A stretch of 64,000 nt of DNA from Acidobacteriota bacterium (GTDB taxonomy: Bacteria; Acidobacteriota; Terriglobia; Terriglobales; Acidobacteriaceae). How positions within the stretch are numbered: position 1 is the first letter of the stretch; every line of letters starts with the position of its first letter. The stretch is taken from assembly GCA_016196065.1 (NCBI GenBank), contig JACPYL010000018.1, positions 62,001 to 126,000 on the forward strand, written 5' to 3'. This document shows positions 1-64,000 of the stretch, one piece after another. The position numbers were made by a program, and so were the translations under genes. The notes under the pieces were generated by a model. It saw only the letters and a list, made by a program, of their open reading frames with translations. It was not told the DNA's origin and made no database searches.

Positions 1-106
1 CGAGCATCTTTTCGTAGGACTGCTCCCACGAGGGTCCGGAATAGTCCAACACACCCCAACTGTCAGGTGCCGACGCGAACAGGAACCGTTCTGTGACTTC
101 GCTCAT
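1..106 (-). CDS. Sugar phosphate isomerase/epimerase-like protein, 5' end only
   Basis: Only the first 35 codons lie in the window; the gene runs off the left edge. The translation begins MSEVTERFLFASAPDSWGVL and continues with a PSWEQSYEKML stretch. The pattern 'A-P-x-S-W-G-V' near the N-terminus is typical of xylose isomerase-like TIM-barrel proteins (IolE/inosose dehydratase and relatives), where it forms the first beta strand. The ATG at 104-106 is preceded by an AAGGAAG ribosome-binding site and lies about 40 nt downstream of a good sigma70-type promoter carrying a LacI-like operator, which fits a sugar-catabolic gene. The precise substrate cannot be told from this fragment. Confidence 0.6.
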   Translation of the reverse strand, partial: MSEVTERFLFASAPDSWGVLDYSGPSWEQSYEKML

Positions 107-127
107 GCCGTCTTCCTTGGTGAGATC

Positions 128-181
128 ATATTCTAAACGATTATTAATTGGCTTATAACCTCGGAAGAGCCTGATTGTCAA
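128..181 (-). promoter_or_regulatory. Sigma70-type promoter with LacI-like operator at the start site
   Basis: On the minus strand a consensus -35 TTGACA (176-181) is followed after 17 nt by TTATAA (153-158). The expected start is near 146. The sequence ATATTCTAAACG (128-139) followed by ATTATTA overlaps that start and resembles the half-symmetric centre-CG operators of LacI-family regulators. The same 12-mer recurs at 284-295. The site drives the partial isomerase-like gene. Confidence 0.6.
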
Positions 182-283
182 GGACGTTTCCCGCGTCAGG
201 CGTTTCCAAATGTGGGTTCGCCGCGTTCAAGACTTGCCCGGAGAAATGCTAAGCCCTCCGCCTTCTTACGCTTGGAGCGACTA

Positions 284-302
284 ATATTCTAAACGTTTAG
301 CG
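284..302. promoter_or_regulatory. Palindromic LacI-family-type operator
   Basis: CTAAACGTTTAG (289-300) is a perfect 12-bp palindrome with a central CG, the hallmark of LacI/GalR-family operators. It is preceded by ATATT, so the 12-mer ATATTCTAAACG is shared exactly with the site at 128-139, 156 bp away. It sits between the LamG gene end and the promoter of the left-edge gene, a position suited to an upstream auxiliary operator. Confidence 0.5.
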
Positions 303-365
303 TATCCAAGAATGCATTCTTCTGCCTTCTCAGATGACCTCACCCAACGGAAGTACAGGCCTGGT

Positions 366-1145
366 TTACTGAACCTGCCCAGTCAGCTTGACCTCGTCAA
401 TGAACCCGATGAAATTCCGACGGAACTGGCACGTGTCACAGACAAAATTCGAAGCTCCGACTTGGAATCCAGCGTTCCCCAGTTTGGGCCCCGCGAAAGA
501 GTGGAGTTTCAGTGTTCCTTCGGCCTTGCCATTCACCATCAACTTGATGTTGGTGACCGTACCGATGGTGCTGTATTTGAGAACGAGCTTGTACCAGTTG
601 TTGATCGGAAAGGTGTCGAGCGAAGTGACGAACTGTATGCTCCCGTCGGCGCCGCACACTCCTCCGACAAATTTCTGAAGCGGCAACGAATAGGTAATCG
701 AGTACGTCACCAGGCAGGCGCCGCTGCCATTCGTAATCATTTTGCCGGCTACAAGATCGCCGAAGGCATCCAGCGTAGTTCCACCGGTCGGCATGGCTAA
801 CGCCGATAGGGTGAAGCTCTGCACCTGATTGAGGAGCGGCGCATTCCCCGCCGTCTGCGCCAGAACGACGTAGTCAACGTCGGGCGAGGCGTTCAAGGAA
901 AACTTCCCGCCGCCTTTGGTGACGTTCGAACTGTAAGTCAAAGCTCCGTGCACCGTTCCATCCAGGTGAAAAGGACCACTATCGGTGGCCACCGTCACCG
1001 GAGCGCCGTTCGGACCCTTATTAAACTGATAGCGCAGAATTGTGGCCTGAGGCGCCAGCTGCGAGAATGCGGAAGCAACGAGAAACAGGCAAAAGAAGCA
1101 GCCCAGCGTGCGTCTACCGACCATAAGGCTTTTCCCCACTTTCAA
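366..1145 (-). CDS. Secreted LamG/concanavalin A-like domain protein
   Basis: The 259-residue protein opens with a basic stretch and a hydrophobic core (FFCLFLVASAFS) followed by an Ala-Gln rich cleavage region, so it is probably exported. The mature part is a single LamG/ConA-like beta-sandwich. Supporting features are an early RYQFN strand, a central stretch around 'INNWYKLVLKYS', then 'IKLMVNGKAEGTL', and the closing 'NFIGFIDEVKLTG' strand, which is the usual end of LamG domains (Phe-x-Gly-x-Ile-Asp-Glu-Val). Four cysteines lie in the second half. Such domains bind glycans or proteins; no catalytic residues are seen. The gene stands alone, with no close upstream partner on its strand. Confidence 0.7.
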   Translation of the reverse strand: MKVGKSLMVGRRTLGCFFCLFLVASAFSQLAPQATILRYQFNKGPNGAPVTVATDSGPFHLDGTVHGALTYSSNVTKGGGKFSLNASPDVDYVVLAQTAGNAPLLNQVQSFTLSALAMPTGGTTLDAFGDLVAGKMITNGSGACLVTYSITYSLPLQKFVGGVCGADGSIQFVTSLDTFPINNWYKLVLKYSTIGTVTNIKLMVNGKAEGTLKLHSFAGPKLGNAGFQVGASNFVCDTCQFRRNFIGFIDEVKLTGQVQ

Positions 1146-1212
1146 GAATGGAATCAGAAGTCAAACTGTCGATGATAGGTGCATACCCACATCTACTTTG
1201 TAAAAATATCGT

Positions 1213-1243
1213 AAATAAAAAAGGCGGCCACCATGGCCGCCTT
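1213..1243 (-). terminator. Rho-independent terminator of the aldehyde dehydrogenase gene
   Basis: On the minus strand a 9-bp stem AAGGCGGCC/GGCCGCCTT (1221-1229 with 1235-1243) and a 5-nt loop are followed by TTTTTTATTTAC. It lies just beyond the stop codon of the aldehyde dehydrogenase gene at 1259. Confidence 0.85.
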
Positions 1244-1258
1244 GGAACATTTCTCGCG

Positions 1259-2764
1259 CTAAATCCGTGTACACACCGCCTTGGTTTGGGTATAGAGATC
1301 GAGCACGTCCTTACCCATTTCGCGGCCCCATCCGGACTGTTTATAGCCTCCGAAGGGCAGACCAGCGTCGAAAATATTGAAGCAGTTTATCCAAACGGTG
1401 CCGGCACGCAGCACCGCTGCAGTCCGGTGCGCTTTGGATAGATCGCGCGTCCAGATACCTGCGGCTAAGCCGTACACGCTGTTGTTGGCCCGGATAGCGA
1501 GTTCTTCAGGATCATCGAACGGCGTTGCGACCACCACCGGTCCGAAGATTTCTTCCTGCACAATCCGCATATCGTCCTTGGTATCGACTAATACGGTCGG
1601 TTCGACGAAGTATCCTTTATCGCCGAACTTCTTGCCGCCAGTCACAGCACGAGCGCCTTCGGCCATGCCGATGTCGAGGTAGTCACACACGCGCCGAAGT
1701 TGCTCGTCGGAAACCAGCGGTCCCATGCTGGTCTCGGGATCCATGCCAGGCCCGACCTTGATCTTCTTCGCCTGCGCGGACACTCCTTCTACGACCTGAT
1801 CAAACGCGGACCGTTCGACAAATAGACGCGATCCGGCGCAGCAGGTTTGTCCCTGGTTGAAGAAGATCGCGCTCGCTGCGCCACCGATAGCGGCGTCGAG
1901 GTCCGCATCCTTGAACACCACGTTCGGCGACTTCCCTCCCAGTTCGAGCGTGACTTTTTTCAGGTTGCCGGTCGCAGCATACACAATCAGTTTGCCAACT
2001 TCGGTCGACCCGGTGAACGCAACTTTGTCTACGTCCGGATGCGCAGCCAGAGCCGCTCCCGCAGTTTCGCCAAATCCGGGGACGATGTTGACCACGCCGT
2101 CCGGGAACCCAGCTTCCATGATCAGTTCGCCGAGAAGCAGCGCCGTGAGCGGTGTTTGCTCCGCCGGCTTCAGGATCACGGTGTTCCCTGCTGCCAACGC
2201 CGGGCCCAACTTCCACGCCGCCATGAGTAACGGGAAATTCCACGGAATGATCTGCGCCACCACACCGACCGGCTCCCGCAACGTGTAAGCGAGATACTTC
2301 GCCTTCGGCGTATAAGGAACGGAGAGTGGAATCGTAGTTCCTTCCAGTTTGTTCGCCCATCCTGCCATGTAGCGGAAGAGATCGGCGGCTAGGGGAACGT
2401 CCGCGGCGCGAGCGACCGTGAGGGGCTTGCCGTTATCGAGTGTTTCCAGCATTGCGAACTTTTCCACGTTCGCTTCGATCAGATCGCCCAGCTTCCAGAT
2501 CAGCTTGCCGCGCTGGGTTGCGCTCATGCGCGGCCACGGACCACTCTCAAACGCCTTCCGCGCGGCTTTCACGGCCGCGTCGACATCGCCTTTGTCGCCC
2601 TCCGCGACGTGGGCCAAAATTTCGCCGGTCGCGGGGTTATAGGTAGCAAAAGTCTTGCCCGAGATGGCCGTCACCCACTTGCCATCAATCAGCATCTTGC
2701 GCGGTTTATCGATGAACTCGGCAACGCCCGAATCAATCTGAACTGGAGAAATTACGGCACCCAT
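1259..2764 (-). CDS. NAD(P)-dependent aldehyde dehydrogenase
   Basis: This 501-residue protein is a full-length ALDH-superfamily enzyme that oxidises an aldehyde to a carboxylate with NAD(P). The Rossmann-fold signature IPWNFP is at about residues 173-178. The general-base Glu is in LELGGKSP (about E274), and the nucleophilic Cys is in FNQGQTCCAGSR (C308, with C309 adjacent). The 'EEIFGPVV' and 'PFGGYKQSGWGRE' segments near the C-terminus are standard for ALDH1/2-like and betaine-aldehyde-type enzymes. The ATG is preceded by AAGGAGG at close spacing, fixing the start. The gene has its own terminator and no operon partner, so the physiological substrate is unknown; the pattern favours a broad-specificity aliphatic or aromatic aldehyde dehydrogenase. 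Confidence 0.93.
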   Translation of the reverse strand: MGAVISPVQIDSGVAEFIDKPRKMLIDGKWVTAISGKTFATYNPATGEILAHVAEGDKGDVDAAVKAARKAFESGPWPRMSATQRGKLIWKLGDLIEANVEKFAMLETLDNGKPLTVARAADVPLAADLFRYMAGWANKLEGTTIPLSVPYTPKAKYLAYTLREPVGVVAQIIPWNFPLLMAAWKLGPALAAGNTVILKPAEQTPLTALLLGELIMEAGFPDGVVNIVPGFGETAGAALAAHPDVDKVAFTGSTEVGKLIVYAATGNLKKVTLELGGKSPNVVFKDADLDAAIGGAASAIFFNQGQTCCAGSRLFVERSAFDQVVEGVSAQAKKIKVGPGMDPETSMGPLVSDEQLRRVCDYLDIGMAEGARAVTGGKKFGDKGYFVEPTVLVDTKDDMRIVQEEIFGPVVVATPFDDPEELAIRANNSVYGLAAGIWTRDLSKAHRTAAVLRAGTVWINCFNIFDAGLPFGGYKQSGWGREMGKDVLDLYTQTKAVCTRI

Positions 2765-2934
2765 AGAACCTCCTTAGAAAGCACAATCCCACAAATGTGT
2801 TTTGGCAGGAAACAAATCCTAGAGATGGTAATCCCGGGGCGGATGGAAGGCAATCGGGTGAACCGGGGAATCGGCCGGGACCAGGAGCTAAAGGCCGTCT
2901 CGCCTTGCCCCCTTTATTGCACCGTCACGGAACC

Positions 2935-3885
2935 TCAGTCGATGCCGTGAATACGCATGCTCACCAGATCGTCGATGCTGAGGTTCTGCATACCGCGTGA
3001 CTTCATCCCGGCGATGTACTCCGGCGTGACGTTGTGGATGCGCATGGCGATCAATTGATCCGGCTCGGGATGCTTATAGCCGAGCCCTTGTAGCTTGCCG
3101 ATGAACTCGGGCGACACGCCATGAATGCGGAATGCAATGAGTTCTTCAAGGTCCACGTGATCGTAGCCGCACTTCTTCAATTCCTGGACCCACTCCGGAG
3201 TCGCGCCATGGATTCGCATGGCGATCAGCGTGTCTTCGTCAGGAGAGTAACCGGCCTGACGCAGCGTGCGCACCATTTCCGGCGACACGCCGTGAATGCG
3301 GAACGCCACCAGTTTGTCGCTATCGGTGGCGCTGGTCCCAGCCGCGCGTAGAGCTTCGATAAATTCCTTATTCACATTGAAAATCCGGAACGCGACGAGT
3401 TTGTCGCTGTCCAGATCGGAGAGATGTTCCTCTTTCATCTGCCGCGCAAAGTCGAGGCTGACGTCCTGCACTGCCATGCTGTATTGCTGTTCCTCGTCCA
3501 CCGAAAATCCGACCGACTGCATCTGCCGGGCGTAATCGGGATTCGGCTCGAAGTGGAAGTTGCCGGCACCTTCGCCATCCTTGAGATAGCCTTCGCAATC
3601 GATCTTGCCGGCGTCGCGTGTCACGACGAAGTGCACATCCTGGCGCCCGGCTTTCGAGAAATCTACGCCCTGGAACGTGCTCGACGGCCAGTCTGATTCG
3701 TGATTCGAATTTCCGCCGTGATGATGCTCGATCAACGAGAACTCGACCTTGCCGGTCTGGTCAGACTTGTGGATCGTCCAATCGCCGGTCCGCGGACTAT
3801 TCGAGCCTTTGGCGCTCTTTGCAACCACGCCGAAGACAAGACACAAACCGAATACCAGAAATGCCAGCGCTCGCCACACTCTCAT
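2935..3885 (-). CDS. Exported protein with 28-29-residue repeats shared with the adjacent M56 protein
   Basis: The 316-residue product has an N-terminal signal peptide or anchor (hydrophobic residues about 5-22). A beta-rich region of about 100 residues follows, containing 'GKVEFSLIEHHHGG' and 'DVHFVVTRDAGKIDCEGYL'. From about residue 130 to the end it is built of imperfect 28-29-residue repeats of the type D-x-L-I-A-M/F-R-I-H-G-V-S/T-P-E-x-I-x-x-L-x-x-x-G-Y, with anchor leucines near 163, 192, 220, 249, 278 and 307. The same repeat forms the C-terminal domain of the M56 protein encoded 36 bp upstream, so the two very likely act together, perhaps by repeat-repeat contact outside the membrane. 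No enzymatic motif is visible, and the name of the repeat family is not known to me. Confidence 0.75.
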   Translation of the reverse strand: MRVWRALAFLVFGLCLVFGVVAKSAKGSNSPRTGDWTIHKSDQTGKVEFSLIEHHHGGNSNHESDWPSSTFQGVDFSKAGRQDVHFVVTRDAGKIDCEGYLKDGEGAGNFHFEPNPDYARQMQSVGFSVDEEQQYSMAVQDVSLDFARQMKEEHLSDLDSDKLVAFRIFNVNKEFIEALRAAGTSATDSDKLVAFRIHGVSPEMVRTLRQAGYSPDEDTLIAMRIHGATPEWVQELKKCGYDHVDLEELIAFRIHGVSPEFIGKLQGLGYKHPEPDQLIAMRIHNVTPEYIAGMKSRGMQNLSIDDLVSMRIHGID

Positions 3886-3921
3886 GATCGATCTCCTGAA
3901 ATGCGCTTTCAGAACTTGTTG

Positions 3922-5766
3922 CTAGATCTCGCCCGCTTTATCCAGCACGCCGAGTTGCCGGAGTTGAATCAGTTTTTCCATGGTCAGGTTCTGGAAGCCA
4001 TGCTTGCGGGCCCGCTCGATGAACTCGGGCGTCACGCCCTGCACTTTCGCGTCAATCAGTTCATCGACGTCGAACTTGAATCCCGCCGCCTGCAACGCCT
4101 TGATGTATTCCGGCGTTATGCCTTGCACGCGCATGGCGATGATTTCGTCGGCGTTCGGCTTCAAGCCCAGGGCGCGTATTTCACGGACATACTCGGCCGT
4201 CACACCCTGCACCTTCATGCCGATAATCTCGTCGCCACCGGCCTCGATCCCCTCCGCCTTGAGCGCATTCACATATTCCGGAGTGACACTCTGCACTTTC
4301 ATCGCGATGATTTCGTCGGCGTCTGGCTTGAATCCCGCCGCTTGCATGGCCCGGATATATTCCCCATCGATGCCTTGCACTTTCATGGCAATGATTTCGT
4401 CAACCGGCGCGGTCACACCAGTGGCGCGCAGTCCGCGAATATATTCGGGCGTCACTCCCTGGACCTTCATGGCGATAAGATCGTCGACATCCGGATGCAG
4501 GCCCTCCGCTTGAATTTCGCGTATGTAAGGCGCCGTGACACCTTGAATTTTCATCGCAACCAGTTCATCGACGTCCACATCGCCCAATCCGGCTGCCTTG
4601 ATTGAGTCGATGTAGGAACCGGCTGATTCCGGCGTTTCGGGAGTTTCGGGAACTTCTGGCGTCGAGACGCGCGACGCCTTGGCCGGGGCTTTCGGAGCTG
4701 TAACCGCTTTTGGCGGCTGCGGAGCAGCCGGTACGGCTTGTGCGCTCACCTTGCGAGCGATGCCGATGCCAAAAATGGCATTCCCCGCCAGCAGCGCGAC
4801 CGTCAGGCATAACGCGCTCGAAGTCAGTCCGATGCCACGAATTCCAGAACGCAGATTGCCGATCCCGAGCAAGCGCATGATGCGCGCCGATAGCGGACCG
4901 CGGTTCGCAGCCATCGCGAGCGCCGGAGCGACTCGCCACTCTTCCATCATCGTGAGGGCGCGGGCATACTCCAGAGCGTTGCCGCACAGCGCAATCGCAG
5001 CATCATCACAGCAATTCTCGCGCTCCAAGCGAATGCGCCGATTCAACCACCACACCGCCGGGTGATAGAACAACAAAGTCTCAACCACTACCTGGAAAGC
5101 GTTGACGAACGAATCCAGCCGCTTGATATGCGCCAGTTCATGAACGATCACAGCCTGCAGTTGCGCGTCGGAAAGCCCAGTCAGCGCCGTGAGCGGCAGA
5201 AATACGATGGGACGAAACCATCCGATGACAGCCGGTGCGTCGAGCCACTGGCATTGCGCATAACGAATCGCCCGCGTCAGTCCAAGACGGTTCTGCAATT
5301 CAGAACAGATTTCGCTCAGCTCGGTGCTCACCGGGACAGACTGCCTCCGGCGCATCCGTTCCAGCAGAAAGAATCCGCCAGCACTTCGCATACTGAAAAT
5401 CGCGACGCCAATCAGCCACAGTTGCACGACGATCGGGAACAAGTCAGGAGCATTCGAACCGGTCGTTGCGGAGACATGCGCAGGCGCCTTCCACACCGCA
5501 ACCGGCGAGAGTACGGCCGCTGGCGCCGCCGGTGCCGAAGTCGAAACGGCATCTGCGTTGCGGTAGTAGGAAAATGTTGCGACCGGAGCCGCGAACATCA
5601 GCAACAAAGTTGCAACCGCCAACAGGTAGCGCGCCGAAGCTTTGCGGAAGGGCGCCATTGCGACTGCAGCCAGCGCCGCCAACGCTGTTCCCTGCCATAC
5701 GAAATGCAACAGCGCCCATCCTGCGGGCCGCATCACTTCAGGAGATAGCCAGTTCGTCACGGTCAT
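3922..5766 (-). CDS. BlaR1-like M56 family metallopeptidase with C-terminal 28-residue repeats
   Basis: The 614-residue protein resembles the BlaR1/MecR1 sensor-transducers that cleave or inactivate a BlaI-type repressor. Hydrophobic segments lie at about 15-38, 47-66 and 110-135. The zinc-protease motif HELAH is at residues 209-213, with a downstream ERENCCDD segment (about 248-255) supplying the third ligand. A further membrane segment lies at about 313-337. In place of a penicillin-binding sensor domain, the C-terminal part has a Pro/Ala linker. After it come seven exact 28-residue repeats (anchor Leu/Ile at 402, 430, 458, 486, 514, 542 and 570) and one partial repeat. The start overlaps the blaI-like stop by 4 bp, and the next gene carries the same repeat. 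The inducing signal is unknown. Confidence 0.9.
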   Translation of the reverse strand: MTVTNWLSPEVMRPAGWALLHFVWQGTALAALAAVAMAPFRKASARYLLAVATLLLMFAAPVATFSYYRNADAVSTSAPAAPAAVLSPVAVWKAPAHVSATTGSNAPDLFPIVVQLWLIGVAIFSMRSAGGFFLLERMRRRQSVPVSTELSEICSELQNRLGLTRAIRYAQCQWLDAPAVIGWFRPIVFLPLTALTGLSDAQLQAVIVHELAHIKRLDSFVNAFQVVVETLLFYHPAVWWLNRRIRLERENCCDDAAIALCGNALEYARALTMMEEWRVAPALAMAANRGPLSARIMRLLGIGNLRSGIRGIGLTSSALCLTVALLAGNAIFGIGIARKVSAQAVPAAPQPPKAVTAPKAPAKASRVSTPEVPETPETPESAGSYIDSIKAAGLGDVDVDELVAMKIQGVTAPYIREIQAEGLHPDVDDLIAMKVQGVTPEYIRGLRATGVTAPVDEIIAMKVQGIDGEYIRAMQAAGFKPDADEIIAMKVQSVTPEYVNALKAEGIEAGGDEIIGMKVQGVTAEYVREIRALGLKPNADEIIAMRVQGITPEYIKALQAAGFKFDVDELIDAKVQGVTPEFIERARKHGFQNLTMEKLIQLRQLGVLDKAGEI

Positions 5767-6149
5767 CGGCGGTTCCTTTCATGTTCGTTCAGCAGACGGC
5801 GCAATTCCTCGATCTCTTCGCGCGAAGTCTTGGTGCCGGCGAGCGCATGCAGCATCAGTTGGCTTGCGGAGCCTTCAAAAACGCGCTCTAACATATCGCT
5901 AGCCAGTTGGCGCTTAGTCTGCTCGGCGGGCAGGCATGCTTCATAGACGTGCGCACGCTGTGTTTCGTTTCGCCGAACCGTCCCTTTGGCCGTCATTATT
6001 TGCAGAAATTTCAGGACGCTGGTGTATCCAATATCTTTCTTCTCACCAAGCGCATCGTGAACCTCGCGCACGGTGGACGGACCGCGCGTCCACAGCACAC
6101 GCAGGATTTCCAGCTCCGAAGCGGTAGGCTTTTGCGGGGGTTGCTTCAT
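5763..6149 (-). CDS. BlaI/MecI/CopY-family transcriptional repressor
   Basis: From the ATG at 6149 the protein has 128 residues, the normal size for this family. It has an N-terminal winged helix: 'TASELEILRVLWTRGPSTVREV', then 'GYTSVLKFLQIMTAKGTVRR', where YTSVLKFLQ is the recognition helix. The C-terminal helices are those used for dimerisation. A longer reading frame exists upstream, but it runs through the operator and promoter and is rejected as the start. The gene overlaps the M56 gene by 4 bp (ATGA), as in classical blaI-blaR1 pairs. Two tandem dyad operators directly upstream imply autorepression. The -10 element ends about 8 nt before the ATG, so the transcript is probably leaderless. 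Confidence 0.9.
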   Translation of the reverse strand: MKQPPQKPTASELEILRVLWTRGPSTVREVHDALGEKKDIGYTSVLKFLQIMTAKGTVRRNETQRAHVYEACLPAEQTKRQLASDMLERVFEGSASQLMLHALAGTKTSREEIEELRRLLNEHERNRR

Positions 6150-6157
6150 GGGATGGG

Positions 6158-6202
6158 ACAATACTACGAAGGCATTCGTAGTGTCAACGAAAATCTTCGT
6201 AG
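6158..6202 (-). promoter_or_regulatory. Autoregulated promoter of the blaI-type operon with two tandem operators
   Basis: On the minus strand TTGACA (6182-6187) and TATTGT (6158-6163) are separated by exactly 18 nt. That spacer is itself a perfect dyad, CTACGAAGGCATTCGTAG on the plus strand (6164-6181; 7-bp arms, 4-nt centre). A second, near-perfect copy, CAACGAA-AATC-TTCGTAG, lies at 6185-6202, 21 bp from the first (two helical turns). A repressor bound at the first site would fill the whole spacer. Confidence 0.8.
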
Positions 6203-6228
6203 ATACCGCAAACTCATCTTTTTCTCGG

Positions 6229-6293
6229 CTGTCATCCTGAGCGGAGCATGAATTTCGCGAAGCGAAACTCATGTGGAGTCGAAGGACCCCTAC
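6229..6293. repeat. Degenerate dispersed intergenic repeat (GTCATCCTGAGC type)
   Basis: The segment beginning CTGTCATCCTGAGCGGAGC, followed by an ATTTCGCGAAGCGAAACT inverted segment and ending AGTCGAAGGACCCC, resembles a short non-coding repeat common in related genomes. It shares its first bases with the 31-bp repeats at 19037, 28651 and 47354. It lies between the blaI-type promoter and the phosphatase gene. Confidence 0.45.
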
Positions 6294-6421
6294 ACTTCGT
6301 CCTGCTCGACGCCGTAGCAAGGCATTATCCCCGCGAGCCAAGGGGGCATGGGCCGGAGGGCGCCCCGCGATTAGTTCCGCCCCCGAACATCCTCTGGGTG
6401 TTCGGCACTATAATCACGCCG

Positions 6422-7660
6422 ATGGCCAGCGATCCCTTCCTGTCGTGGGCGAACCGGACCGTGCTACGCCCGGGACGCGACGTGCCGTACCTGAGCATCC
6501 AGGACATCGTAGTTTTCGTTCGCGATCTGGAAGTGAGTAAGCGGTTCTACGTCGACCTGCTGGGTTTCGAACTGGTGACGGACCAGTGTCTTCCCACCGG
6601 CGTCCGTTGGATTGAGGTGGCACCTCCCGACGGCAGCGCCAATCTTGCGCTGGTTGAGCCCAAGCCTGACCGTCCCGAATACAAGCTGATTGGCGGCTAC
6701 CGCTGGGTTCTCTTCATGACAGAAGATGTCCACGCCACGTACAAGGAATGGAGTGAACGCGGGGTTCGATTTTTGTTTGCGCCAGAGACGCCGGGTTGGG
6801 GCGGGACCTATACACGGTTCGAGGATCCAGACGGGAATGCGTTTGGACTCGAAGGGTTCGATGAGGTAAGGCGAAGCCTGGAATTGCAGCGGAAAGAACA
6901 GGCGGAAAAACTCGAAGCCGAACGCCGCGTTGCCCACGAACTGGAAATCGCCCGGCAGGTGCAGGCGCGGTTGTTTCCTCAGATTCAGCCGGAGTTGAAG
7001 ACCGTTGAGTACGCAGGCATTTGCCTGCAGGCGCGGCAGGTCGGAGGGGACTATTTCGATTTCCTGAACCTCGGGACGCAGCGGCTGGGGCTGATCATCG
7101 GCGACGTTTCCGGCAAGGGGATCGCCGCCGCTCTGCTGATGGCGAATCTGCAGGCCAGCCTCCGGAGCCAGTCGGCGCTGGCCTTCGATCAGCCCGAAGC
7201 ATTGCTAAGATCCGTCAATCGCCTGTTCTATGAGAACACCCATGACAGCGCCTACGCCTCGCTTCTGTTTGCCGACTACGACGACGCGACGCGGCGACTG
7301 CGCTACGCCAATTGCGGACATCTGTGTGGCCTCTTGCTGCGAAGCGATGGCAGCATTGAGAAGCTGGGGTCGACCAGCATGTTGCTGGGGCTCTTCGAGG
7401 AATGGGATTGCTGCATGCAGGAGCAAGAACTCTTTCCAGGCGACGTGCTCGCGCTCTACACCGACGGCGTTACCGAAGCCACTAACGATCAAGGAGAAGA
7501 ATTTGGCGAGCGGCTACTGATTGAAGCGCTGCAGCAACATCGGGAATTGTCGTGCCAGGCCTTGCTGGCCGCAATCGTGGACGGCGTTCGGCACTTCGGA
7601 TCTCAGGAACAACAAGACGACATAACGGCAATCGTCGCGAAGTTCAAGGCCAGCGAGTAA
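6422..7660 (+). CDS. VOC (glyoxalase-like) domain fused to SpoIIE-type PP2C phosphatase
   Basis: Starting at the ATG at 6422 the protein has 412 residues. Residues about 24-145 form a vicinal-oxygen-chelate domain ('IQDIVVFVRDLEVSKRFYVD', ending 'TRFEDPDGNAFGLEGF'). Residues about 150-185 are a charged coiled-coil linker. Residues about 195-412 form an RsbU/SpoIIE-like Ser/Thr phosphatase, with metal-binding Asp in VGGDYFDF (D210), in IIGDVSGKG (D228) and in LYTDGVTEA. RsbU-type phosphatases dephosphorylate anti-anti-sigma proteins in partner-switching pathways; the VOC domain probably senses a small molecule or metal. The frame stays open upstream, but that stretch overlaps a repeat, so 6422 is preferred. 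No anti-sigma genes are adjacent. Confidence 0.88.
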   Translation: MASDPFLSWANRTVLRPGRDVPYLSIQDIVVFVRDLEVSKRFYVDLLGFELVTDQCLPTGVRWIEVAPPDGSANLALVEPKPDRPEYKLIGGYRWVLFMTEDVHATYKEWSERGVRFLFAPETPGWGGTYTRFEDPDGNAFGLEGFDEVRRSLELQRKEQAEKLEAERRVAHELEIARQVQARLFPQIQPELKTVEYAGICLQARQVGGDYFDFLNLGTQRLGLIIGDVSGKGIAAALLMANLQASLRSQSALAFDQPEALLRSVNRLFYENTHDSAYASLLFADYDDATRRLRYANCGHLCGLLLRSDGSIEKLGSTSMLLGLFEEWDCCMQEQELFPGDVLALYTDGVTEATNDQGEEFGERLLIEALQQHRELSCQALLAAIVDGVRHFGSQEQQDDITAIVAKFKASE

Positions 7661-7720
7661 CACAACGGAAATGCAGGAAACCGTTGTGGAAGAGCGGGAA
7701 TGTCGAACCGCTATGGAAGA

Positions 7721-7772
7721 GCGGCCCTTCAGGGCCGCGTAAGCCTGAAAATCGATGAGGGCTTCAGCCCTC
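7721..7772. repeat. Two consecutive TTCA-loop hairpins
   Basis: GCGGCCC-TTCA-GGGCCGC (7721-7738) and GAGGGC-TTCA-GCCCTC (7757-7772) are perfect inverted repeats with the same TTCA loop, 18 nt apart. They lie in the space between convergent genes. There is no T tract, so they look like a dispersed palindromic element rather than a standard terminator. Confidence 0.6.
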
Positions 7773-7787
7773 GTGGTCGTCGTAGAC

Positions 7788-8105
7788 TCACTCGCGTGGT
7801 AACGGAGGCTCTTCCCCGCGAGGCGTCGGGACAGCATTCCGCTTCGAGTTGCGCCGCATGCAGATGTAGGCACCCGCAGCGCCAAAGATCGGCACAAAAG
7901 CGGCAGCAAGGTGTGCAGAAATCTCTTCATTCCCGCCAAACGCCAGCGGCAGCGCGCCCAACCCAACCCCGACAGCGCACGCTCCGATAATGATGAGAAG
8001 GTTGTAAAGCTTCCACTTCGCCGGCTTGCCTCCAAAAACCGCGATGACGGTGAGCACGATGAACGCCAAGAAAATAAGCGGATTCCCAGAACTGGCATCG
8101 GTCAT
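7788..8105 (-). CDS. Small integral membrane protein, unknown function
   Basis: The 105-residue product is mostly hydrophobic, with three predicted membrane segments (about 9-25, 33-55 and 64-81). A basic, Pro/Glu-rich cytoplasmic tail follows (CMRRNSKRN then PRGEEPPLPRE). I do not recognise the family and see no catalytic motif. Codon use and GC resemble the surrounding chromosome. It is transcribed alone, convergent with the phosphatase gene. Confidence 0.55.
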   Translation of the reverse strand: MTDASSGNPLIFLAFIVLTVIAVFGGKPAKWKLYNLLIIIGACAVGVGLGALPLAFGGNEEISAHLAAAFVPIFGAAGAYICMRRNSKRNAVPTPRGEEPPLPRE

Positions 8106-8358
8106 AGGAAACCCTTCAACAGGCGCAGCGTTTAAACAGCAATCTTACTTCTGATTCATGACGGCCGGAAAGTTATCAGACGCGCCACAGCAACGCGGAG
8201 CGCCGTCTTAAGCCGGGTGCCCCAGGTTGTCATCGATTTGCGTCTCCACGGGAGTCAGCCCCGTCTGCCCCGAATTTGCCTTTCGTAGATGGGCCGACTC
8301 GGGATTCTTCAGATTCCCGCGTTCCTCAGAGTTATGCGGGCTTATTGCTAAGGCCTAG

Positions 8359-8411
8359 TTGACCATATCTGCCCCTGTGAGTATCGTGGACAGTTCTCAA
8401 ACAGTTCTCAA
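8359..8411 (+). promoter_or_regulatory. Putative promoter with tandem 11-bp repeat at the start site
   Basis: TTGACC (8359-8364), a 17-nt spacer and TATCGT (8382-8387) form a plausible sigma70-type promoter for the nucleotidyltransferase-methyltransferase pair. The 11-mer ACAGTTCTCAA is repeated head to tail at 8390-8400 and 8401-8411, over the expected transcript start, as a control site would be. The remainder of the 326-bp gap (8106-8358) shows no gene; AGCCGGGTGCCCC near 8212 resembles the edge of the hairpin repeat seen at 16335 and 17127. Confidence 0.45.
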
Positions 8412-8431
8412 TAAGACCGGGAGTCGAGCTG

Positions 8432-9430
8432 ATGGTTACGGCTAGCCTGTACGATTCTAGAGCTGAATACTCGTTAATCCGACTAGCTGAGCTTCGAAAG
8501 TGCCTTGAGAAGCTTCCGGAAACCAAGGGTTTCCGAGAGCTGACGATTTTTGGTGCGGGTTCCTATGGGCGTCTCGAGGCTAGCAAGTTCTCGGATATCG
8601 ACATCTTCTTCCTTGTGAGTGGTGATGGCACAAACTTAGCAGAGCCACACACGAATGAACTCCGCCTGTTTGGCAAGGTGATTGAAATCGCTGACCAGAT
8701 GAGCTTTCCAAAGTTTTCCAACGACTGTGAATACCTCAAGATTCTGCACACTGACAAGATTCTCGACAATCTGGGCGGAAGGATCGACGACCACGAGAAT
8801 TATTTTACGGCACGCATGTTGTTTCTGCTCGAGAGCCAGTGCCTTTTTGGAGAACAGACATTTAAGGCGATTAGAAGCGAGATCATAAGCTCCTATTTCA
8901 AAGATTTCCCCGACCATCCGCTCACATTTCAGCCCATATTCCTCATGAACGATATCTGTAGATTCTGGAAAACGCTGCTTCTCAATTACGAACACAAGCG
9001 GAAAGTTGGCGGTGGAGCGGAAGGTGAGCTGAAGAAGACCAAGCAAAAGGTAAGAAACTTCAAGCTTAAGTTTAGTCGTTTGACAACCTGTTTTGCGTCC
9101 ATTGCAGCCCTTGGAAGTTTTGCAGCTCCAGTAACCGAGGAGGATGTTATTGCAATTACGGCGATGACGCCGAGGGAACGACTGCAGTCCGTGGTTGGGC
9201 GGGTACCAACCGCAAAATCAATCGTTGATGAGGTATTGGACAGCTACGAGTGGTTTCTTAAAATGACCGGACTACCGACCGAGGAGTTGGAAGGTCACTT
9301 TTCCGATAAGGCCAAGAGAACAGAAATGTTCAAACGGGCTAACGAATACGGAGATTCGATGTTCCGCCTCTTACGTCTTGTTGACGATTCGGACTCGCGC
9401 CTCAGGCTTTTGAGGACGCTGGTTGTCTAA
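8432..9430 (+). CDS. DNA polymerase beta-like nucleotidyltransferase, methyltransferase-associated
   Basis: The 332-residue protein carries a classical nucleotidyltransferase motif, GAGSYGRLEASKFSDIDIF (residues 41-59), with GS and the metal-binding Asp pair D55/D57. The rest is largely helical, including 'LMNDICRFWKTLLLNYEHKRK' and a basic 'KKTKQKVRNFKLKFSRL' segment reminiscent of the helical C-terminal part of GlnD/DUF294-like enzymes. It could transfer a nucleotide onto protein or RNA or make a small nucleotide; the substrate is unknown. The start has a GGGAG site 8 nt upstream. The gene is visibly AT-richer than its neighbours, and its stop is one base from the ATG of the methyltransferase, indicating a co-transferred, coupled pair. 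Confidence 0.75.
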   Translation: MVTASLYDSRAEYSLIRLAELRKCLEKLPETKGFRELTIFGAGSYGRLEASKFSDIDIFFLVSGDGTNLAEPHTNELRLFGKVIEIADQMSFPKFSNDCEYLKILHTDKILDNLGGRIDDHENYFTARMLFLLESQCLFGEQTFKAIRSEIISSYFKDFPDHPLTFQPIFLMNDICRFWKTLLLNYEHKRKVGGGAEGELKKTKQKVRNFKLKFSRLTTCFASIAALGSFAAPVTEEDVIAITAMTPRERLQSVVGRVPTAKSIVDEVLDSYEWFLKMTGLPTEELEGHFSDKAKRTEMFKRANEYGDSMFRLLRLVDDSDSRLRLLRTLVV

Positions 9431-9431
9431 C

Positions 9432-11591
9432 ATGCCCCGCGTTTCGTTGCTACCAATCGATGACGGAATTGTCAGTCCCCACCTGCAACTCCTCAGGCAG
9501 GTATGCGAGCCATCCTCGACGTCAACGCCACATGTGACTGTCCGGTATTTTGAACGGCTCCGAGTCCCCGATGAATACGGCCTAATCCGGGTTACCCATA
9601 TTGATTTGATCGAGCCCGGCATGTTCGCGCTCAAAACCAACCGTTTAGATTACTCGGGCGGAGGGGGGAATCAGACCGTATTCATTAGGTGCAAGTCAGA
9701 CGATTTGGCGCGGCTTGAGCACAAGCCCCACTTTCCTGGCAGTGATTTCCACATCACTATTTATGACGGTACGTCCAAAGCATTTGGCCAAAGCCTGCTC
9801 GGCGAACTGCAGCGATTCAAATGGGGTGTCCGCGTCCCGCTGTCGGGCAAAGTTGGTCTAACAGTCAAGGAACTCAAGAACTCAAATCGGCGCGCCACCA
9901 GGCCGGAGCCCGTATACGACCCTGTTACTAAACAACTGTTTTGGACCATCACGGGGCATGATTTGTCTTGGTCGTACATGGCGGGGCTCCAGGACGGAGA
10001 ACGTCTGGCGTTGTGTAGGGCAATCCTTAAGAGCTTATTCCGCGAGACGCGCCACTATGAACGGGTCTCGCCACGGAAGAAAAAGTTTCAGAATGGCACA
10101 GTCAGCGACTCGGCAATTCCGAGACTTCCAGCGGTCCACTTGACGCCGCCAGAGCTTGCTCGTGAAATCGCCGGTTATGCGGTTAGCCAAATTGAGAATG
10201 ATGATGAGCCAATTGATTTTGGCGACCCGGCGGTTGGTACCGGCGCGTTCTACGGGGCCCTCCTACAACTGCTTCCCCCTAAAAGAATAGCCTCCGCGAT
10301 TGGAGTGGATATTAACCGTGAGCAGGTCGCCGCCGCGCAATGGCGGTGGGCGGATAAAGGTATGGAGGTGCTGAACGGGGATTATCTTCATATGGATCGT
10401 TTACCGCCACGAAACCTTGTTTTGGCGAATCCGCCGTACCTACGACACCAATCCATCCCTCGGAAGTATAAAAGTCGACTGCTAGAGCGCGCTTCAATCC
10501 GGACTGACATTCGAGTGAGTGCCCGATCTGGTCTGTACGTTTATTTCTTGCTCTTGGCTCACGATTGGATGAGCGAGGGTGGAGTTGCGGCATGGCTGAT
10601 CCCGAGCGAATTCATGCGGTCAATCTATGGTTCTGCCGTGCGTCAATACCTTACGCAGAAGGTAGAACTTCTTCGTGTGCATGTATACGGACAAACTGCG
10701 CCTCAATTCGAGAACGTGGAAGTATTGCCGGCTATCGTCGTCTTCCGAAATCGAAAGCCAAAACCGGAGCACACTGTCCTAATGACTGCGGGTGGAGATC
10801 TCAGGACCCCTGAAACCCAGGAGTTCGTTACCGTCAAGGACCTCGGATGTTCTCGGACGTGGAATGTGCCACTACGTCGCAAGAAAGAGGAAAGCGGTCA
10901 GTTCCGGATAGGGGATCTTTTTATCGTTCGAAGAGGTATAGCGACTGGGGCGAACGACTTCTTTGTCGTGACCAGGGAGCACGCAAAGTCGCTTGGTATT
11001 CCCGGGTTTTCGCTAAAGCCCTTGCTCCCGAAGGTGAAGGCGCTCGGAACAGATATTGTCGAAGCTGAATCAGATGGGTATCCGAAGGTATCGCCTCAAC
11101 TATGTGTTATTGACTGCGACTTGCCCGAAACTGCAATTCGAAAGCGGTATCCCAGGTTAATGGCATACCTGAATACCGCAAAAAATCTCGGGCTTTTGAA
11201 GCGCCGATTGCTCGCGGACCGGAATCCTTGGTACAAACAGGAACACCGAGACCCACCGATATTCCTATGCACCTACATGGGCCGAGGAAGTCATGGCAAG
11301 CCGCCGCTTCGCTTCATCTGGAACAGATCTCAGGCAATCGCCACGAATACCTACCTACTGTTATACCCTCGCCCGTCCTTAGCGGAAATGCTATCGCGGG
11401 ATCCAACTGCCGCATCACGCGTGTTCGCAATGCTCCAACAAACTGCTGAGGTCGGCTTTCGTGAGTATGGGAGAGTGCACGCAGGGGGACTAGTCAAAAT
11501 CGAACCCCGAGAACTGTTGGAAGTGCGTTTAGAGGTCCCTTCAAGCTTGGCGATTGATGCAATCACCGATCAGCAAGAATTTTTCAGATGA
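9432..11591 (+). CDS. Type II (Eco57I-like) N6-adenine DNA methyltransferase with N-terminal 2H-phosphoesterase-like domain
   Basis: From ATG 9432 the protein has 719 residues (TTG 9423 is an alternative). SAM-binding motif I is DPAVGTGAF (about 265-273) and the catalytic motif is NPPY (about 333-336), followed by LRHQSIPRKYKSR, typical of Eco57I/TaqI-type adenine methyltransferases. A target-recognition-like region begins at 'FRIGDLFIVRRGIATGANDFF'. The first 130 residues contain two H-x-T motifs, PHVTVRYF (H34) and FHITIYDG (H107), 73 residues apart, with the 'IEPGMFAL' and 'TVFIRCKSDDLARL' strands between them. This is the layout of 2H phosphoesterases (LigT/2'-5' RNA ligase superfamily). 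No nuclease PD-ExK motif was noticed and no restriction gene follows. It likely methylates DNA; the 2H domain is inference. Confidence 0.82.
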   Translation: MPRVSLLPIDDGIVSPHLQLLRQVCEPSSTSTPHVTVRYFERLRVPDEYGLIRVTHIDLIEPGMFALKTNRLDYSGGGGNQTVFIRCKSDDLARLEHKPHFPGSDFHITIYDGTSKAFGQSLLGELQRFKWGVRVPLSGKVGLTVKELKNSNRRATRPEPVYDPVTKQLFWTITGHDLSWSYMAGLQDGERLALCRAILKSLFRETRHYERVSPRKKKFQNGTVSDSAIPRLPAVHLTPPELAREIAGYAVSQIENDDEPIDFGDPAVGTGAFYGALLQLLPPKRIASAIGVDINREQVAAAQWRWADKGMEVLNGDYLHMDRLPPRNLVLANPPYLRHQSIPRKYKSRLLERASIRTDIRVSARSGLYVYFLLLAHDWMSEGGVAAWLIPSEFMRSIYGSAVRQYLTQKVELLRVHVYGQTAPQFENVEVLPAIVVFRNRKPKPEHTVLMTAGGDLRTPETQEFVTVKDLGCSRTWNVPLRRKKEESGQFRIGDLFIVRRGIATGANDFFVVTREHAKSLGIPGFSLKPLLPKVKALGTDIVEAESDGYPKVSPQLCVIDCDLPETAIRKRYPRLMAYLNTAKNLGLLKRRLLADRNPWYKQEHRDPPIFLCTYMGRGSHGKPPLRFIWNRSQAIATNTYLLLYPRPSLAEMLSRDPTAASRVFAMLQQTAEVGFREYGRVHAGGLVKIEPRELLEVRLEVPSSLAIDAITDQQEFFR

Positions 11592-11601
11592 AGTTGATCA
11601 C

Positions 11602-11640
11602 CGGGTGCCACTCGCATTACCGGCGCCCGCCCTTCTTTTT
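11602..11640 (+). terminator. Probable terminator after the methyltransferase
   Basis: An 8-bp stem CGGGTGCC/GGCGCCCG with one G-U pair (11602-11609 and 11622-11629) and a 12-nt loop is followed by a T-rich tail (CCCTTCTTTTT). It lies 10 bp after the methyltransferase stop. Confidence 0.5.
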
Positions 11641-11732
11641 GACCGACACTAGGCTCTTCCCGTCCTTGACTCCCCGCCCGAATTGGGAGACCCTGATGCC
11701 CTTATCATCGGGGGCCCCGGAGAGGTGTCCGC

Positions 11733-12299
11733 TTGGAATCGACTTTAGCCTCGCTTATCGACGCGGCAGAAAAAGGAGAGGGGGCAGCAGCCGAAGCCCT
11801 GTTCACTACCCTCTACTCTGAACTGCACCGTCTGGCGAAGCAGCAACTGGCGCGTGACGGGCGCGGACTCACCATCGGTGTCACAACCCTGCTGCATGAA
11901 GCCTACCTTGACATGGCAGGGCGTAGCGACGCCGAGTTTCCCGACCGTGCCCGTTTTATGGGCTATGCGGCGCGAGTCATGCGAACGCTCATTATTGATC
12001 ATGTGCGGAACCGGCAGGCCCAGAAGCGGGGCGGGCTGTTTGAACTGACGTCGCTGACGAATGATCCGGTCGAGAGTTCCGCGGACGAGCGCGAGCTGAC
12101 CGAGATCAGCGAAGCCCTGGACAAGTTGGCAGTCGTGGACCCGGAACTGGCGGAGTTGGTGGATATGAAGTTTTTCTGCGGCTTTTCCTTCGGCGAGATT
12201 GCCGCGATGCACAAGATATCGGAGCGCACGGTAAAGCGGCAATGGCGGAAGGCGCGCATCTATCTTCATCGGGAACTAAGCACCGAGATTCCGGCGTGA
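11733..12299 (+). CDS. ECF-type RNA polymerase sigma factor (kinase-linked group)
   Basis: The 188-residue protein starts at a TTG with GGAGAGG six bases upstream. Residues about 10-90 form region 2 ('LFTTLYSELHRLAKQQL', 'ARVMRTLIIDHVRNRQAQKR'). Residues about 125-180 form region 4, whose HTH is 'FSFGEIAAMHKISERTVKRQ'. The 'TIGVTTLLHEAYLDMAG' segment is characteristic of the ECF subfamily found in Acidobacteria and Planctomycetes next to Ser/Thr kinases. There is no anti-sigma gene; instead a kinase gene begins 7 bp after the stop, so control is probably by phosphorylation rather than by sequestration. Its target promoters are unknown. Confidence 0.92.
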   Translation: MESTLASLIDAAEKGEGAAAEALFTTLYSELHRLAKQQLARDGRGLTIGVTTLLHEAYLDMAGRSDAEFPDRARFMGYAARVMRTLIIDHVRNRQAQKRGGLFELTSLTNDPVESSADERELTEISEALDKLAVVDPELAELVDMKFFCGFSFGEIAAMHKISERTVKRQWRKARIYLHRELSTEIPA

Positions 12300-12306
12300 G
12301 GAACTT

Positions 12307-14724
12307 ATGTCAACCCTGACTCCGGAGCAATGGAAGGCCCTCGGTCCCTACCTGGATCAGGCACTGACCCTGTCAGGGGAAGAGCGGGTCCGTTGGCTGG
12401 AGTCGTTGCGCGCGGAGAACCTAGCCCTCGCGGTCCAAGTCCAGGAACTCCTCGATCGCGACCGCGCCGCCGAAGACGAGGGGCTTCTGGAAAACAGTCC
12501 GGTTCGCCCGCCGGAGACCCCGGGACTCGCTGGCCAGACCGTGGGCGCCTACCGCCTGATCTCCGCCATTGGCCATGGCGGCATGGGCACGGTGTGGCTT
12601 GCCGAACGCAATGATGGGCGATTCCAGCGCAAAGCGGCCGTGAAGTTCTTGAGCGCAGGTCTCATTGGGCAGGGCGGCGAGCAGCGATTCAAACGAGAAG
12701 GCGCAATCCTTGCCCGGCTTGCCAATCCCAACATCGCCGAGTTGCTGGATGCAGGCGTGACTGCCACCGGCCAGCCTTACCTCATCCTCGACTACGTGGA
12801 AGGCGAGCCGATCGACCGTTATTGTGACGAGCGAGCGCTCGACGTTCGCGCACGGATTCGTCTCTTCCTCGATGTCGTGGCCGCCGTGGCGCATGCGCAT
12901 TCCAATCTGATCGTGCATCGTGACATCAAGCCTTCCAACGTAATGGTGAACAAAGAAGGCCAGGTGAAGCTTCTGGACTTCGGTATCGCCAAGTTGTTGG
13001 AGGGTGAAGGACAGGAAGGAGCAGCGACTCTGCTGACGCGGGAAGGAGGGTCGGCACTCACTCCCGAATATGCGGCGCCGGAGCAGATCACGGGCGGCGC
13101 GGTGACTACGGCAACGGATGTCTATGGGCTGGGCGTTCTTCTTTATGTCCTCTTAAGCGGGCAGCACCCCGCGGGTACAGGACCGCGTTCCCCTGCCGAA
13201 TTGCTGAAGGCAATTACGGAGAAAGAACCGCAGCGTCCCTCGGAGGCGGTGGCGGCGGATCGGGCGGTTCAGGCTGCCTCTCGCGGCACAACTGTCGACA
13301 AACTGCGCCGGCAACTTCGCGGAGATCTCGACACAATCGTCCTCAAGTCGCTGAAAAAGAATCCGCAGGAGCGGTATGCGTCGGTCACGGCGCTGGCGGA
13401 CGATCTTGGGCGCTACCTGCGAAACGAACCGATCCGTGCGCGGCCGGATACGATGGCGTATCGCGCGGCCAAGTTCGTGAGACGAAATCGCGCGGTGGTT
13501 GCGCTGGCCACGATGGCCGTTTTCGCGGTGGTCGCAGGGCTGGCTGGCGTGTCAGTGCAGGCGCGCAGGGCTTTCCGCGAACGGGATCGCGCCAGCCGGA
13601 TCACGGAATTCATGACCAATATGTTCAAGGTCTCCGATCCGTCTCAAGCTCGCGGGAACAGTATCACGGCGCGTGAAATTCTGGACAAAGCGGCCAAGGA
13701 CATTGAGACGGGGTTGGCCAGGGACCCTGAAGCACAAGCACAAATGATGTACGTCATGGGAGAGGTGTACGACAACCTGGGGCTGTATGCTCAGGCGGAA
13801 CCTCTGGTCCAGCGCGCCGCAGACCTTCAGGAAAAGATTCTGGGCGCGGACGCGCCTGCGGCGCTGACATCCAAATACCTGCTGGGCAGGATCCAAGTGG
13901 GGTTAGGCCGGTTGGCGGAGGCGGAGAGGCTGCAGCGGGAAACGCTTTCCATGCGCGCTCGGGTTCTTGGGCCGGAACATCCGGAAACTTTACGTTCGAT
14001 GAGCCGACTTGGCAGCGTCCTCTTACTGCAAGGTCGAGTGGCCGAGGCAGAGAAGTTACAACGCGAGGCGCTCGCGATTGCTCGCCGCGTTCTCGGACCG
14101 GAGCACCCCGAGACCCTGCTTCTGACCAATAGCCTGGTTTCCACGATGTTGTTGGGACGGAACGACGCTCTCTATCCCGAAGCGGAGAAACTCCAGCGCG
14201 AAGCGCTCCCCATTGAGCTCCGCGTTTGGGGGCTGGAGCACATTGACACGCTGAACGCGATGATGAATCTCGGATTGATTCTCGGTGTGCGAGGCCAATA
14301 CGCTGAAGCTGAGAAATTGTATCGACAGATACTCCCTGTTGAAAGCCGGCTCGTGGGCCCGGCGAGTATAGACACCATAACCTTGAGAGAAAGATTGGCT
14401 TTCGCCGTTGCCAGTCAAGGCCGGTACCAGGAAGCCACCGACTTGTATAGCCAGGTTCTCTCCACTCGGCAGCAGGTCCTGGGACGAAACCATCCTCACG
14501 TTGGAACTGCCTACTACAATCTGGCATGTCTGGCAGCAATTCAGAATGAGCGCGACCGGGCGCTGGCGCTCTTAGAGGATGCGGTGAAGCACGGGCTGTT
14601 GCCGTACGTAGCGGCGAACATGGACTCCGACGTGGATCTGAAGTCACTCCATGGAGACCCTCGCTTCACCGCCCTTGTCGCGCGTGCCAAAAAGAACGCC
14701 GTAGCCGTTCCACAGCCCAACTGA
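12307..14724 (+). CDS. Membrane Ser/Thr protein kinase with extracytoplasmic TPR domain
   Basis: The 805-residue protein has an N-terminal 80-residue segment, then a Hanks-type kinase. Its glycine loop is IGHGGMGTVW (88-97), the invariant Lys is in KAAVKFL (K113), the catalytic loop is HRDIKPSN (204-211) and the metal-binding motif is DFG (224-226). A single membrane helix lies at about 396-418. Beyond it, tetratricopeptide repeats of the 'AEAEKLQREAL..R..LGPEHPETL' type (about 455-720) end in the 'ALALLEDAVKHGLLP' tail seen in acidobacterial kinases. All catalytic residues are present. It is cotranscribed with the ECF sigma gene and probably phosphorylates that sigma factor in response to an external ligand bound by the TPR region. 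Confidence 0.93.
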   Translation: MSTLTPEQWKALGPYLDQALTLSGEERVRWLESLRAENLALAVQVQELLDRDRAAEDEGLLENSPVRPPETPGLAGQTVGAYRLISAIGHGGMGTVWLAERNDGRFQRKAAVKFLSAGLIGQGGEQRFKREGAILARLANPNIAELLDAGVTATGQPYLILDYVEGEPIDRYCDERALDVRARIRLFLDVVAAVAHAHSNLIVHRDIKPSNVMVNKEGQVKLLDFGIAKLLEGEGQEGAATLLTREGGSALTPEYAAPEQITGGAVTTATDVYGLGVLLYVLLSGQHPAGTGPRSPAELLKAITEKEPQRPSEAVAADRAVQAASRGTTVDKLRRQLRGDLDTIVLKSLKKNPQERYASVTALADDLGRYLRNEPIRARPDTMAYRAAKFVRRNRAVVALATMAVFAVVAGLAGVSVQARRAFRERDRASRITEFMTNMFKVSDPSQARGNSITAREILDKAAKDIETGLARDPEAQAQMMYVMGEVYDNLGLYAQAEPLVQRAADLQEKILGADAPAALTSKYLLGRIQVGLGRLAEAERLQRETLSMRARVLGPEHPETLRSMSRLGSVLLLQGRVAEAEKLQREALAIARRVLGPEHPETLLLTNSLVSTMLLGRNDALYPEAEKLQREALPIELRVWGLEHIDTLNAMMNLGLILGVRGQYAEAEKLYRQILPVESRLVGPASIDTITLRERLAFAVASQGRYQEATDLYSQVLSTRQQVLGRNHPHVGTAYYNLACLAAIQNERDRALALLEDAVKHGLLPYVAANMDSDVDLKSLHGDPRFTALVARAKKNAVAVPQPN

Positions 14725-14897
14725 TCGCCTGCGACCCAGAACCTACCGGCGCGGATTTTCTTTTTTCCCCCTGTCCCCTTTTTTCCTCCCTTCGCGCTCT
14801 TCCAATTGAGGCCCAGTAGGTTGGCCGGAGATTCCCCGGCAGGCTCCCTAGCCGCGAGGCAGGGCCCAACACGAACCAAAATCGAGGAGAAACTACC

Positions 14898-15422
14898 ATG
14901 AAAGCATTTGCCAAAGTAAACCGAAGCAGAACAATGTTCGTCGCGGCCCTGGCCTGTGTGATGCTGGCGGGATCGCTCTCAGCCTTCGCTCTGGATACAC
15001 GCAGGGCGAAAGCAGTGGCCGCAGTCACCATCGTTACAGATGGCCTCATCAGAGAATTTAACTCGACGACGTATGTGGGCCTATCCACGGTTTCCATAAC
15101 CGTTCCCGCCACCAAGGTGCAACTGGTGGAAGCCACATTCGCCGCGGACTCTTCCTGCCAGGGGCCGGCGGGTCAAAATTGGTGTTCTCTGAGGATAGAG
15201 GCGGACGGAATAGAAATGAGCCCTGCTAGCGGCCTCAGCTACGCTTTCGATGGAGTGGGCGACGGCAACGACTATTTTGAGGGCCACGCGATGAAACGTA
15301 GCATCCTGCTGGGGCCTGGGCAACATTTCATCACCGTGGCAGGAGCAGTCAGCCTGGCCGGTGTGAAGTTCTTCCTGGATGACTGGTCTTTCACCATCAC
15401 CCAATACAACAACGGAAAGTAG
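14898..15422 (+). CDS. Small secreted protein, unknown function
   Basis: The 174-residue protein has a clear signal peptide (basic start, hydrophobic core MFVAALACVMLAGSLSAFA, cleavage near residues 31-33). The rest is predicted beta-rich, with one Cys pair ('SSCQGPAGQNWCSLRI'). The late 'GPGQHFITVAG' and 'FFLDDWSFTITQY' strands suggest a jelly-roll or sandwich fold. AGGAG lies 8 bases before the ATG. I do not recognise the family. Its size, export signal, Cys pair and terminal strand resemble the protein at 15704, so the two may be distant paralogues. Confidence 0.6.
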   Translation: MKAFAKVNRSRTMFVAALACVMLAGSLSAFALDTRRAKAVAAVTIVTDGLIREFNSTTYVGLSTVSITVPATKVQLVEATFAADSSCQGPAGQNWCSLRIEADGIEMSPASGLSYAFDGVGDGNDYFEGHAMKRSILLGPGQHFITVAGAVSLAGVKFFLDDWSFTITQYNNGK

Positions 15423-15454
15423 CACGAGTCTCACGCAGCCAAGCCAATGGGCCG

Positions 15455-15531
15455 GATGACCCACACATCGCGCACTCTTGTCTACTCCCAGGATATGTTG
15501 GGACGCTTTGCAAGCCATGTCCTGGGACTAG
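15455..15531. repeat. Half copy of hairpin repeat plus long inverted repeat
   Basis: GATGACCCACACATCGCGCACT (from 15456) matches the left arm of the repeats at 16335 and 17127, but the right arm is missing. It is followed by an inverted repeat, CTACTCCCAGGA (15482-15493) against TCCTGGGACTAG (15520-15531), 11 of 12 matching with a 26-nt spacer. The rest of the 281-bp gap (15423-15703) contains no gene I can support. Confidence 0.45.
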
Positions 15532-15703
15532 ACAGTGCGGTAGCGGAAAATAAAGTGGGTATTGAGGTCTGGAGGCTGGCCACCCGCTCACTTGCCAGGG
15601 GATGAGAGCCAGTTAAACTGCAAAATCGAGGCGCCCCATTGCTATCGCGCCTCCGCCCTTTCCCAAGGAACTGTGTAGAGGTCTATCTTCCAGGAGAACA
15701 ATC

Positions 15704-16201
15704 ATGAAGCGAATTCTTTCCGCACTCAGCATTCTCGTAATCGGCAGCGCCGCTCTGTGGGCGCAGGCCAATGCCGTCGGCCCCGATACTCCTCCAACCG
15801 GCACGCAGTCGCCCACTGGGCTGACCAAACACCTGCTCAAGGGAACTTACGTGTCGGCAGGCAGCGCAGGTGCGATCGGCTCGGGGTTCACCAACATCGA
15901 TGCCGCAAGTAATGTGGTTTGTCCGGGGACGGGGAATTGCCTGATTCTCGCTGATCAGGTGTTCCAGATTGGTAACACTTCCTCTGCTAGCCGGGTAGCA
16001 ATTATCCTCAGAGTAGACGGCACTATGGGTGATAGCCCCTTCAACGGAGACACTCTTGCGAACGGCCACTTCACTTCTTTGACCTCCTCCCACGCCATTA
16101 CCGTGCCGCATGGAACTCACACTGTGCAGACCGTAGTGTTTACAGAATTCAACGCACAGGGCGGCGACTATACCTTCCAGTACAAGGTCTACAAGCCATA
16201 G
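15704..16201 (+). CDS. Small secreted protein, unknown function
   Basis: The 165-residue protein begins MKRILSALSILVIGSAALWA, a typical signal peptide, with AGGAG 8 bases upstream of the ATG. The mature protein has one Cys pair (VCPGTGNC) and alternating short strands such as 'SRVAIILRVDG', 'SHAITVPHGTHTVQTVV' and the final 'GDYTFQYKVYKP'. No catalytic motif is seen and the family is not recognised. It lies downstream of a similar-sized exported protein (14898-15422), and both carry a late 'G-x-H-x-I/V-T/Q-V' strand, which hints at common descent. Confidence 0.6.
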   Translation: MKRILSALSILVIGSAALWAQANAVGPDTPPTGTQSPTGLTKHLLKGTYVSAGSAGAIGSGFTNIDAASNVVCPGTGNCLILADQVFQIGNTSSASRVAIILRVDGTMGDSPFNGDTLANGHFTSLTSSHAITVPHGTHTVQTVVFTEFNAQGGDYTFQYKVYKP

Positions 16202-16261
16202 GCGGATTAGATCAGTCGAGTAGTACCGGGCCGGGTGCTCCACGTAACCCGAGGGGGCACT

Positions 16262-16335
16262 CGGCCGTCACTCATTGATCGCCTCGATGCCCTGCCGCTT
16301 GAGCTCTTCGAGACGGCCTTTCATCGCCTTCAGCC
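16262..16335 (-). pseudogene. Possible 3' remnant of an interrupted gene
   Basis: On the minus strand about 21 codons read LKAMKGRLEELKRQGIEAIN, then E and a TGA stop. This is a natural-looking amphipathic C-terminal helix, and it is cut off exactly where the hairpin repeat at 16335-16373 begins. No start or longer frame is available. It may be the tail of a gene destroyed when the repeat or its neighbours arrived, or it may be chance coding potential. Confidence 0.2.
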
Positions 16336-16373
16336 GGGGTGCCCCACGCATCGCGCACTTTGCGATGTGTGGA
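16335..16373. repeat. Dispersed hairpin repeat, copy 1
   Basis: GGGGTGCCCCACGCATCGC, then GCACTTTGCGATGTGTGG. The arms CCACGCATCGC and GCGATGTGTGG pair over 11 bp (one G-T mismatch) around a GCACTTT loop. Nearly identical to 17127-17164; a half copy lies at 15456. Confidence 0.7.
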
Positions 16374-16499
16374 TTTGACCACCACCGGAATGCGTCGAGA
16401 TTACGATACTCTCCCCTGGGCCGGTACCCTTCGCATTGGCTCCTAGCCGCTAAGGGCTCTAATGTTGCCGATCAATCCCATCGGCGGTACTCTTCCGCA

Positions 16500-17075
<576 letters not shown>

Positions 17076-17126
17076 TCGGGTGGCCCCTGCCCATGTCTAA
17101 ATAACTTGTTTCCAGGGCGCTACGCG

Positions 17127-17164
17127 GGGTGCCCCACACATCGCGCACTTTGCGATGTGTGGGT
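17127..17164. repeat. Dispersed hairpin repeat, copy 2
   Basis: GGGGTGCCCCACACATCGC, then GCACTTTGCGATGTGTGGG. The arms CCACACATCGC/GCGATGTGTGG form a perfect 11-bp stem with loop GCACTTT. It lies between the convergent DHFR-like and symporter genes, where the RNA could act as a bidirectional 3' hairpin. Confidence 0.75.
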
Positions 17165-17199
17165 TTCGTTGTTCCGGAAAGCGTCTCGTGGAGACCTTC

Positions 17200-18864
17200 C
17201 TACCGGAAGTAGATCCACAGCCCCACCACCGTCGTCACTAGCGCCAGGCTGAACACGATGTTCATCATCCGCTCGCTCGCGGTCTCCGGAGCGGGTTTGC
17301 GCGCGATACCGTGCATCGGGATGGTGTCCATCTTGTCGTCGACGGTCGCAAAAGTGAGTCCGGCAAGTTTGCGGCGATCCGGCGCCGGCGTCATCAAGCT
17401 CACCGCAACCAACACGATCGAGCAGATGATGAACATGAAAATCGCGTAGTGCAGGAAGTTCATGGAGACCAGCCACGCCACCACTCCGGTGTACTGAACA
17501 CCCTGCGCCGCCAGCAATTCGGCAACGAAACGGAATGCTCCGAGCACGAATCCGGTCATCAGCGATGAGATCGCGCCCGCGCCGTTCAGGCGAGTCCACA
17601 GAATTCCAAGCACGAAGCACGACGCGATCGGCGGGCTGATGTAGGCCTGTACGCTTTGCAGATAGATGTAGAGCTGGCTGCTGATCAAGTGAATGAACGG
17701 CACCCAGAGCAACCCGAGTACAACCATGAAGCCGGTCGCGATGCGTCCGAAGTTCACCAATTGCTTCTCCGAGGCCTGCGGACGCAGCTTCTTGTAGAAA
17801 TCGAGTGTGACCAGTGTGGACGCTGAGTTGAACACCGAACTCATCGCTCCCATGACGGCAGCGAGCAGCGCGGCCATGACGAGTCCAACCAGACCGGTCG
17901 GCAACAGGTTCAGAACCAGCGTCGGATAAGCGAAGTCAGGCTTCACAACCTGATCGGGATACAGTGCGAAGGCGATAATTCCCGGCAGCACGAGCATGAA
18001 TACCGGCAGAATCTTCAGGAAGCCGGCGAAGATCGTGCCTGCTTTAGCGTGACCTTCATCGCGCGCAGAGAGTACGCGTTGCACAATAACCTGGTCGGTA
18101 CACCAGTACCAGATGCCGAGAATCGGCGCGCCGAAAAAGATTCCTGTCCATGGAAAATTAGGATCAGACGCCGGCTTGATCATGTGGAAATAGCTGGCCG
18201 GGACCATCGTGCGCAGATGTTCGAGTCCACCGACGCGGTGCAGTCCGATGAAAGTCAGTGCGCAGGCACCGGCGATCAGGATCAGCGTCTGAACGGTGTC
18301 GGTATAGATCACAGCAGCGAGCCCGCCGGCGATCGTATACACGCCGGTGGCAATCACGAGCACGATCGCCGTCTTCCAGAGCGACCATCCCGCGACGCGT
18401 TCGAGAACGACGCTGGCGGCGTACAGTTGCACTGAAATCTTGGTAAAGATGTAGGCAATGATCGAAATGCCGGCCAGGTACACCGCGCATTGGCGATTGA
18501 AACGGCGCTCGAGGAATTCGGGCATCGTGAACACGTTGGAGCGCAAATAGAACGGAACGAACACCCACCCGAGGATGAGCAGGATCAGGCAGGCCAACCA
18601 TTCGAAGTGGCCGACGGCCAAGCCAGATGAGGCGCCGGTGCCCGAGAGTCCGATGAAGTGTTCGGTCGAAATGTTCGACACGAACAGCGAGGCGCCGATG
18701 AAGAACCATCCGATATCGCGGCTGGCGAGAAAATAGTCGGTGGAAGTGCGTTCCTTGCGAGCGAAATAAAAGCCGATGCAAAAGACAAGCAGGAAGTAAA
18801 CGCCGATGATTACTAAATCAAGAGTTGCCAGATTGCGATGGGTTACGGTCGCGATGGGGTTCAT
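17200..18864 (-). CDS. Sodium:solute symporter (SSS/SGLT family)
   Basis: The protein of about 554 residues (start MNPIATVTHRN at 18864) has some 13-14 hydrophobic helices. It shows the SSS landmarks 'STDYFLASRDIGWFFIGASL', 'NISTEHFIGLSG', 'WVFVPFYLRSNVFTMPEFLE' and 'YWCTDQVIVQRVLSA'. These point to the SGLT/SglT-like branch, which imports sugars or related polyols with Na+. An upstream in-frame ATG at 18942 would add a Pro/Gly-rich extension unlike the family. Neighbouring genes encode carbohydrate-active enzymes, which supports a sugar substrate. It sits in the inner membrane. Confidence 0.9.
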   Translation of the reverse strand: MNPIATVTHRNLATLDLVIIGVYFLLVFCIGFYFARKERTSTDYFLASRDIGWFFIGASLFVSNISTEHFIGLSGTGASSGLAVGHFEWLACLILLILGWVFVPFYLRSNVFTMPEFLERRFNRQCAVYLAGISIIAYIFTKISVQLYAASVVLERVAGWSLWKTAIVLVIATGVYTIAGGLAAVIYTDTVQTLILIAGACALTFIGLHRVGGLEHLRTMVPASYFHMIKPASDPNFPWTGIFFGAPILGIWYWCTDQVIVQRVLSARDEGHAKAGTIFAGFLKILPVFMLVLPGIIAFALYPDQVVKPDFAYPTLVLNLLPTGLVGLVMAALLAAVMGAMSSVFNSASTLVTLDFYKKLRPQASEKQLVNFGRIATGFMVVLGLLWVPFIHLISSQLYIYLQSVQAYISPPIASCFVLGILWTRLNGAGAISSLMTGFVLGAFRFVAELLAAQGVQYTGVVAWLVSMNFLHYAIFMFIICSIVLVAVSLMTPAPDRRKLAGLTFATVDDKMDTIPMHGIARKPAPETASERMMNIVFSLALVTTVVGLWIYFR

Positions 18865-19036
18865 CCGATGCTTGGGTCCAGCCCAGCCCCAGCCGCCAAA
18901 CGGGGGCGTCCTCTCTTTTGAGTGGTTAAGCCGCGCCGCCATAATAATCCCGCACAGCGCATTACGGCATCAGAATCTGAATTTTTGTTTTCGTCGAGCC
19001 GGCACCATTGACCTGTGAACCACCGTCGTTAATAAA

Positions 19037-19067
19037 CTGTCATCCCGAGCGAAGCGAGGGATCTGCA
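19037..19067. repeat. 31-bp dispersed intergenic repeat, copy 1
   Basis: CTGTCATCCCGAGCGAAGCG then AGGGATCTGCA. The same 31 bp recur inverted at 28651-28681 (identical) and 47354-47384 (one change). The core CGAGCGAAGCGAG is mirror-symmetric rather than a true hairpin. The element follows the 3' side of a gene at every site. Confidence 0.8.
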
Positions 19068-19086
19068 GTCCGCGGCAGAGGCAATC

Positions 19087-19869
19087 TTACGGCGTACTCA
19101 ACGCCTTCTGAATAGCCGCTTCGGCAAGCGGTGCCATGATGGCGTAGCCGTCGGGGTTGGGATGCAAGCCATCAGCCGCCAATTCCTTCTTCAATAACCC
19201 AGCCGGATCGACCATTGCGCTGAAGTAGTCGAGATAGACACATCCATTTGCGGCGCAATATTCGTGCAACCAACGATTGAGTTCGCGGATCTTCTCCGGC
19301 GAGCGCTGGGCAAATGGATCCTGCGATTGCGGCGTGTAGTTGTGCACGGGGAGCACCGACGAAAAGACCACGCGAATATTGTGGGCGCGAGCCAGTTCCG
19401 CGAGAGACGCGTAGTTCGCTTCAACCTGCTCCAGCGACATTGGCCCCGTATTGCCTGCAATGTCATTGGTCCCGGCAAGAACGACGACGGCCGCCGGTTG
19501 GAGATTGATGACATCGGCGCGGAACCGGATCAGCATCTGCGGCGTTGTTTGTCCGCCAATCCCGCGGTTCACGTACGGCTTGCCGGGAAAATACTTGGCG
19601 ATGGGCCAGATGTCGGTGATGGAGTCGCCGAAAAAAACCACGCGTCGTTCGCCCGCTGCCGGCGTCTTTAGCTCGGCATTGGCATCGCGATAGCGAGCGA
19701 GTTCTCCAAAGTCATTCAGCAAGATGGATGCCCTCGAAAGCCTCCACTCTCCCAGGCTTTTCGCTGCCTTCGAGTCCGGCGGCGCCTGCGCAAAAGAAAA
19801 ACTAGAAAAAAGAGCTGACAGCAGGATCGTCACTGCGATTCGCAAACGGAACATGGTTCGCATCTTCAT
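19087..19869 (-). CDS. Secreted SGNH/GDSL-family hydrolase
   Basis: The 260-residue protein has a signal peptide (RIAVTILLSALFSSFSFAQA). The four SGNH blocks are present: FFGDSITD with the nucleophilic Ser (block I), RGIGGQTT (Gly, block II), LAGTNDIAGN (Asn, block III) and DGLHPNPDGY (Asp/His, block V). These enzymes remove acyl groups from lipids, xylan or other glycans; the sequence is closest to the PAF-acetylhydrolase-like and acyl-esterase branch. The gene is divergent from the GH130-like gene, 70 bp apart, so it probably deacetylates an oligo- or polysaccharide in the periplasm. Confidence 0.9.
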   Translation of the reverse strand: MKMRTMFRLRIAVTILLSALFSSFSFAQAPPDSKAAKSLGEWRLSRASILLNDFGELARYRDANAELKTPAAGERRVVFFGDSITDIWPIAKYFPGKPYVNRGIGGQTTPQMLIRFRADVINLQPAAVVVLAGTNDIAGNTGPMSLEQVEANYASLAELARAHNIRVVFSSVLPVHNYTPQSQDPFAQRSPEKIRELNRWLHEYCAANGCVYLDYFSAMVDPAGLLKKELAADGLHPNPDGYAIMAPLAEAAIQKALSTP

Positions 19870-19939
19870 GCAGATACTCTACACTCGCTCCGCAAGCGGG
19901 GGTGTAGACTCCTCAGATCGACGGAAGAGGAATGCCATT

Positions 19940-20977
19940 TTGACGGTCACGATATCCGCCAGGAGACGATTGCGGTGCTTGCCGCTTGTCATGTGGATCG
20001 GCGTGCTCGCTCTCGCATCGATTCTTCAAGCCAATAGTAAGTGGGGCTTTCCCGCGTGGCGCCGCGTGAGTGACGATCCGATCCTTGCACCGCAGGGAAA
20101 AAGCTGGGAATCGGCGGGTACGTTCAATCCCGCCGTGGTCATTCACAACGGCAAGTTTGTCATGCTCTACCGGGCCCAAGACGCCCAGGGAACCTCTCGC
20201 CTCGGCTACGCGGAGAGCACCGATGGAATTCACTTCACACGTCGCGATGAGCCGGTGCTATCTCCAGTAGCCGACTATGAGAAAAATGGTGGAGTGGAAG
20301 ACCCTCGGCTGGTTGCGATCAACGGCGTGTATTACCTCACCTACACCGGCTACAACAAAGAAGACGCTCAGCTGTGCCTGGCGACTTCGAAGGACTTGAT
20401 CCATTGGGATCGCAAAGGCGTGATCCTGCCCGCGTACAAAGGAAATTGGAACGTCGGCTGGACCAAGTCGGGGGCGATCCTGACACAGAAAGTTCAAGGC
20501 AAGTACTGGATGTATTTCCTTGGGACGACTCGAGAAAAGACCGACGAAATGGGTCTGGCCTCTTCGACTGACCTGGTGCACTGGCAGGAAGAGACGATGA
20601 CGCCGGTAGTGCCGCGGCGGCCAGGCAGCTTCGATGCACGCGTGGTCGAGCCGGGTCCGCCGCCGATCATCACGAAGGACGGCATCGTCCTGATCTACAA
20701 CGGCGCGGACGAAAAATTGGTATACCGGGTCGGGATTGCTGTCTTCGACGTGAAGAATCCCGCCCGCCTGTTGTGGCGCTCCGAATCGCCGGTCCTTGTG
20801 CCGGAGAAGTCGTGGGAAAAGGTTGGACAAGTTCCGAACGTCGTCTTCGTGGAAGGGATGGCTCGCAAAGGCGCGCAGTATTTGTTCTATTACGGCGGTG
20901 CCGACCAATACGTTGGCGTAGCGGAATCCTCATTGACCGGCAAGACGCCACAGCTGCCGACGCTCAACACCCACTAA
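19940..20977 (+). CDS. GH130-like glycosidase/phosphorylase, exported
   Basis: Taking the TTG at 19940 (GAGG 10 bases upstream) gives 345 residues with an Arg-rich signal peptide (SARRRLRCLPLVMWIGVLAL). An ATG at 19991 is the alternative; the upstream frame overlaps the divergent SGNH gene and is rejected. The five-bladed propeller shows family landmarks: 'FNPAVVIHNGKFVMLYRAQD', 'SRLGYAESTDGIHF', 'GGVEDPRLV' with the catalytic-site Glu-Asp, 'YLTYTGYN' and 'IYNGADEKLVYRVG'. GH130 enzymes phosphorolyse or hydrolyse beta-mannosides. An exported member would more likely be a hydrolase. GH43/32-like enzymes are the main alternative. Confidence 0.85.
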   Translation: MTVTISARRRLRCLPLVMWIGVLALASILQANSKWGFPAWRRVSDDPILAPQGKSWESAGTFNPAVVIHNGKFVMLYRAQDAQGTSRLGYAESTDGIHFTRRDEPVLSPVADYEKNGGVEDPRLVAINGVYYLTYTGYNKEDAQLCLATSKDLIHWDRKGVILPAYKGNWNVGWTKSGAILTQKVQGKYWMYFLGTTREKTDEMGLASSTDLVHWQEETMTPVVPRRPGSFDARVVEPGPPPIITKDGIVLIYNGADEKLVYRVGIAVFDVKNPARLLWRSESPVLVPEKSWEKVGQVPNVVFVEGMARKGAQYLFYYGGADQYVGVAESSLTGKTPQLPTLNTH

Positions 20978-21035
20978 CCACGAACGACCTCAACGGAATG
21001 CGCGCGCGGGTGATGCCGGGTTTTTCGCTAGTCAA

Positions 21036-22361
21036 TTATTCGATGCCGAGCTGCTTTTGGATCTGCTCGAGCGGAACGTTCTTGGTTTCCGGAACCATGG
21101 TCTTCACCCAGATCAGTTGCAGCACCATCATGCCCGCAAAAAACAGGAACACATAGCCGGGCGGGAAGGTTGAGACCATTCTCGGGAAGAATGTAGTGAG
21201 CAACGCAGCGAAGATCCAGTGCGTGAAACTGCCCAGTGCCTGGCCTTCGGCGCGATGGCGATTGGGAAAGATCTCCGCGATGAACACCCAGATGACTGCA
21301 CCCTGCCCGATGGCATGCGCTGCGATGAAGCCGAAAATACATGCCGGCACAATGCTGTAGTGGGTAGTGAAGAACGCCCACGAAACCAGACCGAGAGAAG
21401 TGATGTAGCCGAACGAACCGATATATAAGAGCGTGCGCCGTCCCAGGCGGTCGATGAGCCACAGTCCCACGAACGTGAACACGAGGTTCGTGAGCCCGAT
21501 GCCGATCGACTGCAGCAATGCGGCCTTCGCTCCGAGTCCGGTAAGTTCAAAAATTCGCGGCGCGAAGTACAGAATCGCGTTGATCCCCGACAGCTGGTTG
21601 AAGAAAGCAATCAGAATGGCCAGCAGGATCGGCTTGCGCAGACGGCTGGTCCAGAACCCGCCCGTCTTTCCCTCGGCGTTCACCGCCGCACTAATCTCGT
21701 TGGCCAACCCGTCAATCTCGGCTTGAGAGGCTTCGGGCTGAATGCGGCGCAACACATCGATGCCCGCCGTTCGGTCTCCCTTGCGGCTCAGCAACCAGCG
21801 CGGGCTCTCGGGGATCGCAAGCGTCATGACCGCATAGAGCACCGACGGAAACGCGGCTACGCCCAGCATCCAACGCCAGGCGTTTTCACCAATGCCGGCA
21901 AGCAGCGCGTTCGAGACGAACGCGACCAGAATACCGAACACAATGTTGAACTGGAACATCCCGGCCAGCCGCCCGCGAAGCCGGGGAGGCGCAATTTCCG
22001 AAATGTAGAGCGGCGCAGCCACCGTCGAAATGCCGATGCCCAGCCCGCCGATGAACCGCGCCAAAATAAATGGCGTGAGTCCGTTCGCGACCGCCGACCC
22101 GATCGCCCCGACCAGGTACAGCACGCCGATCCAGAGCAGCGTGGCCTTGCGACCGAAGCGGTCCGTGGGCCAGCCTCCGATCAGCGAACCCACCACCGTG
22201 CCGTACAGCGCGGATCCCATCGCGATGCCGTGCAGTGCGGGACTCAATCCCCATAGCGATTGAATCGTCTTCTCCGCGCCGGAGATGACGACGGTGTCAA
22301 AGCCGAACAGGAACCCGGCCAGAGCGGATGTGAGCGACCAAAAAAATACGCGTGAGTTCAT
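21036..22361 (-). CDS. Sugar porter, major facilitator superfamily
   Basis: The 441-residue protein has 12 predicted membrane helices and the sugar-porter signatures: GFLFGFDTVVISGA in helix 1, GGWPTDRFGRK in the first cytoplasmic loop, IPESPRWLLSRKG before the central loop, QQLSGI-type 'NQLSGINAILYFAPRIF' in helix 7, and LIDRLGRRTLL in the second half. It resembles XylE/GalP/GLUT-like monosaccharide:H+ symporters. It is the last gene of a three-gene operon, 17 bp after the GH13 gene, and probably imports the glucose released by the two exported glycosidases. Confidence 0.93.
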   Translation of the reverse strand: MNSRVFFWSLTSALAGFLFGFDTVVISGAEKTIQSLWGLSPALHGIAMGSALYGTVVGSLIGGWPTDRFGRKATLLWIGVLYLVGAIGSAVANGLTPFILARFIGGLGIGISTVAAPLYISEIAPPRLRGRLAGMFQFNIVFGILVAFVSNALLAGIGENAWRWMLGVAAFPSVLYAVMTLAIPESPRWLLSRKGDRTAGIDVLRRIQPEASQAEIDGLANEISAAVNAEGKTGGFWTSRLRKPILLAILIAFFNQLSGINAILYFAPRIFELTGLGAKAALLQSIGIGLTNLVFTFVGLWLIDRLGRRTLLYIGSFGYITSLGLVSWAFFTTHYSIVPACIFGFIAAHAIGQGAVIWVFIAEIFPNRHRAEGQALGSFTHWIFAALLTTFFPRMVSTFPPGYVFLFFAGMMVLQLIWVKTMVPETKNVPLEQIQKQLGIE

Positions 22362-22378
22362 AGGTGAAGGCTGCGATT

Positions 22379-24073
22379 CTACCTGACAATCTCGCCAATG
22401 AACACGCCGTACGGCTCCAGGCTCACGTCCATTCCTTTCGCCGACGACTTCGGCGTCGCGACCAGGCTCTTCAGGCTCGCCGCTTTGTCCGCCAGGTTGA
22501 AGCTCGCCTTCTTCGGCGAACTCGACATGTTCAACGCGACCAAGACGGCTTTACCCTTGTAGCTTCGCAGGTACGACATCACGTTAGCGTCGCTTTCGTT
22601 CAGAGCTGTGTAGGATCCTTCGACCAATGCCTGGTTGGAGCGTCGCAACGCCAGAACTTTCTTGTACATGCTGAGTACGGAATTTGCGTCCTTCGATTCC
22701 GTTGCGACATTATGCGTCTTGTAGCTCGGCGGAACCGGCAGCCACGGCTCCTTTGTGCTGAATCCGCCGTTCGTTTCGGTGTTCCACTGCATGGGCGTGC
22801 GTTCGCCGTCGCGGCCGATTTCCTTAGGCCATCCAATGCGGCCTACCGGATCTTTCACATCTTCTTTGCGCTTGGGATTGTTGTTCTCCATGCCCAACTC
22901 TTCGCCGTAGTACATGATCGGGGTTCCACGCAGCGTGAGGTAAAACGCGCCCATCATCTTCGCAATCGCGTCGTTATTCTTGCCATCGCCGTAACGATTG
23001 TAGGAGCGCACCATGTCGTGATTGCTGATTACGTAAACCGGCCATCCACCAGCGCCGTCCACCGCAGCGATCTGACGGCGGAATTCCGGTGGAGAGAGTT
23101 TGTTCAGCGTTGTGAACATGAAATCCATCGGCATTTGCAGTTCGTTGTCGTGCGTGCCGTAGTACTCCTTGAGTTCGTCGATATTCGACGTCCACGTTTC
23201 GCCAACGAGGACCGCATCGGACTCATCCGCAACCGCGCGCAGTTTTTTCAGCACGTCATGTACTTCCGGAAGTCTCTTGTTGTGGATTTCTTCGGTCTCG
23301 GGATCACCCTTCGTCGTGGTACCCGGCAGCACCGGATTGTCAGTCAGTTTCGGGTCTTCAAACAAAGTGTCGACCGCATCCAGCCGAAATCCGGAGACGC
23401 CGCGCTTGTACCACCAACGCGTGGTGTCGAGCATCGCCTTCTCAACGTCTGGATTGCGCCAGTTAAGATCAGGCTGCTCAGCGTAAAACGCATGGTAGTA
23501 GTACTGATTGGTGGCCGGATCTAACTTCCAGGCGGATCCGCCAAAAACTGAAATCCAGTTGGTGGGTGGCTGCCCGGGCCCCTTGCCGTCACGCCATATG
23601 AACCAGTCGCGATGCGCCGAGGTGCGCGACGACTTCGAGTCGATGAACCAGGGGTGTTGATCGGAACTGTGATTGACCACGAAGTCCAGAATCAGACGTA
23701 TGTCTTGCTTCTTCCCTTCGTCCGCCATGCGATCGAAGTCGGCTAGCGTGCCGTACATCGGATCGATGTTCTCGAAATCGGAAACGTCATAACCGAAATC
23801 TACTTGCGGCGACGGAAAGAACGGACTGATCCAGACCGCATCAACTCCAAGATCGTGCAGATACGACATCTTGCCGGTGATACCGTTCAGATCGCCTATG
23901 CCATCGTTGTTGCTATCGGCAAAACTGCGCGGGTAAACCTGGTAAAAAACAGCATGCTGCCACCACTTGTGGCCTTCGGCGTCTACGGGCTTATTTTGGG
24001 CCGTGACTGAAAGGGAAAGGACAAGCAAAAACGGGAAGAGAACATGGAAAAATCGCTTTGTCATATATGTCAT
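22379..24073 (-). CDS. GH13 alpha-glucosidase, exported
   Basis: The start at 24073 has GAGGAG 7 bases upstream and gives 564 residues with a signal peptide (FFHVLFPFLLVLSLSVTAQ). The (beta/alpha)8 catalytic domain has the four GH13 regions: DFVVNH (130-135), GFRLDAVD with nucleophile D232, LVGETW with acid/base E292, and VISNHD with D353. The early 'YQVYPRSFADSNNDGIGDL' is typical of oligo-1,6-glucosidase, alpha-glucosidase and trehalose-synthase subfamilies. The C-terminal beta domain ends 'SLEPYGVFIGEI'. Export and the neighbouring debranching-type enzyme and sugar porter favour degradation of alpha-glucans or maltosides in the periplasm over trehalose synthesis. Confidence 0.92.
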   Translation of the reverse strand: MTYMTKRFFHVLFPFLLVLSLSVTAQNKPVDAEGHKWWQHAVFYQVYPRSFADSNNDGIGDLNGITGKMSYLHDLGVDAVWISPFFPSPQVDFGYDVSDFENIDPMYGTLADFDRMADEGKKQDIRLILDFVVNHSSDQHPWFIDSKSSRTSAHRDWFIWRDGKGPGQPPTNWISVFGGSAWKLDPATNQYYYHAFYAEQPDLNWRNPDVEKAMLDTTRWWYKRGVSGFRLDAVDTLFEDPKLTDNPVLPGTTTKGDPETEEIHNKRLPEVHDVLKKLRAVADESDAVLVGETWTSNIDELKEYYGTHDNELQMPMDFMFTTLNKLSPPEFRRQIAAVDGAGGWPVYVISNHDMVRSYNRYGDGKNNDAIAKMMGAFYLTLRGTPIMYYGEELGMENNNPKRKEDVKDPVGRIGWPKEIGRDGERTPMQWNTETNGGFSTKEPWLPVPPSYKTHNVATESKDANSVLSMYKKVLALRRSNQALVEGSYTALNESDANVMSYLRSYKGKAVLVALNMSSSPKKASFNLADKAASLKSLVATPKSSAKGMDVSLEPYGVFIGEIVR

Positions 24074-24110
24074 ATATAAACTCCTCACAAAAATAGCTGG
24101 TGATTCTTGG

Positions 24111-26699
24111 TCACTTCGATTTCGTAAAATCCAGGACAACGTCCTGATGAACATAGGAATCCGGATTCCCGGAAAACTCGACTGCCAACACTCCATCGTT
24201 CTCGCGGACACCTTCGAGCTTTCCTCCACGAACAGAAGTTACCTGCGAAGGATTCCAGACAAGAAGTTCATATCGCTTGCCAGCCAATCCCGCGAGCGAG
24301 AGTGTCATCTGGGTGTGGTTCGCATTCCACGATTCTGAGATTACGCGCAATCCCTGGCTTGTGCTTCCGAGTGCGGGCAAAACATTTGCGATACTCACAC
24401 CGAAATCATTCTTCAAGTGAATGCGGACCGTCGTAGTTGCCTGACTGATCGGAATACGCATCGTGACATGCTGGTCGGTCGCATTGGCATCGGCATGAAA
24501 AGTAAGCGAGTGGCCGTTGAGTTCGACGGAGGCAACTTCGCTGCGAAGGCTCAGCGCGGGCGAAAAGTTGAGCGTGACATCGCCGGAGCCAGTACGCTTC
24601 ACCTCCAACGTCATCACTCCCGGAGTCTTTTGATAAGTGAGCGAGAGTGTGGTCGAACCGACTCGCACATTGTCCGCGGAGAATGTTTTCCAGTCAGTGG
24701 GAACATGAGGAGCAAACGTAACAGTGCGACTTTGCGTATCGACGTCGATGCCGAGCATGCCGCGCATGATGGGGCTGACCACCATCGCTGCCGACCAGAT
24801 CTGGTGCGGTGAATTCGTGGAGAGCGGTTGGTAGTAATCACCGGACAACACTTCCGCCACGTGGCCTAGCGATCCGTCGAGCGCGAGCAGAGCGTTCGAA
24901 CGAAGATTGGAATATCCCGAGAACGCCTGATGGTAGCGATATTCGCCGACCGATGCCCATCCTGTGAAGAGCGGCCACACGGAACCGAAGTGATATCCCT
25001 GACCGTTGTAGAAAGGATGCTGGTTGGAGATGATGCGCATGCCCCAATCGGTCTGGTGGTCCGCGTCGGCCAGTCGATGCAGGGTGGATTCGGATTTGTC
25101 GGCATCCGTGACGCCGAACCACATGGGAACCGTCGTCAGGACGGATTGATCGTCAACGCGGCGGCTTTGCTGGTCGAGCGCAAAGGCATAGGCTTTCTTG
25201 TCAGCGGACCAGAAAGTTTGATTGAACGCGGGCTTCTGGCGATCGAAAGCAGATTGCAGTTCCTTGCCGACGTCATCCTTACCCGTAAGCTTCGCGAGGT
25301 TCGCCAACGACCGCAACGCCTCAAGTCCGAGGCCGCTTTGATAGAACTCCGTCTTTACGGGGAGAAGTGGACCGCCTTCAATCCAACCGTGGCCGATGCC
25401 GAAATTGCGCGGAAGATTCTGCTCGTCGTAGGTGGAACGCAGGAACTGGTAGGCCTTCCACAGGCTGTCCCACTTCTGCCGCGCGAACTCCACGTCACCG
25501 CTGCGCACGACGTAGTCGTTGGCCGCAATGATGTAGAGCGGAGTGGCATCGGCGGACGCAAATCCGTAAGGGTAGTCTTTGAACCAGTTGACGAAACTCG
25601 CGCCCTGCGAGATTTCGTGGGGGATCTTGCCGTCATCACGTTGGAATTTGGAAATGAATTCGAGGGCGGTGCGAGTGGTCGCAAAGTCTCCGATGGAATT
25701 GAGCGCGAACGAAGTCCACAAGGAATCGCGCCCGAAAAACCACGCGAACCCTGGACGCTGGCTGGTGCCCGACGTTTTGTATCCGGCAACCAGTCCGGTG
25801 CCCAGCGTTGCGTTCGTAACCAAGCCTTGCACTGTGCTGATGCGCGACCAGTCATAGGCTTGCTGGAGTTGAGCATCCGGCAAAGTCAGGTTGACCGTGC
25901 GGTTGAGATAATCGCGATAGTATTGCGAGGATTCGCTCATCAGTGCGGCATAGGAAGACGTCAAGCGCTGATAGTTCTCCCTGGCTTTGTCAAATCCTTC
26001 CAGCGATCCAGCAACAACGATGACTTTGCTGGCTCGACCTTTGCCGGTCACGCCGAGGCGGAAGGAATTTTCTTCCGAAGAAGAAAAATTCGTCGAATAC
26101 GACAAGTGCGGTGTCTCTGCGGACGGTGAACCAACCAGCGCGGAGAACTTTTTCGATTCTTCACCAAATACGACGGCGTGCTGCGCATCGTCCCAGTAGG
26201 AAAAAGTTCCCCCCACCGCTGCCGGCCACTCCAGAGCAAAGTCGCCGATGAAACCTGCCTCGATCTCCAGAGGCTGTTCGGTTTCTACTTCGAAAAGGAT
26301 CACAGCTCCAGGCTCGTGTACGGGAACAAACAATGTCTCGCGCACGGAGTAGTTGTCACCCGCATAGACCAGCGTGGCGGACTCGGGACGTACGATGAGC
26401 GTGCGCACCAGGCTCTCCGCCGGCAATACTTTCCCTTCCACGTGGAACGTGAGATGAAAATTGCGGAAGACTTTCATGGGGTAGACCCAGGCTTCCATCT
26501 GCCCACTTTCGTTGCCGAATAGACCAGCGTGCATGCCGACAACCGGGAGAAATTCCCATGTACGCACCGGTCGCGATAGTTCAGGCGAAGCGGGAGACGG
26601 CTCGGCGGCCGTTGCCAGGGATGTAGTGCAGAAGATGGGCAGCAACAAGAAAAAGACCGGAGCGACGAAACGCAGGGCAGAACGGCGCGGATTATTCAT
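24111..26699 (-). CDS. Exported (alpha/alpha)6 glycosidase, glycogen debranching/amylo-alpha-1,6-glucosidase type
   Basis: From the ATG at 26699 the protein has 862 residues and a signal peptide (FVAPVFFLLLPIFCTTSLATA). An N-terminal beta-sandwich (about 40-280) precedes a six-hairpin domain with 'FFGRDSLWTSFALNSIGDF', 'FQRDDGKIPHEIS', 'YGFASADATPLYIIAANDYV', 'GIGHGWIEGG' and 'FHFGSVWPLFTGW'-like segments, as in the C-terminal domain of debranching enzymes and relatives. The C-terminal 150 residues are further beta domains. It probably trims alpha-glucan branches or another oligosaccharide outside the cytoplasm. It is the first gene of the operon with GH13 and the sugar porter (37 bp and 17 bp gaps). 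The longer frame upstream overlaps the divergent CRTAC1 gene and is rejected. Confidence 0.85.
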   Translation of the reverse strand: MNNPRRSALRFVAPVFFLLLPIFCTTSLATAAEPSPASPELSRPVRTWEFLPVVGMHAGLFGNESGQMEAWVYPMKVFRNFHLTFHVEGKVLPAESLVRTLIVRPESATLVYAGDNYSVRETLFVPVHEPGAVILFEVETEQPLEIEAGFIGDFALEWPAAVGGTFSYWDDAQHAVVFGEESKKFSALVGSPSAETPHLSYSTNFSSSEENSFRLGVTGKGRASKVIVVAGSLEGFDKARENYQRLTSSYAALMSESSQYYRDYLNRTVNLTLPDAQLQQAYDWSRISTVQGLVTNATLGTGLVAGYKTSGTSQRPGFAWFFGRDSLWTSFALNSIGDFATTRTALEFISKFQRDDGKIPHEISQGASFVNWFKDYPYGFASADATPLYIIAANDYVVRSGDVEFARQKWDSLWKAYQFLRSTYDEQNLPRNFGIGHGWIEGGPLLPVKTEFYQSGLGLEALRSLANLAKLTGKDDVGKELQSAFDRQKPAFNQTFWSADKKAYAFALDQQSRRVDDQSVLTTVPMWFGVTDADKSESTLHRLADADHQTDWGMRIISNQHPFYNGQGYHFGSVWPLFTGWASVGEYRYHQAFSGYSNLRSNALLALDGSLGHVAEVLSGDYYQPLSTNSPHQIWSAAMVVSPIMRGMLGIDVDTQSRTVTFAPHVPTDWKTFSADNVRVGSTTLSLTYQKTPGVMTLEVKRTGSGDVTLNFSPALSLRSEVASVELNGHSLTFHADANATDQHVTMRIPISQATTTVRIHLKNDFGVSIANVLPALGSTSQGLRVISESWNANHTQMTLSLAGLAGKRYELLVWNPSQVTSVRGGKLEGVRENDGVLAVEFSGNPDSYVHQDVVLDFTKSK

Positions 26700-26814
26700 T
26701 TTGATGATCTGACCGCAGCGGCTGGAGCTGTGCCAACTTGCAAAGTCTTCCGGCACAAAATATAAGAATTCAAGGACGCAGTCCAGCAGACGCCAATTCC
26801 TAAGGTACTCCTTC

Positions 26815-28632
26815 TTGTCTTCTTCACGCCGCGAACTTTTGAAATCGCTGAGCAGGACGGCGATTGTCCTGTCGCTGGAGAATGTTTTGGGACTGGCGCG
26901 GCCTTTGTGGTCGCAAGTTGCTCCTGCCGTCCCGCAGACGGTTGAACCGCTCAAGGCAGGCACGCCGCTGGGTGTGAGTTTCGTGGAAGTTGGACGCGCT
27001 TCCGGCCTGAATGCCAAGACGATTTACGGCGGCGAGCATAAAAATAAATATCTGCTCGAAACTACCGGCTGCGGAATCGCTTTTTACGATTACGACAACG
27101 ACGGGTGGCTCGACATCTTCGTGGTCAACGGAACGCGGCTGGAAGGTTTCCCCGCCGGGCAGGAACCGGTATCGCACTTATTCAAGAACAATCGTGACGG
27201 CACCTTTACAGACGTCACGTTGAAAGCCGGCATGGCTCACTCGGGTTGGGGACAGGGTGTCTGCGTCGGGGATTACGACAACGATGGGAACGACGACTTG
27301 TTCGTCACGTACTTCGGCAAGAACGTTCTCTACCACAACAATGGAGACGGCACTTTCACCGATGTCAGCGAAAAGGCAGGCGTGGCGGGCAACGCCAAGC
27401 GCTGGAACACTGGCTGCGCCTTTGTCGATTACGATCGCGACGGGCGACTCGACTTGTTTGTGGCGAACTATATCGACATGGACCTGAAGACGGCGCCGGT
27501 GCCGGAGTCCGGCCCTTGCCTCTACAAAGGAGTGATGGTCGCGTGCGGGCCGCCGGGAATGGATGGCGGAAAGAACATTCTTTATCACAACAACGGCGAC
27601 GGCACGTTCACCGACGTTTCCGTAAGTACCGGCATTCTTAAAACGGACGGCATGTTCGGCCTCGGCGTCCTCACCGCCGACCTCGACAACGACGGCTGGC
27701 CCGACATCTACGTCGCCAACGACTCCACCGCCAGCGCCCTCTATCAGAACAAGAAGAACGGCAAGTTCGTGGATATCGCCCTCGAAGCCGGATGCGCCCT
27801 GAGCCCCGACGGCAAGCCGCAAGCGGGCATGGGCATCTCCGCGGCTGATTACGATCTCGACGGCAACCTGGACATGGTGAAGACGAATTTCGCGGGCGAC
27901 ACTCCATCGCTCTATCACAATCTTGGCGACGCAACCTTCGAAGACACTACGTTCACGGCTGGACTTGGCGCGCACACGCAGTTCCTGGGATGGGGATGCG
28001 GATTTTTTGATTTCGACAACGACGGCTGGCCCGACATCCTGATCTGCAATGGCCATGTGTATCCCGAAGTTGAACAACTGAAAACCGAGGCGGCCTACGC
28101 ACAACGCAAACTGCTCTATCGCAACCTGCGTAACGGGCGGTTTGAAGATGTGTCGCTCGTCGCCGGACCGGGGATCTCGGAACCGATCGCGTCTCGCGGT
28201 TGCGCGTTCGGCGACTTCGACAATGACGGCGATATCGACATGGTGATCAATCCGGTGAACGACTTCCCGCAGCTGGTGCGCTGTGATTCGCAGACCGGCA
28301 ACAACTGGATAAAAGTGAAGACGATCGGTACAAAATCCAACCGCAGCGGGATTGGCGCGCGGGTGAAATGCGTTACCCGGGTTCCCGGCGAGGCAAAGCC
28401 GCACCAGCAGATCGATGAAGTGCGCAGCGGCGGTGGCTATTTTTCGCAGAGCGACCTGCGCGTGCATTTCGGTTTAGGCAAGGCAGAAAAAGTTGAAGTG
28501 CTCGAGATTCGCTGGCCGAGCGGACAAGTCGACACCATGAAGGACGTCAAGCCCAATCAGGTGCTGCACGTGAAAGAAGGAGAAGGCATCGTGCGGACGA
28601 CGGCGGCAACGAGTAAGGTCCCGGGCAAATAG
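26815..28632 (+). CDS. CRTAC1-family protein (FG-GAP/VCBS propeller plus ASPIC/UnbV), Tat-exported
   Basis: The 605-residue protein starts at a TTG and begins SSSRRELLKSLSRTAI, a twin-arginine signal (S-R-R-x-L-L-K) followed by a hydrophobic stretch. The body is a propeller of Ca-binding-type repeats: '[17 protein letters not shown]', 'GDYDNDGNDDLFVTYFG' and '[17 protein letters not shown]', each D-x-D-N-D-G-x-x-D. The C-terminal ASPIC/UnbV domain is 'VRSGGGYFSQSDLRVHFGLG' and 'LEIRWPSGQVD'. Such proteins are abundant in Acidobacteria and of unproven function, possibly adhesive or metal-binding. It is divergent (115 bp) from the glycosidase operon, so the two may share control. Confidence 0.9.
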   Translation: MSSSRRELLKSLSRTAIVLSLENVLGLARPLWSQVAPAVPQTVEPLKAGTPLGVSFVEVGRASGLNAKTIYGGEHKNKYLLETTGCGIAFYDYDNDGWLDIFVVNGTRLEGFPAGQEPVSHLFKNNRDGTFTDVTLKAGMAHSGWGQGVCVGDYDNDGNDDLFVTYFGKNVLYHNNGDGTFTDVSEKAGVAGNAKRWNTGCAFVDYDRDGRLDLFVANYIDMDLKTAPVPESGPCLYKGVMVACGPPGMDGGKNILYHNNGDGTFTDVSVSTGILKTDGMFGLGVLTADLDNDGWPDIYVANDSTASALYQNKKNGKFVDIALEAGCALSPDGKPQAGMGISAADYDLDGNLDMVKTNFAGDTPSLYHNLGDATFEDTTFTAGLGAHTQFLGWGCGFFDFDNDGWPDILICNGHVYPEVEQLKTEAAYAQRKLLYRNLRNGRFEDVSLVAGPGISEPIASRGCAFGDFDNDGDIDMVINPVNDFPQLVRCDSQTGNNWIKVKTIGTKSNRSGIGARVKCVTRVPGEAKPHQQIDEVRSGGGYFSQSDLRVHFGLGKAEKVEVLEIRWPSGQVDTMKDVKPNQVLHVKEGEGIVRTTAATSKVPGK

Positions 28633-28650
28633 CGGTTCGCTGGCAAGAAA

Positions 28651-28681
28651 TGCAGATCCCTCGCTTCGCTCGGGATGACAG
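28651..28681. repeat. 31-bp dispersed intergenic repeat, copy 2 (inverted)
   Basis: TGCAGATCCCTCGCTTCGCT then CGGGATGACAG: the exact reverse complement of 19037-19067. It sits 18 bp after the CRTAC1 stop, between convergent genes. Confidence 0.8.
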
Positions 28682-28720
28682 AATCACAACCACAGAGGAA
28701 TACTGGAACGCCCAACCGTC

Positions 28721-30964
28721 CTAGTAGCCGTCAATCATCCAGACATTCGACTCGCCACTGCCCTTCCACAAAGCCAGCCGCCGGCCATCAGGCGATGGAA
28801 TAGCCCAACCGATTTTCATTTCCTTATCTTCCAGCACGGTTCGAGCGTGGCCTTGCAGATCGACGTTCAGGAGATACGACGTACTTGGAAACGTGTACGC
28901 CGTAACCCAGAGACTTTGGCTGTCGCTGGCCCAGTCAAAGCTTGAAACTCCTGCCCAAGACTGCAAGGGAAGGTTGCGCTCTTTGCCATCGACGGTCGAC
29001 TTCAGCGTGATCTCCGGCTCGTCGCGCGTTCCCGTGGCGAGTGCGAGGGTCCGCCCGTCCGGCGAGAGGCTCCAGTTGAATTTGTAGTAGTCGGCGTGCT
29101 CCCGCTTCCACTCCGTAAGTTCCTGACTCTTTCCCGACACCGGATCGAACGTGAAGAACCGAATCTGATTGGCACTGGTCACGCTGAAGATGCATAACGT
29201 AGACGGTGCGAAGGCGCACTGGTGATTGTTGATACCGTCGCCCTCGAGCACGAATTGCGATGGACCTCCCTCCACGGGAACCCGCAACATGCGTATCCGG
29301 CTTGAGGCGTCCCCGGGTTTCGGCGTTTCCAGATACAGCAGGCTTTTTCGGTCCGGTGACAGGCGTGGAATCTGGAGGCGTCCGAGCGAGCCCGCGACCA
29401 ATAGTTCCGCCGAAGCCTGATCGGCAGCCTGGCGGTAAATGCGTTCCTGTCCATCGCGATTGGAAATGAAAATCACCGAGCGGCTGTCCGGAGTCCAGCT
29501 GTACGGGAAGTCTTCACGCTCATCGAGAGTCAGAATTTGCGGCGTGGAGACTTTAAGCCCGCGCGGATCGACATCAGCCACATAGACGTCGGGCTGGTAG
29601 TTGCTGCGGAAAAACGCCAGCCGCGTTCCATCGGCGCTTACCGAAACACTGTGCGTCTCGCCCGTCTCCCGGTTGATGCGAATGGGCGCGCCCACGGGTT
29701 TCGCGCTGACCGTGTCGAGATTGACGTACCAGAGGTTGGAATCGTCGGGATTGGGTTGCGCTTCCGCGGCCGCGAAAATCAATCGCCCGGTACTCGTCCA
29801 TGCCAGACCCTCGTTGAGACCCGCGCGCAGCAGAATCGTCTCGTGCAATCCCGTCGCGACGTTCAAGCTTTCAATCCGCGTGTCCACGCTATAGGTTCCC
29901 GGATGATATTGGCCCCAAATAAAAGCGATGTGCCGCCCGTCCGGAGCCCAGACTGGGGAAACAATCAACGTCCCACGCGCCTCCAGCAAGCGATGCGGAT
30001 TGCTGCCGTCCGATTGCATCACCCACAGATCCTGCGCGGAGGCCGTGCCCCGCAGAAATGCGATCTGTGAGCCGTCGGGAGAAACTGCCGCCGCGTCGCC
30101 ATCGTCCGCCAACTTGCGTGCTGCTCCGCCCAGGATCGAAGCGCTCCAGATGCTGGGCGCGTCTGTTGGGCCGGTTGCAGCCACCGCGAGCAAGTGGCTT
30201 CCATCCGGGAACCAGCCCACCGGGAAAAGATTGACGTGATCCGGCATGCCCAGCGGATGCGTTTCTCCAGTCGAAACCTGCTTGAGGTAGAGTCCCGTCT
30301 GGTCGGCATAGGCGAGGAGTTTTCCATCCGGTGAGAGCGCGGCGCTCTTCACGGGAGCCTTCAGGGGATTCGCGGTCAATTGCCGACTGGCTGCGGTTGG
30401 CGCGGGCGGGGATGTACGGCCCAGTCTCCAGCCCGCCAATAGTCCTGCACTAACCAGAACCACAGCAGCCAGAATTCCCGCGGCCCACCAGGCGCGCGGC
30501 GGGAGCGCGCGGTTCCGGTTCTGATCTTGCAAAAGTTCGGTGGCCGGGGAGATTGCGCTCGCTCCATTTCCTGGAAAGACGACTGGGACAAGGAGGCGAT
30601 ATCCACGGCGGGCCACGGTTTCCACGAAGCGGGAATTTTCTGCTGTGTCACCGAGTGCATCGCGCAGGCGCCGGACAGCGGCATTCAGGCTATGGTCGAA
30701 ATCGACGAAAGTGTCGGCCGGCCACAATCGTCCGCGTAACTCTTCGCGCGATACGACTTCGCCCGGACGCTCCAGCAACATCGTCAAAATCTGGAAGGGC
30801 TGCTCCTGGAGACGCACGCGGCTTCCGTTGCGCCGGAGTTCGCCAGCCTTCATGTCCACTTCGAAGGTGCCGAATCGCAGCCGTTGATTTCCGCCCAGCG
30901 CCGCCATATCCCCATTTGAGGCCGATCTTAGCATTGCTTCGCCGCCCATGATCGCGTTACCCAC
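28721..30964 (-). CDS. Membrane-anchored winged-helix regulator with TolB/WD40-like propeller
   Basis: The protein has up to 747 residues (GTG 30964 or ATG 30949). Residues about 30-125 form an OmpR/CadC-type winged helix ('LRFGTFEVDMKAGELRRNGS', 'SREELRGRLWPADTFVDFDH', 'ARRGYRLLVPV'). A single membrane helix lies at about 160-180 (AAGILAAVVLVSAGLLAGW). The remainder is a beta-propeller of TolB/PD40 repeats such as 'SPDGKLLAYAD', 'SPDGSQIAFLRG' and 'APDGRHIAFIWG'. The arrangement is that of a ToxR/CadC-like one-component sensor whose DNA-binding part is cytoplasmic and whose propeller senses something in the periplasm. The ligand and target genes are unknown; no receiver domain is present. 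Confidence 0.9.
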   Translation of the reverse strand: MGNAIMGGEAMLRSASNGDMAALGGNQRLRFGTFEVDMKAGELRRNGSRVRLQEQPFQILTMLLERPGEVVSREELRGRLWPADTFVDFDHSLNAAVRRLRDALGDTAENSRFVETVARRGYRLLVPVVFPGNGASAISPATELLQDQNRNRALPPRAWWAAGILAAVVLVSAGLLAGWRLGRTSPPAPTAASRQLTANPLKAPVKSAALSPDGKLLAYADQTGLYLKQVSTGETHPLGMPDHVNLFPVGWFPDGSHLLAVAATGPTDAPSIWSASILGGAARKLADDGDAAAVSPDGSQIAFLRGTASAQDLWVMQSDGSNPHRLLEARGTLIVSPVWAPDGRHIAFIWGQYHPGTYSVDTRIESLNVATGLHETILLRAGLNEGLAWTSTGRLIFAAAEAQPNPDDSNLWYVNLDTVSAKPVGAPIRINRETGETHSVSVSADGTRLAFFRSNYQPDVYVADVDPRGLKVSTPQILTLDEREDFPYSWTPDSRSVIFISNRDGQERIYRQAADQASAELLVAGSLGRLQIPRLSPDRKSLLYLETPKPGDASSRIRMLRVPVEGGPSQFVLEGDGINNHQCAFAPSTLCIFSVTSANQIRFFTFDPVSGKSQELTEWKREHADYYKFNWSLSPDGRTLALATGTRDEPEITLKSTVDGKERNLPLQSWAGVSSFDWASDSQSLWVTAYTFPSTSYLLNVDLQGHARTVLEDKEMKIGWAIPSPDGRRLALWKGSGESNVWMIDGY

Positions 30965-31090
30965 TCCTGCAAATATTTGATGCCCGACAAGTTATCCGGT
31001 TACCGGAATTTTCCCGCAGAGTTATCCGCCGACTGTTGAGGTACGCAACCCTCGAGGCGAAAGTTCGCCTAAGTGGGGAAGGAATCGGCC

Positions 31091-31774
31091 ATGTTCCGGG
31101 GAATCGCGATCGTAATTGTGAGTAGTGTTATGTGTAGTCGGAGTCAAGCGGCAGTAGCGCAAGTCTCTCAACTATCTGTATTTGTTTATGACGACGCGCA
31201 TGTGCCTGAGGCGACCCTTGAGCGCGGGGAAGAAGTGGCAGGGCGAATCTACCAGCGCGCCGGAATCGCGATCCAATGGAACGACTGCAGACAAATGTCG
31301 TCACGATCGCAAGGGGATTGCCGTGATGGAACTTCCGGGCCTCACTTATCGGTACGCATCGTTGCACGCCCGCTGAACTTGCCGGGAGAAGACTTCGGGG
31401 TTGCATTTGTGGACGGTGAAGGGGTCGGACAACAAGCCGATGTTTTCTATTCCCGGATTAAGAGCTTTCAGGCGGCGTCATCAGCAGACACTGCGCAAAT
31501 CCTTGGTCACGTGATGGCGCACGAATTGGGCCACCTTCTGCTGGGCATGAATTCGCATTCCATGCAGGGAATCATGCAGTCTCATTGGGGCGAGCGCCAG
31601 TTGAGGCTTGCTTCCATGGGTAATCTGCAATTCGACCAACATCAATCAGAAACGATTCGGGATCGGGTTCGCGGGTTCTACGAAACGCAAAGAGCCGGGA
31701 TGAGTGGCTTCTCGCCGGCGGTTACGAAGGCTTTTTGGGCTCGGATGGAACCGTCACGCCCGAGCCTTCCTTGA
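31091..31774 (+). CDS. Secreted HExxH metalloprotease-like protein
   Basis: From ATG 31091 (GGGGAAGGA upstream) the product has 227 residues with a short signal peptide (GIAIVIVSSVMCSRSQAAVA). The central part contains 'ILGHVMAHELGHLLLG', so HELGH is an intact zinc-protease motif. A further His follows in MNSHS, and GIM, which may be a Met-turn, comes next. Spacing to the last His is two residues longer than in classical metzincins, so family assignment is tentative. Two Cys (in 'QWNDC' and 'GDCRDG') may pair. No propeptide is obvious. The last 53 bp overlap the convergent CRTAC1 gene. Confidence 0.7.
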   Translation: MFRGIAIVIVSSVMCSRSQAAVAQVSQLSVFVYDDAHVPEATLERGEEVAGRIYQRAGIAIQWNDCRQMSSRSQGDCRDGTSGPHLSVRIVARPLNLPGEDFGVAFVDGEGVGQQADVFYSRIKSFQAASSADTAQILGHVMAHELGHLLLGMNSHSMQGIMQSHWGERQLRLASMGNLQFDQHQSETIRDRVRGFYETQRAGMSGFSPAVTKAFWARMEPSRPSLP

Positions 31775-33482
31775 CGGTGTGAATGGAATCGACGGGCATG
31801 GCGCCGAATTGTTCGGTCAACCCGCTGGGCCAGCGGATTTGAATCGAATCGACTTTCGTCGTGGGACCGAGTCCAAAATGGACACGGATATCGCTATTCG
31901 AAATGTAACTTGAGCCGCTGCGCACTTCATCGACGAAGGTGCGCGTGCCTGCCTTGACGATAATTTTGGCGCCGATGCCATCACGGTTGGATTTTGTGCC
32001 GACTGTGCGAATGGCGATCCAGTGGTTCGCAGAGTGAACTTGATTTACGAGCAGGCTGGGACGACCGTTCATATTGCTGATAACGGCCGATATTTTTCCG
32101 TCGTTCCAAAGGTCGCCGACCGCGAGACCGCGTGAGGATGAAACTGCCGTGATGGCAGGTCCAGCGGTGGACGAGATGTCGGTGAAGGTTCCCTTGCCGA
32201 GATTGTGGTAGAGAATGCGCGGCTCTTCGTAGTTGCTGCCGAGATTGTTCTTATCGACTTCGGGATATACGTGGCCGTTTACGAGGAGAAGATCGGGCCA
32301 GCCGTCGTTGTCGAAGTCGAGAAACATTGTTCCCCACCCGAGGTACTTGGTGTAAAGGCCGAGTCCGGCGGCTGAGGTTACGTCGTCGAAGGTGCCATCG
32401 CCGTTGTTGCGATAGAGAGTGGAAGTGTCGTCGGAGAAATTGGTTTTGAAAATGTCGAGGCGGCCGTCGCCGTTGTAGTCGGCGATGGTGGAGCCCATGC
32501 CGGCTTGCTCGCGTCCATCTTCATTGAACGCGGCGCCCGCCACGACGCCGACGTCGGTGAAGGTGCCGTCGCGATTGTTGCGATAGAGAATGCTGGGCGT
32601 GCTGTCGCAGGCGACGTAGATATCGGGCCAGCCGTCGTCGTTGAAGTCAAAGGTCGAGACGCTGAAGGCGTAGTGGCCATCGGTCTTGTCGATGTGCGCC
32701 TTCGTGGACACGTCTTCGAAGGTGCCATCGCCACGGTTGCGGTACAGGATATTCTTCGCGCCCGCGAGCCCGCGCGGACCGCACATCACCGGCACTCCCT
32801 TCCAGAGACACGAAGGACGCTCGCCGGGAGTAGGAGCCGTGGCAAGGTCGAAGTCGACGTAGTTGGCGATCATCAGATCGAGATGGCCATCGCGGTCGTA
32901 ATCGACCCACGCGCAACCGGTGCCCCAGTCCTTGCCGGATCCCGCGACCCCAGCCTTCTCCGCGGCCTCGCTGAACACGCCGCTCTGATTGTGAAACAAC
33001 CGATTCTTCCCGTAGTAGGTGACGTAGAGGTCTTCCCACCCATCGTTGTCGTAGTCGCCTGCGCAGACGCCCTGTCCCCACCCGGTCGCGGTGAGTCCGG
33101 CTTTCACGGTAACGTCGCTGAACGTGCCGTCGTGATTGTTGCGATAGAGATGGCTGGTCGGACCTTTACCTGCGGGAAAGCCTTCCAGTGTTGTGCCATT
33201 CACAAGAAAGATGTCGGGCCAACCGTCATTGTCATAGTCAAAAATCGCCGCGCCGGTGCCGGTCGTTTCGATGATGTATTTCTTCTTGTCCGTGCCCCCG
33301 AAGACAATGGGCTCGGTCAAGCCGGCTTTCTGGGTGACGTCGACGAAGTAGGCGATGGCGTTTTGCGGAGGCTTGGATGGAGTCTGAGCGATGGCGGCGT
33401 CACAAAACAAGGCAATCAGGATTGCGGAGAGCGCCCGCCACGGACAAGGCAAACGAAATTGATGAACCCGCGGCAGACTCAT
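31722..33482 (-). CDS. CRTAC1-family FG-GAP/ASPIC-UnbV protein
   Basis: The 586-residue protein has a signal peptide (PWRALSAILIALFCDAAIAQ) and the same plan as the protein at 26815. Metal-loop repeats such as '[16 protein letters not shown]', 'GDYDNDGWEDLYVTYYG', 'FDFNDDGWPDIYVACD' and 'FDNDGWPDLLLVNG' are followed by the ASPIC/UnbV domain 'VRSGSSYISNSDIRVHFGLG' and 'IQIRWPSGL'. It differs from the first copy in using a Sec-type rather than a Tat-type signal. Function is unknown; an exported adhesive, scaffold or Ca-binding role is likely. It lies 54 bp downstream of the kinase-TPR gene on the same strand. Confidence 0.9.
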   Translation of the reverse strand: MSLPRVHQFRLPCPWRALSAILIALFCDAAIAQTPSKPPQNAIAYFVDVTQKAGLTEPIVFGGTDKKKYIIETTGTGAAIFDYDNDGWPDIFLVNGTTLEGFPAGKGPTSHLYRNNHDGTFSDVTVKAGLTATGWGQGVCAGDYDNDGWEDLYVTYYGKNRLFHNQSGVFSEAAEKAGVAGSGKDWGTGCAWVDYDRDGHLDLMIANYVDFDLATAPTPGERPSCLWKGVPVMCGPRGLAGAKNILYRNRGDGTFEDVSTKAHIDKTDGHYAFSVSTFDFNDDGWPDIYVACDSTPSILYRNNRDGTFTDVGVVAGAAFNEDGREQAGMGSTIADYNGDGRLDIFKTNFSDDTSTLYRNNGDGTFDDVTSAAGLGLYTKYLGWGTMFLDFDNDGWPDLLLVNGHVYPEVDKNNLGSNYEEPRILYHNLGKGTFTDISSTAGPAITAVSSSRGLAVGDLWNDGKISAVISNMNGRPSLLVNQVHSANHWIAIRTVGTKSNRDGIGAKIIVKAGTRTFVDEVRSGSSYISNSDIRVHFGLGPTTKVDSIQIRWPSGLTEQFGAMPVDSIHTVKEGSGVTVPSEPKKPS

Positions 33483-33536
33483 GACCCAAAAGGAATACTA
33501 GGGTGCGAAGCGGGAGGGGTCAAGGCGCCGGGACGG

Positions 33537-36464
33537 CTAGTGGAGGCGCGCGTATTCGTCTTTGGCTTGCTTGAGCAGCGGCAAGTCGGGGTCGGCGTCT
33601 TTCCATAGAGCGAATAAGTCCTGATAAGTGGAGCGGGCTGCGGCCGTGTCGCCGGCAAGCGCGAGAGACCGGGCCAGGTGGAGGCGGCCAAGTGAGTGGT
33701 AGGGACCGAGCGGGAAGATTGTCCTGCGGGCTTCGATCTTCTGGAATTCGGCGGCGGCCTGCTTCCCGGATTTCATCGCGAGGTACGCCAGTCCGCGGTA
33801 AAACGTGGGACCGAGGTCGTTCGCTTCCACGATTTCAGCCGGCTTCAACGCCTCCACGGCGGCGCTTGGGTTGCCGCGCTTGATTTCAAGTGCGGCTCGG
33901 ACCTGGGGGATCCAGTTTTGCTGAATGTTGGTGTCCTTCGGATGCTCTTTGCCTTGTATTTCGACGACTTTCGCGGGGCGTGAGGAATCGCCCGCCATCG
34001 CCAGCGCGGCGGCGGTCCACACGAACTCGTTGTGCGACAAATCGAGCGCCTGATTGGACCAGGAGCGCGCCGCCGCGGGATCCCCCATCCAATTTTCCAT
34101 AATGCCGCGCCACCCGGCGACGAAAGCCTCGTTCGAAGCGAGGTCAAATTTTTTCGCGGAGTCGAAGGCTTTTTGTGAGAGTTCGCGTGCTTTCTTCAGT
34201 TGGCCTCGCAAAGCCGCCACCTGAGCCTCCGCCAGCAGCATGTTGGATTCCTCCGTCTTGCCGGAGGCCCAGGTGGCCTGGCGATCCATCTCCTGGTTAT
34301 CGCCCTCCAGGTAGGCGATCACAAAGCGGCCGTTGTGCAGGACCTCGTCCTCCAGCTTCTTGTCCAACGCCTGCTGGTAGATCGCCTTGGCTTCTTCCAG
34401 CCGGTTCATGCGGAGATACACGGAGACCAAATTCTGATACGGCAGAACGTCGTTGGGCTGAAGGCGCAGACACTCGAGTGCCTGCGCCAGCGCCTTCGGA
34501 AAATCTCCGAGCACCGAGTAGTCCCCCACCAGGTTGTTGCGCGCGCCCCAGTCGCGAGGGTAGGTCTGAATCCACAGTTCAAGATTTTCGATCGCCTTCG
34601 GCACTTCCCCGGTCACGTCGCTGTAGTAGTGATCGGTGATGTAAAACTTTTCCAGTTCGCTGGTTCGGTCGCGGAGATCGTATGCCTTCTGGGAATTTTC
34701 CGAGGATTGGTGAAGATCACCGATATTTCCATACACGGCTCCCATGCGGGCATAGGCCATCGCAAAATTGGGATCGAGTTCCACCGCGCGCTTGTAGAAC
34801 GGAAGAGCTGCGAGGTCACCTTCGCGAGCGCGCTTGTCATCGCCCAGCGCATAGGCTTTCAGAGCCTCCAGCGAAGATGTGGTGGCCTGGTCGATGGGCG
34901 CACTGAAATGTTCGATCGAGACCACGGTTTCGCCCAGCGGGCCGCGAATTTCCTTGGCCGCCGTCCCGAGCGCCTGGAGAACTTTTTCTTTGCTGGCCGC
35001 TTCCGATTGCTGGCGGGCGATGGTGTCGCCGGTGCGGCAGTTCAGGGCTTCCAGGTTCACGACGTAGTTCGATCCCATCGAGCCGATGGAACCGGCGAGA
35101 ACCGCTTTAATCCCCTCGCGCTGGCAAATATCCCGTGCAACGGGCACGGTGACGCGATCGTCGGGAGAGCGTCCGGCAAACTTCAGCGCTTCGCGCACGC
35201 GCTCCTGCGGATACACGTTGAGAAACGGCGACTGCTCCAACTGTACCGCGAGTGCCTGCTTGAGCGTGCCGTCGAACACCGTGTCGCCGGTGGTGTTGGT
35301 GAAATCGGTGAGGAGAATGAAATCCTTTTCTGTAAGAGCGCTGGCCCGGCGACTGTAGAAGAATCCGGCGGCGAGAGCGACGACAACTACAGCGGCACCG
35401 ACGAACAGCCAGCGGCGGCTTTTTGCGGCGGGCGCGATTCCAGAGGCAGACGACTGGGTGGCATTGGCACCACTCGCGGCTGCGGGCGAGGACACGCTGC
35501 TCGGCGCGGCCGCGATGCGGCCCGACGAAGGAGAAGGCATCGCCGCAACTGATTCTGAAGCGGCAGGCATGACGGCCGAACGTCCCGATTCTGTGTCGCG
35601 CTTGAGCCGCTGCAACTCCGCGCGCATATCGGAAGCGCTCTGGTAGCGCAGAGTGCGATCCTTTTCCAAAGCCCGATTCAGGATGCGTTCAAACTCAACC
35701 GGCAATTCGGGATTGAGCCGCACCGGAGAAGCTGGCGAGCGACTCAGAATGCCCTCAAAAATAACCGCAGACGTTTCGCCACGAAACGGGACTTCACCGG
35801 TCGCCATCTCATAGAGCACGGCACCGAAAGAAAAAAGATCGGTACGGTGGTCGAGGTCCTTGCCCCGCGCCTGTTCCGGAGACATGTAAGCGACAGTCCC
35901 CAGAGCGGTACCGGGGCTGGTCAGATGCTCGAGGCTGACGGCGGCAGTCTGCGCCATGGTGACGGCGGCCGGGTCTTTCGCGTCGCTCGACTTGCCTGTA
36001 ACTTTAGCGAGTCCGAAATCGAGAATCTTGGCATGGCCGCGCTTGGTCGTGAAAATGTTCGCGGGCTTGATGTCGCGGTGAACGATGCCTTCGGCATGAG
36101 CAGCATCGAGCGCGTCTGCGATTTCGATCGCCAGCGGCAGCAAGACTTCCAGGTCCATCGGACGGCCGGCGATGTGGTGCTTCAAGGTCATGCCGTCCAG
36201 AAACTCCATGACGATGAACCACCGGCCTTCGTGGTTGGCAATCTCGTGGATCGTACAGATATTGGGATGATTCAGCGCCGACGCGGCCCGGGCTTCACGG
36301 CGGAAGCGTTCGAGAGTTTGCGGATCGCGGGCGACTTCGTCGGGCAGGAATTTGAGGGCGACGAAGCGGCCAAGCATGGTGTCCTCGGCCTTGTAGACGA
36401 CACCCATACCCCCGCCGCCGAGCTTCTCCACAATGCGGTAATGAGAGATGGTTTGGCCGATCAT
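33537..36464 (-). CDS. Ser/Thr protein kinase with membrane helix and TPR-type sensor region
   Basis: Starting at the ATG at 36464 the protein has 975 residues. The kinase domain has [10 protein letters not shown] (glycine loop, 15-24), VALKFL (K38), HRDIKPAN (129-136) and DFGLAK (149-153), so it is catalytically complete. A Ser/Ala/Pro linker leads to a membrane helix at about 351-370. Outside lies a region of the adenylyl-cyclase/eukaryotic-like '[19 protein letters not shown]' type (about 382-500), followed by TPR-like helical pairs to the end. This is the common Acidobacteria PknB-TPR receptor kinase. The frame continues 70 codons further upstream, but that part lacks a kinase-like start and is rejected. 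Substrates are unknown. Confidence 0.92.
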
Positions 36465-36633
36465 GCGGTCGCGCGGGGAATCCTCAAGTGGAGGTATGGT
36501 AGGGCGGGGCGCGGGGGAAGTCAAAGGGAGGGCTCCGGGAAGAGTTATCTCCGGTCTGCAGGTTAGGCCCGGCTTCCCTGTCGGCAGGTGGCCAGTTCGG
36601 CAGTTTGAAAGCGGAGCCACGTACTCTACAACC

Positions 36634-38898
36634 TCAGTGGTGCGCTGCGGGCGCGGCGGACACCGGGAGCGCAAAGCGTTTGCGGGTTAGGGGAACTGCG
36701 GTGTCCTCGCCTTCGCGAATCCGGTAGGAGCGATCTGCGGCGAGGTTCCGAAACTTTTGCACGAGTTTTGAAGCAGGCCAGGAAACTTCGACCTCCGCGA
36801 TCTTTTTGGCGTTACCCAAGCCGATGTGCTGGCGTAGCGGGTTGCCACCGAAACTGGACCCGTAGCCGAGAGTGCGGTAAATCCTGCGCGTGCCTTCCGC
36901 GTTCTGCAGCGTGACCTGGATGCGTGCCCCGAAGGCCGCGCGGTTCGTCTTGACACCTTCCAGTTCCAGCGAAACCCAGTGATGCCCGTGTCCGGGGTTG
37001 GAATACAGAACGCTGCTGTAGGTATCGCCTGGAAGTGCTCCACCCATTTCTTCGAAGATATCTTCTTCGCCATCGTTGTTGATATCGCCAAAGGCAACGC
37101 TATGCCCTTTCTGTAAATGGCCGAAGCCGCCGGAGGTCGTGACATCCTGAAAAGCTTTGCCCTCGTTGTTGCGAAACATCCGGTTGGGAAGAAGTGATTC
37201 GTAACTCGGATCTCCGGTACCGAGGTAGACATCGAGCCATCCATCGTTGTCGAGGTCGCCGAAGCTGGAGCCCATAACCAGAATCGCGCGGTCGAGTTTG
37301 ACGCGTTTGGTCACATCCGTGAAGGTTCCATCGTGATTGTTGTGGTAAAGACGCGGTGTTTCAGCGCGATACGGAAGTCCTAATTCAAATGCCGCGATGT
37401 CGTTGAAGTCCTCCACATAGAAGCCAGCGACAAAAATATCGGGCCAGCCGTCGTTGTCGTAATCGAAGAACCATGTCGCAAAACTGTGGAGCGGCTCCGC
37501 CACACCCGCTTGCGCGGTAACATCGGTAAACTTCCAGCGGTCGGGGAGCGGACTCTTGGGGTCGAAAGGTCCATCGTTTCTGAAAAGATGGTTCGGCTTG
37601 CCCTTAACAGACACGTATAGGTCGGGACGGCCATCGTTGTTGAAGTCGCCCCACGCCACACCTTTTACGTACCCCATGTCGGCGAGCCCATTGGGGACGG
37701 CAACTTCGGTGAATGTTCCGTCGCGATTGTTGTGGAACAACTGCGAGGGATGGTTTTCTTCCACGTTCGCTTCGTGGCCTACATACAAATCGAGCCAGCC
37801 ATCATTGTCGTAGTCGGCCCAGGCCGCGGCCTGGGTAGGATGAAGGGAGAGTAGGCCCGCTTCCTCCGTGACATCGTCAAACGTTCCATCGCCGTGATTG
37901 CGCAGCAGGGACGTGGGATATTTTCCGTTTTGTCCCCACCATCCACCGCGTAAAACCAGCACATCCGGATGGCCGTCGTTGTTGTAGTCCGTTACAACCA
38001 TGTTCAAGCCACCTAACTCGCCAATAAGTCCGGCTTGCTGGGTACGATCAGCGAATGAGCCATCGCCGTTATTGTGAAAGAAACGCAACTGGTCCAGCGG
38101 CCCAGAGGAAGACACCATCAAGTCAAGCAAACCATCGCCATCGAAGTCTTCCATCAGAACCCCGCCGGAGTGGTTATTCAGGAGCAGGCCGGCTTGCGGA
38201 GCGACGTCATAGAAGCGGCCGATGTCATATTCCGAATCAAACGTCGATGACGGAACCAGCCATTTGGCAGGCACATCGTCGGGATAGCGCCCGATTGTCA
38301 TATACGCAATATTGAGCAGCCATCGCGATTTCAAGTCGTTGGGATCGGCTGCGAGTGCCGCCGTCAATTCACGCACCGCGCCTTCCATGCCGCGCTTCTC
38401 CCGATGGACTCCTCCGCCCTTGATCGGAAAGATGCAGGAATCCTGTCCGTGGTAGTGCACGCAGTTTTCCTGCTCACCCAGACGCATGTAAGCGATCGCG
38501 AGCAGGTTGCGGACTTGTATTTCAAAATCGGGAGTCAGGAGAATCTGCTGTTCGCGACACAGGATTCGAATATGCTCCAGTTCTTCCACCGCCGCGGCGC
38601 TGTTCCCAGCTTTGAGCTGGCTGTCAGCCAGAGCTTTGCGAATCTTGAGTTCGTCGCGCAGGCTGGGGTTAGCGGCGAGCAGAGACTCGTAGTACTTCGC
38701 GCGCTCCGCCGCTTTGTTTGGGTCGACTTTCCAATCCTGCTCCGCATAGATTTTCTGCAGGAGTGCGGCCATTTTCTTAGTGCCGGAAGCCGGAGCGGCC
38801 TGCGCGAACATGCCCAACGGCGGATTGACCACCAGCGCCGCCACGACCGTCAGAACAAACTGGAATTCCCGCCGCATGAGGGACACCATTCTAAACAT
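36634..38898 (-). CDS. CRTAC1-family protein with N-terminal TPR-like helical region
   Basis: The 754-residue protein (start 38898, or ATG 38877) has a signal peptide ([21 protein letters not shown]). Unlike its two neighbours it has an added helical region (about 45-200) with TPR character ('[20 protein letters not shown]', '[20 protein letters not shown]'). The propeller follows with loops such as '[15 protein letters not shown]', '[16 protein letters not shown]', '[16 protein letters not shown]' and '[16 protein letters not shown]'. It ends in an ASPIC/UnbV domain ('[20 protein letters not shown]'). It is probably exported and may bridge protein partners. The start 175 bp upstream of the kinase gene suggests independent transcription. 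Confidence 0.9.
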
Positions 38899-39019
38899 CT
38901 CTGCTCAGTTCGCTGCTGCGAAATCGCTCGCACGGGCAGGGCGTAATCACGTAGGCTCGAATCAAGAGGAGTAAGATTCAAGCAGGAATTCCAGTCCCAT
39001 TGACTTTCCTGATCATCGA

Positions 39020-40783
39020 TTGCGACGCCTCTCTTCATCCCGGATCGGTCTCCTGGCCCTGTTTTTATTGTTCGAGATGCTGAGCGCGACGGCACAAAAA
39101 AGTGCTGCCGGGCTTGATCGCGAACAGCTTTACCGCGAGGGCGCTCGCTACCTCCAGCAAGGTGATCTCGCACACGCGCAGGAAATTTTCGAGAAACTGG
39201 TGCGGATTGCGCCTAACTTTGCTGAAGGCCGCCAATCCCTCGGCCGGAGTTTGCTTTTTTCGGGCAAGACGGACCAAGCGATTGCACAATTCCAACGGGC
39301 CTTGACAATCAAGCCCACGCTGCTTGCGGCGCGAATCAGCCTCTCCGAAGCATTCTCGGCGAAAGGTGACTACGAACAGGCTATCGGCGAAGCGCGCAAG
39401 GCCGTCCAACTTTCGGGCCGAGACGCGGAAGCCCGGCGCACCCTGGGCCGGGCGCTGAGTCACCATGCCGACCTGAGCGCGGCGCTCGCAGAATTGAAAT
39501 TAGCGACGGAACTCGCTCCGAAACGAGCCGACTTGCACGACGACCACGGGGCGTTGCTGGCACGCAACTCCGAGCCGGAAGCCGCGGCGTCGGAATTCGC
39601 CGAAGCGCTACGCCTTGATCCAAAGTTCGTAGCGGCGAAGATTCATCTGGGCGTAGTGCGTTGGAAGCAGCACTCGCTGGGCGATGCTCAACAACTCCTC
39701 AAGAGCGCGGTGGTGGCCGCTCCGCAAAACGTGCAGGCCCATTACTACCTGGCGCGTGTCCTGGGCGAAAAAGGAGACTCCCAAGGCGCACTCCGCGAAT
39801 TGCAGGCCGCGGTGAAACTCCAGCCCGGTTTTGCGGATGCACAATCTCAACTCGGGTTGGCTCTCCAACGGACAGGAGATGCAGCCGGCGCCGTAGCCGT
39901 TTTTCGCCAAGTCGTCGCGTCCCAACCCGCGAGTGCAGACGCCCACAACAATCTGGGACTCGCCTTGATCCAGATTGGGGACGCGCCCAGCGCAGTTGAG
40001 GAATTCAAGGCGGCATTGCGCATACAGCCGGACGACGCCGGGTATCGTGGCAACTTGGGAATTGCGTATCTACATCGTGCGGATTTTGACGCCGCCATCG
40101 CGGAATTTCGAACTGCGCTTCAGGGCACACCTGACGATGCAACTCTTCACTACAACCTCGGACTGGCGCTGAAACTCAAAGATTCGCTGGCCGCCGCGGT
40201 TGAGGAGTTTCAGAAAGCAGCGCAACTCGATCCAAAGCAAGCCGACATTCACTACACCCTCGGCGTAACACTCTGGCAGCAAGGAGAATTTTCGCAGGCG
40301 ATCGCGGAGTTGCGGGCCGCAACGGGGATTCGTCCGGATTATGCGGAAGCGTATTACACGATGGGCACGGTTCTGAAACAACAGGGGAACCTGTCTGAAG
40401 CCGCGAGCACATTGCGGGAGGCGATTCGGTTGCAGCCAGACTTCGCGGGAGCGCATACCACCCTGGCGGGAGTGCTGCGCCAGCTTGGCGACAGCGCCGG
40501 AGCCGCTGCCGAAAGCAAACTCGGCGCGGAAATGGCGAAGAGCGCCAATGCATTACAAGCCGCCACCTTCTCCACCAATTCCGGGCGCCGCTTTCTGAAC
40601 GCGGGCGATTTCGAGGCTGCAGTTTCTCAATTCCGCTCCGCCATCGTCCAATCCGCCACCTACGCGCCCGCTCACTATTACCTGGCGATGGCTCTTAAGG
40701 CGCAGGGAAAGACGGAAGAGGCGAACGCTGAATTTCGGAAGGCCGCAGAACTGGACCCTCATCTGCAGCCGCCGTCACCATAA
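39020..40783 (+). CDS. Exported TPR-repeat protein
   Basis: The 587-residue protein begins at a TTG (no strong ribosome-binding site; start uncertain) with a hydrophobic signal (IGLLALFLLFEMLSATAQ). The whole mature part is a solenoid of about 14-15 tetratricopeptide repeats of the 'A..Q...A...LKLQPGFADA..QLGLAL...GD.A.A' type. Typical motifs are 'ALRIQPDDAGYRGNLGIAY', 'AAQLDPKQADIHYTLGVTL' and 'AIRLQPDFAGAHTTLAGVL'. It is divergent (121 bp) from the TPR-CRTAC1 gene, so a shared scaffold or assembly role is reasonable, but no enzymatic function is seen. Confidence 0.85.
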   Translation: MRRLSSSRIGLLALFLLFEMLSATAQKSAAGLDREQLYREGARYLQQGDLAHAQEIFEKLVRIAPNFAEGRQSLGRSLLFSGKTDQAIAQFQRALTIKPTLLAARISLSEAFSAKGDYEQAIGEARKAVQLSGRDAEARRTLGRALSHHADLSAALAELKLATELAPKRADLHDDHGALLARNSEPEAAASEFAEALRLDPKFVAAKIHLGVVRWKQHSLGDAQQLLKSAVVAAPQNVQAHYYLARVLGEKGDSQGALRELQAAVKLQPGFADAQSQLGLALQRTGDAAGAVAVFRQVVASQPASADAHNNLGLALIQIGDAPSAVEEFKAALRIQPDDAGYRGNLGIAYLHRADFDAAIAEFRTALQGTPDDATLHYNLGLALKLKDSLAAAVEEFQKAAQLDPKQADIHYTLGVTLWQQGEFSQAIAELRAATGIRPDYAEAYYTMGTVLKQQGNLSEAASTLREAIRLQPDFAGAHTTLAGVLRQLGDSAGAAAESKLGAEMAKSANALQAATFSTNSGRRFLNAGDFEAAVSQFRSAIVQSATYAPAHYYLAMALKAQGKTEEANAEFRKAAELDPHLQPPSP

Positions 40784-40847
40784 ACGGCAGTTTGAAACAA
40801 GGCCGCACAATGATTTCTGATTTTGCGATGAGGAACGAGATCAGGAA

Positions 40848-42107
40848 CTATCGGGTAATACGAACGGCGACAATACTGGTCTCGACCGGCACGCCGCGAG
40901 TCACCTTCACGCGTAAGACCGCCTCGAAAGGTTTAAGGCCGCTCGTTTCGGTAACACCCAGCCATTTCAGCAGCTCCCGCACCGAATTCCGATCGCAGGC
41001 GAATTCCACGGCGGCCTGCGTGCCCATGGTCGTGGTGCCGGCCAGAATCAGCACCGATCGGGTTGGATCCAACCCCTTCGTCAAGGCAATGACAGCATAG
41101 TCCTCGTTCAGCGGTGCCTCTGCGGGACTTCCCAGCAAAAAGCGTGGCTCTCCCGCCTGGGGATGCAGGTTAGCGATGGCGAGGTCGCCTTTGCGAGCGC
41201 CGGAATCAACGCGCTGGAAAACAAATTCCCGTGTGCCCGGAATGTCTCGCAGCGTCAGGTTCTCGGCCGGTGAGCCGACGAAGATCAGATCGTTGTTCTT
41301 GGCGTCGTCCAGTGAAAACAGGCTGCCTCGTTTCACACGGATCTGCCGATGCAACTGTTCAAACACGCGGTCCAGGGCATGTACCGACAACACTTCTCCC
41401 ACGCCCGTGTAGTGATCGAGGATGACGGGAGCGCCCGCATCGCGCGCGGCATTGAAATAGCGCATGCCCGTCTCGGGGCGGCCCACAAAAGCTCCGTTGC
41501 TGAAAATTACCCACGGTTCTTCGGGAGCCAACATGAACGGTTTCCAAAACGTCGCAAACTCGGCTGGCACCGACTCGGTGATCACGTCGGCCGTTTTTTT
41601 GCGAGTGCTGAGCAGCCACCCGATCGTTGCGAGCGACGCCAACAAGAGGACCGACAAACAAACGACTGCCATCGACCAGCGTCGCGAACGGCGGGCACCC
41701 TCTTCTTCGACGACTGCATCGTGGGCGGTCTGCAAATGGATTTTCGACGAGTCCCCGGCGCGCGTATGGAAGGAGACCAGGTACGTCCCCTTCGGCATCT
41801 CCACCAGAACTGTGTCCTCGAGCCCTTCGGATGCGTAGTACTCGGCCAACTTCAGGCGCAGTCGCCCGGCCTGTACTCGGATGGTCGAATCGACTTGCGG
41901 ATCAAATGCGGCTGGACGCCCAAAAACTTCCGTGGCGATCTGATATTCCTTGAGCGGCGTCCCGGGATGATCGAGTGCGTGTTCGGCGAGGTAACGTAAT
42001 AATTTTCGAAGGGATTCAGAATTGTGTAGGGTATGGCTGTTCTCAATCTTCGCGATGTGCGAGAGGTAAAGGGTCCGTTCTGCCTTCTGAGCACCCGTTA
42101 CAGCCAT
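40848..42107 (-). CDS. Membrane-anchored winged-helix regulator-like protein
   Basis: The 419-residue protein has an N-terminal DNA-binding-like region (about 20-115): 'SESLRKLLRYLAEHALDHPG', 'LKEYQIATEVFGRPAAFDPQ', 'STIRVQAGRLRLKLAEYYAS' and 'VEMPKGTYLVSFH'. This module is found at the N-terminus of many TPR/cyclase-like proteins. A membrane helix lies at about 143-167. The C-terminal 250 residues have an alpha/beta character and no motif I recognise. It is divergent from the Oar-like receptor 494 bp away, suggesting it may control that receptor in response to a periplasmic cue, which is inference from position only. Confidence 0.75.
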   Translation of the reverse strand: MAVTGAQKAERTLYLSHIAKIENSHTLHNSESLRKLLRYLAEHALDHPGTPLKEYQIATEVFGRPAAFDPQVDSTIRVQAGRLRLKLAEYYASEGLEDTVLVEMPKGTYLVSFHTRAGDSSKIHLQTAHDAVVEEEGARRSRRWSMAVVCLSVLLLASLATIGWLLSTRKKTADVITESVPAEFATFWKPFMLAPEEPWVIFSNGAFVGRPETGMRYFNAARDAGAPVILDHYTGVGEVLSVHALDRVFEQLHRQIRVKRGSLFSLDDAKNNDLIFVGSPAENLTLRDIPGTREFVFQRVDSGARKGDLAIANLHPQAGEPRFLLGSPAEAPLNEDYAVIALTKGLDPTRSVLILAGTTTMGTQAAVEFACDRNSVRELLKWLGVTETSGLKPFEAVLRVKVTRGVPVETSIVAVRITR

Positions 42108-42601
42108 TTAACATAGAGAGTAACAATCCCCGTAGCTGACTGCAAGCGTTACAGTTGTCCTCGGTAACCGTATCAGACCGAGTGAAACTTATAAATGTTG
42201 CATCGAAGGGTCAACCTCACCACCGCGCAGGGGTTTCTTTGTCTCCATCGATCCTGAAAAATACGGGCGAAGGTCCATTGGCAAAGACTGCTGTTCCCGT
42301 GCGCACGAGCGACCTGTGGGACCTGCTGGGCGCGGGTTTTTGGAGTCTCCGTTTCCTTGTAGCAGGCGCTGCTAATTACTACTAAATGCCATAGAGCAAT
42401 CTGGGATCACGTTTCTCGGCCCTTGCGATTCATTGATCTAGACGTAAACGGACTTCGGAAGACGGACTGCAACAGACAACGTGCAACGAATGTCAATACT
42501 GTTTTTTGATTAGACGAATTGCCCGAACTTAGCGGATCGGGCACGGTGAAGAACGAGCCGAATTGTTCGTTCCACAGTGTGGGTGTGTGGGGAGAAAATC
42601 G
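42108..42601. other. 494-bp divergent intergenic region
   Basis: It separates the winged-helix protein and the Oar-like receptor. GGGGAG is visible just before the receptor ATG. A short frame from 42155 lacks codon bias and homology features and is not called. No repeat family seen elsewhere in the window is present. The promoters and any operator of both neighbouring genes should lie here. Confidence 0.6.
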
Positions 42602-42970
42602 ATGAAGACAAAGCAGATATTGTGTTTTGCAACAGCCTTGTTGCTAGTGATCGGCGTCGCGTTGACACCGGCGGTGCAAGCGCAGGCAGTATATGGAAAC
42701 ATTCTAGGTACTGTGACAGATCCGCAGGGCGCGGCGGTCGCTAATGCGAAGGTGACCGTCATCAACCAGCGCAAAGGCACGTCGGACACCACCACGACGA
42801 ACGCGGACGGCAACTACTCCGTCACCCACTTGGTCCCGGACGTCTACACCGTCCGCGCCGAATCAGCAGGCTTCAAAATTACCGAACAGAAGGACGTGGT
42901 CGTATCGGCTGATGCCGGTTCGAGCGTCCCCTTGCAGTTCCAGGTCGGCGGCGCGTCGGAAACCGTGTAA
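42602..42970 (+). CDS. N-terminal part of an Oar-like TonB-dependent receptor, ended by in-frame stop
   Basis: The 122-residue product starts MKTKQILCFATALLLVIGVA, a signal peptide. Next is a carboxypeptidase-regulatory-like beta sandwich ('GNILGTVTDPQGAAVANAKV', 'TNADGNYSVTHLVPDVYTVR', 'AGFKITEQKDVVV'), the usual N-terminal domain of Oar-like receptors. It ends 'VGGASETV' and TAA. The next codons in the same frame (VTGEAPQLKTDR) are exactly what normally follows in this family ('..ETV-x-VTGEAP..'). One codon has therefore become a stop. This is most simply a nonsense mutation or a sequence error; readthrough or reinitiation is possible. ATG 42602 has GGGGAG upstream. Confidence 0.8.
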   Translation: MKTKQILCFATALLLVIGVALTPAVQAQAVYGNILGTVTDPQGAAVANAKVTVINQRKGTSDTTTTNADGNYSVTHLVPDVYTVRAESAGFKITEQKDVVVSADAGSSVPLQFQVGGASETV

Positions 42971-45900
42971 GTGACCGGCGAAGCGCCCCAGCTCAAAACG
43001 GACCGAGCCGATGTGGCTACCACCTTCAACGAGAAGGCGGTCACTGAGCTTCCGATTCTAAACCGCAACTTCACCAGCTTCGAGCTGCTCTCTCCCGGCA
43101 CACAGCGCTTGACCGGATGGAGCCACGCCGCGACGGAAAACCCGCAAGGCGGCCAGCAGATTTTCGTCAACGGCCAGCACTTCAGCGGCACGGCATTCGA
43201 ACTTGACGGCACCGACAACCAGGACCCGATTCTCGGCATCATCATCGTGAACCCGACGCTCGAGTCGGTCACGGAAGCCAAGATCACGTTGCAGAATTAC
43301 GACGCCGAGTTCGGCAAAGCGGTCGCCGGCATCGTCGCTACCCAAACCAAGTCTGGCAGCAACCAGTATCACGGCAGCGCTTTCTGGTTCCATCGAGATA
43401 ACGCCGGCCGCGCCGTCGATCCATTTCAAGGAACGAGAGATCTGCCCAAGACTATTTGGAACCAGTTCGGCGGTTCCATTGGCGGTGCTGTTATTAAAGA
43501 TAAGTTGTTCTTCTTTGGTGATTACCAGGGCACACGCCGCATTGCCGGCACCAGCTTTACGGGGAGTGTTCCAACCCAGTTGGTGAGGGATACGTGCTTT
43601 AACCCGACCAGCGATGTTTGCGACCTCAGCGACTACGGCGCCGCGATCTATAATCCAGCCTCGGCTGTTTTCAACCGCACACTGTACCCAAACAGCGTCA
43701 TTCCCAAAGCAGATTACGATCCTCTCGGCAATCACATTGCGGAGGGCATTCTGGCGCTCTTCCCCGCCCCGAATACAGAAGGCAATGGCGCGCACAATCA
43801 GCAAAACAACTTCACGAAGGGCGGATCGGGATCCTTCAACGACAACGCGTTCAACACACGCTGGGATTACGTAGCCACCTCGAAGCTGCAGGTGTTTGGC
43901 CGGTTCAGTCTCGCCAACTTCAAACTCGGCGGCGTCCCCGTGTTCGGCAACCAGATCGGCGGCCCTGGCTTGGGCTATCTGAATCTGGCTGGCCAATCGG
44001 AGATCAAGAACCGCAGTCTGGCTACTGGTTTTGATTACGCGGTAAGCCCGACACTGCTGACCGACTTCCGGTTCGGCTGGTTCCAGTACAATCCGCACTC
44101 CACCAAGTTCGACGGCAGCGTAGCGGCAGCCGACGCGCTCGGTCTGCCCGGCCTCAACACTTCCGACCCAACCACGGGCGGATTGCCCGGATTCTTCCTC
44201 GACGACAATTCCGGCAACCGCACTCTCTCGCTCTTCGGCGAAGGTCTGGACATTGGACGCTGCAACTGTCCTTTGACCGAACGCGAACGGCAGTACCAGT
44301 TCGTAAATAACTGGACGAAGGTCAGCGGCAACCACCAGATGAAATTTGGCGTCGACCTGCGCCACGCTACCAACCTGCGTGTACCCTCCGATGCCAATCG
44401 CACTGGCCTGATGCACTTCACCAAGGCATTCACATCGGACGGAGGCGTCGATGTCAACCATACGGGCGCGACCGGAGGATTGGATCTCGCATCGTTCCTG
44501 TTCGGATCTGTGCAAAACTTCAACCGCTACGTTGGGTCCCCAGCGGAACTGACAGCAATTGAGTCTCAGAACCGGTACTTCATTTATGCGCAAGACACAT
44601 GGCGCGCAACTCCCAAATTGACCTTGAACTATGGGTTGCGCTACGAGTGGTACACGCCGGAGCATGTCAGCGGCAAGGGTGCAGGCGGCTTCGCAGTTCT
44701 TCCCGAAGGTGTGATTCGAGTCGCTGGCTTCGGCGGGATCTCCTCGAACGGCAACACCGGTAACGCAAGCAAGGCATTTGCGCCCCGCATTGGCGTGGCC
44801 TATCAGTGGAACCCCAAGACCGTGATCCGCATGGGTTACGGGCGCAGCTTCGACATTGGCGTGTTCGGGTCTCTATTCGGGCACACTGTCACTCAGAACC
44901 TGCCTGTGCTCGCCAATCAAAACCTCAACAGCACGGATGGCGGCTACACGGAGGCATTTAACTTCACGACCGGCCCCTCTCCGAATCAATTCCCCGATGT
45001 TCCGAGCGATGGCCTGCTTCCGCTGCGTGGCCCGAATAACGATGTCACACCCCATGTGCGTCCCGATCACGTCCGTCTGCCTACGATTGACGCCTGGAAC
45101 GTCACCGTCCAGCGCCAGTTGAACCGCACCACTAGCTTGGAAGTCGCGTACGTCGCCAACAAAGGAACACACGTCTTCGTAGGCAACGGTCCGAGCTACA
45201 ACGTGAATCAGCCGAGCATTGTCGGGTTCGGTACCATTCCCCAGGCGCAGCGTCGGCCGTTCTACAACAAGTTCACCTACGCTAACTTCATCGATCCCAA
45301 CACGGACGCCCCGCTTCAGTGCTGCTCGGGCGATCTGAGCTACGCCGGGAACGACTCCAACAACTTCTACCGCGCGCTCCAGATCAAAGTCGACAAGCGG
45401 ATATCCAATGGGTTGCAGGTTCTGGCGCACTACACTTACTCCAGAGCCTACAACTACAACGACAACTACGCACCCGATCCAAACGTGGTGTTTGGCCGGG
45501 ACGACTACAACCGCGACAGCGTATTCATTGCCACCGTGCTGTATGAACTGCCGTTCGGCAAAGGCAAGAAGTTTGGCGGCAACTCCAGCAAAATTGCGGA
45601 TATGTTCCTTGGCGGATGGCAGTGGAATTCCACCTGGACGATCGGCAGTGGACTGCCCTGGACACCGAGCTATCAGGACTGCGGCGCCGACCAAGATACC
45701 GGCCCATGCCGTCCCAGCAGGGCTGGCTCGGTCCACGTGGGGGCAGGGAGTTTCGATGCTGCCAATCGGCGAGTGAAGTACTTCGACGCAATCCCGGGAG
45801 TCGCGAATCCAGTTGGTGAGGAGCTCTGCGGTGTCGGCCCCGCATTCTGTCCGGCACTTTACGCGAACGGCATCTCGGCTGGCGGGTTCCTCCGTCCAGA

Positions 45901-46186
45901 CTCGGGAACGTTCGGCAACGTTCAGCGCAACAGCTTCACTGGCCCTGGCGAGTTCATGGCCGACATGTCGGTGTTCAAGAGCTTCTCGTTCACGGAGACG
46001 GTGAAAGCCCAACTCCGGTTCGAGTTCTTCAACGTGTTTAATCACCCAGTCCTCGGCTACCCCAACGGCTGCGTCGATTGCATCGACTCGGGCACCGGGA
46101 GCGTGGGCAACAATGGATACATTACGAGCTTGCAGGAAGGCACTTTCATGCGCCAGATGCAAGTCGGTCTAAAAATAAGCTTCTAA
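42971..46186 (+). CDS. Plug and beta-barrel part of the Oar-like TonB-dependent receptor
   Basis: This 1071-residue frame begins with a GTG directly after the TAA stop and stays in the same frame as the upstream fragment. It contains the plug ('VTELPILNRNFTSFELLSPG', 'FVNGQHFSGTAFELDGTDNQ') and a long outer-membrane barrel ('FGVDLRHATNLR', 'YAQDTWRATPKLTLNYGLRY', 'YGRSFDIGVFG', 'LRFEFFNVFNHPVLGY'). It ends in the typical aromatic residue ('MQVGLKISF'). Without the upstream signal peptide it could not reach the outer membrane unless it is translated as a fusion by readthrough. Oar-like proteins transport large ligands or contribute to secretion. A strong terminator follows. Confidence 0.82.
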   Translation: MTGEAPQLKTDRADVATTFNEKAVTELPILNRNFTSFELLSPGTQRLTGWSHAATENPQGGQQIFVNGQHFSGTAFELDGTDNQDPILGIIIVNPTLESVTEAKITLQNYDAEFGKAVAGIVATQTKSGSNQYHGSAFWFHRDNAGRAVDPFQGTRDLPKTIWNQFGGSIGGAVIKDKLFFFGDYQGTRRIAGTSFTGSVPTQLVRDTCFNPTSDVCDLSDYGAAIYNPASAVFNRTLYPNSVIPKADYDPLGNHIAEGILALFPAPNTEGNGAHNQQNNFTKGGSGSFNDNAFNTRWDYVATSKLQVFGRFSLANFKLGGVPVFGNQIGGPGLGYLNLAGQSEIKNRSLATGFDYAVSPTLLTDFRFGWFQYNPHSTKFDGSVAAADALGLPGLNTSDPTTGGLPGFFLDDNSGNRTLSLFGEGLDIGRCNCPLTERERQYQFVNNWTKVSGNHQMKFGVDLRHATNLRVPSDANRTGLMHFTKAFTSDGGVDVNHTGATGGLDLASFLFGSVQNFNRYVGSPAELTAIESQNRYFIYAQDTWRATPKLTLNYGLRYEWYTPEHVSGKGAGGFAVLPEGVIRVAGFGGISSNGNTGNASKAFAPRIGVAYQWNPKTVIRMGYGRSFDIGVFGSLFGHTVTQNLPVLANQNLNSTDGGYTEAFNFTTGPSPNQFPDVPSDGLLPLRGPNNDVTPHVRPDHVRLPTIDAWNVTVQRQLNRTTSLEVAYVANKGTHVFVGNGPSYNVNQPSIVGFGTIPQAQRRPFYNKFTYANFIDPNTDAPLQCCSGDLSYAGNDSNNFYRALQIKVDKRISNGLQVLAHYTYSRAYNYNDNYAPDPNVVFGRDDYNRDSVFIATVLYELPFGKGKKFGGNSSKIADMFLGGWQWNSTWTIGSGLPWTPSYQDCGADQDTGPCRPSRAGSVHVGAGSFDAANRRVKYFDAIPGVANPVGEELCGVGPAFCPALYANGISAGGFLRPDSGTFGNVQRNSFTGPGEFMADMSVFKSFSFTETVKAQLRFEFFNVFNHPVLGYPNGCVDCIDSGTGSVGNNGYITSLQEGTFMRQMQVGLKISF

Positions 46187-46208
46187 CCCAGGCTTCACTA
46201 GGGAACGG

Positions 46209-46238
46209 AGAGGGAGCCAAACTGGCTCCCTCTTTTTC
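46209..46238 (+). terminator. Rho-independent terminator after the receptor
   Basis: AGAGGGAGCCA (46209-46219), a three-base loop (AAC) and TGGCTCCCTCT (46223-46233) form a perfect 11-bp stem followed by TTTTC. It lies 22 bp after the receptor stop. Confidence 0.9.
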
Positions 46239-46265
46239 TAGCGCGATAATTCTTTTTCTGCTTTG

Positions 46266-47330
46266 ATGTTCCACATGGCCGCAGCCATGCCCCAATTGCT
46301 GGAAACCGTCGCGACACTACTGCTGAGCCTCAGCCTGAGTGCTGCTGCTTGCGGCCAGGATGCCCTCCCTGCAGCCGCTCCTCCTTCGGAAGCGAGTACT
46401 CCATCGGGATTTCAGGCCGCTGACGAACTTCTCCGGCGCGGCCAGTACGACGAAGCGATCTCACAACTCCTGGCGCTCGAATCGGCGCAACCGCGACCAA
46501 AGGGACTCTCGCGCGAGATCGGCATGGCGTACTACAAGAAGGCCGACTACCTTCAAGCCGCCACATATCTGAAGAAGGCACTGAGCGAGGATCCGTCCGA
46601 CAAAGAGGCGATGCAACTGCTGGGTCTGTCTTCCTACCTCTCTGGGCGTCCTGCTGACGCAATTCCTTATCTGGAGAAGGTGCAGTCCTGGATGCCGCGC
46701 GCGAATGTGGACGCGTCTTACATTCTCGGCGTCTGCTATATCCAGACCAAGGACTACCCCAAAGCTCGCGTTGCGTTTGCGCGCATGTTCGATGTGCCTT
46801 CGGACTCGGCGGCTGGATATCTGTTTACCGCACGCATGCTGCTGCGGCAGGAATTCGATCCGGTAGCGGAGGAGTACGCGCTGAAGGCGACGACGCTCGA
46901 TCCAAAGTTGCCGGGAGCGCACCAGTTGCTGGGAGAGTTGTATCTTTACAAGTCGCGCGTGCCGGAAGCGATCGAACAATTTCAAAAGGAACTGAGCCTG
47001 AGTCCAGCGAATCCGACTACCTATTACAAACTGGCTGACGCCTATTCGCGAGTGCAGAAATACGAGGACGCGGAACGCCTGCTCCAGCGCTCGATCTGGC
47101 TGGATGCGACTTCGACGGGCCCTTACATCCTGTTGGGAAAAGTTCTCGAGAAAAAAGGTGAATACGAACTTGCGGTGCGGGCGCTCCGGCGGGCGGCAAC
47201 CATGGACCCGAATAATCCGATCACACATCACCTGCTTGGACAGACCTATCGCGACATGGGGAAGAAGGACGAAGCAGAAACGGAATTGAAGTTTGCCCAG
47301 GAATTACAGACGAAACAGGATGCACATTGA
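46266..47330 (+). CDS. Exported TPR-repeat protein
   Basis: From ATG 46266 the protein has 354 residues; TTG 46263 and ATG 46275 are alternatives. The N-terminus is a signal peptide (LLETVATLLLSLSLSAAACG), possibly of lipoprotein type because 'SAAACG' could be a lipobox. About eight tetratricopeptide repeats follow ('EIGMAYYKKADYLQAATYLK', 'LGVCYIQTKDYPKARVAFAR', 'LGELYLYKSRVPEAIEQFQK', 'LGQTYRDMGKKDEAETELKF'). Periplasmic TPR proteins often follow Oar-like receptors in Acidobacteria, but here a terminator lies between the two. No enzyme motif is present. Confidence 0.85.
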   Translation: MFHMAAAMPQLLETVATLLLSLSLSAAACGQDALPAAAPPSEASTPSGFQAADELLRRGQYDEAISQLLALESAQPRPKGLSREIGMAYYKKADYLQAATYLKKALSEDPSDKEAMQLLGLSSYLSGRPADAIPYLEKVQSWMPRANVDASYILGVCYIQTKDYPKARVAFARMFDVPSDSAAGYLFTARMLLRQEFDPVAEEYALKATTLDPKLPGAHQLLGELYLYKSRVPEAIEQFQKELSLSPANPTTYYKLADAYSRVQKYEDAERLLQRSIWLDATSTGPYILLGKVLEKKGEYELAVRALRRAATMDPNNPITHHLLGQTYRDMGKKDEAETELKFAQELQTKQDAH

Positions 47331-47353
47331 GAATTGCGGCGCTACGGGCGAAC

Positions 47354-47384
47354 TGCAGATCCCTCGCTGCGCTCGGGATGACAG
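47354..47384. repeat. 31-bp dispersed intergenic repeat, copy 3 (inverted)
   Basis: TGCAGATCCCTCGCTGCGCT then CGGGATGACAG, one base different from the copy at 28651. It lies 24 bp after the TPR gene. Confidence 0.8.
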
Positions 47385-47428
47385 ATTGGAAGCGGGATGA
47401 AAGATCGGAATAAGAGAGTGGCTGCGTG

Positions 47429-48337
47429 ATGACGAACCAACGCAAACAAGTCGTCGGGCTGGGTGAGATTCTCTGGGACGTGCTGCCCACTGGAAAGCAG
47501 CTGGGCGGCGCGCCGTCGAATTTTGCTTATATCTCGACGCTGCTTGGCAATCAGGGGATTGTTGCCAGCCGGATCGGAGATGACGCGCTCGGCAGCGAAG
47601 CCAGGCAGCGTCTGGCGAACCTCGGCGTGACAACGGACTTCCTGCAGATTGACCATGTGCATCCAACCGGAACCGTTCAAGTCAGAGTCGATCATGCAGG
47701 ACAACCGAAGTTCGAAATTGCAGAAGGCGTTGCCTGGGATTTTCTGGAGTGGACGACTGCATGGCAAGAACTCGCAGCGCGGGCCGATGCGATCTGCTTT
47801 GGATCGCTGGCACAACGCGGCCCAAACACACGCGCCACGATTCGCCACTTTCTAACACACGTGCGGGAAGAAGCGGTTCGAATATTCGACGTCAACCTGC
47901 GGCAGGATTTTTTTTCGGAGGAGGTACTAACCGATTCGATGAAGATGGCAGAAATCGTGAAGCTGAATCATGAGGAACTGCCGCGAATCATGCACCTGTT
48001 CGGACTCGACCATCGCGATGAGATTACTTCCGCGGATGCGCTGATGGACCTACACCATCTGAAAGTAGTCTGCGTCACTCGTGGTTGCCACGGCAGCTTG
48101 CTGATCAATCAGGAATCGTTGCATGAGCATCCGGGCTACCGGATTCAGATGGGGGACGCCATTGGCGCTGGAGACGCGTTCACCGCCGGGTTGGTCTACG
48201 AATATATGCGCGGCGCTTCCCTTTCCGAGATGAACGAAACTGCGAACCGGGTTGGAGCGTGGGTCGCCAGCCAGACGGGCGCCATGCCGACACCGGGAGA
48301 GGGCGGCATACGCGAAGAGATGGCCCAGATCGGATAG
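47429..48337 (+). CDS. PfkB-family carbohydrate kinase (fructokinase-like)
   Basis: The protein of about 302 residues (ATG 47429; GTG 47426 also possible) is a ribokinase/PfkB fold enzyme. The N-terminal 'GLGEILWDVLP' and 'LGGAPSNFAYISTLLG' form the substrate-binding G-G motif. 'TGTVQVRVDHAGQPKFEI' is the lid strand. The C-terminal signature 'DAIGAGDAFTAGLVY' carries the anion hole and catalytic Asp (GAGD). 'NLRQDFFSEEVL' and 'KLNHEELPRI' are typical of fructokinases. It should phosphorylate a ketose or related sugar using ATP in the cytoplasm. It is convergent with the trehalase gene, 23 bp apart. Confidence 0.92.
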   Translation: MTNQRKQVVGLGEILWDVLPTGKQLGGAPSNFAYISTLLGNQGIVASRIGDDALGSEARQRLANLGVTTDFLQIDHVHPTGTVQVRVDHAGQPKFEIAEGVAWDFLEWTTAWQELAARADAICFGSLAQRGPNTRATIRHFLTHVREEAVRIFDVNLRQDFFSEEVLTDSMKMAEIVKLNHEELPRIMHLFGLDHRDEITSADALMDLHHLKVVCVTRGCHGSLLINQESLHEHPGYRIQMGDAIGAGDAFTAGLVYEYMRGASLSEMNETANRVGAWVASQTGAMPTPGEGGIREEMAQIG

Positions 48338-48360
48338 TCCTGGTTCTCTCTTCAGAACGT

Positions 48361-50070
48361 CTACTGCTGACTCGCCCCCTTCGGAGTGGACGCTTCCTTC
48401 TCCAATTTTTCTACCTCAGCTTTCGGCAGGGCATGCAGGAGTTCGAGGAACGCTGCGTTGGTCCAGCCGAAGCCGATAACGTTGGCTTGATATCCCGCCG
48501 CTACCTGAGCTTCGGAGGAACGAGTTGCGACATTATATTTTTCGCGGATCGTCCCATCGCGCTGAAAGTTCTCAACTACAGTGGAGAGAAATTTATAGGA
48601 GAGACGATCCGCCTCGGCGTTGAAGCCGTAGCGGCGCAATCCCTGGATCGCGAGCAACTGAACGGGCGCCCACCCGTAGGGATAGTCCCACTGCATGCCG
48701 GTATTTTCGGGACTCATCGCGAGCCCGCCGGGGAATTCGAAGGCCGACAGATTCTTGGCGACCGCAGCAGCTTGCTCGGGAGTTGCGAGGCCCGCCCACA
48801 ACGGATAATAGGTGGTGAGATAACGGTACGTCGATTTCTTTCCACCTGCAAAATCGTAGTCAAAAAAGAAGCCGCGTTCGGCGTCCCACAAATACTGCTG
48901 CATGCGGCTGCGGCGCGTCTCCGCTCGCGTTCTCCAGACCTTGGCATCGGGCAATTTGCCGATCAAGACGCTGATCTGATCGATATCTTTTTCCGTCTTG
49001 TAGAGCAGGCTATTGAGGCAAACCGGGGCGTAATGATGCGTGGCGGAGCCATAGGCGCCGAAGCGGAAGGAAATATCAAACGCCGATTCGCGCATCGAGC
49101 GGTCGCCCTTGTAGTAGTCTGCGCTCAGTCGAACGATGTGTTCTGCTCCACATTCCGGGCGGGCCATCGTCAGCGGGACGTCGCAAGCTTTGACGGAGTA
49201 TTTTTGCCCTTCTCCCTCGGCAGGTTGCCCGTGCTTTTGCTCGACAAGATAGTGGTCAGCCTGATCGGGATGAAGCATGAAGTAACTCACGACATCGCGA
49301 TAGTAACCGCCTTCGTCCTGCAGGCCCTCGGCGGGCGGACCGTCGCCAAAATCGTAATAGCGCGCCAGATCGGTCGTTCCAGCCAAGTGCGGATTACGCG
49401 TCCACATCGAGTAGTCTCGCAACAGAAACGGGTAGGCGCGCTTGAGCCACTCGGTATCGTTCTTACCTGCCTGCTTTTCCGCTTCATACACGGCCAGCAC
49501 CATTGAACTCAGAAAGGGGGGCTGAGAACGCGTGAGATAGTAAGTTCGATTGGCGTTCAGGATTGAGCCGTAGTTTTCGATTTCAAAAAAGAAATTTTCC
49601 ACCATCCCGCGAGCGAGATCGATGCGCCCATCGCGCAGCAAACCCACCACGATGAAGTAGCTGTCCCAGCCGTACATCTCGTTGAATCGTCCGCCAGGCA
49701 CGACGTACTTATTGGGCAGATAAAGCAGGCCGTGAGGCTGAATCGCCTTCGTATCGATCTCGCCTAGTTGCTGAATTGGCTTGGCGAGGTGCTGAATCTC
49801 AACGTTGCAGTCGGCATGCAACTTCTCGACCGCGGAGGGCACCGCCATGCCCGCCGGGAGATAGAGCACGGGATGCACCTTCATCTTGGGATCGCCCACA
49901 AATGCGCAGTCGGTCATGGAGCGCGTGAGATTGTCCCAATTGGCCGCGATGTATTGACGAACCGGCGCAATGCCGAGGGCGGGGGACTTGGCTTCCTGAG
50001 CTGATGCTGCGATGGAAAGGACGAGTAGAAAAAGAAGGCGAATTCGGCACAAGAAGAATCGATTTTTCAT
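48361..50070 (-). CDS. treA: Periplasmic trehalase, GH37
   Basis: The 569-residue protein has a signal peptide (LCRIRLLFLLVLSIAASA) and the two trehalase signatures: PGGRFNEMYGWDSYF (125-139) and QWDYPYGWAPVQ in the C-terminal third. The whole (alpha/alpha)6 barrel is present. It hydrolyses alpha,alpha-trehalose to two glucose molecules outside the cytoplasm. Length is as expected for bacterial TreA. It lies 45 bp downstream of the ABC-2 permease on the same strand, so it may be read from the transporter promoter, though a functional tie to that exporter is not obvious. A link to the nearby sugar porter and kinase is plausible. Confidence 0.95.
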   Translation of the reverse strand: MKNRFFLCRIRLLFLLVLSIAASAQEAKSPALGIAPVRQYIAANWDNLTRSMTDCAFVGDPKMKVHPVLYLPAGMAVPSAVEKLHADCNVEIQHLAKPIQQLGEIDTKAIQPHGLLYLPNKYVVPGGRFNEMYGWDSYFIVVGLLRDGRIDLARGMVENFFFEIENYGSILNANRTYYLTRSQPPFLSSMVLAVYEAEKQAGKNDTEWLKRAYPFLLRDYSMWTRNPHLAGTTDLARYYDFGDGPPAEGLQDEGGYYRDVVSYFMLHPDQADHYLVEQKHGQPAEGEGQKYSVKACDVPLTMARPECGAEHIVRLSADYYKGDRSMRESAFDISFRFGAYGSATHHYAPVCLNSLLYKTEKDIDQISVLIGKLPDAKVWRTRAETRRSRMQQYLWDAERGFFFDYDFAGGKKSTYRYLTTYYPLWAGLATPEQAAAVAKNLSAFEFPGGLAMSPENTGMQWDYPYGWAPVQLLAIQGLRRYGFNAEADRLSYKFLSTVVENFQRDGTIREKYNVATRSSEAQVAAGYQANVIGFGWTNAAFLELLHALPKAEVEKLEKEASTPKGASQQ

Positions 50071-50115
50071 GGCAGATTTACAGTCAACATCATAAACCTG
50101 CCCACACGGTTTGGT

Positions 50116-51411
50116 TCAGTTTTCGGTTTCCCAGCGGAAGGAAACAACGGCGAGGATTCCGAACAGCGCCGTGAACAGAAGCAGAACGGCAATCGGCCCG
50201 AACGCGGCGGAGATGCCCAGACCGCGCCAAGTCATTCCATCGATGCCATCCATCGCCCAGCGAGTCGGAATGACCACGGTCGCTTTCTGCAACCATTGCG
50301 GAAACACAAAGGTTGGCACCCATGCGCCGCCTAGCATCACCATCAGCAAGGTCGCCATCACGGAGTAGCCGCGAGTGGCCTCGACGGTCTTACCCAACGC
50401 GGCCACCATGAGACCAAATGCGGCCGTCATGAGCGAGAAAGCGGCACACACTCCCGCGAATCCGAGAAGACTGCCTTGAATGTGAACGCCAAACACGATC
50501 CTGGCAAAAGCGAAGAGTGTAAGCAGGATGAAGCCCGCAATCAATGCGGCGCTCACAGCACGACTGCCGAGCAGAACACTGCGCGACAATGGAGCGGCGC
50601 GAAGCCGCTGCCACAGCCCGCTTTGGCGCAACAGAAGCAATCGGATGCCGACGTCCAGGCCCATAAAGAGGATGAACTGAATTCCCATTCCGCCAAACGA
50701 ATGCGCGTAGCCGTTGTACTCCACTCCGATGCCGGACGTCATGGCTTCTTCGCGGGTCTGAAACGGCATCGTCAACCCGCCACTCGGGCCAGAAGTGGAG
50801 GCGGACCCCTGTCCTTGCAACTCGCTCCACTTTTCGACACTGCCCAGCATGTCGGTCAACGTCCTCTTTTCTGCTGGCGGCATGCTGTCATTCTTCTCGA
50901 GTTGAGCGACCGAATTCTTCATCATCTCGCGGCCACTTTGCCCGGAAAACATTTCTTTGCTCACTGCCTGCATCACCGCGCCACTCAAAATTCCCTTCAC
51001 CATCTCAAGCTCGACCGCATGGGAAGGGTCGAAGAGAACAGAGACCGCAGGCTTTTCGCCGCCTGCGAACAATGCGGTTCCAGCCTTGGCGCCAAAATCT
51101 GGCGGGATGACGATCGCGGCCCTGGCGTCTCCTTTGCGTACTCGCTCGCGAGCTTCGTCGTAGGCGGACGGCTTCACGTCCAGGTGTTTTTCGGCAGACA
51201 GTTGAGCAACCACACCCTTTGAGATCGCACTACTATCCTGATCAACGACCAGAACCAGCGTTCGAGCCGTCTCGGTTTTACTTTGGCCTCCAAACAGGTA
51301 GCCAAAGAACGAACCACAGACGATCGGCACGAGCAGCCCGACAATTACGGCGCGACGATCGTTGAAGAACAATCGCAAGTCTTTGCGAACGAGAGCCAGA
51401 AATGGAATCAT
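50116..51411 (-). CDS. ABC-2 type exporter permease
   Basis: The 431-residue protein has one N-terminal helix (about 22-42, 'RRAVIVGLLVPIVCGSFFGY'). An extracytoplasmic domain of about 200 residues follows, with 'LVLVVDQDSSAISKGVVAQL' and 'ARAAIVIPPDFGAKAGTALF'. Five further helices then run to the C-terminus ('FILFMGLDVGIRLLLLRQSG', 'FSLMTAAFGLMVAALGKTVE', 'VLLLFTALFGILAVVSF'). This is the ABC2_membrane_3 (YhgE/Pip-like or NatB-like) architecture. The start overlaps the stop of the ATPase gene by 4 bp, so the two are translationally coupled. The cargo is unknown; drugs, lipids or Na+ are the usual candidates in this family. Confidence 0.9.
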   Translation of the reverse strand: MIPFLALVRKDLRLFFNDRRAVIVGLLVPIVCGSFFGYLFGGQSKTETARTLVLVVDQDSSAISKGVVAQLSAEKHLDVKPSAYDEARERVRKGDARAAIVIPPDFGAKAGTALFAGGEKPAVSVLFDPSHAVELEMVKGILSGAVMQAVSKEMFSGQSGREMMKNSVAQLEKNDSMPPAEKRTLTDMLGSVEKWSELQGQGSASTSGPSGGLTMPFQTREEAMTSGIGVEYNGYAHSFGGMGIQFILFMGLDVGIRLLLLRQSGLWQRLRAAPLSRSVLLGSRAVSAALIAGFILLTLFAFARIVFGVHIQGSLLGFAGVCAAFSLMTAAFGLMVAALGKTVEATRGYSVMATLLMVMLGGAWVPTFVFPQWLQKATVVIPTRWAMDGIDGMTWRGLGISAAFGPIAVLLLFTALFGILAVVSFRWETEN

Positions 51412-52340
51412 GAGTCGCGCAGGCTCCTTCCAGTGAGGGTGAGGAATACCGTTTCAAGATCCGGCCGCTCACTGATCACGTGCTGGTAGCGGTGCCCGTT
51501 GTCAGCGAGCCAACGCAACGTGGCGGGCGCACCGGAGGAAAGATCGTGCAGCCCCACTTTTAGAACTCCATCGCGCAGTTCGGCAGATTCGACCTCGGGT
51601 AACGCGCGCAGGACATCAACCTTAAATCCGTCCACGTTCTCCAACTCGACGGCGAGTATGTTTGTCACTGGCAACATCCGATGAAGGCCATGCAGCGTGT
51701 CGTTGGCGATCACTTTCCCGTGGTCAATGATGATAATGCGATCGCAGAGGCGCTCGGCCTCCTCCATGTAGTGGGTGGTATAGAGCAGGGTTTTGCCGCG
51801 CTTCTTGAGAGTTTCGAGGTTGTCGAAGATAGCATTGCGGCTCTGCGGATCCACCCCAACCGTCGGTTCATCGAGCAGCAAAATCTGCGGATCGTGTAAA
51901 AGTGCAGCAGCCAGATTGATACGGCGCTTCATTCCTCCGCTGAAGGTTCCGACTTTGTCTTTCGCTCGATCAGCCAGACCTACCAGTTCAAGAGCGTCCG
52001 CAATACCACGTTTTAGCATCGCGCCGCGCAGATCGTACAACGCACCGAGAAAATTGAGGTTGTCGAGCGCGGACAACTCGTCATAGAGCGCAATATTCTG
52101 CGGAACCAGCCCGATCTTTCGCTTGACGGGGTCGGTGTCGCCGCGCAGAGGGTTGCCATCAATCAGAACTTCGCCGGAGTCGGGCGGAAAGAGGCCCGCA
52201 ATCATGGAAACAGTCGTAGTCTTGCCAGCGCCATTCGGTCCGAGCAGGCCGATCGTCTCCGCTGCTTCGGCACGAAAACTGACGCCGTCCACGGCAACGA
52301 TCTTTCCGTAAGTTTTCTTGAGAGCTTTTACTTCCAACAT
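51408..52340 (-). CDS. ABC transporter ATP-binding protein
   Basis: The 310-residue protein carries a full nucleotide-binding domain: Walker A GPNGAGKTT (about 34-42), Q-loop region 'GLVPQNIALYDELSA', signature TFSGGMKRR, Walker B 'ILLLDEPTVGVDP' and the H-loop 'LLYTTHYMEEAERL'. The C-terminal 80 residues are the DUF4162-like extension common in drug/lipid exporter ATPases (DrrA/NatA type). It forms the energising subunit for the permease whose gene overlaps its stop. A one-gene-per-subunit layout implies a homodimeric ATPase. Confidence 0.94.
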   Translation of the reverse strand: MLEVKALKKTYGKIVAVDGVSFRAEAAETIGLLGPNGAGKTTTVSMIAGLFPPDSGEVLIDGNPLRGDTDPVKRKIGLVPQNIALYDELSALDNLNFLGALYDLRGAMLKRGIADALELVGLADRAKDKVGTFSGGMKRRINLAAALLHDPQILLLDEPTVGVDPQSRNAIFDNLETLKKRGKTLLYTTHYMEEAERLCDRIIIIDHGKVIANDTLHGLHRMLPVTNILAVELENVDGFKVDVLRALPEVESAELRDGVLKVGLHDLSSGAPATLRWLADNGHRYQHVISERPDLETVFLTLTGRSLRDS

Positions 52341-52602
52341 GCCCTAGGAGTTTACACCGGAAGATCGGCGGATGAGCGGGTGTTGGTGAAGTACGTCCAG
52401 CGCAAGGGGAATGGATTGCTTTCGCGCGGAAATTTCTTTGGACTCATCTCAGAACGACAAATTTTCGTGATAGTCCAATCCGAATCTCGAAGGCGAGCGT
52501 ACCTGTGACAGTTAGCGACGCCTGGTCGTATGTTGCGGCGCAATACCGCGTGACGGTCCGATGGGCGACGTTCACCAATCTTGATTCCTAGAGGAAACTT
52601 CC

Positions 52603-54096
52603 ATGAAGCATCTCAAGACCCTGGTAGCCCTTGCGTTGGTAGCGATCATGCTGGTTCCAACCAGCATGTTTGCATCCAGCCACCGCGAGGCGCCGATTTC
52701 CGCGCTTGACCACGGCGCAGACGTCACTGACTGGTACGCATTCGTCAGTTACGACCATCCGGATCGCGTTACGATGATCCTTAACGTCGATGGCCTGCTG
52801 GATCCGGCCAACGGCCCCAACTACTTCCCGTTCGACCCCAACGTTCGCTACGAATTCAAGGTGGACAACAACTTCGACGGGGAAGAAGACATCACTTTTC
52901 AGTTCCGCTTTAACACCGAGATCCGCCAGCCCGGCGTATTCACGGGATTCGTAGGCGGTATCGGAGGCATTCCGCAAATCACGGCACTGGACGGCCCCGG
53001 TTCGGAAGGCTTGAGCCTGCGCCAGAATTACACCGTGACGATGGTGAAGAACGGCGTGTCCACCGATCTGACGGGAGGCCACACGCTGTTTGCAGTTCCG
53101 TCCAATGTCGGACCACTCACCATGCCGAAGTATCAGGACCTTTTCAATCAGGGAATTTATGACCTCGGCAATGGCGTGCGCACATTCGCGGGCACAGTTG
53201 ACGATCCCTTCTATATCGATCTCGGCGCGGCTTTCGACTCGCTGAACTTCCGTATGGGAGTGGGCGGAATCCTGAGCAAGAAGGTTGATGGCGATGACAC
53301 GCACAACTATGCGCCCGACGCGGTTGCGGGCTTCAACGTCAACTCGATCGTTCTGGAAGTTCCCATCACAATGTTGACCTCCGATGGCCAGATCCATCCG
53401 GCGGGCGACAAGCGGGCTGTCATTGGCACCTATGGATCGACTTCGCGACAGCGCATTTCGATTCGCCGGCCGAACGGTCAAATTGACGCGAAGGGGAACT
53501 GGCGTCAGGTAAACCGCGAAGGCAACTCGCTGATCAACGAACTGATCATCGGAACGGGCTCAAAGGATCTGTTTAGTGTTTCCGATCCTGCAGATGATGG
53601 CCAATTTGCCAATTTCTTCCTCGATCCGCTTCTTGCACATCTGTTCTCACAGATCCTGAACATTCCGATTCCCGACGCCCCACGTCTGGACCTGCTTCCT
53701 CTGGTGCAATACACCGCACCGATTTGTCCTGGATGCGGGCCGAAAGACACGGGCCCAGTGGCCGATCTGATGCGCCTCAATACTGGAATTCCTCCGACTC
53801 CGGTCGGCCAGCAGAAACGTCTCGGCTTCCTGGCCGGTGACAGCGCTGGATTCCCGAACGGCCGCCGTCCGATCGACGATGTTGTCGACATCGCTGGACG
53901 CGCGGTCGTGGGCATCCTTGCGGATCCTGTGAAGTATGGGGCGGCGATCGGCGATGGCGTCAACGTCAACGAGAACGGCTACGCCAACACCTTCCCTTAC
54001 GTTCAGCCCGCCAACAGTGGCCGCGATAGCCACCACGTCGGGCCCGGACAGCAGGGTTGCAGTGGACAACCGAAAGGTATTTGCCCTGTGAAGTAA
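52603..54096 (+). CDS. Secreted DUF4331-family protein
   Basis: The 497-residue protein has a signal peptide (KTLVALALVAIMLVPTSMFA), and the mature part begins SSHREAPISALDHGADVTDWYAF. 'SHREAP' and 'D..D.YAF' are the hallmark of DUF4331. Later parts are beta-rich with a 'DIDLGAAFDSLNF'-like stretch and two Cys in 'PICPGCG'. DUF4331 proteins are exported and uncharacterised; they often occur next to TPR proteins and TonB receptors, as here (TPR gene 81 bp downstream). AGAGGAA lies before the ATG. Function is not known, but the neighbours suggest a role in outer-membrane substrate handling or surface assembly. Confidence 0.88.
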   Translation: MKHLKTLVALALVAIMLVPTSMFASSHREAPISALDHGADVTDWYAFVSYDHPDRVTMILNVDGLLDPANGPNYFPFDPNVRYEFKVDNNFDGEEDITFQFRFNTEIRQPGVFTGFVGGIGGIPQITALDGPGSEGLSLRQNYTVTMVKNGVSTDLTGGHTLFAVPSNVGPLTMPKYQDLFNQGIYDLGNGVRTFAGTVDDPFYIDLGAAFDSLNFRMGVGGILSKKVDGDDTHNYAPDAVAGFNVNSIVLEVPITMLTSDGQIHPAGDKRAVIGTYGSTSRQRISIRRPNGQIDAKGNWRQVNREGNSLINELIIGTGSKDLFSVSDPADDGQFANFFLDPLLAHLFSQILNIPIPDAPRLDLLPLVQYTAPICPGCGPKDTGPVADLMRLNTGIPPTPVGQQKRLGFLAGDSAGFPNGRRPIDDVVDIAGRAVVGILADPVKYGAAIGDGVNVNENGYANTFPYVQPANSGRDSHHVGPGQQGCSGQPKGICPVK

Positions 54097-54177
54097 CTCT
54101 CTCCCGTGGCTGCCGCCCCTGTGACGGCAGCCACGACTTTTTCTCACCAAGATTGACAATCGAAAGCGAGTGACGAT

Positions 54178-55455
54178 ATGAAACGGCTGGCAGCTCTCCT
54201 GATTACGCTTGTTGCTGTAGCGGCATTTGCGCAAAGCACAACCCCTGCGCCGGAAGGCAATCTCTCACCCGCGGAACGCGGCATCGCGCAGGCGAACCGG
54301 TTGATTGAAAAGAATTCCAAAAACTTCGAGGCTTACAACGCACTGGCATTGGCGCTTTCGCGACGAGCACGGGAAACCTCCGACGTGAAGTTTTATACCC
54401 AGGCAGAAGATACTTTGCAAAAATCGTTCGCGATTTCTCCAGGAAATTTTGATGGCGAGCGGATTCGCGTATGGCTGCTGCTGGGCAAGCACGAATTCGG
54501 AGCGGCCCGCGAAGAAGCTCTGAAGCTCATCAAGAAGATGCCGGATGACGTGATGGTGCGTGGGTTTGAGACCGACGCCAATGTCGAACTCGGCAATTAC
54601 AAAGAAGCCGAAGAGGCTGCGCAATTGATGCTGGATCTGAAACCAGGCAACTTGCCAGGAGTAACTCGCGCGGCCTATCTCCGCGAACTCCTTGGCGACG
54701 TGGACGGTTCGCTGGAGTTGATGAATATGGCGTATCAATCCACGGCGCCGAGTGAAGTGGAAGACGCGGCCTGGATCATCACCCAGATGGCGCACCTCGA
54801 TCTTTCCATCGGAAAGACTGCCGAGGCTGAGGCACTCTTGCAGCGGGCGCTGACCTTGTTCCCCGGCTATCACTATGCGCTCGGCAATCTCGCGAAAGTC
54901 CGCATACAACAAAAGCGCTACGACGAAGCCGTCAACCTGCTTGAGCAACGTTATACAGCCGCGGCTCACGCGGAGAATCTGTATGATCTCGCCGCAGCGT
55001 TACAACTCGCCGGGCGAACCGATGAGTCCAAGAAGGCGTTCGCGGATTTCGAACAGAAGTCCTTGCTGGAGTCAACCAAGGCCGACAATTCGAACCACGA
55101 ATTGATTCTCTATTATGCGGATTACGCCCAGGAGCCTGCCAAGGCCCTGGCGGTAGCGCAGCGCGAAATGGCACGTCGCCATGATGTTTTTACAATCGAT
55201 TGCTATGCCTGGGCGTTGCACCGCAACGGCCGGGACGTGGAAGCACAACAACAGATTGCATCGGCTCTGGATGTGGGGATACGGGACGCGCGATTCTTCC
55301 GTCATGCAGGCGAGATCGCATTAGCGCTGGGAGACAAGGCAAAGGCTGAACATTATTTGCGACAGTCGGTTGACCTGAATGCCGGGGGATCCGAACAGGC
55401 GCGGGTAATTCTATCGACGCTCACTCACTCTGGGATGCAGCAGGTTACACGATGA
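54178..55455 (+). CDS. Exported TPR-repeat protein of the DUF4331 set
   Basis: The 425-residue protein has a signal peptide (RLAALLITLVAVAAFAQS). About nine TPR-like helical pairs follow ('LIEKNSKNFEAYNALALALS', 'AEALLQRALTLFPGYHYALG', 'NLAKVRIQQKRYDEAVNLLE', 'HAGEIALALGDKAKAEHYLR'). Its ATG is 81 bp after the DUF4331 gene. Its TGA overlaps the ATG of the TonB receptor (ATGA), implying coupled translation of the last two genes. It likely mediates protein contacts in the periplasm between the DUF4331 product and the receptor; that is inference from gene order. Confidence 0.87.
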   Translation: MKRLAALLITLVAVAAFAQSTTPAPEGNLSPAERGIAQANRLIEKNSKNFEAYNALALALSRRARETSDVKFYTQAEDTLQKSFAISPGNFDGERIRVWLLLGKHEFGAAREEALKLIKKMPDDVMVRGFETDANVELGNYKEAEEAAQLMLDLKPGNLPGVTRAAYLRELLGDVDGSLELMNMAYQSTAPSEVEDAAWIITQMAHLDLSIGKTAEAEALLQRALTLFPGYHYALGNLAKVRIQQKRYDEAVNLLEQRYTAAAHAENLYDLAAALQLAGRTDESKKAFADFEQKSLLESTKADNSNHELILYYADYAQEPAKALAVAQREMARRHDVFTIDCYAWALHRNGRDVEAQQQIASALDVGIRDARFFRHAGEIALALGDKAKAEHYLRQSVDLNAGGSEQARVILSTLTHSGMQQVTR

Positions 55456-57872
55456 GAACGGTGGCCCACACCGTGATTGGAGACGCGGCTTGCAGTGTCC
55501 CCAATGAGCAGAGGGTCGGCGTCCGCGCGAGAGACGAGGCAAGCCTCGTCTTTACGCGTGGTTTCTCTCCAGTGTTGCTTAGCCTCATCCTAGTCTCTCT
55601 GTTATTTCTCGGCACAACAGCAGGCATCGCGAAAGATATTCCTTCGCGAGTGTTGTCGGGCGTGGTCGTCACCGACAAGAATGACGCAGTTCCCGGCGCT
55701 ATTGTGATCGCAGCAGGCGCCTCCGGCAAGAATCAAGCCACCACCGATGCGGGCGGCAATTTTCATTTATCCGTGCCCGTGGAGCCTTTGACGCTGCGCG
55801 TGGTGGGGCAATACCTGGCTTTCGACCCCATTGATCTGCAAGCCACCGATCCCAGCGTAGGCATGATATTGCGCGTGCGTTACACGATCCCTCCGGTTCA
55901 CGAAAGCATGGTGATTTCGGCGACGGCACTCAATCCGACGATCGACCAGCGCAATGACAACGTTTACAAGAGTTCGCTCTTCTCGCGGGATGATCAGGTT
56001 TTCGATACGTTGGCGGCGGGCATCAATGCCGGACAGCACGAGGGTGGCGGGAAATCGCTGGAGATTCGCCGTTTCGGATTCAATCTCGATCACGGCGGCG
56101 TCAACGGCGGACTCAAAGTGCTGGTCGATGATGTGCAACAAAATCAATCCACGCAGGGACATGGGCAAGGTTACCTGGGCGCGCTCAAGACTCTGACGCC
56201 TGAACTTGTTGACGACGTCGACATCCTGAACGGGCCATTCAGCGCCGCATATGGGGACTTCTCGGGACTGGGCGTAGTCCACATTCGCCTGAAAGAAGCT
56301 TTGCCCGACATTTTGACGGTGCGCATGCAAGGCGGATCCTTTGGCGCTTATCGCGGTTTCGTCGGCTACAGTCCGTCCTTGAAAGACGCAGACGCGTTTA
56401 TCGCGTACGAAGGATCGCATACCGACGGGCCGTTTATTAATCCCGGGCGCTACGGGCGAAATAATGTCACCGGCAACTATGCGCGTCACTTGAGCGAAAA
56501 ACAGTCACTGGGATTCAAGCTGAACGTGGGCACGAACGATTTTTATTCCTCGGGCCAAATTCCGCTGGATCAGGTAAGCGCGGCAAAACTTGATCGCTTC
56601 GGATTTATCGATCCCTTCGATGGCGGCAGAGTTCGGCTCGGAACTTTCGGCACCTACTACAAGCGCGAGATGGCGAACGGTGACATCCTGAAAGTCGAAG
56701 GCTTCGTGGGCCGATCACTCTTTGATCTCTACTCGAATTTCACCTTCTTTCTGAACGATCCGGTCAACGGTGACGAAATCCAGCAGCATGACTCTCGATT
56801 GCAACAGGGAGTGAACGTGCAATATCTGCATCCTTACAAACTATTGGAACGCAGTGCACTGCTCACCATTGGATCCAATTTTCATGACAACCAGATCAAC
56901 GTCGGCTTGCTGCATACCAAAGAGCGACAAGTACTGGACGTGACGACCAGTGCGCATGCCCACGTGACAAACGTGGCAGGCTACGCACAACAGGGAATCG
57001 ACCTGATGCAGGGTCGGTTGCACTTCGACGGCGGCTTGCGCTTCGATTATTTTCGATTCGACGTCGACGATCATCTTGACCCCACACATTCCGGAATCGA
57101 GGGATCTGCGATTTTTCAGCCGAAAGCGAACGCTAGTTATACTCCGTCATTGCGCGTGCCTGTTACCTTCTTCGCCAGCTACGGACGCGGCATCTCGAGC
57201 CAGGACGCGCGCGGCGTGGTGCGCCAGCCGCAGGCTCCGACAGTCGCGTCCACGGATTTCTACCAAGTGGGAACGTCCCATGTCCTGAAAACAATTTCGT
57301 TGAGCACGGATATATTCCTGATCGACCGCTCGAACGAGCAGGTCTACATTCCGGACGACGGCAGTTTGGAACTAAAAGGACCCAGCCGCTCCTACGGATG
57401 GGAAGCCAAGACGTCAGTCCCCATCACTCGTCACCTGGTTCTGAACGGCGGCTTCACGCAGGTGTCGAACGCGTTTTACCGGGGAACCTCACCACGCGAG
57501 TACGTTGACAGCGCGCCCCACTCGGTCGCGAACACCGGGTTAACCGTTTCCGCATGGCGCGGCTTCAACGGATCTTTGCGTTATCGCCATGTCAGTGGAT
57601 ACATTCTGGACGGCCGGGACCCGAATAATCCGCTCAAGCGCGCCAGTGGGCTGGATATTGTGGATCTGAGCATGTCGAAACAGATTCGTCATGGAGTTGA
57701 TTTCAATTGCGCGATCGACAATCTCAATAACAAACGGTATTGGGAAACGCAGAACTATCTCGTCTCCCGGTTGCCGGGTGAAGACCCCACTGGTGTAGCA
57801 CGAATTCACGCGACACCTGGATCTCCGGTGGGCGTTACCGTCGGCCTCACGTTTCGCTTTGGAGAGAAATAA
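55452..57872 (+). CDS. TonB-dependent outer-membrane receptor of the DUF4331 set
   Basis: The 806-residue protein carries an N-terminal carboxypeptidase-regulatory-like domain ('LSGVVVTDKNDAVPGAIVIA', 'TTDAGGNFHLSVPVEPLTLR'), a plug ('VFDTLAAGINAGQHEGGGKS', 'GVNGGLKVLVDDVQQNQSTQ', 'YGDFSGLGVVHIRLKEALPD') and a barrel ending 'PVGVTVGLTFRFGEK'. The coupled ATG at 55452 precedes a 35-residue stretch before the hydrophobic export signal (LLSLILVSLLFLGTTAGIA). That stretch contains a dispersed-type inverted repeat, so the true N-terminus may be later. It should import a ligand, perhaps processed by the DUF4331 and TPR partners, using TonB energy. Confidence 0.9.
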   Translation: MRTVAHTVIGDAACSVPNEQRVGVRARDEASLVFTRGFSPVLLSLILVSLLFLGTTAGIAKDIPSRVLSGVVVTDKNDAVPGAIVIAAGASGKNQATTDAGGNFHLSVPVEPLTLRVVGQYLAFDPIDLQATDPSVGMILRVRYTIPPVHESMVISATALNPTIDQRNDNVYKSSLFSRDDQVFDTLAAGINAGQHEGGGKSLEIRRFGFNLDHGGVNGGLKVLVDDVQQNQSTQGHGQGYLGALKTLTPELVDDVDILNGPFSAAYGDFSGLGVVHIRLKEALPDILTVRMQGGSFGAYRGFVGYSPSLKDADAFIAYEGSHTDGPFINPGRYGRNNVTGNYARHLSEKQSLGFKLNVGTNDFYSSGQIPLDQVSAAKLDRFGFIDPFDGGRVRLGTFGTYYKREMANGDILKVEGFVGRSLFDLYSNFTFFLNDPVNGDEIQQHDSRLQQGVNVQYLHPYKLLERSALLTIGSNFHDNQINVGLLHTKERQVLDVTTSAHAHVTNVAGYAQQGIDLMQGRLHFDGGLRFDYFRFDVDDHLDPTHSGIEGSAIFQPKANASYTPSLRVPVTFFASYGRGISSQDARGVVRQPQAPTVASTDFYQVGTSHVLKTISLSTDIFLIDRSNEQVYIPDDGSLELKGPSRSYGWEAKTSVPITRHLVLNGGFTQVSNAFYRGTSPREYVDSAPHSVANTGLTVSAWRGFNGSLRYRHVSGYILDGRDPNNPLKRASGLDIVDLSMSKQIRHGVDFNCAIDNLNNKRYWETQNYLVSRLPGEDPTGVARIHATPGSPVGVTVGLTFRFGEK
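55532..55551. repeat. 9-bp inverted repeat inside the receptor's N-terminal codons
   Basis: AGACGAGGC-AA-GCCTCGTCT is a perfect dyad in the N-terminal extension of the TonB receptor and is followed by TTTACG. It resembles a short mobile palindrome inserted in frame. In RNA it could form a hairpin near the start of the message. Confidence 0.5.
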
Positions 57873-57900
57873 AAAAGGGCGGCGATTGGGGACGCCGCCC
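57869..57900 (-). terminator. Rho-independent terminator of the DUF6600-type gene, overlapping the receptor stop
   Basis: On the minus strand GGGCGGCG (57893-57900), an 8-nt loop and CGCCGCCC (57877-57884) are followed by TTTTTT. The T tract runs into the TAA stop of the convergent TonB receptor, so the same hairpin may also mark the end of that mRNA. Confidence 0.85.
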
Positions 57901-57921
57901 AAAGAGAACTGCTTACAATTC

Positions 57922-60447
57922 TTATCTTCCGCGATGCGGTCCACTGTTACCGCCAGAGGAACCGCCGCTGTGGCTGGGAGCGGAATGTCCACCGCCGCCA
58001 CCGCCACTCGGAGCCGTCCGTCCGCCGCCTCCGCCACCGCTGGGTGCAGGGCGTCCACCACCACCACCGCCGCCACTCGGAGCGGAACGCGCGCCGCCAT
58101 AGTTGCCGCCACCGTTATTTCCGCGATAGCCTCCGCTCGATTCTGCGGAACGCGGAGTCACGATTGGCTGTCTCATATCGAGCGACGGACGCGAAGTTTC
58201 GCGCCCGCTGTCGCGAGGAACTGACTGACGCCAGTTACCTGAGTCGCGCTGCGCGGATCCTGTGTTGCCTGCGGACCCACGATCGATCGATTCATTGCGC
58301 TCGGACGTCGACGGCATTCTGCGCCAATCGTTGCCGCTCTGCGAAGACTGAGGAGACGAACCCGAGTTGTTCGCAGGAGGACGGTCCGTGGAATTGCCAC
58401 GCTCCGGCCTCGCTGGCGCCTCTGTCGAGTTTGTTCCTCGGTTCCCTGGCTCCGCGGTCCGGCCCCCTCTGCGCCAATCCTGGTTGCCGTTCCCGTTTCC
58501 TTGCTGAGCAGGACTTTGGTCGCGGCGGTCGACTGGAGTATTGATCCGTCCAGACGAATTGCCGTTATTCGACGAACCGCTCCCTGCATTTCCTTGTGGT
58601 GAGCCGGAATTTGGAGAACGTCTCCAGTCCGAATTGTTGCCACCAGTTTGCGTGCGTGGACCAGAATTCGGATTCACGGCCGTCCCGCCCTGCGCGTTGG
58701 GCTGCGTGGGCTGGCCCATCCGGCGCCAGTTCTGGTTCGAACCCTGGTTAGAGTTCGGGTTCGATCCGGAATTGATGTTTCCGCCGTTCGGCATTCGACC
58801 GTTCGTATTCTGGTTCGAACCGGTGCCCGAAACGTTCGGATTCTGCCGCGTTACGCCAGGATTTTCCAGCGTGCGGCCACCCGGCGTATTCGAACGAGGA
58901 TTCTCGCCAGCAGTAGTGCGCTGATTGCCAACGATGGGGGTGAAGTGTCCATCGCGCTGAATTGCGTTGTGCACGTCGGCCGCTTCCCGGTCGAACGACT
59001 GTGTCCGCGCCGGAACATTTGCCCTGGTGCTGAAGAAACGCTCCGACTGACCTCCACGAGCTACGCTTGGAGGAGCCGCGCGACGTTCCCCGGCCAACAA
59101 GCTTTCACGGTTCGGAACAACCGGCAGATTGCCGGCTACCATTCGACCGCCGCGGAATGCTTCGCGGGATATGGGCTGCGTGGTGATGCGTCCGCGTCCA
59201 AAATCATGCGACGGAACTGTAGAGACAGCCTGCCGCATGCGATCGTTTTCCATCGCAAGCCGCAAGTTGGAATAGCGGTTTCCAGTGCGCAGCGGAGGGA
59301 TTGCCCCGTTGCGATAGTTGTAGACATTGTGGACGTTGTAAATGTTCACCACGTTGAAGCGCGAGCGGTATCCGCCCCACCACGGATAGAAGCCATCGCA
59401 CGGACCGATGGGCAACCATCCCACCGAGCCGAAACCGATTCCGAACCCGCCTCCACCAAAACCGAAGAACGACACATATGCGGGCGCCCAGATCGGACGA
59501 TAGTGGCGATACCCGTACGACTGCCCGGGCCACCATGCCCACGAATTTCCGTACATGAACCAGCGCCCGTAGTGATACGGCGCCCATCCCCAGGGCTCAT
59601 ACGAAACCCACGTCCATCCATAGTACGGTTCCCAGACCCAGCGTCCATCCCGATACGGAGCCCAATCGTGCGAGGCCGCGACAATCCAGACATTGCCGTA
59701 GTCGGGAACATTCGTCCAGCGCCCGTAAGAGTCCAAGTCTTCCGTTCCCACGTAATAGCGGTTGGTGCGCGACCACGATTGCGCATTGCGGATGGTACCG
59801 TCGCGATCGCTGGCCCAGCGGTCAAAATCGTCGCGTGAAGGAGCGTCGGCAACCTGGTAGTGCGTGTCGTTGCCAGTACCCGTAACGGTAATCATCTGGC
59901 CGTTGCGAACATGCGTGCTGCCGCTGGGCGTGGCAATGTCGGCCTCGCCTTTGCGGACAATGACCTCAGCACGATCGTCAGAGAACACGGTGATTTGGTA
60001 CCGACCATCGGCGCGGCGCGGATGAACGGAAAGATTCGGAGCATCGATCTCGACGTCCGCTTCGCTGTCTTTCAAGACCGAGTAGCTGGCCAATCCACGG
60101 GAGAGCTGAATCTGAATCTGCTTGTTGCTCAAGTCCGTGATGTTGGCCTGGCTGCGCTCTTCAAGGCGCAGAATGTTGGCAAAGTCGAGCTGCACTTCAG
60201 TGCGCGCTCGTTCGGCGGTGGAGACGCGATCACCGGAAACGATGGGCGCGTTCAGCGCTGCGGTCGCCCAATCGCCCGAGTCTCCGCGCTGGGTGGAAAC
60301 GTCGCCGTGAATGAGACTGACGCGCGCCACGCCGGAGTTCGATTGAGTCGGCTCGGCTTGCGCCGGCTCGGATTGCGCCAGTGCACTGGTTGCGCTCGAG
60401 ATCAGGATCAGCAATGCTGCCAGCCCTGTGATCAGTCTGAATTTCAT
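57922..60447 (-). CDS. Secreted FecR/DUF6600-type protein with long low-complexity tail
   Basis: The start at 60447 has GGAGG 5 bases upstream and gives 841 residues with a signal peptide (LITGLAALLILISSATSALA). Residues about 40-190 are FecR-like ('VSLIHGDVSTQRGDSGDW', 'TEVQLDFANILRLEERSQAN', 'GSTHVRNGQMITV'). Residues about 235-330 are a Trp/Tyr-rich 'W-x-P-Y-x-x-G-R-W' domain ('DWAPYRDGRWVWEPYYGW', 'YEPWGWAPYHYGRW') as in DUF6600 proteins. The last 400 residues are Asn/Ser/Gly/Arg-rich and disordered, ending in GGGGG and GGNSGPHRGR tracts. It is probably exported; the disordered tail may bind polyanions or self-associate. An unrelated plus-strand frame here is rejected. Confidence 0.85.
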   Translation of the reverse strand: MKFRLITGLAALLILISSATSALAQSEPAQAEPTQSNSGVARVSLIHGDVSTQRGDSGDWATAALNAPIVSGDRVSTAERARTEVQLDFANILRLEERSQANITDLSNKQIQIQLSRGLASYSVLKDSEADVEIDAPNLSVHPRRADGRYQITVFSDDRAEVIVRKGEADIATPSGSTHVRNGQMITVTGTGNDTHYQVADAPSRDDFDRWASDRDGTIRNAQSWSRTNRYYVGTEDLDSYGRWTNVPDYGNVWIVAASHDWAPYRDGRWVWEPYYGWTWVSYEPWGWAPYHYGRWFMYGNSWAWWPGQSYGYRHYRPIWAPAYVSFFGFGGGGFGIGFGSVGWLPIGPCDGFYPWWGGYRSRFNVVNIYNVHNVYNYRNGAIPPLRTGNRYSNLRLAMENDRMRQAVSTVPSHDFGRGRITTQPISREAFRGGRMVAGNLPVVPNRESLLAGERRAAPPSVARGGQSERFFSTRANVPARTQSFDREAADVHNAIQRDGHFTPIVGNQRTTAGENPRSNTPGGRTLENPGVTRQNPNVSGTGSNQNTNGRMPNGGNINSGSNPNSNQGSNQNWRRMGQPTQPNAQGGTAVNPNSGPRTQTGGNNSDWRRSPNSGSPQGNAGSGSSNNGNSSGRINTPVDRRDQSPAQQGNGNGNQDWRRGGRTAEPGNRGTNSTEAPARPERGNSTDRPPANNSGSSPQSSQSGNDWRRMPSTSERNESIDRGSAGNTGSAQRDSGNWRQSVPRDSGRETSRPSLDMRQPIVTPRSAESSGGYRGNNGGGNYGGARSAPSGGGGGGGRPAPSGGGGGGRTAPSGGGGGGHSAPSHSGGSSGGNSGPHRGR

Positions 60448-60655
60448 AAGTACCTCCGCCCTTGCGGGAAACTTTGCAGTTCGGTTAATGCAGGGGGAGG
60501 GCCAAAACACCGGACACCATTACTGTCTTATTTTCAATACGTTGTGGACTTCCTGGCCTTGAAAAAAATGGCTCTTGGTGGCCCGAATCCACCGCTGTGG
60601 TGGTTTTCAACCAGGTTGAAGACTTCCGAGCTAGGCGATCGGTGTTCGCGACCTC

Positions 60656-60692
60656 TTGACACTAATCTATATTTCTGCAATTATCGAAATAT
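60656..60692 (+). promoter_or_regulatory. ars promoter with ArsR-type dyad overlapping the start codon
   Basis: TTGACA (60656-60661), a 17-nt spacer and AATTAT (60679-60684) form the promoter. A perfect inverted repeat, ATATTTC (60669-60675) against GAAATAT (60686-60692), covers the -10 region and the first two bases of the arsR ATG. The expected transcript start is at or one base before the ATG, with no ribosome-binding site, so the message is probably leaderless. Upstream (60448-60655) no gene is seen. Confidence 0.75.
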
Positions 60693-61044
60693 GTCGTCCG
60701 TCGTCCAAACCAACGCGCAACAAGTCGCAAAATATGCCGATATGTTTTCGGCCATGGGCACCGAGGCTCGACTCCGCATCATGCAACTGCTCCTCGCCGC
60801 CCATCCCGACGGTCTGGTCGTCACTGAAATCCAGGAAGAACTCGATATCCCGAACTCGACCCTGTCCCACCACCTCGACAAGTTGAGGAATGAGGACTTG
60901 GTGCAAGTGCGCCGCGAAGGCACATTCCTGCGCTACACCGCGAACACCGAGGCGCTTCGGGAAATCCTCCAATTTCTGTACGCGGAATGCTGTACCCGCA
61001 ATCGAGCGGTCAAACCGCAAGAAATCGTTTCACTCTGTAAATAG
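60691..61044 (+). CDS. arsR: ArsR-family arsenic-responsive repressor
   Basis: The 117-residue protein has the ArsR winged helix: 'KYADMFSAMGTEARLRIMQL', 'VTEIQEELDIPNSTLSHHLD' (recognition helix) and 'EDLVQVRREGTFLRYTA'. A Cys pair near the end, 'YAECCTRN', can bind As(III), placing it in the class with C-terminal metal ligands. It is the first gene of the arsenic operon (11 bp before arsM). The dyad over its own start codon indicates autorepression. A much longer open frame upstream is antisense to the DUF6600-type gene and is not part of this protein. Confidence 0.95.
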   Translation: MSSVVQTNAQQVAKYADMFSAMGTEARLRIMQLLLAAHPDGLVVTEIQEELDIPNSTLSHHLDKLRNEDLVQVRREGTFLRYTANTEALREILQFLYAECCTRNRAVKPQEIVSLCK

Positions 61045-61055
61045 GAGATTCCAAC

Positions 61056-61913
61056 ATGGCAGGCACCAACATTAAAGAAGTCGTCAAAGAAAAATACGGT
61101 CAAGCCGCCCTCCGCGTGAAGACTGGCGGCAGTAGTTGCTGCGGCGCCGCGCCGGCCAGCGGACTGTCGTGTGATCCGATCACTTCCAACCTCTATAACG
61201 CTGCGGAAGCCGGGCAGATTCCCGAGGAAGCTCTGCTGGCTTCCCTGGGATGCGGCAACCCAACGGCGTTGGCCAGGCTGAATTCCGGCGAGACAGTGCT
61301 CGATCTTGGCTCCGGTGGAGGGATCGATGTCCTGCTGTCGGCACGGCGAGTGGGGCCGACTGGTAAGGCATTTGGCCTGGACATGACCGACGAGATGCTG
61401 GCTCTTGCCAACGAAAACAAACTTAAGGCGGGTGCGGAGAATGTTGAGTTTCTGAAAGGCGAGATTGAAAATATCCCGCTGCCTGACAACTCGGTGGACG
61501 TCATCATTTCCAACTGCGTGATCAATCTCTCTGCGGACAAGGACCGCGTGCTACGAGAGGCGTTCCGCGTGTTGAAACCCGGCGGGCGCTTTGCGGTTTC
61601 CGATGTTGTCACTCGCGGCACGATTGCGGAAGAAGTAAGGAAGAGCATTCTCTTGTGGGTGGGCTGCATTGCCGGAGCCCTGGACGAGAACGAGTACCGC
61701 GCAAAACTCTCCGCCGCAGGCTTTGAGCATGTCGAAATCGAACCCACGCGAGTCTACAAAGTGGAAGAAGCGCGCGACTTTCTTACGTCGGCCGGGATCG
61801 ATGTGGACGCAATCGCCGGGCAAGTGGACGAAAAGTTTATGAGTGCTTTCGTGCGCGCAGTAAAACCGAAGCCGGCAGAGGTTCCCTGTTGTGGTCCAAC
61901 CTGCTGCAACTAG
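61056..61913 (+). CDS. arsM: Arsenite S-adenosylmethionine methyltransferase
   Basis: The 285-residue protein carries SAM motif I LDLGSGGGIDVLLSA (about 82-96). The Cys residues expected for As(III) binding in ArsM are C66 (SLGCGNP), C154 (SNCVINL) and C204 (VGCIAGA); extra Cys lie in GGSSCCG and in the C-terminal VPCCGPTCCN. 'REAFRVLKPGGRFAVSDVV' is the usual post-motif strand. It methylates arsenite to less toxic or volatile forms in the cytoplasm. GGAG precedes the start, and it lies between arsR and arsC in one operon. Confidence 0.95.
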   Translation: MAGTNIKEVVKEKYGQAALRVKTGGSSCCGAAPASGLSCDPITSNLYNAAEAGQIPEEALLASLGCGNPTALARLNSGETVLDLGSGGGIDVLLSARRVGPTGKAFGLDMTDEMLALANENKLKAGAENVEFLKGEIENIPLPDNSVDVIISNCVINLSADKDRVLREAFRVLKPGGRFAVSDVVTRGTIAEEVRKSILLWVGCIAGALDENEYRAKLSAAGFEHVEIEPTRVYKVEEARDFLTSAGIDVDAIAGQVDEKFMSAFVRAVKPKPAEVPCCGPTCCN

Positions 61914-61931
61914 GCGCAGACAGAGATCGTC

Positions 61932-62426
61932 ATGAACGCACACTTCAACGCTTTGTTTCTTTGCACGGGAAACTCCGCCCGCTCCATCATGGCGGAAGCT
62001 CTCCTGAATCACAGGGGTAACGCCCAATTCACTGCTTACAGCGCAGGCAGTCATCCCGCGGGACAAGTGCGCCCGGAAGCGCTAAGGCAGCTCGAAAGTG
62101 CGAGCATCTCTGCAGCCGGTCTGCGGAGCAAGAGCTGGGATGAATTTGTCCGCCCCGGCGCACCCGTTATGAACTTCGTATTTACCGTCTGTGACAACGC
62201 AGCCAACGAAATGTGCCCGGTCTGGCCCGGTCAACCGATGACCGCACACTGGGGGATTCCGGACCCCGCAGCGGTGAAAGGCGAGGCCGCCGAAATCGAG
62301 CGCGCGTTTCGCAACGCGTTCTTCCTCCTCGACCGCCGCATCGGATTGTTTCTTTCTCTCCCGTTAACGACCTTGGACAGTCTTGCATTGAAGAAGGCCG
62401 TTGACGAAATCGGACGCCAGCCGTGA
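61932..62426 (+). CDS. arsC: Thioredoxin-type arsenate reductase
   Basis: The 164-residue protein is of the low-molecular-weight phosphatase-like ArsC class. The P-loop is CTGNSARS (nucleophile C11, R17). The redox pair is C87 and C95 in '[12 protein letters not shown]', and D111 in 'WGIPDPA' is the general acid. It reduces As(V) to As(III), recycled by thioredoxin. It follows arsM by 18 bp and its stop overlaps the acr3 start (GTGA), so reduction is directly coupled to efflux. Confidence 0.95.
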
Positions 62427-63502
62427 GCACAAGCAACCGCCTCAGTTTTCTGGACCGCTATCTCACCGCCTGGATATTTGCCGCGATGGCGCTCGGCGTG
62501 ACTTTGGGATGGCTTGCCCCCGGCATCGTTCCCTTCCTCAATGGCTTCAGCATTGGTACCACTTCGATTCCGATCGCGGTGGGACTCATCGTGATGATGT
62601 ATCCGCCATTCACAAAGGTGCGGTATGAGGAATTGCACGAAGTCTTCCGCAACAAAATCGTGCTCGGTTTATCCCTGATTCAGAACTGGATAATCGGGCC
62701 GGTTCTGATGTTCATATTGGCAGTCGTGTTTCTGCGCGGATACCCGGAATACATGGCGGGCCTGATCATGATCGGCCTGGCGCGCTGCATTGCGATGGTG
62801 ATCGTGTGGAACGAACTCGCAAAAGGCGACACGGAATATGCCGCTGGGCTGGTGGCATTCAACTCGGTTTTTCAGGTCCTTTTCTATTCGCTTTACGCCT
62901 GGATCTTCATCACGTTGCTTCCCGCCAAGCTCGGCCTTCAAGGCGCCGTGGTTCATGTCTCGATGGGGGCGATCGCAAAAAGCGTTTTCATCTACCTTGG
63001 CATTCCTTTTCTTGCTGGCATGCTTACCCGCGTTGTCCTTCTAAGAACAAAAGGACGCGAGTGGTATGACCACAACTTCATTCCGCGCGTGAGTCCCCTG
63101 ACGTTGCTCGCCCTCCTGTTCACCATCGTCGTGATGTTCTCTCTTAAGGGTGATTACATCGTGCGGCTGCCGTTCGATGTCCTTCGGATAGCCCTACCGC
63201 TCCTGATCTATTTTGTGGTGATGTTCCTCGTCTCGTTCTATATGGGGAGGAAGCTGGGAGCCGACTACTCGAAAACCGCCACGCTCGCCTTCACTGCTGC
63301 GTCGAATAATTTCGAACTGGCAATCGCCGTCGCGGTCTCGGTGTTTGGCATCAACTCGGGAGCAGCGTTCGCGGCTGTCATTGGTCCACTCGTCGAAGTG
63401 CCGGTGATGATCGCCTTAGTGAATGTAGCGCTTCATTTTCAGCGTCGCTATTTTCCGGCTTCGAAAGTGGGCGCGACCGAGATGGTGGGTTCCGCGAGGT
63501 AG
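62423..63502 (+). CDS. acr3: ACR3-family arsenite efflux transporter
   Basis: The 359-residue protein has ten predicted membrane helices and ACR3 signatures: '[20 protein letters not shown]', '[17 protein letters not shown]', and '[19 protein letters not shown]' with the conserved Cys C122. '[19 protein letters not shown]' and '[20 protein letters not shown]' follow near the C-terminus. It exports As(III) across the inner membrane using the proton gradient. The GTG start overlaps the arsC stop. This is the last gene of the operon. Confidence 0.96.
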
Positions 63503-63518
63503 GCCAACCGCCCCAGTG

Positions 63519-64000
63519 TCACTCCGCCCCTTCCTCATCAGTAATCCCGATCTTCGACAGCCGATAGCGCAGCGCGTTCCGCGATAGCCCCAGCAGTCTC
63601 GCCGCTTGCGACTTGTTTCCACCGGCACGTTTCAGTGCTTCGCGGATCATCTCGTCTTCCCACTGATCGAGGGTCACACCATCGGGCAGGAAACGGTCTC
63701 CCGAAGATGCGGGGCGGTTTCTGGGAGAGTCGAGGTGGATGTCATCCACTTCCAGCTTGCTGGTTTTCGCGAGCGCGCAGGCACGTTCGATCACATTCTG
63801 CAATTCGCGCACGTTGCCTGGCCAGTAGTGGCTGAGTAGCAGGTTGTTGGCCTCACGCGAAATCGCAGTCACTTGCCTGCCCGAGTCGCTGGCGAACTTC
63901 CTCAAGAAAAGGTTGACCAGGTCGGGGATATCTTCTTTATGGTCGCGTAACGGCGGGATGTCGATGGGAACTACATTGAGCCGGTAATAGAGATCCTCGC
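63519..64000 (-). CDS. Sigma54-dependent transcriptional activator, C-terminal part
   Basis: The gene continues past the right edge; about 160 C-terminal codons are present. The edge reads EDLYYRLNVVPIDIPPLRDH, part of the sigma54-interacting AAA+ core. 'YWPGNVRELQNVIERACALA' includes the R-finger/sensor 2 region (WPGNVREL). A linker leads to a Fis-type HTH ('MIREALKRAGGNKSQAARLL' and 'LSRNALRYRLSKIGI'). It activates sigma54 promoters as a hexameric ATPase. Whether it has a receiver or another N-terminal input domain cannot be seen. It is convergent with acr3, 16 bp apart. Confidence 0.93.
   Translation of the reverse strand, partial: EDLYYRLNVVPIDIPPLRDHKEDIPDLVNLFLRKFASDSGRQVTAISREANNLLLSHYWPGNVRELQNVIERACALAKTSKLEVDDIHLDSPRNRPASSGDRFLPDGVTLDQWEDEMIREALKRAGGNKSQAARLLGLSRNALRYRLSKIGITDEEGAE

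Follow-up and report, generated by a model that had tools for sequence, protein, structure and literature searches.

A 64,000-nucleotide stretch of Acidobacteriota DNA (the window) carries a Pol-beta nucleotidyltransferase (NTase) gene followed, after a single base, by a gene for one chain that joins a 2H phosphoesterase-like domain to an M.XamI-type adenine DNA methyltransferase. We read this pair, with a probability of about 0.4, as a two-gene module of biological conflict (anti-phage defence or a toxin-antitoxin) that arrived by horizontal transfer and in which the NTase would restrain its partner hydrolase. The reading builds on a single NTase lineage that is tied to several unrelated hydrolase partners, faithfully by clade, and the wider set of NTase-hydrolase pairs looks like defence or toxin-antitoxin modules. 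The first-pass annotation had proposed an undescribed system, which is nearly right: the NTase family is already known as the PADLOC candidate PDC-M70A, with the TIM-barrel partner PDC-M70B. The pairing of an NTase with a phosphoesterase-methyltransferase fusion was not found in the literature searched. Clade-wise pairing offers a testable prediction for a whole candidate defence class, PDC-M70 and its relatives. The fusion is kept in two distant sequences and, if it works as proposed, would tie DNA methylation not to cutting of DNA but to an immunity based on nucleotides or RNA.

Organization of the locus

The NTase gene (8432..9430, plus strand, 332 residues) ends in a stop codon at 9428–9430, and the fusion gene runs on the same strand from an ATG at 9432 to 11591, encoding 719 residues from that ATG; its frame also contains a TTG at 9423. 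The product begins with a domain bearing two HxT motifs (9432..9880, approximately residues 1–150, the end being approximate), a linker of low conservation delimited by alignment with its viral-contig relative L081 (9881..10136), and the methyltransferase with a C-terminal target-recognition region (10137..11591). The one-base spacing had been described correctly, as had the AT-richness of both genes: GC content is 48.2% in the NTase gene, 54.5% in the N-terminal domain plus linker and 52.7% in the methyltransferase part, against 57.5% for the window overall and 58.8–61.0% for five flanking genes that were measured, which is consistent with horizontal transfer.

Ordinary host genes lie on both sides, the surroundings of the fusion gene comprising, besides the NTase, genes for a 3TM protein, a SpoIIE-like protein, a sigma factor and a kinase, and PADLOC defence models gave no match among ten other window proteins scanned. 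The 3TM gene (7788-8105) is divergently oriented and its homologue in genome G761 has no neighbouring NTase in the stretch read, so it is not counted in the module. No clean empty site for the gene pair was found; in genome G766, the SpoIIE-like gene (6405-7664) is the sole match in the stretch read, and an NTase search there, run without a positive control, gave no match. Upstream of the NTase gene, two tandem copies of an 11-bp direct repeat, ACAGTTCTCAA (8390..8411, plus strand), form a possible operator, while a sigma-70-like promoter match of 9/12 (8359..8387, plus strand) is not above chance, the upstream region holding two such matches against 2.3 expected.

The nucleotidyltransferase model resembles GlnE and DrrA

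The NTase carries the catalytic motif G43-x11-D55-x-D57 (D55 codon 8594-8596, D57 codon 8600-8602), of which G43, D55 and D57, together with S44, are invariant in a 12-row alignment, and it belongs to the PDC-M70A family by its PADLOC match (2e-24, residues 14–321). Its predicted structure, of moderate confidence (pLDDT 72, pTM 0.77), resembles GlnE/DrrA-type adenylyltransferases along the whole chain, with Z-scores of 15.2 and 14.6 for GlnE and 15.0 for DrrA over 256–275 residues, and Foldseek ranks DrrA first (8.2e-4) and GlnE second (1.8e-2). The G-x11-D-x-D motif is shared with these enzymes, but identity in the structural alignments is 10–11% and their genomic context is unrelated. MNT proteins reach Z 9.2 at best and HalB, much weaker than GlnE/DrrA, Z 6.0; among the matches listed, the predicted fold lies closer to AMPylators than to CCA-adding enzymes. 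PADLOC returned no CBASS model and Pfam no SMODS match for the NTase, an absence that is not exclusionary by itself.

A 2H phosphoesterase-like domain fused to a methyltransferase

The two HxT motifs of the N-terminal domain, PHVTV (H34, 9531–9533) and FHITI (H107, 9750–9752), are where they had been placed, and they are more than a chance occurrence, since H34, T36, R38, H107, I108, Y111 and G113 are invariant in four relatives at 18–27% identity to the window protein. H34/T36 and H107/T109 thereby supply the two conserved H-x-[T/S] motifs of the 2H type. Membership in the superfamily is reached indirectly: profile alignment by hhalign with the stand-alone 2H proteins of two other loci, L049 and L047, gives a probability of 93.7 (E 1.9e-7), and the L049 protein exceeds the threshold of the Pfam 2'-5' RNA ligase superfamily model (PF13563, 38.4 bits, cut-off 27), with the L047 protein below that cut-off at 17.3 bits. 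The domain's own match to PF22547 (E 0.011–0.19) falls below the family cut-off. An AlphaFold model from a two-sequence alignment was not usable (pLDDT 32.6), so the assignment rests on sequence; the earlier claim of a 2H-like N-terminus is supported by sequence profiles. Searching PDB sequences, with either the 2H alignment or the L049 protein as query, returned nothing useful. Plasmids gave no relatives of the domain. Within the window's phylum, a single-protein query likewise found none in 395 of the 396 genomes; with the 2H alignment as query, three of the 396 match, each with the NTase directly upstream.

The methyltransferase half, with DPAVGTGAF at residues 265–273 (10224–10250) and NPPY at residues 333–336 (10428–10439), both as annotated, matches PADLOC MTase_II PDLC03328 (3.9e-101) and Pfam Eco57I (6.9e-9), and the PADLOC profile and a tree place it in the M.XamI family. 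A XamI endonuclease adjoins such methyltransferases in 9 of 11 relatives viewed (seven annotated, two via Pfam, at L002 and L009), and none was seen beside the remaining L122 and L123. In the window, as the first-pass annotation had stated, neither the pair nor its scanned neighbours showed a restriction endonuclease, and PADLOC found none in ten further proteins. PF09572 (RE_XamI), which does detect the endonuclease adjoining three related methyltransferases, had no match in the whole genome, a weak result since control genomes were equally silent. Unlike the XamI type II system, whose site is GTCGAC, the window methyltransferase has no adjoining endonuclease, bears an extra 2H-like N-terminus and has an NTase as its neighbour; the proposed distinctness from classical restriction-modification fits the lack of an endonuclease, but the methyltransferase half itself derives from a restriction-modification family.

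Recurrence of the pair and of the fusion

The expectation that the pair recurs elsewhere was borne out. One viral contig, L081, encodes the same NTase followed by a 2H-methyltransferase fusion (35% identity over residues 1–700, E 1e-144), the only complete fusion seen besides that of the window, and at L047 and L049 a stand-alone 2H protein is encoded directly behind an NTase of the same family. Scanning the genome collection with the whole fusion protein, which reaches close relatives only, returned one relative, the L002 methyltransferase, an enzyme without the 2H domain and accompanied by a XamI endonuclease. The methyltransferases of the window and L081 group together (98/99; the composition of L081 was flagged as unusual), as do the two fusion-type NTases with modest support (84/71 in a 47-row tree, 97/67 in another).

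Evidence from beyond the window's phylum comes from plasmids and viral contigs. Querying viral contigs with either the 2H or the fusion alignment turned up no contig besides that of L081, and a single-protein NTase scan of viral contigs and an NTase search of phage records were both empty. The NTase alignment recovered four viral-contig loci, all bearing phage genes (CI/S24 repressor, integrase, TerL, Zot). L081 adjoins a phage repressor, and a BglII-type endonuclease with an MT-A70 methyltransferase lies near its pair.

One NTase lineage with unrelated hydrolase partners

In 50 of 51 PDC-M70A-type loci, some of them close relatives and so not independent (L041 and L042, for example), a same-strand hydrolase lies within 900 bp of the NTase, the exception being a contig-end fragment; this census omits 21 of 31 genomes matched in one search, whose best E values were 1.7e-6 or weaker, and, from another search, G483 and a further site in G426. 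The partners fall into mutually unrelated families: TIM barrel, DEDDh exonuclease, 2H, HD and histidine phosphatase. The NTase tree (47 rows, leaving out L046, L114, L115 and L116, which are shorter than 200 residues) sorts by partner type, four partner changes being needed when HD and histidine phosphatase are pooled, which is the minimum possible, against a shuffled mean of 15.2. At L100, NTase and TIM hydrolase are fused in a single chain.

The labels of rarer partners match partly by construction, because the profiles were built from the census loci themselves; example HD, histidine phosphatase, NT5C and 2H partners have support independent of these profiles. The TIM partner of L005 just passes its Pfam cut-off (31.2 bits vs 31.1), and that of L041 lacks this match but fits PADLOC PDC-M70B at 5.5e-104. 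The DEDDh partner of L082 reaches 31.2 bits for PF16473 (cut-off 27; L048 and L087 fall just under) and matches a PADLOC effector model at 1.1e-37. HD partners occur at L084 and at E. coli L004 (profile match 6e-15), where the protein crosses the record start; the 157-aa piece scanned has no Pfam match, and the HD name is that of RefSeq.

The window NTase lies outside the TIM clade, and the 900 bp around it hold no TIM match on its strand; it shares with PDC-M70 the NTase family and the two-gene arrangement with an adjacent hydrolase, here a 2H-methyltransferase. In the 47-row tree, the fusion-type pair falls into one group with exonuclease-type NTases (91/82), though a tool warning notes that the long branches of the window, L081, L047 and L007 may join falsely. 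The data do not reject one common origin of stand-alone and fused 2H pairing (p-AU 0.118).

Proposed mechanism and alternatives

In our preferred reading, the GlnE/DrrA-like NTase would hold inactive a 2H phosphoesterase that shares its chain with an M.XamI-type adenine methyltransferase. Most likely it would do so through a nucleotide attached to the hydrolase, in the way that MntA modifies HepT; alternatively it would synthesize an inhibitory nucleotide, the role of CloB towards CloA. The methyltransferase would bring the effector to DNA, besides marking or reading particular sites. Once released, by infection or when the product of the NTase is lost, the 2H domain would act on RNA ends or nucleotides. 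HEPN/MNT modules likewise set an NTase beside a nuclease-like protein, with silencing by AMPylation proposed; they differ in that no HEPN match was found by Pfam in the pair or adjacent genes, and the window NTase is larger and GlnE/DrrA-like. Clover is also a two-gene unit of a Pol-beta NTase (CloB) and a phosphate-ester hydrolase (CloA), in which the CloB product p3diT suppresses CloA and operons whose NTase is inactive are toxic (PMC12265719). Its hydrolase is an HD dGTPase, however, and no HD protein lies in or beside the window pair. The literature searched yielded no mechanism for PDC-M70 and its relatives, and no activity, toxicity or phage test for the window pair or PDC-M70A.

The first-pass annotation proposed one protein making or attaching a nucleotide that the other removes; restraint of the hydrolase is at least as likely, because the partner hydrolases are so varied and Clover provides a precedent. 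Nucleotidylylation of a third target, a protein or an RNA 3' end, with the 2H domain removing the nucleotide, is rather unlikely. The GlnE-like fold of the NTase and the HD partners of L004 and L084 fit it, the HD domain of GlnD being one that removes UMP, as does the phosphodiesterase-like character of many partners, and the phosphoesterase chemistry that most partners have would equally suit an eraser and to that extent counts against restraint, but one bond would need erasing by several unrelated folds, and histidine phosphatases and 5'-nucleotidases usually act on phosphomonoesters. We regard as improbable a diffusible (oligo)nucleotide made by the NTase, degraded by the 2H domain and executed upon by a third gene such as a 2TM effector: a DUF4231-like 2TM protein does lie 19 bp upstream of the L081 NTase (E 2e-4, 22.1 bits, under the cut-off of 24.7), and Clover and Hailong are precedents, but no 2TM-type effector was seen in the window, whose 3TM gene is set apart as above, and HalB is a far weaker structural match.

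RNA ends are common targets of 2H and DEDDh enzymes, and with the L049 protein above the Pfam threshold for the 2'-5' RNA ligase superfamily the 2H domain might heal cyclic-phosphate ends while the NTase adds nucleotides to toxin- or phage-cut tRNA; this is decidedly improbable, as no ligase was seen in the pair, a fusion to a DNA methyltransferase would be unexpected and the predicted NTase fold is more AMPylator-like. Phage counter-defence, in which an orphan M.XamI-type enzyme would shield DNA against restriction of the XamI type and the 2H domain would break down immune nucleotides in the manner of Acb1, which has a 2H phosphoesterase fold (PMC10419184), gains from the repressor beside L081 but is very improbable, given the host genes around the window pair and an NTase, with its tight pairing, left unexplained.

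Within restraint by the NTase, a bolder and distinctly unlikely form would make the fusion a type IIG-like single chain with its nuclease domain replaced by 2H, the M.XamI-type part reading site methylation, the NTase licensing or silencing the 2H effector, and methylation state controlling RNA- or nucleotide-targeting immunity; more broadly, one NTase lineage would serve as a general restraint of many unrelated hydrolase effectors. Against restraint in general, histidine-phosphatase and 5'-nucleotidase neighbours could instead serve nucleotide or other metabolism; the surroundings of L007, for instance, are glycosyltransferase and transporter genes. At L005, two annotated 5'-nucleotidase genes, unflagged by the census profile, stand ahead of the NTase.

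The pair in the window

The nucleotidyltransferase (NTase) gene occupies 8432-9430 and its partner 9432-11591, a single base separating the NTase stop from the second start codon, as described in the first-pass annotation. The AT-richness it noted was borne out by measurement: GC is 48.2% in the NTase gene and 52.7-54.5% in its partner, compared with 58.8-61.0% in five measured flanking genes. The pair is flanked by ordinary host genes, which encode a SpoIIE-like protein, a sigma factor, a kinase next to the latter, and a small opposite-strand 3TM protein; a homologue of the 3TM gene occurs in a same-genus genome without the NTase beside it. A PADLOC scan of ten other window proteins (between 1262 and 30964) returned no match. 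A perfect tandem 11-bp repeat (8390-8411) sits downstream of a promoter-like site and ahead of the NTase start codon, and the C-terminal half of a large reverse-strand ORF at 3922-5766 is a repeated-motif run of the type DEIIAMKVQGVTPEYI.

Predicted activities of the two proteins

PADLOC identifies the NTase as PDC-M70A (E 2e-24), while all the Pfam NTase models that it matches score under their cut-offs; its G-x11-D-x-D site does not vary in a 12-row alignment. An AlphaFold model from five sequences (pLDDT 72.2, pTM 0.77) matches the GlnE adenylylation domain (Z 15.2), DrrA (15.0) and the GlnE N-terminal domain (14.6) over 256-275 residues, values to be read knowing that helical models reach high Z more easily (helical examples, 13-14), although the first clearly unrelated row here stands at Z 7.8. 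MNT antitoxins (up to Z 9.2) and HalB (6.0) match more weakly, and the single Foldseek match below 0.001 is DrrA. This predicted GlnE/DrrA-like fold leans towards covalent protein modification.

The N-terminal domain of the second protein is probably 2H phosphoesterase-like, judging from sequence comparison. Taken alone it gives a weak 2H match (PF22547, E 0.011, or 0.19 when the full-length protein is scanned). Two genomes of the same phylum encode a stand-alone protein after the NTase; one (L049) passes the Pfam cut-off of 27 for the 2'-5' RNA ligase superfamily with 38.4 bits, and the other (L047), at 17.3 bits, falls under it. Profile comparison of the window domain and its counterpart on a viral contig (L081) with these two proteins gave a probability of 93.7 (E 1.9e-7) and aligned the two histidine motifs; H34, T36, R38, H107, I108, Y111 and G113 do not vary among the four sequences.

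Residues 238-690 make up a methyltransferase of the M.XamI type (E 3.9e-101 to PADLOC MTase_II PDLC03328; 6.9e-9 to Pfam Eco57I), with motifs I and IV intact. Among 11 inspected relatives (ten from 103 matching plasmid records, plus L002), a XamI endonuclease adjoins the methyltransferase in nine, seven by annotation and two by Pfam (L002, L009); none was seen beside it in L122, or in L123, whose record starts right there on the upstream side. In a 13-row methyltransferase tree, the window and L081 fusions are sisters (98/99), and their motif X regions read AVHLTPP and AIYVTPP, respectively, versus GQF[AS]TP in that clade's nine other enzymes. Between the two, the target-recognition region (52%) is the best conserved of three methyltransferase parts compared, the catalytic part reaching 40%. 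The candidate function of this half is most plausibly DNA placement or self-marking.

Occurrence of the fusion

On the L081 contig, the NTase is followed after 20 bp by a 755-aa protein that aligns with residues 1-700 of the window's second protein (35% identity, E 1e-144). Scans with 2H and fusion alignments found the fusion in no other viral contig, and genome-collection and phylum searches found it in no other genome; it is therefore rare in the searched data. A search of 396 genomes from the phylum detected the N-domain family in 3, in each of which it stands directly behind the NTase.

Other L081 genes were also noted: a DUF4231-like two-TM protein and possible membrane effector 19 bp upstream of the NTase (5379-5885; 22.1 bits, cut-off 24.7), and, within 3837-5137 and 9172-9894, a BglII-type endonuclease and an MT-A70 methyltransferase close to the pair and a CI/S24 phage repressor directly behind it.

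The term PDC-M70 appeared in no paper in our literature search, and no such pair came up in searches of the literature on 2H phosphoesterases with nucleotidyltransferases and on related topics. Because the NTase family is already a known candidate (PDC-M70A), the pair is a variant rather than a new kind of system, and what is new is the partner type.

A constant NTase with exchangeable partners

We compiled 51 loci: the window, a second NTase fragment of the same genome, 9 phylum-search and 32 class-search matches, and all four plasmid and all four viral matches, the last with phage genes in the same contigs. In 50 of them a hydrolase lies on the same strand within 900 bp of the NTase: a PDC-M70B-type TIM barrel in 33 (one decayed, L046), a DEDDh exonuclease in 10, the 2H-MTase in two, a stand-alone 2H protein in two (one with an additional 5'-nucleotidase), an HD protein in two (one with an additional histidine phosphatase) and a histidine phosphatase alone in one. 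Only L050, a fragment at the end of a contig, lacks one. With HD and histidine phosphatase treated as one label, the 47-row NTase tree requires 4 partner changes, the minimum, versus a shuffled mean of 15.2; the TIM-barrel (100/98), exonuclease (98/93) and stand-alone 2H (100/98) groups are supported, and the fusion-type group is weaker (84/71). In L100 (3591-5390), NTase and TIM barrel form a single 599-aa chain.

L050 (G000:C4, 11-1951), from the window's own genome, belongs to the exonuclease-type clade and adjoins an ISAzo13-type transposase. In L046 (G286:C21, 3317-6091), a decayed NTase and TIM-barrel gene continues in frame into a stretch that resembles an adenine methyltransferase (it has NPPY and weakly matches the methyltransferase in the window, 2e-7), making a second, apparently broken, partner-methyltransferase join. 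A viral contig with a Zot-type gene (L084) carries HD, NTase and histidine phosphatase genes.

Proposed working

Across loci the NTase is constant and a phosphate-ester hydrolase is exchanged wherever a partner is seen, TIM barrels being counted as hydrolases by family only (Pfam AP_endonuc_2). We favour, at a probability of roughly 40%, a reading in which the NTase would restrain the 2H-MTase, owing to two precedents and to the lean of the GlnE/DrrA-like fold towards protein modification. Clover is a tested case: the CloA dGTPase is suppressed by p3diT, the nucleotide of CloB, and the operon is toxic once CloB is inactive (PMC12265719). In HepT/MntA, the toxin is reported to be adenylylated by the NTase (PMC7641770). 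Ranked next after restraint is an eraser role for the hydrolase partner.

A Clover-like layout was seen on the 4.5-kb E. coli plasmid pISHS7_5 (L004/L140), where an annotated HD-domain gene accompanies a PDC-M70A NTase; a search of 5426 E. coli genomes at high DNA identity found it in one.
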